A stretch of 23,060 nucleotides of DNA. It comes from a virus. The DNA lies in IMG/VR virus record IMGVR_UViG_3300020472_000182, positions 1-23,060 of that record. The stretch is one strand, 5' to 3'. The position numbers and the translations under genes were made by a program. The notes under the pieces are model-generated. The model did not search any database. It had not been told where the DNA came from and worked only from the letters and a program-made list of their open reading frames with translations. Positions 1 to 23,060 of the stretch are shown one piece after another (within the stretch, counting starts at the first letter, position 1; the number at the start of each line of letters is the position of its first letter).

Positions 1-21
1 CTAGGGAGATGTGGGAACAAC

Positions 22-309
22 TCAAGTTTCCTTGACTTCACTACCTTTGGTACGGTGTCCTTTACTTTCTTCTTCCGCGATGACTTTGAGGCGACCGATG
101 TAGTCGTAGTCCTCTTTGGAGAGTTCTTTGTTGATCGCTGCTGGATCCCAGAACTCAAGTTCTTTACGCTCTTTGAGAATGTAGAAGCAGTCTTTGCGGA
201 GTGCGTCGATGAAGTTGTCTTCCGACCAGTCGTTGAAGACCTTTTCGATGGGGTCGTTCTCGTCCCAGTTGATTTTGATGCCATTAGCGTCGTTAATAAA
301 TTCGATCAT
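22..309 (-). CDS. Small conserved cyanophage-type protein, 95 aa, function unknown
   Basis: I recognise no domain. The protein is acidic in its first two thirds and ends in a Lys/Glu-rich tail (EEESKGHRTKGSEVKET). It begins MIEFINDANGIKINWDEND and has no signal peptide or membrane segment, so it is probably cytoplasmic. The ATG at 307-309 overlaps the TGA of the 38-aa gene upstream (ATGA), which argues for translational coupling and supports both starts. It is the last gene of the run that begins behind the promoter at 1136-1164, so early expression is likely. From memory, similar short proteins occur in cyanophage genomes, but I cannot attach a role. Existence is well supported; function is not. 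Confidence 0.75.
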   Translation of the reverse strand: MIEFINDANGIKINWDENDPIEKVFNDWSEDNFIDALRKDCFYILKERKELEFWDPAAINKELSKEDYDYIGRLKVIAEEESKGHRTKGSEVKET

Positions 310-422
310 GAGTTTTCTTGGTCAATTTTACCTTGCTCCTTGATTTGTTGGAGTAATTCTTCTGCTAGTGCATGTTTCTGTTCATTACATGCAGTCATGT
401 AATCAATGATTAGATAACGCAT
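306..422 (-). CDS. Very small protein, 38 aa, function unknown
   Basis: This short reading frame fills the gap between the 69-aa and 95-aa genes. It runs from the ATG at 420-422 to the TGA at 306-308, which overlaps the next ATG as ATGA, the spacing typical of this operon. The product starts MRYLIIDYMTACNEQ and ends in a charged helix-like stretch (ALAEELLQQIKEQGKID). No domain is recognised. An earlier ATG at 425-427 is out of frame and hits a stop after five codons, so it is not used. No clear Shine-Dalgarno is seen. Overlap with the next gene is the main evidence; the short length keeps confidence moderate. Confidence 0.5.
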   Translation of the reverse strand: MRYLIIDYMTACNEQKHALAEELLQQIKEQGKIDQENS

Positions 423-429
423 TGCATCA

Positions 430-639
430 CTAATCTGATAGTTGTCCGAGTCCATAGTCGCTGAATAAGGTTTCTTCTGATTCTAATTGGTTAGGATCTA
501 ACCACTCAAAGAATTCATCAGCAAGTATGAGTGCATCATCAACTCTCTCTTCTGCCATCAATTGCTTGAAACGATTTGTTACCCATACGTAGATTTCGTC
601 ACGTTGTTGTGAAATCTTTAGTGTGTCTTCGTTGTTCAT
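430..639 (-). CDS. Small acidic protein, 69 aa, function unknown
   Basis: It begins MNNEDTLKISQQRDEIYVWV and is strongly acidic, especially the second half (ADEFFEWLDPNQLESEE). It looks mostly helical and soluble, with no cysteine or metal motif. The ATG at 637-639 overlaps the TGA of the 82-aa gene upstream (ATGA), so the start is well fixed. It stops with TAG at 430-432, seven bases before the next small gene. It belongs to the block behind the promoter at 1136-1164. I do not recognise the family, though this type of small acidic protein is common in cyanophage early regions. Confidence 0.7.
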   Translation of the reverse strand: MNNEDTLKISQQRDEIYVWVTNRFKQLMAEERVDDALILADEFFEWLDPNQLESEETLFSDYGLGQLSD

Positions 640-884
640 AGTTTTTCAGCGAATAGAATGTTGGTGAGGTGGTCATACTGGATGAATGATACATCCTTAG
701 GGAGTAGAGATGCAGCAGCAGCGGCGAAGTCATTTGGAAACTTCTTAAACATTCGCCTATACTTCTGCTCTCCTTCATAGTCTAGATCTTCACGTGGTAG
801 TATGCGAATTTCAAACTGTCCACGAGAGTATCTATTAGGGTACGGATTGATGTACTCTTTGATGTGTTCTTGAAGCATGTTCAT
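636..884 (-). CDS. Small protein, 82 aa, function unknown
   Basis: No domain is recognised. The protein opens MNMLQEHIKEYINPYPNRYS and has a basic middle (residues about 40-50, EQKYRRMFKKF). A short run of five alanines follows, then a hydrophobic end. It has no leader peptide. The ATG at 882-884 shares bases with the TGA of the 76-aa gene (ATGA); a second in-frame ATG two codons later could also serve. The stop overlaps the next start in the same way, so it is one link in a translationally coupled chain from 1111 to 22. The function is unknown. Confidence 0.7.
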   Translation of the reverse strand: MNMLQEHIKEYINPYPNRYSRGQFEIRILPREDLDYEGEQKYRRMFKKFPNDFAAAAASLLPKDVSFIQYDHLTNILFAEKL

Positions 885-1111
885 TTTGAGAAAACCTCAC
901 TAGTGTGTTCTACTTGAAGTGATTTGATGTCTTGGAGTAGTTTACACATATGTGCAACATACTCTACATCTTCTTCACATGGTTCAAAATCATAAGCACT
1001 GTCCCAATCGACAGTGTTGTCTTGAAAAACTGGAGCACCGAACATATAACCATCATCTTCCATTGCGTATGCGTTGCCATCAGCAACGATATAAAAACTG
1101 GGAACAGTCAT
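881..1111 (-). CDS. Small acidic protein, 76 aa, first gene of the leftmost transcription unit
   Basis: The product starts MTVPSFYIVADGNAYAMEDD and is rich in Asp, Glu and aromatic residues (DWDSAYDFEPCEED at about 35-48). It contains two cysteines but no recognisable metal site, signal peptide or membrane span. It lies about 25 bases downstream of the -10 box of a near-consensus sigma-70-type promoter (1136-1164) and is the first gene after it, so it is probably among the first expressed from this unit. No strong Shine-Dalgarno precedes the ATG at 1109-1111. Function is unknown. Confidence 0.7.
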   Translation of the reverse strand: MTVPSFYIVADGNAYAMEDDGYMFGAPVFQDNTVDWDSAYDFEPCEEDVEYVAHMCKLLQDIKSLQVEHTSEVFSK

Positions 1112-1135
1112 GGGAATGAGAGAGCAAGTGAGTAA

Positions 1136-1164
1136 AGTATACTATGTATTAGAGCGTTTGTCAA
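1136..1164 (-). promoter_or_regulatory. Sigma-70-type promoter (TTGACA, 17 bp, TATACT)
   Basis: Read on the minus strand, a perfect -35 box TTGACA (complement of 1159-1164) is followed by exactly 17 bases and a -10 box TATACT (complement of 1136-1141), five of six matches to TATAAT. The -35 overlaps the stop codon of the 133-aa gene. The expected start of transcription is near 1129, giving a leader of about 18 nt to the ATG at 1111. The -35 sits inside a small inverted repeat (1154-1167) and the -10 inside AGTATACT, so a repressor or hairpin could act here. This is probably an early promoter read by the host polymerase. Confidence 0.8.
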
Positions 1165-1562
1165 CGCATGTAGAGATATCCACCCGCCCAGTCAGCATTT
1201 GCTATTAAATACTCACGATCTTTGATAAGTCTGAGATCATAGCGTACATGCTTTGCTGGAGACTTCCAACCCGCTGGTTTGTACACTTGACCAGTCTTCT
1301 TATCAATGAATGCGTGAACACTACGCTGATTGTTAACCATCACAATCTTGTGATACTTGCGACCAGACTCTATAACGAAGTCATAGTCGCATACACCTGA
1401 CTTAAGTTCATTAATTCTATCAACATGGTACTTACTGTTACCATCTTGAACAATTGATCTCTCATGATACCTGACTGAATCATTGATGTAGTTCTGCTTG
1501 AGTGCATCACATAACTCTTGAGTGTGAGTGAGTATGTTTTCAGTGATTGTTGCGGTGGTCAT
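1161..1562 (-). CDS. Conserved cyanophage-type protein, 133 aa, function unknown
   Basis: The most distinctive part is the C-terminal half: FIDKKTGQVYKPAGWKSPA (residues 85-103), then VRYDLRL and a terminal NADWAGGYLY. From memory, this signature recurs in small proteins of many cyanophages with no assigned role. The N-terminal 60 residues look helical, and the middle looks like beta strands (KYHKIVMVNNQRSVHAFID). No signal peptide or membrane span is seen. The gene stands alone: about 94 bases separate it from the gene upstream, with a weak -10-like TATACT at 1587-1592 and a strong hairpin at 1621-1647. Its TGA at 1161-1163 overlaps the -35 of the next promoter. Conservation is likely; function is unknown. 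Confidence 0.8.
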   Translation of the reverse strand: MTTATITENILTHTQELCDALKQNYINDSVRYHERSIVQDGNSKYHVDRINELKSGVCDYDFVIESGRKYHKIVMVNNQRSVHAFIDKKTGQVYKPAGWKSPAKHVRYDLRLIKDREYLIANADWAGGYLYMR

Positions 1563-1655
1563 GAGGTCTCTTGTGTTGATGAATTAAGTATAACGCGGAA
1601 TGTGGTATGAAACTACCGCTAGTGTACACTTATTTAAGTGGCACACTCCGCATCC
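1563..1655 (-). promoter_or_regulatory. Intergenic region with possible weak promoter ahead of the 133-aa gene
   Basis: This 93-base gap is long for the window. On the minus strand it carries TATACT (complement of 1587-1592), a good -10 box about 25 bases ahead of the ATG at 1562. No TTGACA-like -35 lies at 15-18 bases (the hexamer at 17 is TAGTTT), so the promoter would need an activator. A short GGTA/TACC inverted repeat (1604-1617) and competing GCGG/CCGC arms (1595-1598, 1616-1619) lie where a -35 factor would bind. No coding frame of note is seen. Confidence 0.35.
1621..1647 (-). terminator. Strong stem-loop after the 46-aa gene, no U-run
   Basis: AGTGT and CACTT arms pair with AAGTG and ACACT around a four-base loop, with a small 1/2-base internal loop. 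This gives ten base pairs within 27 bases. It starts nine bases after the stop of the 46-aa gene, where a terminator or a 3'-end stabilising hairpin would sit. No T tract follows on the minus strand, so classical intrinsic termination is uncertain. An mRNA processing or stability role is equally possible. Confidence 0.4.
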
Positions 1656-1796
1656 TTACCGCAGAAGATCCAATGCTTCTTGTGACAGTTGCTCTTGTGG
1701 CATGTCATCTGTCAAGAATGGCGTGTCACTCTGCCATGCTTGTTCTGCTTGATCTAGATTCTGGAGTAACCAGCGATCTAACATTACTTCATTCAT
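1656..1796 (-). CDS. Very small acidic protein, 46 aa, function unknown
   Basis: The frame runs from the ATG at 1794-1796, which overlaps the TGA of the zinc-ribbon gene upstream (ATGA), to TAA at 1656-1658. The product starts MNEVMLDRWLLQNLDQAEQA and ends SQEALDLLR. It is acidic and looks helical, with no cysteine. It continues the tight coupling of the methyltransferase transcript, and a stem-loop follows directly after its stop, as expected for the last gene of an operon. A frame of similar size on the other strand is regarded as its shadow. No function can be assigned. Confidence 0.6.
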   Translation of the reverse strand: MNEVMLDRWLLQNLDQAEQAWQSDTPFLTDDMPQEQLSQEALDLLR

Positions 1797-1987
1797 AGTA
1801 AAAACCAATCGAGTTTGTTAATAGATTCGTTGCAGTGAGCACATGATAGTGCTGACCATGCAAAGTGATATACTCTGGATGGTTGACTGCAGCAAGGACA
1901 CACAATGATCTTACCATTGGATGTACTTCTTGTTCTTGAAGTGACTTGGTTCATGGTGTGTTCCTTGACGACTTCATTAATATACAT
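1793..1987 (-). CDS. Small zinc-ribbon-like protein (two CxxC pairs), 64 aa or 53 aa
   Basis: The central segment holds C30-PC-C33 and C49-AH-C52, the two CxxC pairs of a zinc ribbon, separated by SQPSRVYHFAWSALS. From memory, small cyanophage proteins share the pattern SNGK..xCPCC..xRVYHFxWxALxC. Such proteins may bind nucleic acid or protein partners, but no role is proven. Two starts compete. The ATG at 1985-1987 overlaps the TGA of the 56-aa gene (TGATG). The ATG at 1952-1954 has a Shine-Dalgarno-like AAGGA eight bases upstream and gives the 53-aa form that better matches the homologues I remember. The stop overlaps the next gene (ATGA). The gene is certain; the start is not. Confidence 0.8.
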   Translation of the reverse strand: MYINEVVKEHTMNQVTSRTRSTSNGKIIVCPCCSQPSRVYHFAWSALSCAHCNESINKLDWFLL

Positions 1988-2157
1988 CAGTTTGATGCAG
2001 TTGGGGGTGATGGTAGACAGTTTGATAACTGGTTGTAAAGTGTCCCATCATCCACAGATTTGTGGTAGAAAGGTTGTGTATCTGATTGCATCATCATATC
2101 CATTATAAATCGGATCTGAGATGTCGTTAGATTAACTTGGGTAGTCTGTTCAATCAT
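1987..2157 (-). CDS. Small protein, 56 aa, function unknown
   Basis: The frame opens at the ATG of 2155-2157, which overlaps the methyltransferase TGA (ATGA), and ends at TGA 1987-1989, which overlaps the next ATG (TGATG). It is therefore linked to genes on both sides. The product begins MIEQTTQVNLTTSQIRFIMD, with a run MDMMMQ, and has a middle (FYHKSVDDGTLYNQL) like other small cyanophage proteins that pair a 'T..Q..FI' start with a 'Y.QL' segment. It has one cysteine and no membrane segment. The exact fit between two genes is the strongest evidence; function is unknown. Confidence 0.65.
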   Translation of the reverse strand: MIEQTTQVNLTTSQIRFIMDMMMQSDTQPFYHKSVDDGTLYNQLSNCLPSPPTASN

Positions 2158-3104
2158 AAGTGGTTCAGGATGCTTGTAGACGCTTTTGAAGGGGTTACAG
2201 GAAGTGTTTCTATTCTCTTTTGAATTAGATCACCATAATTCTCATGTAATTCACACCCAATATAATGTCTATCGAGTGATTTTGCAACTGTTGCAGTTGT
2301 ACCACTGCCCATGAATGGATCAAGTACAGTGTCACCCTTTTCACTACCAGCAAGGATACATGGTTTGATCAGTTCTTCAGGATACGTAGCGAAGTGTGCT
2401 CCCTTGTATGGTTTCTTGTTTACCGTCCAGACAGAGCGTTTATTGCGTTTTGTATATGATTTTGTAAGACCTGAATGCGGTTGGAGTCCTGTTCCTTCGT
2501 TGTGGTACTTTCCTTTTGATCTGTCTCTTGTTCCCCAGTCTTTTGCTGGTTCTTTGATTGCTTCATTGTCATAGTGGTAATACTTACTCTTACTCAAGAG
2601 AAAGATATACTCATGAGACTTTGTACATCTATCTCTTACACTCTCTGGCATAGGGTTTGGTTTATGCCATATAATATCTTGTCTTAGATACCAACCATCC
2701 GCACGTAATGCAAATGCAAGCATCCAAGGTATACCAATCAGATCCTTATCCTTATATCCTTGGAGTTTGTTAGATCTTCTTGGTGTAGTCTTAGGTAGGT
2801 CTTGTCTATTAGCAGAGAATGTCTGCTTAGGTATACACCCATCCTTTCTATAGTTATAATAACTGTCACCAATGTTCAACCATAGTGTACCATCTTCCGT
2901 GAGTACATTGCGTACCTTGCGGAATACCTGTACCATCTCTTGAACATATTCTTCTGGTGATTGCTCTTGTCCTATCTGGTCATCCTCACCACCATAGTCT
3001 CTTAGACCATAGTAAGGTGGAGAAGTAACACACATCCTTGCACTCTCTGGTAAGAAAGCATCGAGTGTATCACGACAATCTCCAAATAGAATAGTATCTT
3101 GCAT
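2154..3104 (-). CDS. Orphan DNA methyltransferase, beta-type (N4-cytosine or N6-adenine)
   Basis: This enzyme transfers a methyl group from S-adenosylmethionine to an exocyclic amino group in DNA. Catalytic motif IV is TSPPYYGLRDY at residues 27-37, followed by DGTLWLNIGDSY (71-82). SAM-binding motif I, DPFMGSGTT, lies at 262-270, with YIGCE after it. This IV-then-I order is the beta group, and SPPY is most common in N4-cytosine enzymes though not exclusive. Residues about 180-235 probably form the target recognition part. Length (316 aa) is normal for the family. I chose the ATG at 3102-3104; the longer frame would need a TTG inside the leader. No restriction gene is nearby, so it is an orphan, plausibly protecting phage DNA from host restriction or marking it for regulation. 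A structured leader and TTGACA promoter precede it. Confidence 0.9.
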   Translation of the reverse strand: MQDTILFGDCRDTLDAFLPESARMCVTSPPYYGLRDYGGEDDQIGQEQSPEEYVQEMVQVFRKVRNVLTEDGTLWLNIGDSYYNYRKDGCIPKQTFSANRQDLPKTTPRRSNKLQGYKDKDLIGIPWMLAFALRADGWYLRQDIIWHKPNPMPESVRDRCTKSHEYIFLLSKSKYYHYDNEAIKEPAKDWGTRDRSKGKYHNEGTGLQPHSGLTKSYTKRNKRSVWTVNKKPYKGAHFATYPEELIKPCILAGSEKGDTVLDPFMGSGTTATVAKSLDRHYIGCELHENYGDLIQKRIETLPVTPSKASTSILNHL

Positions 3105-3210
3105 GTTTAAAAAATTGGTGGAGGAAAACAAAACTAAGGGTCAATGCATTACCCCAACGGTCATGTGTCTGCTTCTAAGTCAGACTAGTCGGGAACTCGT
3201 TTGTTTTCCT
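3105..3210 (-). ncRNA. Structured 5' leader of the methyltransferase mRNA (candidate cis-regulatory RNA)
   Basis: The predicted transcript starts near 3210. Its first 11 bases (minus strand of 3200-3210, AGGAAAACAAA) are perfectly complementary to bases at 3122-3132, about 18 bases before the ATG. Inside this closing stem lie two smaller hairpins: GTCTG/CAGAC with a nine-base loop (3167-3185), and GGGT/ACCC around AATGCATT (3138-3154). A run of six T's (minus strand) sits just before the ATG and no Shine-Dalgarno is visible. The layout suggests an RNA element that controls translation or transcript end. It matches no riboswitch class I know, and the pairing is by eye only. Confidence 0.4.
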
Positions 3211-3213
3211 GTA

Positions 3214-3245
3214 AGTATAATGACATAGGTTTAACTATTTGTCAA
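3214..3245 (-). promoter_or_regulatory. Sigma-70-type promoter ahead of the methyltransferase
   Basis: The minus strand reads TTGACA (complement of 3240-3245), identical to the -35 boxes at 1159-1164 and 6297-6302. Two overlapping -10 candidates exist: CATTAT after a 17-base spacer (complement of 3217-3222), and the better TATACT after 20 bases (complement of 3214-3219). The first has ideal spacing, the second a better hexamer. Transcription would begin near 3207-3210, the start of the 11-base arm of the leader. The promoter lies just after the stop of the 187-aa oxygenase gene. Confidence 0.6.
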
Positions 3246-3258
3246 GGGGTGTGTGACA

Positions 3259-3822
3259 CTACGTAAACTGTCTACCAACACACCACCCAACAATGCTTTT
3301 TCTGATACCTTTAGTTACAGGTTTAACTCTATGACCTAGAGTTGATGGAAATACTATCAATGAACCTGCCTTTGGTTCTAATGCTATTCTATCCCAATTC
3401 AATTGTATACCATATCGGGGCATAACAAATTCAAACTCTCCACCCTCATAATCATCATTTAATAAGAGTGAGAAGGATAGTTTACGATGTAATAGTCTAT
3501 CTTTATGACCTTGACGTATGTAATCAATGTGCCATCCATAATGATCATTCACATGATAATGTGCATACTGATACTTACCTCTATCAAATCCATCATCTAA
3601 TTGATATTTGTACACGTCCTCGTTGATGACTTGCACATGATGTCTGCAGAATTTAGCAACCCAGTCGTTATCATAACGCATACAAACACTAGTAGAGCGA
3701 AGAGGAATTTCTTTATTCTTAATTCCTGCTACCGTACCTCTGCCAAATTCTGAAGTATCATCAAGATACTCAATTATATTGGGTGGAAGTAATATATCAA
3801 CTGCAGTTGGTTCATTGTACAT
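3259..3822 (-). CDS. 2-oxoglutarate/Fe(II)-dependent oxygenase, prolyl-hydroxylase-like, 187 aa
   Basis: Enzymes of this fold couple decarboxylation of 2-oxoglutarate to hydroxylation of a substrate at a non-haem iron. The iron ligands are visible as H98-x-D100 in GWHIDY and H164 in TLGHRVKPV. R174 in GIRKSIVGW fits the 2-oxoglutarate anchor. The strand LLLNDDYEGGEFEF (about 119-132) is the usual core signature and is shared with the oxygenase at 8003-8539. Length is typical for phage members. I start at the ATG of 3820-3822; the codon before it is TTG. It follows the 110-aa gene by 24 bases and is separated from the late oxygenases by the halogenase block, so it may be expressed earlier and act on something else. 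The substrate is unknown. Confidence 0.9.
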   Translation of the reverse strand: MYNEPTAVDILLPPNIIEYLDDTSEFGRGTVAGIKNKEIPLRSTSVCMRYDNDWVAKFCRHHVQVINEDVYKYQLDDGFDRGKYQYAHYHVNDHYGWHIDYIRQGHKDRLLHRKLSFSLLLNDDYEGGEFEFVMPRYGIQLNWDRIALEPKAGSLIVFPSTLGHRVKPVTKGIRKSIVGWCVGRQFT

Positions 3823-3846
3823 CAATCATTAAAGATAGGGATGATG

Positions 3847-4179
3847 TTAGTTTTTGCGTGTTGCGTTTTGTTTATGTGCTGCTCCCACTGAGCGGCATCG
3901 TCCAAATTGAAGAAGGTCGCTTGTTGGCGGGATGTGCCCTTCTTCTTTTTCGTCATCCAAACGACAGCGTATTTCATGCCAATAATTAGGGTATACTAGA
4001 ATTGATGCGTAATGGCGTCCCCAACGTGAGTTTCCACTCGTAGGAAGGGGTTGATCAATGAAACATATCGTGAGATAAGCATCATCAATAAAGGAAATGT
4101 AACCTACAACGTCACGCCATATGACTGGTTGTAGGAGTGAGAAATCATTCTTCGTCAGTCGTGTCTGATTTGTCTTCAT
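3847..4179 (-). CDS. Conserved cyanophage-type protein, 110 aa, function unknown
   Basis: Residues about 14-70 carry a pattern I associate with small cyanophage proteins: a 'kPVIW..VVGYISFIDDAYLTICF' core, then SRWGRHYASILVYPNYWHEI. The hydrophobic strands look like a small beta domain; there is no membrane span or signal peptide. The C-terminal 35 residues are charged and Arg/Lys-rich, unlike the rest. The ATG at 4177-4179 lies 35 bases inside the end of the 72-aa gene, a longer overlap than usual here, and I see no better downstream start. It is likely cotranscribed with the halogenase operon and followed by the oxygenase at 3259. No role is assigned. Confidence 0.75.
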   Translation of the reverse strand: MKTNQTRLTKNDFSLLQPVIWRDVVGYISFIDDAYLTICFIDQPLPTSGNSRWGRHYASILVYPNYWHEIRCRLDDEKEEGHIPPTSDLLQFGRCRSVGAAHKQNATRKN

Positions 4180-4363
4180 CGAACAACTTGCGATTAGCGT
4201 TTGCTGGATTAGGTAGTCTGAACATTTGTTTCAGATCATTGAGATCATTCAGTTGTTTCTGAAGATTATCAATCTGCTTCTGCAGAATCTGAAAGTTGTG
4301 ATCGTTGTTGTTTTGCAGCATCAAAAAGTTTTGTACTGCCGACTTGAAATCTTCCTCTTTCAT
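4145..4363 (-). CDS. Small coiled-coil protein, 72 aa
   Basis: Residues about 20-48 (FQILQKQIDNLQKQLNDLND) have heptad-like spacing of I, L and L with Gln/Asn/Asp, which points to a short coiled coil. The C-terminus is acidic (DEDKSDTTDEE). The protein probably self-associates or binds a partner, with no enzymatic motif. Its first 95 bases overlap the end of the 81-aa gene in another frame, and its last 35 bases overlap the 110-aa gene. A second in-frame ATG at codon 15 would shorten but not remove the first overlap. The clear coiled-coil composition argues that this frame is real. Confidence 0.65.
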   Translation of the reverse strand: MKEEDFKSAVQNFLMLQNNNDHNFQILQKQIDNLQKQLNDLNDLKQMFRLPNPANANRKLFDEDKSDTTDEE

Positions 4364-4514
4364 TTTCGTTGATCAGGGATAATTGGCGTTGGAGTTCGTA
4401 TTCTACCACACATAGGTGTTGTTGTAAATGGTGTTCCCACTCATTATCTTTAATGAGTTGCGTGACGTTATTTATTTGTGCTAATGCACTAAGAAGTCTT
4501 GTTTTTTTGTTCAT
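4269..4514 (-). CDS. Small helical protein, 81 aa, function unknown
   Basis: It starts MNKKTRLLSALAQINNVTQL and is rich in Gln, Asn, Leu and His. The first 50 residues look like two amphipathic helices (ALAQINNVTQLIKDN, then HHLQQHLCVVEYELQRQ). The last 31 residues are polar, Ser/Gln-rich and overlap the 72-aa gene; that tail may be encoded as a by-product of the neighbour's sequence. I place the start at the ATG of 4512-4514, which overlaps the TGA of the 80-aa gene (TGATG); the codon before is TTG. The gene belongs to the small-protein run after the halogenase. Function is unknown. Confidence 0.65.
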   Translation of the reverse strand: MNKKTRLLSALAQINNVTQLIKDNEWEHHLQQHLCVVEYELQRQLSLINENERGRFQVGSTKLFDAAKQQRSQLSDSAEAD

Positions 4515-4756
4515 CAATACCTACTAGGAATACTTTGTTTCATTTGTAAGTAACCATGCATTAATGACCTAAGTTCATCAGCACGATCAGAGTTTACATC
4601 ATTGATGCAAGATAACATCTCCTCATATATTCCTCGTGACGAGATAGTTTCATCCTGAAGGTAATCTTCGATAGCGTCTTGCATACGGATCTTGCGTTGT
4701 TTTGCATACTCTTGATCGGGTACATAATTTGGATTAGTTAATACAGGTCTGTTCAT
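4514..4756 (-). CDS. Conserved cyanophage-type small protein, 80 aa, function unknown
   Basis: The N-terminus MNRPVLTNPNYVPDQEYAKQ, followed by a helical RKIRMQDAIEDYL segment and a CINDV segment, resembles small proteins I remember from other cyanophages, where no function is known. It has no membrane span or metal site. The ATG at 4754-4756 overlaps the TGA of the 63-aa gene (ATGA), and its own TGA overlaps the next ATG (TGATG), so it is firmly placed in the operon. It may be one of the early host-takeover small proteins, but that is only inference from position. Confidence 0.75.
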   Translation of the reverse strand: MNRPVLTNPNYVPDQEYAKQRKIRMQDAIEDYLQDETISSRGIYEEMLSCINDVNSDRADELRSLMHGYLQMKQSIPSRY

Positions 4757-4944
4757 GAGAATTCCTCTCTACGACGATTTTCTAGGTGATCAAGGACTTC
4801 TTGACGCCATTCCATAAGTTCATGGTAACACTGTTGGTTATGAGCACAACCACGTAACCTAGAGTCTGGTTTATGTAATGACTCAATCAAGAGACCAAGT
4901 GCATCACGTCGTTTTTCTTCTTTAGTAGTAGTGTTCCAATCCAT
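4753..4944 (-). CDS. Small charged protein, 63 aa, function unknown
   Basis: It starts MDWNTTTKEEKRRDALGLL and ends in a charged helix (EVLDHLENRRREEFS). The two cysteines at about 33 and 39 (GCAHNQQCYH) sit near two histidines; this could in principle bind a metal, but the spacing matches no family I know. It begins 18 bases after the halogenase stop, the only real gap in this small-gene run, and a late-promoter-like TATAAATC lies just upstream (4971-4978). The ATG at 4942-4944 is the first in frame. Function is unknown. Confidence 0.7.
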   Translation of the reverse strand: MDWNTTTKEEKRRDALGLLIESLHKPDSRLRGCAHNQQCYHELMEWRQEVLDHLENRRREEFS

Positions 4945-4962
4945 GTGAGTTAATAAGAATGG

Positions 4963-6069
4963 TTAAGAATGATTTATACCATCATGCCATTGTTTGAATG
5001 ACACTCGTGGCCAAATCCCATACTCTTGACCTGCGAACGCTTTTGAGTTTAGCATGGGATAGTCCATTTGTACAGCACTGTCATGATATTTGAGGAAATC
5101 ATCATCTGGTTTAAATGCTAGACTCTTGGCATACTCCCAGAATCCAGTATCATAGGCAGATCCGAACTGGTAGTGCCATAGAATAAATGTTTCGATCTGC
5201 TTCATGTACTTCTGTACATCATGATCACATTTATATTTTGGTTTGCCATCTATAATATGTTCCCACGCATGACCAGCAATGTTACGATAGAATGAAGTTG
5301 AGGTTGCCTCTAGTGGTTCTAGGAAACAAAATCTATTACCATTAAGTATAGTTCTATCTCCTTTGAACATACTCTTAGCAATATAATTTTTGAATGTTAG
5401 ATCACCATCAGGAACTACATTGAAGATCTCATGCATATTAAATGCTGCTTCATCCTTGGATGTTATGTTAGTATTGTAGAGATACCCATATGATATACTA
5501 TCATGATTTGGTATTACAAATGTCCAACCATCAGGTGTTGCAACACACTTAGTGTATGTTAAATCTGGATCTCTACCACCTTGCTTACATAATAAAACTG
5601 CATTCAATGGATTGATGAGAGTATGATATTCATCTTCATCTGACTTACCTCTACAATCAAAGATGTAGTCAGCATCAATCTCTACCTCAGGATCTATTAC
5701 ATTCTTCTCAATTAGATTAACATACTGTGATTCTCTAACCTTTTTTGATAATTCATGTGTCTGGAAATGACATGCAATGCTATCCATGTAAAACTTATGG
5801 AAGATCTGCTCTTGCTTCTTTCCCCATTTCTCATATAATACACCAGTCTTGATTGTTGCACCAATATCATTGTTCCACCAATCTATATTAAGACTGGCAG
5901 ATATTAACTGCAATACATCAGGAGTAGTGCCTTGTCCTACTTTCTCCATTGGAGTGTTTGGATCGTAATACATATCGATCTCAAACAATTCTTTACCATA
6001 GTATCCAAAGTTCAATGCAGTCATGCATCCAGCATTACCAGCACCTATAATAGCAATTCTCTTTTTCAT
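4963..6069 (-). CDS. Short flavin-dependent (tryptophan-type) halogenase
   Basis: Enzymes of this family use reduced FAD, O2 and halide to form hypohalous acid, which a lysine passes to an electron-rich substrate such as tryptophan. The FAD-binding GAGNAG is at residues 9-14. K74 in GATIKTGVLYEKW lines up with the catalytic lysine of PrnA-like enzymes, and E254 in EPLEATS with the glutamate near it. The family's WxWxIP motif is present as W182-TFVIP-187, with Phe for the second Trp. At 368 aa it is far shorter than PrnA (about 540), so part of the substrate-binding region is missing. Related genes in cyanophages are annotated tryptophan halogenase (prnA). It follows a 61-aa gene (ATGA overlap) behind promoter 6274-6302. 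The true substrate is unknown. Confidence 0.85.
   Translation of the reverse strand: MKKRIAIIGAGNAGCMTALNFGYYGKELFEIDMYYDPNTPMEKVGQGTTPDVLQLISASLNIDWWNNDIGATIKTGVLYEKWGKKQEQIFHKFYMDSIACHFQTHELSKKVRESQYVNLIEKNVIDPEVEIDADYIFDCRGKSDEDEYHTLINPLNAVLLCKQGGRDPDLTYTKCVATPDGWTFVIPNHDSISYGYLYNTNITSKDEAAFNMHEIFNVVPDGDLTFKNYIAKSMFKGDRTILNGNRFCFLEPLEATSTSFYRNIAGHAWEHIIDGKPKYKCDHDVQKYMKQIETFILWHYQFGSAYDTGFWEYAKSLAFKPDDDFLKYHDSAVQMDYPMLNSKAFAGQEYGIWPRVSFKQWHDGINHS
4971..4978 (-). promoter_or_regulatory. Possible late-promoter-like TATAAATC
   Basis: The minus strand reads TATAAATC, seven of eight matches to the T4 late box TATAAATA, inside the last codons of the halogenase gene and about 27 bases before the ATG of the 63-aa gene. 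A late start here would let the small genes be made separately from the halogenase. The match is modest and AT-rich DNA gives such octamers by chance. Confidence 0.3.
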
Positions 6070-6251
6070 TCTGATATCTGATCACAACTAATTATGTCAG
6101 ACACTGGCACCTCGTGCTCACCTGCTATAAGATAGTAGTGTTGACCATCACGTTCTCCCAGATATTTTAACTCATCCTCTGGGAACTCATTCTCACGTAA
6201 CATCGCTTGTATCTGAAGATGTTTCAATAGATTCTGGTCAGGCAAATCCAT
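6066..6251 (-). CDS. Small acidic protein, 61 aa, leading the halogenase operon
   Basis: The product starts MDLPDQNLLKHLQIQAMLRE, continues to YLGERDGQHYYLIAGE and ends EVPVSDIISCDQISE. It is acidic and soluble-looking, with no recognised domain. Its TGA overlaps the halogenase ATG (ATGA), so translation of the two is probably coupled. It is the first gene behind the TTGACA/TATGCT promoter at 6274-6302, with a leader of only about 16 bases. Being first and coupled, it could be a partner of the halogenase (for example a substrate, carrier or regulator), but nothing in the sequence proves that. No Shine-Dalgarno is visible. Confidence 0.65.
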   Translation of the reverse strand: MDLPDQNLLKHLQIQAMLRENEFPEDELKYLGERDGQHYYLIAGEHEVPVSDIISCDQISE

Positions 6252-6265
6252 ACCAATAAAATTCT

Positions 6266-6302
6266 TATGCTATAGCATACCAAATAATTACTGAGTTGTC
6301 AA
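6266..6302 (-). promoter_or_regulatory. Sigma-70-type promoter with a 14-bp palindrome over the -10 box
   Basis: The minus strand has TTGACA (complement of 6297-6302), a 17-base spacer and TATGCT (complement of 6274-6279, four of six to TATAAT). The perfect palindrome TATGCTATAGCATA covers 6266-6279, so it includes the whole -10. The -35 overlaps the end of the 292-aa gene, so late transcripts from the right read through it. Transcription would start near 6267. The palindrome may be an operator, or as RNA a weak stem-loop followed by a U-rich stretch that ends the upstream transcript. Confidence 0.75.
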
Positions 6303-7166
6303 GTCTTCAAATTCGTTAGTTGTTTGGATGTAAGCATACACTTCAGCAACTGTCCCATTAGGGTTGACATCAAACTCTAAGTTAAAGTATGCTTCACCTT
6401 GTAGTTTAGATGTAATGAATGCCACTTGGTCTGTTGTCAGTATTTGTACACCTTCATCACGTGACATTAAATCTAAGTATTCAATAGCAAGTTCTCTTGT
6501 GTCTGCACTATATCTCAGAACTCCCTTGTCTTTGTAATTATCATCAAAGAACTTGGGATACTTAAAGTTTAATCTGTATGTGATTAGATCACTATCAGGA
6601 TAAACATCAATTGTCCCTTTACACACATCACCACGATACAAAGGAATTTGATTTACTCTATTTAAAAAATCATTATCTTCTAGTTCATCTAGATCATATG
6701 TTGAATCAAATACTCTAATACTAATCAGATCACCAGTTGGTGATAATGTTATACCATTGAACCAAGTATTAGTTGCATCAGTAACATTGGTTAATGAATC
6801 AAAATGCTTCCTTGCATCATTAAACTTAGGTTGTCCGATACCATCAACAAATCGTTTCCAACTATATGGATTAAGAGCTACACTAGAATATGTGTAGAAC
6901 TTCTTACAAAAGAACTCTTGATACTCACCATCTAAGTGATAGACATACAAATCATTATCAAATGAATAGTTTGGATCATTCGTATCTAATTGTTTAAAGT
7001 TAAAATACTTGTTGATTGCTTCTTTCGCAGCAGCATCTAGTACAGGACCATACTGAGCACTATCAAGACTAGTAAACCTTGCAGGCATCATCTCAACGGT
7101 TGCTACCTTCTCTCCGTCTGACAGACGATACTTATCAGCAATGTCGTAGTCTTCGTTAAAGATCAT
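6288..7166 (-). CDS. Unknown protein, 292 aa, last gene of the late block
   Basis: No domain is recognised. It begins MIFNEDYDIADKYRLSDGEK and is acidic with many aromatic residues and alternating strand-like stretches (YRLNFKYPKFF, about 197-207; AYFNLEFDVNPNGTV, about 258-272). It may be a beta-rich virion or accessory protein. It has no signal peptide, membrane span or cysteine cluster. The ATG at 7164-7166 overlaps the TAA of the 115-aa gene (TAATG). It sits downstream of three oxygenases in the same run, so it may be their partner or substrate, or a structural protein of the tail; both are guesses. The promoter at 6266-6302 overlaps its 3' end. Confidence 0.75.
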   Translation of the reverse strand: MIFNEDYDIADKYRLSDGEKVATVEMMPARFTSLDSAQYGPVLDAAAKEAINKYFNFKQLDTNDPNYSFDNDLYVYHLDGEYQEFFCKKFYTYSSVALNPYSWKRFVDGIGQPKFNDARKHFDSLTNVTDATNTWFNGITLSPTGDLISIRVFDSTYDLDELEDNDFLNRVNQIPLYRGDVCKGTIDVYPDSDLITYRLNFKYPKFFDDNYKDKGVLRYSADTRELAIEYLDLMSRDEGVQILTTDQVAFITSKLQGEAYFNLEFDVNPNGTVAEVYAYIQTTNEFEDLTTQ

Positions 7167-7513
7167 TATTCGTTACTCGCAAGTTGTTGTCCTTCAGCAT
7201 TTACAAGAGAATAGAATATATAATTCTCTGGTGTTGCAGTTGATGCTTGTGATGATGGAAGATTATCACTCAACCACTCCATAGTATCAGCAACATCATC
7301 ATCTATCTCACAGAATACATGCTCTGAATTCTTCAATGCAGTCCACAAATCATTTGGTAGAATGTCTTGATACACTGCATATGATGCATTGATAGCATCA
7401 ACATCAGAACTAGCATTCCAACCAGTTGATTTTAAGTAGAGTACAGGCTTGCCCAACTGAGCAGCATATTTCTCAATGAAATTATCAAGGTAGAAAGTGT
7501 TGTAGTTATTCAT
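7166..7513 (-). CDS. Unknown protein, 115 aa
   Basis: No known domain. The product starts MNNYNTFYLDNFIEKYAAQL and has an acidic segment around HVFCEIDDDVADTMEWL (about 66-82). I start at the ATG of 7511-7513, which overlaps the TGA of the oxygenase upstream (ATGA); the only longer option is a TTG at 7529-7531, which would add six residues and a 22-base overlap. The end overlaps the 292-aa gene (TAATG), so the two may work together. It has one cysteine, no metal site and no membrane span. Function is unknown. Confidence 0.7.
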   Translation of the reverse strand: MNNYNTFYLDNFIEKYAAQLGKPVLYLKSTGWNASSDVDAINASYAVYQDILPNDLWTALKNSEHVFCEIDDDVADTMEWLSDNLPSSQASTATPENYIFYSLVNAEGQQLASNE

Positions 7514-8010
7514 CTGAGTAGTAGTTTCCAAGCAATTGTTATCCGTAGTCCTATGAATGCTCTAGAGCATCCTTCTGCCATGTGTGGAATCATTCCAGGA
7601 AATATAATAGCATCTTTTCCTTTAGGAAGATGGTAATGATAATTATCATCACCTAATCGGAATATAGTCTTGCCATTGTATTCTGGTCTCCATTTTTCAT
7701 TAGCGTAGTAGAGAAATGTTCTCTCGCTATCATCATGCCAGTCAACGTGGAATTCACCCTGCGTACCAAATGTATGCCCATTAGCATACACGTTACTAAG
7801 TTCATAATCTTGTTGGGTTTTTTCCTTAATGATATTTAGAAGATAATCAGTATAATATGGATTGTCACTTAGTTCATAGATCCAAAATGGATATCTACGT
7901 AAGTAATGTGATCCATGACCATACTTCCATCCCGATTTCGCCATGTCATCAAAGATCTTTGTCTTCTCTGGTAAATCAAAGAAGTCATCATATGTTTTAA
8001 TATCATTCAT
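7510..8010 (-). CDS. 2-oxoglutarate/Fe(II)-dependent oxygenase, 166 aa
   Basis: Iron-binding H88-x-D90 is in GEFHVDWHDD and the distal histidine H143 in GMIPHMAEG. R156 in GLRITIAWK is the likely 2-oxoglutarate anchor. Between them, FLYYANEKWRPEYNGKTIF (about 99-117) matches the strand before the core in a subfamily with 'W..E..G...F'. A second His at 92 could also be read as a ligand, but the spacing favours H88. It differs clearly from the 178-aa oxygenase immediately upstream and from the 187-aa one at 3259, so these are not recent copies. The start ATG (8008-8010) overlaps the upstream gene by 8 bases. It is probably late and the substrate is unknown; nearby virion proteins are possible targets. 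Confidence 0.85.
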   Translation of the reverse strand: MNDIKTYDDFFDLPEKTKIFDDMAKSGWKYGHGSHYLRRYPFWIYELSDNPYYTDYLLNIIKEKTQQDYELSNVYANGHTFGTQGEFHVDWHDDSERTFLYYANEKWRPEYNGKTIFRLGDDNYHYHLPKGKDAIIFPGMIPHMAEGCSRAFIGLRITIAWKLLLR

Positions 8011-8539
8011 AAGTCCATATACCTTGAAGTACGCGGGTTGATGATGGAATATATTCTTCCATCCATGCTATAAACACATCTCTCCTACCAGAGGTTACCA
8101 TGTTTACTCTGTGGAGTAAATTACCAGGATATATTACTGCTTTACCCTGTGGTAATTTGAATTCTCTCTCACCATCCTCGGTTGTAATAACCAACTCTCC
8201 ACCTTCATAGTCATCATTAAGAAAGCATGTCATACTATAATCTGGTCTGACACCACCACAAGGGTTAGAATCATAATGATCTTCATACTGTCCACCAACA
8301 CCATATTTTATAAAATATACTTGTGACAATCTTGACACAAATGATTTTACCTTATTTTCTATGATTTGTCCACAGTACATATTAATGTCACAGACACCAG
8401 CACCCTCATATGCAGTAGAGCAGACTTTACTCTTTGCATCTGGGTTACTTCTCTTACCATCTTCAAAGGGTAGGTAATCGAAGTATCGTTTGACGTATGC
8501 TAATTGTTCATTATCTAGTAAATCAATTTCACGTATCAT
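8003..8539 (-). CDS. 2-oxoglutarate/Fe(II)-dependent oxygenase, PKHD-type, 178 aa
   Basis: The metal triad is H88-x-D90 (YEDHYDSN) and H143 (NLLHRVNMV). R153 in GRRDVFIAW, six residues before Trp159 as in the 187-aa enzyme, is the likely 2-oxoglutarate-binding residue. The core strand FLNDDYEGGELVI (about 106-118) is typical of PiuC/PKHD-type hydroxylases and matches the enzyme at 3259-3822. Four cysteines (40, 50, 56, 94) are more than usual. The ATG at 8537-8539 overlaps the TGA of the 307-aa gene (ATGA). It lies in the chain 307-aa protein, this enzyme, 166-aa enzyme, so all three are likely made together. The family acts on amino acid side chains, free or in protein; the substrate here is unknown. 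Confidence 0.9.
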   Translation of the reverse strand: MIREIDLLDNEQLAYVKRYFDYLPFEDGKRSNPDAKSKVCSTAYEGAGVCDINMYCGQIIENKVKSFVSRLSQVYFIKYGVGGQYEDHYDSNPCGGVRPDYSMTCFLNDDYEGGELVITTEDGEREFKLPQGKAVIYPGNLLHRVNMVTSGRRDVFIAWMEEYIPSSTRVLQGIWTYE

Positions 8540-9459
8540 AGTTGACTATCATCAGTATAGAACTTATCCCAATCCAATGGAACGATATCTTCAACATTCA
8601 AATCACGCATGAGTTGAAGAACACTCTCTGTAACTTTTCTATTTGCAAGTTTACCACGTTGAGCAAGTCTATACATATTCTCTTCTCTACTCTTAAAGAA
8701 GTCTATACTTGCTTCACCATCCTGTCTAACCCACTGATCAGCATCATTCTCATCCATAAATGCAGGAGGACTTGCTTCACCCTCATATAGTCTTCTATAA
8801 TTTGATGGGTCAATTGGGAACTTAAGTTCATATGTATATTTAAAATACTTTAGACCTGATCCTTCAAACTGAGCATCAGTTGGTGAGGGTAATGTGTTAT
8901 CACGTAACCATTGTCTCCACTTAACCCAGTCTGCTTTCTCACCTGTATACTTTTCTGCAATGTCAGGTAATACCCTCCAATCAGATAGTCCTAACATATT
9001 ATTTCTCTGTCTGAGGAGTTTACGCCATCTTTGTTCCCAGAAGATGACCTCATCATCGAGACCTTGTACTTTCTCTTCTACCTGTAAACTCTTAACCTGT
9101 TCTACAACATAGAAGAAGTCTTGTACTGACTTATATAATTCTTCTGCTTGTGCTGCTGTTCCTGATGTAAATGAATATGTTTGTTGGTAGTATGTCTCAG
9201 TCTGGAAATCATATACCTGCTTTCTTCTTTGACAAAAGTATTTGCCATCATTAAAATATTGGAACAACTCAAGTTGATCCTTATCAGTATGCCAGAACTC
9301 ATCTACTTGAGTTTCAAAAAACTTTGTAATTAAGTCAGCATCTACTTTAAATCTCTTCGGCCACCTATAACCTTGTTCTAATTTCCAAGGTTGTTGACCA
9401 CTAAAAGACCCATTCAAAAAGTCAGCTTCAATGAGTAATGTTCTTTCTGTAAAAGCCAT
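8536..9459 (-). CDS. Tail-associated protein with a phage tail-assembly-chaperone-like segment, 307 aa
   Basis: Residues about 150-195 read R..NNMLGLSDWRVLPD, then W178..WRQWLRDN, resembling the 'LL..sDWt..pD...W..yRqaLRd' signature of the phage tail assembly chaperone-like family (Phage_tail_APC). That family is often found next to tail-fibre genes. The N-terminal 90 residues are aromatic-rich with mixed charges. Residues 104-135 look helical. It may assist folding or trimerisation of the fibre proteins upstream; this is inference from the motif and position. A GATAAATA box (9500-9507) precedes it. The ATG at 9457-9459 is six bases after the upstream oxygenase stop, and its end overlaps the next oxygenase (ATGA). 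Confidence 0.7.
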   Translation of the reverse strand: MAFTERTLLIEADFLNGSFSGQQPWKLEQGYRWPKRFKVDADLITKFFETQVDEFWHTDKDQLELFQYFNDGKYFCQRRKQVYDFQTETYYQQTYSFTSGTAAQAEELYKSVQDFFYVVEQVKSLQVEEKVQGLDDEVIFWEQRWRKLLRQRNNMLGLSDWRVLPDIAEKYTGEKADWVKWRQWLRDNTLPSPTDAQFEGSGLKYFKYTYELKFPIDPSNYRRLYEGEASPPAFMDENDADQWVRQDGEASIDFFKSREENMYRLAQRGKLANRKVTESVLQLMRDLNVEDIVPLDWDKFYTDDSQL

Positions 9460-9465
9460 GAGAGT

Positions 9466-10158
9466 TTACTTACCTTTGATGTACCATCCTGTTACTATGT
9501 ATTTATCTTCAGTGAGGACTGTATTACCCTTATGTGTATGAGTAAATCCACTAGGCCAAATAACAACAGTACCTGCAGTTGGTTTAATTCTACGTCTTTG
9601 ATATAAAAACTCAGTCTCTGCCTCTCCATCTGGCATATCATTTAGATATATCATCCACACCAATTCTCTTGAGGCATGTGCTATGTCAGCATCTTCATGA
9701 TGCCATAGATGATAACCACCGCCTGGTGGAGTTCGTTGCACTTTAACATCAGTAGACAACAATGCTTGATACTTCAATGCTTGATATTCATTAACATAAT
9801 GCTTAGCACATGATTTAAGAACTTGATTGATTTGTGTAACAAGATCTCTATTTGAATAGTTTAATAGAAATGCAAAATCTTTTCTATTCAGAGCACCACC
9901 ATAGAAATCTTCTGACTTGTATATAGTTTCACTATTTTCAAGGTGTTCAAGATCTTCAGAACTTGGAAACTCCATGTCTGGATCATAATTAACCTTCACA
10001 CCCATATCTGAAATAGTATTAGAATAATTGATAATAGTATCACATAATGGTTTTGGCATGAAATTAGGCCACACACCAATAAAGTCGTCGAATTCGACTT
10101 TGGTCATCTTTGGGTCTAGCATCAATTCAAGTGGTCTATAATCAGGAATTTCAGTCAT
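9466..10158 (-). CDS. 2-oxoglutarate/Fe(II)-dependent oxygenase, prolyl-4-hydroxylase-like, 230 aa
   Basis: The first metal-binding motif is in GGYHLWHHEDADIA: H153-x-E155 or H154-x-D156 are both possible, and I favour the first from the usual 'H.WH.E' form of phage members. H207 in GFTHTHKGN is the distal ligand and K219 in EDKYIVTGWY the likely 2-oxoglutarate anchor, as in prolyl 4-hydroxylases. The segment MIYLNDMPDGEAETEFL (about 169-185) is the core strand pair. The first 100 residues are an extension with no clear homology. It starts at the ATG 10156-10158, one base after the stop of the 1139-aa fibre protein, with a CTAAATA box 20 bases upstream. Of the four oxygenases it is closest to the adhesins. 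Confidence 0.88.
   Translation of the reverse strand: MTEIPDYRPLELMLDPKMTKVEFDDFIGVWPNFMPKPLCDTIINYSNTISDMGVKVNYDPDMEFPSSEDLEHLENSETIYKSEDFYGGALNRKDFAFLLNYSNRDLVTQINQVLKSCAKHYVNEYQALKYQALLSTDVKVQRTPPGGGYHLWHHEDADIAHASRELVWMIYLNDMPDGEAETEFLYQRRRIKPTAGTVVIWPSGFTHTHKGNTVLTEDKYIVTGWYIKGK
9500..9507 (-). promoter_or_regulatory. Possible late promoter GATAAATA
   Basis: The minus strand reads GATAAATA, matching NATAAATA, which I recall as the late promoter motif reported for cyanophages, and 7 of 8 to the T4 box TATAAATA. It lies inside the end of the 230-aa oxygenase gene, about 40 bases before the start of the 307-aa gene. It could allow separate late expression of the chaperone-like gene and the oxygenases. 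Confidence 0.4.
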
Positions 10159-10159
10159 A

Positions 10160-13100
10160 TTAATAAGCTTTGATCATATATTTAGTCTTGTGGAAAGGGT
10201 TCAATATTGGGACTTGTCGTTGTGGTCTCATTGTAACATCTGGGGTTGGTTTTTTAAAGTTACTTGCAAATTTAAACTCAGCATCTGACATATCCATGAA
10301 TATATCATTCTGTGTGAATGATACTTGAATTGCTGATGCTGCACCACCACTACCAGCAGGAGAAACTGCACTAACTTTAAAGAATGAACCACCAAAGGTT
10401 GAATCCCACCAAGCACATGTTAGTTCATCACCATTAGCATATCCTTGTCCAGGACTAATAATTGTATTTATTCTGAACCTTGTATCACCAATTGGATCAG
10501 TATTGTCTACACTTGGCCAAGGTGTGAATGTTATGTTTAATTTCATACCTGAACCTGATCCACTGACACCAGAAGGATAAACCATATCCTGTTCAATTTG
10601 AACTTCATCGTTAACAGATGTCCAGTAACCAGTTGTGAGACGATATGCCCACTGGTTAATATTTTTACCAGTCCACACACCCTGTGGTATACTAGAACCA
10701 ATAAGTCTATCTTGCCACAATTCAAATGTTTGTAGTCCTCCACTAACACCACCACCTAGACCAGCACCAAAAGGTGCTCCAGAAGTACCAACACCTGATA
10801 CATTACCACCAGTGAAATCTGTTTGAGGATTACCAACAGTAGACTCAGTAAGTAGATGAGCATGTGTTAATGTTTGTCCACCAACAGGAGTATATGAGTC
10901 AAATCTGAAGCTAATAGGTTGTGTATCAACAACAGCAGAACACTCAGGTGCATTAGGAATTGTACCTGCTCCAGTATCTTGGAGTACAGCACCAGTTATA
11001 ATACTGGCAGGTGATATCCACCATGTTAGGAAATCTATAAATGTTTGTCTATCAGAAGACTCAGGACCAAAGTCAACTGATCCGTTAAATGGTCTTTCTT
11101 CATTCTCTTTGTAAGTAGTGGGGAGATTATCTCGTATGAAATCATCTGTTGAATATGAAGTACCGTAGTATAATGTTAATTCTTGTGCGAATTGATTCAA
11201 TGAGTTAATCCATGTCAACCATCCTCTACGTATACTTTCATCCGTAGGAGAACCATCACCAACTTGGTTACCTGGCCATTCTTGTGGACCTACCTCTGCA
11301 GGAGTAGAGAACATACCTCGACCCTGAGGAGACCATCTAATCACTGCTTCACCTGCATCATTTTCAGTTACAGCAGCAAGGTATGAATGATTATGTTCTG
11401 GTGCTGTAACTGTAACCTCTTGTATAGGTCCAATCTGTGCAATAACAACACCCTGAATGTTAAACCTAACATCATCAGTAACACTTTCTAATCCTAACAG
11501 TCTTACAGTACCAAGAGAGAAGAACTGTGAATTAAGTCCTGTATCACTTGTAGCTGGTCCTTGAATCTGCTCTAGTGGTTGTACACCAAACGAGTCAACT
11601 CTATCAAAGTACCAATATCCACCCTCAGCACCAACATCATTAATACCTTTACCAGATGTAGATACAGGTAAGAATGCTGAGTTTCCACTAGAAGAATCAA
11701 CTAATCCAACACCACATAGTCTTCTGTTCCTATAATCAGGTAAGTTAAACACACCACTATATGTTCTAGTACCATTAATATCTACATCTACTTGACCTGT
11801 ACCACCATAGGTAGTACCAATGACATCAAATAATGCCCAGTATTGTTCAGCATCAATCTGTTGACCTTCACATGCAATGAATCCAGCATATCTACTACCG
11901 TTAACACCAGTGGTATCACCATATGTTGAAGTAGCACCTTCTTTTAGGATAGGCATAACTGTACCAATAGGATAACCATCAAACTTCTCAGTCTTATTAC
12001 TATACCACTTACCTAGATTAGTAGATGGTGGTGGCACAACAGCATATGTTGTTACTGTCCATGTAAATGGATTATTAATTGAACCAGTACCAACAGTGAT
12101 AGTAGTATTTTCTGGTGTATTCAACTGTGTAGCAGATCTAATGATAAGATAGAAACTAGTATTAACTGAGGGATCAAATGTTCTTGGTCCTTCTACTGGT
12201 GTATCAAAATCAATAGAAATCAATGCATTGTATCCACCAGTGCATTCAATAGTAATTGGTTGGTTGATACCAGTAACAGTTACAGGAGCACTAGAAATAA
12301 AAGTATCTGGTACTTGATTAGTTCTATCTGCTGGTGGTAAGAATGCTGCATTGGTATCTGGTCCGTTGTTAGTGACAACAGTCCATGTTGGAATAGTTCT
12401 AGAACCAACAGAAATTTGTAGTTCTTTAGGGGTACCAAAATTTGTAGATGATTGTAAGTAAATGGTTAATGTATCACCATTCTCTACATTTGTAGGGAAT
12501 ACACCAATAGAACCATTATTTTTCTTAACTCTTACAAGGGTAGCATCAGTATTAATAACCTGTACAGGTACTGATACACCAGCACCTAGTCCACTAATAC
12601 CACCTGAGGGTTGCTCATCTGATCCAACAAGTGCATCTGCTTCAGCATTATTAACATCAGTAAAACTAAATCCATCAGGTAGTGACGATAGATTTGCTCC
12701 AGTAGTAATAGTCCATGTGGATCCTGCAGCAATGTCACCAATAGTCAAATCTGTTGACCTTGCTGTTAATGCTGTTGATGTGGTAATCATTCTTAATTGT
12801 AAATAATCACCATTCTGTATAGTTCCATTCTGGGTAGCAAATGTGGCATTATCTAATACATCAAAACCATCAGCATTTGTTGTGGTAGTATTAACAGATG
12901 CAACCGCCCACTCACCAACACCAGTAGTTGCAATTAAACCTGGTGCATTCATTCCCTGAATTCTTATAACCTCAGAATATGCGTACTTATTTACAGTTAA
13001 GTCAATTAAATCTGTGAATACTGGAAATGGTATAGGTTCATTAGCATCTTCTGGTTTGTTTGTTATTTTCCACTGTTCATTAGATGTACCAATAACTAAA

Positions 13101-13579
13101 TTAAGTCTAAGATTCTGACTATTAAATGGACTAGTCGTTCCTCTAATCTGAATCTTAGCACCATTTTCCACAGTTACTGATCCACTGGGCTGAATCCATG
13201 CAGTATCCCAGTTACCATCACCATCATAATCAAGTCTCAATGACCAAACAGATGCATCACCAATGACATTAGAACTCATTGATATTGGTGCTTGTGTTGT
13301 TGGTGTCAGTCCACTAACAGTGACTATAGTCTCATTGGGTCTGTTACCATCAGCCCAAGTATACATTGTACTTACTTCTGCATCCTCAACATCTGTAAAT
13401 GGGAAAGGATCAGGTGTAAAATCTTCAGGAATGGTTGAAATCAACCAGAACTGTGTAAGGTCACCAATCTGTACAGTAATAGTTTGAGTAAAGCTCCATG
13501 AAGGTGGTGCTTTAAACTTAAACTGAATATAATCACCCTCATCAACATATAAAGGGGTATTTGAATAAGAATACGTCAT
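10160..13579 (-). CDS. Large tail-fibre/adhesin protein with beta repeats and a tail-collar domain, 1139 aa
   Basis: Residues about 1-515 form four or five divergent beta-sandwich units of roughly 110-130 aa, each with a GDYIQF or GDYLQL-type strand, a W-x-I-x-T strand, and in three units an F.FTDV or FTDL segment. A tail-collar region follows at about 535-625: YPIGTVMPI, GFIACEGQ, LFDVIGTTYGG, FNLPDYRNRRLCG. The C-terminal 500 residues contain a Gly-rich stretch (GLGGGVSGG) and end TKYMIKAY, an end typical of collar-type fibres. It is probably a trimeric, surface-exposed part of the tail or baseplate that contacts the host. A late-type box lies upstream (13614-13621). The ATG at 13577-13579 has an AGGA directly before it. 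A fusion of repeats and collar is likely. Confidence 0.85.
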   Translation of the reverse strand: MTYSYSNTPLYVDEGDYIQFKFKAPPSWSFTQTITVQIGDLTQFWLISTIPEDFTPDPFPFTDVEDAEVSTMYTWADGNRPNETIVTVSGLTPTTQAPISMSSNVIGDASVWSLRLDYDGDGNWDTAWIQPSGSVTVENGAKIQIRGTTSPFNSQNLRLNLVIGTSNEQWKITNKPEDANEPIPFPVFTDLIDLTVNKYAYSEVIRIQGMNAPGLIATTGVGEWAVASVNTTTTNADGFDVLDNATFATQNGTIQNGDYLQLRMITTSTALTARSTDLTIGDIAAGSTWTITTGANLSSLPDGFSFTDVNNAEADALVGSDEQPSGGISGLGAGVSVPVQVINTDATLVRVKKNNGSIGVFPTNVENGDTLTIYLQSSTNFGTPKELQISVGSRTIPTWTVVTNNGPDTNAAFLPPADRTNQVPDTFISSAPVTVTGINQPITIECTGGYNALISIDFDTPVEGPRTFDPSVNTSFYLIIRSATQLNTPENTTITVGTGSINNPFTWTVTTYAVVPPPSTNLGKWYSNKTEKFDGYPIGTVMPILKEGATSTYGDTTGVNGSRYAGFIACEGQQIDAEQYWALFDVIGTTYGGTGQVDVDINGTRTYSGVFNLPDYRNRRLCGVGLVDSSSGNSAFLPVSTSGKGINDVGAEGGYWYFDRVDSFGVQPLEQIQGPATSDTGLNSQFFSLGTVRLLGLESVTDDVRFNIQGVVIAQIGPIQEVTVTAPEHNHSYLAAVTENDAGEAVIRWSPQGRGMFSTPAEVGPQEWPGNQVGDGSPTDESIRRGWLTWINSLNQFAQELTLYYGTSYSTDDFIRDNLPTTYKENEERPFNGSVDFGPESSDRQTFIDFLTWWISPASIITGAVLQDTGAGTIPNAPECSAVVDTQPISFRFDSYTPVGGQTLTHAHLLTESTVGNPQTDFTGGNVSGVGTSGAPFGAGLGGGVSGGLQTFELWQDRLIGSSIPQGVWTGKNINQWAYRLTTGYWTSVNDEVQIEQDMVYPSGVSGSGSGMKLNITFTPWPSVDNTDPIGDTRFRINTIISPGQGYANGDELTCAWWDSTFGGSFFKVSAVSPAGSGGAASAIQVSFTQNDIFMDMSDAEFKFASNFKKPTPDVTMRPQRQVPILNPFHKTKYMIKAY
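10179..10185 (-). promoter_or_regulatory. Possible late promoter CTAAATA ahead of the 230-aa oxygenase
   Basis: CTAAATA on the minus strand, followed by TATGATC, lies inside the last codons of the 1139-aa gene, about 20 bases before the ATG at 10158. It fits the T4-type late box (TATAAATA) in six of eight positions when extended. Its position just ahead of the oxygenase suggests that this gene may be transcribed late together with, or independently of, the fibre gene. Confidence 0.4.
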
Positions 13580-13613
13580 TCCTGCCTATACAGATACTAT
13601 CTCAGTCATAATG

Positions 13614-13621
13614 TATTTAGA
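13614..13621 (-). promoter_or_regulatory. Possible late promoter TCTAAATA ahead of the 1139-aa fibre gene
   Basis: The minus strand has TCTAAATA, seven of eight to the T4 late box, overlapping the stop codon of the 1003-aa gene. It is 35-42 bases before the ATG at 13579, in one of the few gaps (37 bases) within the structural block. The position, not only the sequence, supports it. Confidence 0.45.
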
Positions 13622-16600
13622 TCTCTCTCACACCCTTCCAATCGTCTTCAAGGTTTTTATCTACCTGAATAGGATAGTTTGCTTTTATCTCAACTGGGAT
13701 GTCAATACCATCAACCAACAACAATTCTGATAGAACAGTTGTTTCTGGTGATTCTACAGGTTCCTCTTCTTTAACTTTATCTTTACTCTCAGGAATTGAG
13801 AAGTTATCAGGTGTCTGGTCAATTATTACACTTGTATTTGTACTATCCTGAGCACTTCCACCAGTACCATTGACTGCAATTACCCATGTGATAAGATATG
13901 GACCAAAATCATTCCATGGTACACCAACAGTGGTATAATCAATAGTACCATCTCTATCTGTTGTACCTGAAGTACCACCTAATTCAGATGAAGTTGCGGG
14001 ATTTACAACAATAGTCGTACCAACACTTTGAGTACCATCAAGATTATAATAAGTTGGTGTTATCTCAATAGATGCATCTGCATATTGTGTTTCATATTCA
14101 ATATCAAAAATATCATTACCGTAGTTAATATTAGCAGGTGAAGTAATACTACATGTTGGTGGTTGAGATACATTAATAGTAACACATGTGATAGCAGATG
14201 TGCCACCAATACCAGATACTTGAGCACAATAAGTTGTGGTATCACCAGGACATACTTGAGCATTACTAGTAAGGTTTGTATTACTAATGTTACCTTGTGT
14301 CCACGTTAGTGAATCAGCATCACCAGTTGTAGACCATTCTATAGTAGTACATCCACCATTTACAATAGTATCTGTTGGATTAGCTATCATAGTTATTGTT
14401 GGTGGTGTTAAAACCGTTACAGAAACAGAAAGATTAGTAGAACCTTCTGGACCTGTAGCTTCTAAGAAATATGTGGTATTTTGTGTTGGATTTACTACAG
14501 CGGTACCGAAGAAGGAATTAATATCAGTAGTATTAATAATATTAGGAGTAATTAATAGGTTAGTAGCATCACCAAACACAATCCATGATAGTGTAACAGA
14601 AGCACCTGCTGCAATTGTTAGTGAATTAACTGCATTACCCTGAGGATCAATGATCTTAAAGTTAGCACTTGGTGGAAGAGTTTTGTTATGACCTGGAATC
14701 CATCTTTCTCCACTGTCACTAGTCTCAAGAATAATATTAACACCATTAGCAGCACAATCTGCTACGAATTCATTGTAAGATGCCTGAACAGTATTGAATA
14801 CCATACTACCAGATATATCAATCCATAGTGATACGTATGTACCAGTAGGTACTTGGTTTAGATTACAAATATCAAACCAACTAGAAGTAAAATTAGCATT
14901 ATTATTGTCACGTCTAACTTGAATACCACCGTTTGCATATGGGTCACTCAAATAACTTGGTGGCATTTTCAATCTACTAAGCGGATAAGATATATTACCG
15001 TTAGAATTTATGACTGCCTGTAGCAACCAGAATGTTCTGTATGGAAAATTAGAACGAAAAGAATTCCAGTCATTCTCCATAGTATTGACTGATGGAGATA
15101 CCTCGTCAATAAGAGAGATACAGTTAATTAACTGAGCAAGTTGTGAATTTGAAATCTTTGCAATGAATGGTGGTTCTGCATTAGGATCATTCCAATTAGT
15201 GAATAATTCAGGACTAAACTCATTACTGCCATTAAATTGGAAGTCTGCAATTGGATCATCTAATGCAGCAATCTTACGTATAAGAGGGTGATTAGAATTA
15301 CTACTTATAAGTCCTTCATTTTCATTAGGAGTGCTACTTCCACCAACACCTGATGTACCAGTCTGTCTTACTCCCTGCCAATTATCCTCAGAATTTTTAT
15401 CTACCAGTATAGGAAAATCTGCATGAATTTCTACTGGAATGTCAATATCATCTATTAATATCTTCTGAGTAGTAACTGTAGTTTCTGGTGATATAACTGG
15501 ATCTTCTAATCTAATCTTATCTGGGCTTTCAGGAATTGAGAAATTAGCAGGTGTTTGGTCTATGACAACTTGAAAAGTGCCACTGTCTGATGCAGGGGCA
15601 GCACCATTTACTGCTATATTAACTAGGATCGATGAAGGTCCTTTGGTTGTCCATGGTACACTAACACTAACAGTACCATTTCTATCTGTAGCTGATGATG
15701 ACCCACCCAATTCTGCAGATGACGCTAGAGGTGTAATGTTAATAGGATTACCAACAAAGGTACTACCATCAAGATAGTTATATGTTGGTGTTATTGTAAT
15801 ACCACTTGTAGCATATTGTGTGGCATATCCTATATCATAGGTAGGTTCGGCATAATTTATTAGACCAGGAAGAGTTAATGAACATGTTGGTACTTGTAAC
15901 ACGTTAACTGTGACACAAGTAGTTCCAGAACCACCACCAGGACCAAAAGCTTGAGCACAATATGTTGATGTATCACTAGGTATTACAGTCTGATTACCTG
16001 ATTGATTTGTACTAGAAATAGTACCAGAAACAAAACCAAAACTGGTTGTTGGATTTACACAATACCATGAAACATTAGAAGATGATCCAGCAACTATAGT
16101 TGATGGATTTGTATTAAAAATAATTTGTGGTGCATAATATTGACAAGTACCATCATCAGTTATAGCACTTGAATCATAGTTATATGCTTGTGGATCAGTA
16201 CATCCTGAAGGAAGTATACAAGATCCATCATCCTGTGTGGCATTTGAATTATAGTTTGTTGCTTGTGGATTAGTACATCCTAAAATAGGGCAGTCACCAG
16301 TTGACATGCCTGTATGCCTTCCATTAGAAGCAACTGCTGCTCTTTCCTGAGCACCACCATTAAAGATGAATGTTTGTAGAGAAGTATTATAGGTACTATT
16401 AGCAGCATTTCCACCATCAACAAAATTGTTATTTGGAGAAGTAAATCCTTGATACCAATAGTTTGCACCACCTTCCTCAGCATACCTACCAAAATAAACA
16501 TTATACCAAAAACTTATCTCATCATAAATCCAACTACTACCATCAGGAAACCAAAATCTCTCAGACCCACCAAGTGAATTGATGCAAGTCTGTCCGTATT

Positions 16601-16628
16601 GATTGAAGTGACCGTCTAGAAATGCCAT
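13617..16628 (-). CDS. Mosaic adhesin-like virion protein, 1003 aa (DUF4214-like, Cys-rich, Ig-like and vWA-like parts)
   Basis: The N-terminus (about 36-100; WYNVYFGRYAEEGGANYWYQ) resembles DUF4214, found in surface proteins. Two copies of the GCTxPQAxNYxxxAxxDDGxC repeat follow (117-137, 142-162). Residues 170-422 and 746-1003 are duplicate copies of an Ig-like plus strand-rich unit, each ending in FSIPES, IDIPVE and a VDKN..D.W.GVR motif. A third, partial Ig-like unit is at about 655-740. Residues 598-650 look like half of a von Willebrand A domain with D604-x-S606-x-S608 (DISGSM). I infer a modular, exposed tail or capsid adhesin for host contact. It is directly adjacent to the 107-aa gene (TAAATG). 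Domain names are by eye. Confidence 0.8.
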   Translation of the reverse strand: MAFLDGHFNQYGQTCINSLGGSERFWFPDGSSWIYDEISFWYNVYFGRYAEEGGANYWYQGFTSPNNNFVDGGNAANSTYNTSLQTFIFNGGAQERAAVASNGRHTGMSTGDCPILGCTNPQATNYNSNATQDDGSCILPSGCTDPQAYNYDSSAITDDGTCQYYAPQIIFNTNPSTIVAGSSSNVSWYCVNPTTSFGFVSGTISSTNQSGNQTVIPSDTSTYCAQAFGPGGGSGTTCVTVNVLQVPTCSLTLPGLINYAEPTYDIGYATQYATSGITITPTYNYLDGSTFVGNPINITPLASSAELGGSSSATDRNGTVSVSVPWTTKGPSSILVNIAVNGAAPASDSGTFQVVIDQTPANFSIPESPDKIRLEDPVISPETTVTTQKILIDDIDIPVEIHADFPILVDKNSEDNWQGVRQTGTSGVGGSSTPNENEGLISSNSNHPLIRKIAALDDPIADFQFNGSNEFSPELFTNWNDPNAEPPFIAKISNSQLAQLINCISLIDEVSPSVNTMENDWNSFRSNFPYRTFWLLQAVINSNGNISYPLSRLKMPPSYLSDPYANGGIQVRRDNNNANFTSSWFDICNLNQVPTGTYVSLWIDISGSMVFNTVQASYNEFVADCAANGVNIILETSDSGERWIPGHNKTLPPSANFKIIDPQGNAVNSLTIAAGASVTLSWIVFGDATNLLITPNIINTTDINSFFGTAVVNPTQNTTYFLEATGPEGSTNLSVSVTVLTPPTITMIANPTDTIVNGGCTTIEWSTTGDADSLTWTQGNISNTNLTSNAQVCPGDTTTYCAQVSGIGGTSAITCVTINVSQPPTCSITSPANINYGNDIFDIEYETQYADASIEITPTYYNLDGTQSVGTTIVVNPATSSELGGTSGTTDRDGTIDYTTVGVPWNDFGPYLITWVIAVNGTGGSAQDSTNTSVIIDQTPDNFSIPESKDKVKEEEPVESPETTVLSELLLVDGIDIPVEIKANYPIQVDKNLEDDWKGVREI
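13620..14393 (-). repeat. Second copy of a 253-258-aa internal duplication in the 1003-aa protein
   Basis: This DNA encodes residues 746-1003, matching residues 170-422 (DNA 15363-16121) along nearly its whole length. Shared landmarks in the same order are TTTYCAQ/TSTYCAQ, TCVTINV/TCVTVNV, PTCS, ITPTY, SSELGG/SAELGG, DQTPxNFSIPES, SPETTV and VEI..xxPIxVDKN. The copies have diverged in the first 40 residues. The copy ends at the protein's C-terminus, so the duplication probably built the tail of this adhesin. Confidence 0.8.
15363..16121 (-). repeat. First copy of the internal duplication in the 1003-aa protein
   Basis: This DNA encodes residues 170-422 and pairs with the copy at 13620-14393. 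It contains an Ig-like unit (SNVSWYCVNP, TSTYCAQA, TCVTVNV) and a linked strand-rich unit ending FSIPESPDKIR and VDKNSEDNWQGVR. Between the two copies sit the von Willebrand A-like part and a third, shorter Ig-like unit. Confidence 0.8.
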
Positions 16629-16952
16629 TTAGAATTCTACTGTACGAGTGACTATTTTGGGAATACCTGATCCCTCAGTTATACCTATAAGAGTATAACG
16701 AATATCTTTTAATCCATCTGGATAATTATGAGTGTATTTACCATTAGATCTCTTTTCACCCATAAAAAATTCTTCTTCAACCCACTTATAACCATTACTT
16801 TTAGTTAAAAGAATCTGTAACATCAAGTCTTGATCTGCTACTCTCTGATTATACTCTAATGCAGTATAACCAGGACCAGCACTAGTAAATTCCAGAGATA
16901 ATGGTGGTACTGGATCAAATGACTTGTTAGATGGCTTTGCTGTCTGTGTCAT
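16629..16952 (-). CDS. Small virion-type protein, 107 aa, function unknown
   Basis: It begins MTQTAKPSNKSFDPVPPLSL and has a mid-region helix (QRVADQDLMLQILLT, about 36-50) and a strand-rich end (YTLIGITEGSGIPKIVTRTV). No domain is recognised. It is wedged between a tail-collar gene and the adhesin gene (TAATG overlap upstream, TAAATG junction downstream), so it probably takes part in building the same structure, for instance as an adaptor or chaperone. No signal peptide or membrane span. Position is the main evidence for a structural role. Confidence 0.7.
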   Translation of the reverse strand: MTQTAKPSNKSFDPVPPLSLEFTSAGPGYTALEYNQRVADQDLMLQILLTKSNGYKWVEEEFFMGEKRSNGKYTHNYPDGLKDIRYTLIGITEGSGIPKIVTRTVEF

Positions 16953-17839
16953 TAGATTTTAATTAAATATTCTACTAGGGTGAATGGTGTTACAAGTTGA
17001 TCCAATTTATCATCATCAGCAATATCAACGTCAACATATGCTGAAACTCCACTCATGTCAACATCTTGTTGATCGTATGAATATACAAAATTGTGTGCAT
17101 ATGTTGTAGGTCGTGTTATATTATGTTTGTGAATAGATTCTCTACCACCATCACTAGTGAATTCTAAGAGGTTACCAGCACCTGAGTTACCTATTGCACG
17201 AGCATAGTCTTTACCACCAACAGAAGAAGTTTCATGTTGAGCACTGTAGTTTAGATATTTCTGACCACCTTGATGTAAATGACCTTGGAAATTTTCAATG
17301 TTTAACTGAGTTTCAGCAGTATTTCTCGTCATATTGTATCTAGGATTTCCAAGAAAATCTAAATCACCAGAGGCTGATACTCTTGCATTACCAACATAAT
17401 TAGCACTTATTCTATCTCCAAAGTTACTAATGACTTGAATCTGTGGTCCAACTCTAGTTTTTCTTGTTGTATTGACTAATCCATCATCAACGAAATCATT
17501 TGAATATAAACCTGTACCTCTACCACCAATAATTACTTTCGATCCCATATCTGGTAGTTGAAACTCACCCAAATCTCCAGTTGCTTGATCTTCTCCTCTT
17601 AATGAAGCACCTTCTTTTATAAATCTTGATTCAGTACCAACACCCAGTACCCTCGACAATGCTAGAAAATCTTTTGCATTCTTTTTACTTCCATCACACC
17701 TCAAGTATCCTGCAGGTAATACAGCTCTGAATGATATAGCATTGGGATCATTCGATAATCCAATTCCATCAGTAGAATGTACAATAATACTTCCTACCAT
17801 CCCACCGTATCTTGCTCTTTGATTAGTGTAATTTGCCAT
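16952..17839 (-). CDS. Tail-collar-domain fibre protein, 295 aa
   Basis: The tail-collar signature is LPAGYLRCDGS at residues 41-51 followed by FLALSRVLG, and FQLPDMGSKV at 93-102, matching the 'P.GwllCDG...F.LPd' form of gp12-like proteins. The middle carries a Gly/Asn-rich stretch, HLHQGG, and the C-terminus ends FTLVEYLIKI, a common end of phage collar fibres. The protein is probably a trimer on the baseplate or short tail fibre that binds the host surface. The ATG overlaps the stop of the collar gene upstream (TAATG), and its own stop overlaps the 107-aa gene the same way. Paralogue of the 418-aa protein but very diverged. Confidence 0.8.
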   Translation of the reverse strand: MANYTNQRARYGGMVGSIIVHSTDGIGLSNDPNAISFRAVLPAGYLRCDGSKKNAKDFLALSRVLGVGTESRFIKEGASLRGEDQATGDLGEFQLPDMGSKVIIGGRGTGLYSNDFVDDGLVNTTRKTRVGPQIQVISNFGDRISANYVGNARVSASGDLDFLGNPRYNMTRNTAETQLNIENFQGHLHQGGQKYLNYSAQHETSSVGGKDYARAIGNSGAGNLLEFTSDGGRESIHKHNITRPTTYAHNFVYSYDQQDVDMSGVSAYVDVDIADDDKLDQLVTPFTLVEYLIKI

Positions 17840-19095
17840 TAGTATGCTCTGATAATATACAAAATTGTTAATGAAGGTTGACTAGTATTCATACTAATCT
17901 CAAGTGCTCCAACATTAGTTACATTATCTAATATCGTGGTGACTGGAATGTTGACATCAGCAGTCAATCTAGATTGTGGTTTTAAACTATTCTGATCATA
18001 AATGACAGAGAATGGATCATGTGTATGTGCTTCAATACTATTATCCAACCAATCATCACCTATATTACTTGTAAATGTACCAAAATTACCTGAACCTAAA
18101 GCATCAGTATAAAAGTTTCTCAATCCCTGTGGAATTGTATAGTTTTGTCCAAACAAACCATATTGAATGGTATCACCACCCTGCATTTGTTCATATGTAT
18201 ATTCACTTTGGTTTGCAATACCAGTTTGTCTTACCTTCAATGGAGACAAGTTAACAGGTGGGTTTTCACTTATTGTTCCCATAACTGTTCTACCTGGTTG
18301 ACCAGAACCTGCACCACTAAAACTACCAAAACTACCCCAAGTGCTATTATCTATTAACTGAACATTTTCTTTAAACCATTTCAATCCAAGTCTAAGTGAG
18401 TCAACTCTTTGGTCACCACCACCAATACCAAGAACAATATTTCTTTCGTCAATAGAAGCATAGTTAAATTGAGCAGTGATGTTATCATATGGAATAACAC
18501 CTAGTCCTGGTTTCTGTCTATCTCCTTCTTGTAATGTTTGGTATACACCAGGATGACTGTGACCTCTAATGTGTTGGTGACCTAATTTTCTACCACCAAC
18601 GAAAACTACTTTTTCACCTTCACCATCAATAATAGTATTTCCACTAACGTTACCACTATAACCATTTCTATCGTTAAGTGTAAACTCAACGTCAGTTCTT
18701 ACATCATTAAAGACACTAGGAATACCATTGTCAGTGTTATCCCCTATAAATGGTTCAATTAAATTTCTTGCATCGGAATCAGTATCAATTGCATCACCAG
18801 TACCAAGGGCAGCATCAAAGTGGTTACCTTCAATGTCCATCAATGTCTTACCTTCAAGTAAACTTGGAAGAACAAATTGTCCAGTATATGCTGGAAATGC
18901 TCCACCCAAATTTGATGATCCTGCGTTGTAAGTATCACCAATGACTTGTACTAACAATGGATAATCACTTGCGTCAGGTGTTGTCCCATCGCAAATAATC
19001 CAACCATCAGGAATTTCACTAATTCCACCTGTCCAAGGCATGATGGTGCCAATTACGGCACCTCTCATTGTTCTCGTTTCTTGGTAAAAAGGCAT
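17839..19095 (-). CDS. Tail-collar-domain fibre protein, 418 aa
   Basis: The first 80 residues hold the tail-collar signature: VIGTIMPW (14-21), IPDGWIICDGT (28-38), YPLLVQVIGDTY (45-56) and FVLPS (about 78-82). The rest is beta-rich, with histidine motifs (LGHQHIRGHSHPG, EAHTHDPF) of the type that bind metal along collar fibres, and the end is LTILYIIRAY. The gene probably encodes a short-tail-fibre or baseplate host-contact protein. I choose the ATG at 19093-19095, four bases after the stop of the upstream gene; a TTG at 19123-19125 would add ten residues. It has no clear Shine-Dalgarno. It is tightly coupled to the next collar gene. Confidence 0.85.
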   Translation of the reverse strand: MPFYQETRTMRGAVIGTIMPWTGGISEIPDGWIICDGTTPDASDYPLLVQVIGDTYNAGSSNLGGAFPAYTGQFVLPSLLEGKTLMDIEGNHFDAALGTGDAIDTDSDARNLIEPFIGDNTDNGIPSVFNDVRTDVEFTLNDRNGYSGNVSGNTIIDGEGEKVVFVGGRKLGHQHIRGHSHPGVYQTLQEGDRQKPGLGVIPYDNITAQFNYASIDERNIVLGIGGGDQRVDSLRLGLKWFKENVQLIDNSTWGSFGSFSGAGSGQPGRTVMGTISENPPVNLSPLKVRQTGIANQSEYTYEQMQGGDTIQYGLFGQNYTIPQGLRNFYTDALGSGNFGTFTSNIGDDWLDNSIEAHTHDPFSVIYDQNSLKPQSRLTADVNIPVTTILDNVTNVGALEISMNTSQPSLTILYIIRAY

Positions 19096-19099
19096 TTGC

Positions 19100-22000
19100 T
19101 TATACGTCTGTGAGATACCAACCAACTAAGGAAGATGGTGCGCCAGGTGCTCCGTCTGGTGTGGAATTACCAGCATAAACAAGACTAAACGCTGCGTTTG
19201 GAGTCTGTACAACCAGTTCACCTCCAGCATATCCTGCGTAGGATGATGGGGGAATACCTTGTAGAACAGTAGATCCAGTGTTAGTTGTTTCACCTTGAAC
19301 CCTTACGTTATCAGGTGCTCTGACAACCATACTTAGATTATATGATAGACTACCACTAATATCTATAATCCTAATCATATCACCCATTTCAGGTGCTGCA
19401 GGAAGTTTGATTAGAGTATTACCAGTACAGTTAACAAAGTAGTTAACATTTGCTTCAGCAAGGAATGATGCATCTGCCTGATAGAGCCACTTACGTGCTC
19501 CAGTCTGGGAGAAGTAGTTCTGAATTCCAGCAATCTTAACTGAACCATTGTTATCAACACCGAAGATTTCATCACCTACTGTTGCATATGAAGTGGTCTC
19601 TCCAGCATATACTGTGAGATCTCCACCACGAATGAATGCATCACCAGCAACATCAAGATCACCACCAAATGTGGATGTTCCTGTTCCAAGAGCAGAGAAC
19701 GAACCATAGGTAGTAAAGTCACCAGATGAATTATCAAAGGTCAATCTTGGGGTAGTTTCATCAGTTCCGAAGATATTAATGCTACCACCGTTGATTGTTA
19801 GATCACCAGTTGCAGTATCAACTTCTAGAGTTGTTCTTAATGGAACACCAGTTGCACCACCATTTGTTAATCTAAACCACTGCTGACCTTCGATGGTAGA
19901 ACCATTAATAGTGAAGGTATTCTCAACAGTAAGTGTTCCAGCAATGTCAGTATTACCAGTGGTGGAATCCATGGTAAGTTTATTGAATCCAGAACCAGCG
20001 TTGATGTCACCAAAGATGTAAGTATCACCAGTTGTAGACTCAACCTTGAATACCTCAGCAGCAGGGTCACCACCATCATTAATAACTAAGGATTGTGGTG
20101 AAGTGCTAATTAATTGCTCAATAGAAACAAATTCAAGTGCTGATAATCTAAAGAAGTCTAGTACAGTAATAGTACCACCAAATTCTGCAACACCAATGTT
20201 AACATCAGCAGGGTCAGAACCAATACCAGTTAGAGGTTCATCTAGTATAGCATCACCATTAAGGTCAGAACCAGTAATATATGAAGCATTAGACTGCTTA
20301 TCAAGTTTTGCGATAACACAGTTATCAGGGTGATCAGTAGCAGATGTAGTTCCATCAACTCCTCTTATAACGATCAATCTGTAACCTTGTGGATCATTAG
20401 GGTTGCTAATGTTATCAATACCAATGACCTGAAGAATTTCAGATTTAGATTCATCTGCTGTGTAACCTGCAATAGGTTGACCACCAGCAGTAAGAGGACC
20501 AATCTGTCTATCAATTAAGAGAAGATCACCAAGTTGGAAATCATTAACAGATGGTGTAGTAATTGGTAGGTAGTAATTGTTACCTGCAGTATTAACACCA
20601 TTAACATCAAATGTGAGGTCTCCACCGCCACCGCCACCTAACTGGGTGTCAGTGATAACTAGAGTCTCGTTGTCTGCATATCCTTCACCACCAGACTCAA
20701 TCGTAATTTCGATTGTAAAGTCAAAGCGGATAAGAACTGTGAATGCTGCACCAGTACCATTTCCAGTTGTTGATGCATCAAGGAATTGATATGTACCAGG
20801 TGTTCTTAATGTAGAACCATTGTTAACAATTCCATCAATCGATGCAATTTGACCACCACCTTGTAGGAACTCTGTTGAACCCCAGTTTGCAACACCACCA
20901 GTATCAATTCTTCTACCAGTTGACTCATACTTGTAGAAATCAATGTTTGGATTTTCTAAACCACCAATGTTATGCCCGATAGGTGATGTACCAAATCTAC
21001 CTCTTCCTATCTTAACAATACCAGCATTTAGACCACCGTCTAGTCTGATATTACCCTCAACAATTGCAGATGCAAGAACATTTAAGGTATTTCTGATCGT
21101 AGTATTACCACCAGTTGAACCTAATGTAAATGAAGTTGCATTTGTTGCAAGGTTAACAGTGTTAGTAGATGCACCATCAAATGCATTAACTACTCTCGTT
21201 TGAGAGAAGATTCTAGATGAACTTGTGCCAGCTCCATAACCGTACCCAAATTCAAGTTGTCCAGCAACACCAGTGTAGAATGTACCAATCTTAGTGCTTG
21301 ACTTACCAGGTGAGCTGGTTGCGAAACCACCACCAAGTCTAATGTCGCACTCTGAAGTGAATCCCTCAGCAACAGTACCAATGTCTGAAGTAAACTTAGT
21401 GCTATTTCTAGCAAAGTATAAAGTGCTGGTAGATGTACCTTCAGCAACTAACCATGTAGAAGTAGGTGCAGAACCGCCAATCGTAAATGTTTGAGGAACA
21501 GTAGAATTGTTCATCAAATTGAAGATCTGACCGTCACCTGCCCAGTTCAGGATGTTTGCATTATTATTAACGAAGTTAAATGCGTTGTTAGTAGTGGTAA
21601 TATCTCCACCATTAACTTCAATGTCAGTCATGAACATTGAATCGCCAGTAAATCTAGAATTACCAACAACAACGAAGTTTCTATCTAATTCATTCTGTGG
21701 GTTAACATTATCCTGTACTTTAGTATTAACACCAACACGACCAGTGTTAGTAGTCATGACACGTAAAGTTGCACTATCACCAGGATCATTGCTATCACCA
21801 CCAACCAAGAATGCGTTATCTTCCTCAGTTTCAGTCTTAACGATAGTTGAATCTGCTAGGTAACTATTAATAGTCTTACCACTAACAAATGCAGTACCAA
21901 CAACATCTAAGTTTGCTCTAGGTGCTGAATCAGAAACAATAAATGCTTTTTCAGCAGCAGAATGATCAGTTCTTGCAACAGTGTTAACACCAAGTTTGTA

Positions 22001-23060
22001 GTCACCAATGACTTCTGTGTCAGTTCTTAATGTTTCAGCACCAATTACACCATATTCTTTCCAGTTAGATCTAGAGAACTCAACTACAGGAGCTGGTGAT
22101 GCACCATCAAGTACGCCACCAGTACCATTCCAAGATACAGGAGGTTCAGCACTAATAGGGTTATTAATCTGGAAGTGAATGTAGTTGTTGGAAGGACTAA
22201 ATGCATCACCATTAGGGGAGTATATCAACCATGAAGCATTCAATAATGGATTAGGATAATTAGTGAATTTAATCTGTGATTCTTCTGTAATACCATTACC
22301 AATTGCAGAGTTAGCAATATTATTTCCTTGACTATCCCTGAATGTTAATTTAATTACGTTAGTACCATCAAACTCAATCGTAAAGATATTGTTATTAGGT
22401 ATTACATTATAGTAATTAGAATAAATCCATCCCAGTGAACCACTAGAACCAACTTCTACACCCTTAAGTAGCATGTCACCAGCTTTTGGATCAACACCAC
22501 CATAATTTACTTGCTGAGAAGGTTGTAGTTGAGTACCACCTACATTAATACCTTGATTATTGAAATTTAATAGTTCATCATTGTTAGGTGAAATATTAGA
22601 AGGAAGACCAAAACTAGTATGTGTCTGAATCTGATACTTCTGACCTTTACCTCTGGCATTGAATCCAAATACGGCAGCATCTACTCTGTTCTTACTAATT
22701 CTGATATCACCATCTAAAGGATTACCAGGTCCAGTCCATGCAGTTCTGTCTAGTCCTTCATCTTGTTGTAAGTTAGTTACAGGATCAACAGAAGATACAT
22801 TAGATCTAATGATTAATGCATCTCTACTCTGAACTAAATCATTATCCTGAACAGATATAACCAAAGGAGACTGGAATACATTCTCAAGTGTTCCATCGCC
22901 ACCAACAACTGTAATATTCTGGTTGAATGTTACAGGAGTATCGAACGATGTAACTAGATTACCGATATCCTCGTCATCATCGTCACTGTCCTTAAGAACT
23001 GCTGCCTCTAAGAATGTTTCTTGACCAGTAATAGCATTAATCTTTCTATTACCGATATAG
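19100..23060 (-). CDS. Giant fibre-like virion protein, 5' end cut by the window (at least 1319 aa)
   Basis: The frame stays open to the window's right edge, with at least 65 residues upstream of position 22864 (including AITGQETF and DSDDDDEDIGN), so the start lies outside. The visible protein is beta-rich with many short repeated strands. One type, near the C-terminal third, reads as TxTGDTYIFGDINAG, MDSTTGNTDIAG and LTINGGSINIFG: a 'ttGdt.i.G.l.v' shaft unit typical of long phage fibres. A run of six glycines precedes DLTFDVNG. The C-terminus (residues after GWYL) is short. It probably forms a long fibre or virion spike. A four-base gap separates it from the 418-aa collar gene. Confidence 0.85.
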   Translation of the reverse strand, partial: YIGNRKINAITGQETFLEAAVLKDSDDDDEDIGNLVTSFDTPVTFNQNITVVGGDGTLENVFQSPLVISVQDNDLVQSRDALIIRSNVSSVDPVTNLQQDEGLDRTAWTGPGNPLDGDIRISKNRVDAAVFGFNARGKGQKYQIQTHTSFGLPSNISPNNDELLNFNNQGINVGGTQLQPSQQVNYGGVDPKAGDMLLKGVEVGSSGSLGWIYSNYYNVIPNNNIFTIEFDGTNVIKLTFRDSQGNNIANSAIGNGITEESQIKFTNYPNPLLNASWLIYSPNGDAFSPSNNYIHFQINNPISAEPPVSWNGTGGVLDGASPAPVVEFSRSNWKEYGVIGAETLRTDTEVIGDYKLGVNTVARTDHSAAEKAFIVSDSAPRANLDVVGTAFVSGKTINSYLADSTIVKTETEEDNAFLVGGDSNDPGDSATLRVMTTNTGRVGVNTKVQDNVNPQNELDRNFVVVGNSRFTGDSMFMTDIEVNGGDITTTNNAFNFVNNNANILNWAGDGQIFNLMNNSTVPQTFTIGGSAPTSTWLVAEGTSTSTLYFARNSTKFTSDIGTVAEGFTSECDIRLGGGFATSSPGKSSTKIGTFYTGVAGQLEFGYGYGAGTSSSRIFSQTRVVNAFDGASTNTVNLATNATSFTLGSTGGNTTIRNTLNVLASAIVEGNIRLDGGLNAGIVKIGRGRFGTSPIGHNIGGLENPNIDFYKYESTGRRIDTGGVANWGSTEFLQGGGQIASIDGIVNNGSTLRTPGTYQFLDASTTGNGTGAAFTVLIRFDFTIEITIESGGEGYADNETLVITDTQLGGGGGGDLTFDVNGVNTAGNNYYLPITTPSVNDFQLGDLLLIDRQIGPLTAGGQPIAGYTADESKSEILQVIGIDNISNPNDPQGYRLIVIRGVDGTTSATDHPDNCVIAKLDKQSNASYITGSDLNGDAILDEPLTGIGSDPADVNIGVAEFGGTITVLDFFRLSALEFVSIEQLISTSPQSLVINDGGDPAAEVFKVESTTGDTYIFGDINAGSGFNKLTMDSTTGNTDIAGTLTVENTFTINGSTIEGQQWFRLTNGGATGVPLRTTLEVDTATGDLTINGGSINIFGTDETTPRLTFDNSSGDFTTYGSFSALGTGTSTFGGDLDVAGDAFIRGGDLTVYAGETTSYATVGDEIFGVDNNGSVKIAGIQNYFSQTGARKWLYQADASFLAEANVNYFVNCTGNTLIKLPAAPEMGDMIRIIDISGSLSYNLSMVVRAPDNVRVQGETTNTGSTVLQGIPPSSYAGYAGGELVVQTPNAAFSLVYAGNSTPDGAPGAPSSLVGWYLTDV

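What the first reader, a model, noticed from the sequence alone, without database searches (positions are those of the whole stretch)
3105..3245. Structured 5' leader of the methyltransferase, closed by an 11-bp stem from the transcript's 5' end
The predicted 5' end (AGGAAAACAAA) pairs perfectly with 3122-3132, bringing the 5' end next to the ribosome-binding region. Two inner hairpins (3167-3185, 3138-3154) and a T6 tract before the ATG complete a compact fold. No known riboswitch matches. It may time methyltransferase synthesis, perhaps by host RNase or a phage protein opening the stem.
Basis: partly seen in the sequence, partly recalled or inferred. Interest (0 to 1): 0.6.

Follow-up and report, generated by a model that had tools for sequence, protein, structure and literature searches.

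The report
Sealed, nested leader RNA of cyanophages
The leader in front of this phage methyltransferase gene belongs to an apparently undescribed family of folded RNAs that sit at the very start of many marine cyanophage messages, tuck the message's first letters into a stem, and swap or nest folded domains like Russian dolls.

Summary
Its 93 nt (window 3210-3118, minus strand) are 95.7% identical to a stretch of Prochlorococcus phage P-SSM7 that lies behind the methyltransferase, not in front of it. Pattern scans gave 120 distinct copies with a paired P3 stem in marine viral contigs. The outer 11-bp stem (P1), an unnoticed stem (P2) and the 3167-3185 hairpin (P3) covary (covariation score 0.432; shuffles 0.172). 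Rfam 15 has no match.

P1 starts 6-8 nt behind a TATAAT-like box in most copies and usually closes 17-35 nt before a start codon. The downstream genes are mixed: ssDNA-binding protein, unknown genes, oxygenase, and this methyltransferase in 3 close relatives. The P3 loop accepts other folded modules, and one module occurs both inside this RNA and around it. No terminator or start-codon occlusion was found.

Most likely it is a cis-acting leader that seals the transcript 5' end against RNase E-type decay. The role is inferred, not shown.

The parts
3217..3245 (-). Promoter-like site TTGACA-17-CATTAT; the -10-like box ends 6 nt before the 5' strand of P1
   Evidence: consensus match only. In relatives a TATAAT-like box (up to 1 mismatch) lies 5-9 nt before P1 in 49 of 71 distinct copies. 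The window's own box has 2 mismatches and is not among the 49.
3118..3210 (-). Whole RNA element: match to covariance model R2, 99.5 bits, model positions 1-92
   Evidence: The window copy (as L085) is one of the 30 sequences the model was built from.
3200..3210 (-). P1, 5' strand (AGGAAAACAAA), predicted 5' end of the transcript
3122..3132 (-). P1, 3' strand (TTTGTTTTCCT)
   Evidence: 6 of 11 P1 pairs have changes on both sides in A2
3188..3194 (-).
   Evidence: 96.7% of cells paired, 6 of 7 pairs with changes on both sides
3152..3158 (-). P2, 3' strand (GTTGGGG)
3181..3185 (-). P3, 5' strand (GTCTG)
   Evidence: and (68 of 71 viral pattern hits have a complementary stem; control 1 of 11)
3167..3171 (-). 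P3, 3' strand (CAGAC)
3172..3180 (-). P3 loop ACTTAGAAG. AC and GAAG are conserved; the UUA between is replaced by inserts of up to 131 nt in relatives
3161..3166 (-). Conserved ACAUGA internal-loop strand (ACAUUA in P-SSM2); facing UA at 3187-3186
3149..3152 (-). Conserved GUAA directly behind P2
   Evidence: a GUAA-like string in 115 of 116 copies with enough sequence
3117..3121 (-). Unpaired CCACC just 3' of P1; a CAC here is common in relatives
   Evidence: CAC within 7 nt after P1 in 49 of 65; background 51 of 635 windows
3105..3116 (-). U-rich spacer (with T6 at 3114-3109) to the start codon
   Evidence: 17 nt from P1 to ATG
2154..3104 (-). DNA methyltransferase gene (316 aa, ATG at 3104)
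   Evidence: phrog_67, E=3.8e-78

Best explanation
The leader is a member of a cyanophage-specific structured RNA family that forms the first ~93 nt of a transcript. Shown by computation: three covarying helices with conserved internal loops; an outer stem that starts at the predicted transcription start and closes just before the start codon; varied downstream genes; a terminal loop that accepts other folded modules. Inferred: it acts in cis as a sealed 5' end. The first nucleotides are kept base-paired, which denies RNase E (and RppH) the single-stranded 5' end they need, so the phage message lives longer in a host whose RNase E is induced during infection. The conserved internal loops probably bind a further, unknown host or phage factor that tunes this. 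The methyltransferase is one of many genes that use the leader.
For: Covariation: 93.9% paired, score 0.432 against 0.172 shuffled and at most 0.154 slid. P3 test not chosen on pairing: 68 of 71 distinct viral hits of GACTTAGAAGCNNNNACATGA have four complementary Ns (9 distinct stems), against 1 of 11 bacterial-genome hits. Anchoring: a -10-like box (up to 1 mismatch) lies 5-9 nt before P1 in 49 of 71 copies; hits fall at 52 over those 5 positions and 15 over positions 10-39. When another module is outermost, its own stem is sealed the same way: outer partner 9-10 of 10 in 14 of 15, box at 5-8 nt in 12 of 15. New transcription units: terminator-like signals upstream in 23 of 98 (shuffled 2.9), downstream 2 of 98 (shuffled 3.9). 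Start-codon accessibility 0.60 with leader, 0.60 without, 0.50 shuffled. P1-to-start distance 17-35 nt in 26 of the 37 copies with a recognised start. Papers: PMC9692554 passages: cyanophage P-SSP7 raises host RNase E, and antisense RNAs are said to protect phage transcripts. PMC3997798: reference titles only, on RNase E control by 5'-terminal base pairing in E. coli.
Against: No half-life, start-site or probing data exist here. A plain hairpin would seal a 5' end; the conserved internal loops (ACAUGA, GUAA, AC/GAAG) call for more than sealing. Of the 19 copies with GAGAAACA or GAGAGACA stems, 14 have TATAGT abutting P1 and fit the spacing rule only if another box is used; the window's own -10 has 2 mismatches. 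In 11 of 37 copies the start codon lies 91-314 nt away, with further modules between in those I read. Calculated energies do not favour P2: it is better in 16, worse in 13 and tied in 1 of 30. Only 4 of 15 genomes searched have a copy, so it is not essential. PMC9692554 concerns a T7-like cyanophage, not these T4-like ones.
Confidence: 0.42

Rival explanations
1. A riboswitch or protein-operated leader: the conserved internal loops around P2 bind a metabolite or a phage protein and so control translation or elongation of the gene behind.
For: Conserved unpaired nucleotides flank a marginal helix (P2) that is kept by covariation although calculated energies are nearly neutral. wcaG and manA, structured RNAs in potential 5' UTRs of cyanophages, set a precedent. 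A subset precedes gp32-like ssDNA-binding protein genes (10 of the 104 with a called ORF); T4 gene 32 has an autoregulatory leader (recalled).
Against: No expression platform found: terminator-like signals downstream 2 of 98, shuffled 3.9; start region as open with as without the leader. The alternative hairpin that would compete with P2 is not conserved. The genes have no common pathway.
Confidence: 0.27
2. A put-like RNA that acts on RNA polymerase as it leaves the promoter and makes it read through terminators.
For: Fixed position at the transcript start, independence from the gene behind, start of new units.
Against: No excess of terminators just downstream. The put comparison is recalled, and its two-hairpin form was not compared.
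Confidence: 0.09
3. A separate small RNA acting in trans, with the downstream gene incidental.
For: Own promoter and compact fold. In S-SSM4 the next annotated feature is a tRNA gene, about 150 nt downstream.
Against: No terminator behind it; a start codon 17-35 nt behind P1 in 26 of 37 copies.
Confidence: 0.09
4. A self-cleaving ribozyme that cuts near the conserved CAC behind P1 and leaves the mRNA with a 5'-OH.
For: Conserved internal-loop nucleotides, free terminal loop, conserved CAC just outside the closing stem.
Against: CAC is missing in 16 of 65 copies. No known ribozyme family matches.
Confidence: 0.06
5. The family is not functional RNA but a mobile DNA repeat whose palindromes happen to fold.
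For: The element and its inserts move between loci; mobile hairpin elements are known to sit in RNA loops (recalled).
Against: Compensatory changes in three nested helices, conserved loops and fixed promoter spacing.
Confidence: 0.04

Closest known systems
wcaG and manA RNA motifs (Rfam RF01761, RF01745)
   Same: Structured RNAs in potential 5' UTRs of T4-like cyanophages and marine metagenomes (passages of PMC2864571).
   Different: No covariance-model match in any tested copy. Different gene set; no nesting reported in the passages I read.
5'-terminal stabilising stem-loops (ompA, papA leaders)
   Same: Transcript 5' end closed in a stem; proposed to limit RNase E access (reference titles seen; details recalled).
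   Different: Those are single genes' hairpins as far as I recall. This one is a widespread family with a conserved multi-loop core and swappable modules.
T4 gene 32 translational operator (recalled)
   Same: A folded leader; a subtype here lies in front of gp32-like genes.
   Different: Here it is a long rod without a shown pseudoknot, found before many unrelated genes; autoregulation untested.
HK022 put RNA (recalled)
   Same: Folded RNA directly behind promoters.
   Different: No sequence or structure comparison made; antitermination untested.

Membership tests
Rfam 15 families (incl. wcaG, manA, PhotoRC-II, glnA) | Match to the covariance model | tested here: not met
   0 matches up to E=1 for the window region, L099 leader and P-SSM2 leader; 0 at gathering score over 18 loci, 103,574 bases
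5'-terminal stabilising stem-loop leaders | 5' end base-paired at or within a few nt of the transcription start | tested here: met
   By prediction only: -10-like box 5-9 nt before P1 in 49 of 71 and 5-8 nt before the outer stem in 12 of 15 nested cases. No measured start site.
5'-terminal stabilising stem-loop leaders | Longer mRNA half-life that depends on the stem | not testable with these tools
   needs decay measurements
Riboswitch | Conserved aptamer-like fold in a 5' leader | tested here: met
Riboswitch | Expression platform (terminator, or occluded start region) | tested here: not met
   purine-rich ribosome-binding motifs are rare in this phage anyway (2 of 22 window genes)
Riboswitch | Specific ligand binding | not testable with these tools
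   needs probing
put-type antiterminator RNA | Position directly at the transcript start | tested here: met
   (predicted starts)
put-type antiterminator RNA | Terminator read-through | not testable with these tools
   needs reporter
Trans-acting sRNA | Own terminator | tested here: not met
   2 of 98 downstream, shuffled 3.9
T4 gp32 operator | Restricted to gene 32 leaders | tested here: not met
   10 of 104 copies with a called ORF

The most novel reading that the evidence does not exclude
Cyanophages build the 5' ends of their messages from a shared stock of small folded RNA domains that insert into each other's loops in either order (matryoshka leaders), while two outer rules stay fixed: the outermost stem starts at the first transcribed nucleotide and usually closes 17-35 nt before the start codon. 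This would be a combinatorial RNA-domain system that acts as a 5' cap substitute or a multi-input sensor.
Probability: 0.3. Interest if true: 0.9.

Novelty: new variant of a known kind. Interest (0 to 1): 0.74.

Why it matters
If right, some abundant marine phages carry an undescribed RNA family at the start of their messages, and it can be tested in isolates (P-SSM7, P-SSM2, S-SSM4). It would give a cis-acting answer to how cyanophage messages survive host RNase E that is raised during infection, beside the antisense protection already proposed for P-SSP7 (passages of PMC9692554). The reciprocal nesting of modules would be a natural example of RNA evolving by domain insertion into loops.

Tried and rejected
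Tiny conserved upstream ORF (AUGA...UAA in the core): rejected by inspection, because the AUG-to-UAA spacing varies among copies and the frame is not kept (alignments).

Ribosome-binding-site sequestration: 20-nt upstream stretches of 22 window genes show a purine-rich motif in only 2, so its absence here is normal for this phage. Start-codon accessibility does not depend on the leader.

Alternative hairpin 3138-3154 competing with P2: below shuffles.

Mimicry of the 23S rRNA GTPase-associated centre (CUUAGAAGC; recalled): not pursued, because the UUA of the loop is replaced by long inserts in relatives.

Host origin: a scan of 84,980 bacterial and archaeal genomes gave 11 hits, none cyanobacterial by title; 1 of 11 has the stem.

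Model R1 missed P1 because the aligner shifted it; R2 has P1 by a structure that I gave. Its alignment still shifts some rows by one column.

Dropped rows: A1 used 23 of 24 deduplicated copies; A2 used 30 of 33 listed copies. The 120 copies were chosen for P3 pairing, so P3 support in A2 is partly circular; one search is the test without that choice. P1 ends in A2 were chosen with end motifs, so P1 support is partly helped too. 16 of 120 had no ORF called. One search dropped 5 truncated copies.

Full report
What was checked. The window is a 23,060-base virus record. The methyltransferase gene runs on the minus strand from ATG 3104 to 2154 and matches phrog_67, DNA methyltransferase. The leader is therefore a minus-strand RNA. 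A promoter-like TTGACA-17-CATTAT ends at 3217. The 11-bp stem (3210-3200 with 3132-3122) and the 3185-3167 hairpin are present. The single-sequence fold is not outstanding (z -1.34; 19 of 200 shuffles as good), so relatives decide.

Relatives. A distant BLASTN of the leader region found a 94-base stretch at 95.7% identity in P-SSM7 and an 89.5% match in S-SSM4. In P-SSM7 it lies directly behind the methyltransferase and before another gene, so the unit that is conserved is the leader, not the leader-gene pair. Model R2 matches 98 places in 100 loci and 57 in another 100 at E up to 0.05; some are the training copies, and overlapping contigs are counted more than once.

Structure. On 30 copies, P1, P2 and P3 are 93.9% paired. 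15 of 23 pairs have changes on both sides; the score is 0.432 against 0.172 in shuffles, and 0.05-0.15 when one strand is slid. Because the copies were selected for P3 and trimmed by P1 end motifs, a test without pairing in the choice matters: of 71 distinct viral hits of GACTTAGAAGCNNNNACATGA, 68 have fully complementary Ns, with nine different stems; of 11 hits in bacterial and archaeal genomes, 1 does. P2 is kept by covariation although calculated energies are about neutral (better in 16, worse in 13, tied in 1 of 30). Conserved unpaired strings are UA and ACAUGA between P2 and P3, AC and GAAG in the P3 loop, and GUAA behind P2.

Position. In 49 of 71 distinct copies a TATAAT-like box (up to 1 mismatch) ends 5-9 nt before P1; per position this is about 10 hits against 0.5 at positions 10-39. 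Exceptions: 14 of the 19 copies with GAGAAACA or GAGAGACA stems have a TATAGT abutting P1, and the window's own box has two mismatches. Terminator-like signals lie upstream in 23 of 98 copies (shuffled 2.9) and downstream in 2 of 98 (shuffled 3.9). In 37 copies with a recognised start, the distance from P1 to the start codon is 17-35 nt in 26 and 91-314 nt in 11. Long cases that I read carry further modules in between: P-SSM2 and cases with the peptide module. Start-codon accessibility is 0.60 with the leader, 0.60 without it and 0.50 with a shuffled one, over 26 copies.

Genes. Of 120 copies, 104 had an ORF called downstream. Clusters: 31 (phrog_1987), 13 (no PHROG), 11 (phrog_818), 10 (single-strand DNA binding protein, phrog_224), 7, 6, 5, and 3 with this methyltransferase. 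ORF calling is mechanical and some starts are wrong. Among 80 loci fetched by methyltransferase homology, 10 carry the RNA; from the coordinates none has it directly before that gene. Of 15 phage genomes searched (14 cyanophages, 1 Pelagibacter phage), 4 have one copy each (P-SSM7, P-SSM2, P-SSM5, S-SSM4).

Modules. 45 copies carry P3-loop inserts of 14 nt or more (up to 131). They fall into recurring modules: one BLAST-linked cluster of 16 inserts sits in 10 backbone contexts and another of 5 in 5. One module (GGTTCC...GCCCC...GGGGGTTCAGG) occurs inside the P3 loop (L234, L251, L275) and, in 15 other copies, around the core. When it is outside, its own outer stem pairs with a 3' partner 9-10 of 10 in 14 of 15, and starts 5-8 nt behind a -10-like box in 12 of 15. 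In the L099 fold the core sits inside this module. So either domain can hold the other, while the seal at the transcript start stays.

Known RNAs. Rfam 15: no match. Papers on cyanophage RNAs name CfrI, PhotoRC-II, wcaG, manA and glnA (passages of PMC9964418, PMC9602691, PMC10665884, PMC2864571). I found no description of this family in searches. The library lacks most subscription papers, and I read passages, not whole texts.

Mechanism. The fixed features are the sealed 5' end, its place at the start of a new transcription unit and the nearness to a start codon that stays open; the gene behind varies. That fits 5'-end protection. RNase E control by 5'-terminal pairing is known in E. coli (reference titles seen in PMC3997798; mechanism recalled), and a cyanophage raises host RNase E during infection (PMC9692554, passages). 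The conserved internal loops argue for an extra, unknown binding partner. None of this is measured.

Noticed in passing
L301 2038-2090 (P-SSM2) and 24 other distinct contexts listed: A leader module with GAGGAG-AUGGAUG encodes an invariant start peptide MDVPLGSQPKKELTS followed by different tails. A few letter changes are synonymous, and some look compensatory in a small hairpin, so it may be both peptide and RNA.
   Followed up: partly
L301 1982-2034; L088; L241; P3 inserts of L210, L216, L226, L241, L249: Module GCAAGGATCTATGG...CAGCAGAGAAATTACGTCCTGTAAGTC occurs both as a tandem unit behind this RNA and inside its P3 loop. No Rfam match in the P-SSM2 leader.
   Followed up: partly
L263, L225, L286, L206 P3 inserts: Second-order nesting: a module with TTAATTAGACT...AGTTAGGATAG appears inside another module that itself sits in the P3 loop.
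   Followed up: no
window 1161-1562 (-): This ORF shares the VHAFIDKKTG.VYKPAGW motif with the phrog_818 family, whose members follow the RNA in 11 other loci; here the gene has no such leader (one search finds only one copy in the record).
   Followed up: no
L089, L092, L124, L134, L142, L147, L152, L163, L165, L169: A subtype with short P1 (CUGGG/CCCAG) and CCACG-type P3 stands before gp32-like ssDNA-binding protein genes in 10 loci.
   Followed up: partly
window 3171-3179 (-): CUUAGAAGC resembles the 1067 loop of 23S rRNA (recalled). It looks accidental, since relatives replace the UUA by long inserts.
   Followed up: no

Follow-up and report, generated by a model that had tools for sequence, protein, structure and literature searches.

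Candidate late-expressed protein hydroxylases in the tail-fibre assembly module of cyanophages

Three 2OG-Fe(II) oxygenases (OG230, OG178 and OG166) lie together with a tail assembly chaperone directly behind a tail-fibre gene in a marine cyanophage sequence of 23,060 nucleotides (IMG/VR record IMGVR_UViG_3300020472_000182), to which we refer in full length as the window. We propose that these enzymes are late-expressed protein hydroxylases of the tail-fibre assembly module, a reading to which we assign a probability of about 0.45. Because the fibre-operon arrangement is conserved in many related phages, modification of a virion or assembly protein appears likely, rather than the role in host metabolism that is usually assumed. 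The features of the locus are as follows.

13614..13620, minus strand: late-type box CTAAATA, 41 nt before the fibre start ([AC]TAAATA in 36/43 relatives)
10160..13579, minus strand: first gene of the module, encoding a short tail fibre protein of 1139 aa (phrog_4924, T4-GC 740, Collar domain PF07484)
10179..10185, minus strand: late-type box CTAAATA upstream of OG230, in the terminal part of the fibre gene (codons ACT AAA TAT)
9466..10158, minus strand: OG230, 230 aa, WHxE-type 2OG-Fe(II) oxygenase (H153, E155, H209, 2OG-binding K219)
9500..9507, minus strand: GATAAATA, late-type box within OG230 that precedes the chaperone (Asp-Lys-Tyr codons; 51/51 relatives)
8536..9459, minus strand: tail assembly chaperone, 307 aa (phrog_4697; weak Phage_tail_APC PF16778)
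8003..8539, minus strand: OG178, 178 aa, PiuC/PKHD-like 2OG-Fe(II) oxygenase (H88, D90, H143, R153)
7510..8010, minus strand: OG166, 166 aa, 2OG-Fe(II) oxygenase with a predicted PHD/prolyl-4-hydroxylase-like fold (H88, D90, H143, R156)
7166..7531, minus strand: conserved module gene, function unknown (phrog_4883, T4-GC 742)
6288..7166, minus strand: conserved module gene, function unknown (phrog_4851, T4-GC 743; rapidly evolving, with a median dN/dS of 0.51)
4963..6069, minus strand: short flavin-dependent halogenase-like protein, 368 aa (PF04820, phrog_2928)
3259..3825, minus strand: fourth 2OG-Fe(II) oxygenase, 188 aa (PF13640, 3e-17)

The open reading frame calls agree with an earlier note on this DNA, which placed the three oxygenases one base after the fibre gene with the chaperone as the only gene among them. 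A single base separates the fibre gene from OG230, and the overlaps between chaperone and OG178, OG178 and OG166, and OG166 and the gene at 7166..7531 are 4, 8 and 22 bases. As that note had described, the enzymes are also unlike one another; they are 19-25% identical. The fourth oxygenase and the halogenase-like gene, just downstream, had been overlooked.

Catalytic sites and nearest relatives of the oxygenases

Judged from their sequences, all three oxygenases look catalytically intact. Each carries the facial triad HxD/E...H and the 2OG-binding Arg or Lys of the 2OG-Fe(II) superfamily, and these ligands are invariant across relatives of OG230 (58 distinct sequences), OG178 (52) and OG166 (41), a few incomplete alignment rows being set aside in the counts. 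Intact metal ligands had been claimed before and are found here; what had been missed is that the iron site of OG230 is HxE, not HxD, in 58/58 distinct sequences. D156, beside E155, is Asp in only 9/58. All three genes are under purifying selection (median dN/dS 0.23-0.33), and for all three proteins the nearest folds or families are those of protein hydroxylases. Matches to PF13640 were obtained for OG230 (E = 4.9e-11), OG178 (1.7e-11) and OG166 (5.6e-4, below the cut-off), and the PHROG assignments are 61, 61 and 274, respectively. The weak profile case of OG166 is settled by its AlphaFold2 model (pLDDT 87), which matches prolyl hydroxylases and other 2OG oxygenases with Z ~17, in line with the double-stranded beta-helix fold of the superfamily.

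The nearest relatives of OG230 are, weakly, prolyl hydroxylases. The viral collagen prolyl 4-hydroxylase of PBCV-1 (vCPH; PDB 5c5t, 5c5u), likewise a virus-encoded 2OG oxygenase, is its best profile match (E 7e-4), its top Foldseek match and its nearest solved structure, and both enzymes have the 2OG-binding Lys 10 residues past the distal His. However, the two sequences are only weakly similar, the iron site of OG230 is HxE and not HxD, and the OG230 model is only moderately confident (pLDDT 68). The fibres here also differ from a collagen-like substrate, which we reject because the two large proteins contain no collagen-like GXY runs. The OG166 model aligns with PHD2 and the Pseudomonas putida P4H (4j25, 4iw3) over ~160 residues with HxD..H kept, but at 15-18% identity, and a correspondence of the substrate- and peptide-binding loops is at most putative. 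Over the catalytic core, OG178 matches PiuC/PKHD-type hydroxylases (9ghl, 3dkq) at 2e-13, and every ligand is kept. Unlike these, it is shorter, stays under the curated NCBIfam cut-offs (103 bits against 143 for the PiuC/PKHD equivalog NF003974) and has tail genes instead of a TonB receptor as neighbours. PiuC family membership and fold likeness do not fix a protein substrate.

Two further matches of OG166 carry little information on its identity. It scores 53 bits against the NCBIfam ‘FlmC family 2OG oxygenase’ (cut-off 240), and the FlmC of Caulobacter, which looks like a cytidylyltransferase, is unrelated; a PDB profile match to a GH62 hydrolase was dropped, as the alignment falls on an expression tag. 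In RefSeq and PHROGs, OG166 is labelled ‘DNA endonuclease V’. We reject this label, since the protein has no PF03013 (Pyr_excise) match and a predicted prolyl-hydroxylase-like fold instead. PF03013 was absent from all eight cyanophage proteins with this label, 7/8 of which match PF13640, and a true DenV (PF03013) gene is located elsewhere in 9/11 genomes checked.

Conservation of the module and its late-type boxes

The order fibre-OG230-chaperone-OG178-OG166 was found in most of more than 100 related loci and recurs across phages of several genera. It is kept in S-PM2, Syn1, S-CAM1, S-CAM3 and ACG-2014j, and in part in S-RSM4, ACG-2014h and S-H9-1. In seven complete genomes picked by presence of the chaperone, 16/47 oxygenase matches among those listed lie within 2.5 kb of the chaperone, compared to 1.2 expected. 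OG230 is present in nearly every chaperone-bearing genome; among those inspected, only S-WAM2 and L127-L129 lack it, and S-WAM2 retains fibre and chaperone without any of the three oxygenases. The slot of OG230 between fibre and chaperone is stable down to 40% identity, and OG230 and the chaperone form an invariant core while the fibres vary. Within the loci compared, OG230 is constant and OG178 and OG166 form an optional pair. Clusters of oxygenases behind fibre genes also occur in lineages with unrelated fibres (S-SM1, S-CAM9, S-SSM7, Syn9 and P-TIM40), and in P-SSM2 PiuC lies inside the fibre cluster. The cyanophage genomes examined have 5-13 PF13640 matches each, many of them away from tail genes, and 24 2OG oxygenases have been reported for S-SCSM1. 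Gene order here is a matter of co-expression and says nothing of the substrate.

Late-type boxes near these genes, which the earlier note had pointed out, are in part confirmed: [AC]TAAATA is conserved before the fibre gene, OG230 and the chaperone (control value for this conservation, 0.05), but no exact copy of the T4 late promoter TATAAATA occurs in the window. The published late promoter of S-PM2 is NATAAATA (PMC2984593). The box upstream of OG230 ([AC]TAAATA or TAAATA) is found in 47/53 relatives, with a synonymous codon choice fixed beyond average usage. CTAAATA is not over-represented across the whole window, and therefore its conserved position alone counts.

Candidate targets and alternative explanations

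We infer that the oxygenases are co-produced with fibre and chaperone late in infection and that they would hydroxylate side chains of a protein of the tail or baseplate, or of the chaperone, either ahead of assembly or in its course. Of the functions considered, hydroxylation of proteins while the tail is assembled fits best. By analogy, Pro may be the target of OG166 and OG230, and OG178 can be likened to PKHD only. Of the three, OG230 is the likeliest to be directed at the fibre or the chaperone.

The earlier note had named the fibres as possible substrates. Conserved coupling, seemingly intact enzymes under selection, the late-type boxes and the nearness to protein hydroxylases speak for this in part. 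The fibres are rich in Pro, Asn and Thr, as had been noted: the two large proteins contain 6.3-6.5% P, 6.1-9.2% N and 11-12% T, compared to 4.1, 5.2 and 5.9% in ten non-fibre proteins of the window. Against it stands a sister lineage that lacks exactly OG178 and OG166; its fibre and upstream structural protein keep the same architecture, and neither has lost a conserved Pro, Lys, Asn or Asp. In the comparison of fibre, chaperone and module proteins (6 pair-lacking against ~50 pair-containing sequences), only fibre T92, L262 and G743 are lost in all pair-less sequences, none of which is a usual hydroxylation target, and sliding identity gave no pair-specific fibre segment. The upstream structural protein of the pair-less contigs is full length and 71-72% identical; therefore, domain loss does not explain the pair. 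On this sequence comparison, the pair-less lineage counts against the fibres as targets of OG178 and OG166. S-WAM2, with fibre and chaperone but none of the three enzymes, and the many cyanophage oxygenase genes away from tail genes also speak against the tail-assembly reading.

The halogenase-like gene, which sits downstream in the window's own lineage, matches PF04820 at 8.5e-30. Its FAD motif and the catalytic Lys and Glu are present (G9, G11, K74 and E254 invariant in 44 sequences), in positions like those of the flavin-dependent tryptophan halogenases PrnA and VirX1 (6qgm). In contrast to these, the phage protein has ~370 rather than ~530 aa, and the WxWxIP motif is replaced by WxFxxP (GWTFVIP, with W182 and F184 invariant). 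One could imagine a cyanomyovirus oxidative tailoring island, in which the chaperone-locked HxE enzyme, the optional hydroxylases and the short halogenase hydroxylate or halogenate tail-fibre proteins; we consider this extension doubtful.

The oxygenases might instead act on small molecules (siderophore, iron or secondary-metabolite chemistry) with the halogenase-like enzyme as a partner, the late operon being a place where auxiliary metabolic genes can insert without harm. OG178 is most similar to PiuC, the halogenase-like gene lies downstream, and the S-SSM7 island also has carbamoyltransferase and sugar genes. In a gammaproteobacterial MAG, the closest cellular WHxE homologue is encoded directly behind a TonB-dependent receptor, a setting with which small-molecule chemistry would agree as well. 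However, OG230 keeps its slot and hardly ever goes missing, as a mobile metabolic gene would, and the window has no receptor or siderophore gene; we regard this explanation as unlikely.

In bacteria, EF-Tu is a binding partner and substrate of PHD-like prolyl hydroxylases. The nearest structures of OG166 include 4j25 and the P. putida P4H:EF-Tu complex 4iw3, which would be consistent with hydroxylation of host proteins such as translation factors in late infection. Yet the substrate is not carried over by a fold match, and the genomic context gives no pointer to host translation, with genes locked to fibre and chaperone; a host target is thus distinctly improbable. Similarly low, or slightly lower, is the chance that the enzymes have the chaperone or some other factor of tail assembly, and no protein of the virion, as their target; they could then, for instance, make assembly subject to a checkpoint that depends on oxygen or 2OG. 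Two oxygenases flank the chaperone gene, and OG230 and the chaperone stay constant where fibres vary, but S-WAM2 has the chaperone without the oxygenases.

The three enzymes correspond to T4-GC 240, 28 and 166 (Sullivan 2010, PMC3037559), gene clusters that S-PM2 and Syn1 also carry in this order. Published accounts treat these clusters as auxiliary metabolic or repair genes, whereas here they are tail-module genes. Sullivan 2010 proposed modulation of 2OG/NtcA and cited Weigele 2007 for DNA repair (PMC3037559), and the S-SZBM1 authors repeated the repair proposal from uvsX/uvsY/uvsW adjacency (PMC9146016). Genes for uvsY/uvsW or DNA polymerase are indeed found close to some cyanophage 2OG oxygenases, but modulation of 2-oxoglutarate/nitrogen signalling or DNA repair is very improbable here: the three oxygenases are away from repair genes, none of the four oxygenases of the window matches an AlkB-type Pfam family at E 0.1, the endonuclease label of OG166 is wrong, and consuming 2OG needs no three distinct, slot-specific enzymes.

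In the published accounts found, the function of viral 2OG oxygenases is described as untested and fibre modification is proposed nowhere, DNA repair, nitrogen or host metabolism being assigned instead; the accounts of these enzymes also contain neither the tail-module linkage nor the HxE site nor the DenV mislabel. A misleading ‘DNA endonuclease V’ label is hereby corrected, and the set of oxygenases locked to fibre and chaperone gives a concrete, testable hypothesis. If the tailoring island were real, it would mean that 2OG oxygenases tailor the adhesins of phages after translation. Hydroxylation of the adhesins, if it occurs, would matter for how abundant marine phages recognize their hosts and for the stability of their virions.

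Gene layout around the tail fibre

The window spans an entire IMG/VR contig (23,060 bases) from a T4-like marine cyanophage, with the Synechococcus phages S-CAM4 and ACG-2014j (Kyanoviridae) as nearest annotated relatives (about 67% DNA identity across the region). From the fibre to the fourth oxygenase, the features below follow the gene order on the minus strand.

Features of the window
13617-16628, minus: 1003-aa structural protein with repeats, upstream of the fibre
10160-13579, minus: short tail fibre (phrog_4924)
9466-10158, minus: OG230, PF13640 above cut-off
8536-9459, minus: tail assembly chaperone (phrog_4697)
8003-8539, minus: OG178, PF13640 above cut-off
7510-8010, minus: OG166, PF13640 below cut-off
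directly after OG166, minus: two conserved unknown genes (phrog_4883, phrog_4851)
4963-6069, minus: short flavin halogenase-like gene (368 aa), conserved Lys and Glu
3259-3825, minus: fourth 2OG-Fe(II) oxygenase, PKHD-like (PF13640, 3e-17)
2154-3131, minus: probable DNA methyltransferase, from a TSPPYYGLRDYG motif picked out by eye

The one-base gap between the fibre gene and the first oxygenase is real, and overlaps between the genes downstream of the chaperone are consistent with translational coupling. The fourth oxygenase lies outside the three-oxygenase stretch; within the window's lineage its relatives sit 3' of the halogenase gene. The halogenase-like protein carries WxFxxP in place of WxWxIP and has relatives of similar length in many further viral contigs (L131-L172). 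The structural protein has a long repeat within it, along with GCTxPxAxNY repeats that contain cysteine, and its relatives range from 1003 to 1558 aa, the length being set by module number.

Conservation and identity of the oxygenases

Three distinct 2OG oxygenases are tied to tail-fibre assembly in a module that is real, conserved and under selection. The module order repeats in loci taken from viral contigs; S-PM2, Syn1, S-CAM1, S-CAM3 and ACG-2014j have it too, and S-RSM4, ACG-2014h and S-H9-1 have it partially. Most viral loci were retrieved with OG230 as query and cannot alone prove it universal; in the fairer sample, phage records retrieved through the chaperone, oxygenases adjoin the chaperone in every inspected genome but S-WAM2. 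Seven complete genomes were selected by way of the chaperone; of their 47 listed PF13640 matches, 16 fall no more than 2.5 kb from the chaperone versus 1.2 expected (reached by 0 of 20,000 random placements), a figure that is not a strict probability, being drawn from among the matches listed (the stronger ones) in related genomes. Cyanophage genomes hold 5-13 PF13640 matches each among those listed. Many 2OG oxygenases lie at other sites, some of them next to psbA or to genes of DNA replication; we limit the claim to the module's set.

The enzymes are indeed unlike, as the earlier note held: the window's four oxygenases are 19-25% identical to OG230. The AlphaFold2 model of OG166 is confident (pLDDT 87) and aligns over about 160 residues with PHD2 and the P. 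putida prolyl-4-hydroxylase (Z about 17), HxD...H being kept. OG178 is PiuC/PKHD-like. OG230, modelled less confidently (pLDDT 68), best matches the collagen prolyl hydroxylase of a chlorella virus, along with related structures of P4H/PHD type. When 58 distinct sequences of OG230 are aligned, the iron site reads H153-x-E155...H209, together with K219, rather than HxD; D156 varies. HxE is a native variant among clavaminate synthase-like oxygenases, and the WHxE signature also occurs in many family members beyond the module.

The OG166 family is labelled 'DNA endonuclease V' in RefSeq and PHROGs, a mislabel: of eight cyanophage proteins with this label or in its cluster, seven match PF13640 (three weakly or near cut-off) and none matches Pyr_excise, and a true PF03013 DenV lies at another site in 9 of 11 genomes checked. 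Oxygenases that carry the name 'DNA endonuclease V' or denV, or that share its cluster, occur in the window (7510-8010), P-SSM2, S-PM2, S-RSM4, ACG-2014d, ACG-2014h and S-SSM7.

Selection and late-type boxes

Median dN/dS is 0.23 for OG230, 0.26 for OG178 and 0.33 for OG166, with 0.43 for the fibre. Late-type boxes, [AC]TAAATA, are conserved 5' of three genes: the fibre (36 of 43 relatives), OG230 (47 of 53) and the chaperone (51 of 51). The rate at random positions is about 5%. The boxes of OG230 and the chaperone fall inside coding sequence, where the choice among synonymous codons varies less than in average usage (AAA at the OG230 box in 49/49; genome-set average 0.67). The late promoter of S-PM2 is reported as NATAAATA (PMC2984593). 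Taken with this promoter, the conserved box positions suggest that the module is likely expressed late. The exact TATAAATA was not found anywhere in the window, and none of the [AC]TAAATA boxes lies 5' of OG178, OG166 or the next two genes, which are therefore probably read from upstream.

Fibre proteins or small molecules as possible substrates

The earlier note suggested that the oxygenases hydroxylate the fibres. The tie to tail-fibre assembly stands, and oxygenase clusters again lie 3' of fibre genes in lineages with different fibres (S-SM1, S-CAM9, S-SSM7, Syn9, P-TIM40); P-SSM2 has PiuC within its fibre cluster. In Syn9, fibres are followed by two tryptophan halogenases and an oxygenase island (gp43-gp54, locus L017), where 7 of 10 further genes tested match 2OG, JmjC or cupin-type oxygenase families, some weakly; its small oxygenases are of PF13759, PF13640, JmjC_2 and DUF6445 types. 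Genomes without OG230 carry divergent fibres.

A sister lineage (L036, L037, L039-L042, L056, L120-L123) lacks exactly OG178 and OG166 and retains the fibre, OG230, chaperone and following genes, a natural double knockout. Its fibre, about 71% identical to the window's, shows no pair-specific divergent segment, and no Pro/Lys/Asn/Asp column conserved in pair-containing fibres is lost. The upstream 1003-aa structural protein is full length there (71-72% identity). By sequence comparison, this sole natural experiment available lends no support to fibre modification by the pair, though such modification may still take place.

Published roles for cyanophage 2OG oxygenases comprise 2OG/nitrogen modulation and DNA repair (PMC3037559; PMC9146016) and host metabolism reprogramming, with function stated as uninvestigated (PMC9602691); the latter's account of the S-SCSM1 virion proteome names no oxygenase among annotated non-structural proteins. 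A Baltic Sea study (PMC9301287) refers in a general way to prolyl hydroxylases of viruses and to collagen in tail fibres. In the literature searched, mostly without subscription papers, we found no proposal of fibre hydroxylation by the module.

Small-molecule chemistry is the main rival. A WHxE oxygenase directly follows a TonB-dependent receptor gene on an apparently bacterial contig of a gammaproteobacterial metagenome-assembled genome (L177:6025-6603), a receptor-adjoining setting like that of PiuC, which keeps a metabolite role possible. A second WHxE relative lies near tail sheath genes on L178, a contig that looks like phage but was binned as a gammaproteobacterial metagenome-assembled genome; two neighbouring 2OG oxygenases (1112-2430) sit 5' of a sheath gene, and the ORFs in between resemble, by eye, heme oxygenase and bilin reductase. 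We tentatively propose, at a probability of roughly 45%, that the module, probably expressed late, carries out a putative protein hydroxylation during tail assembly, which is the leading explanation.
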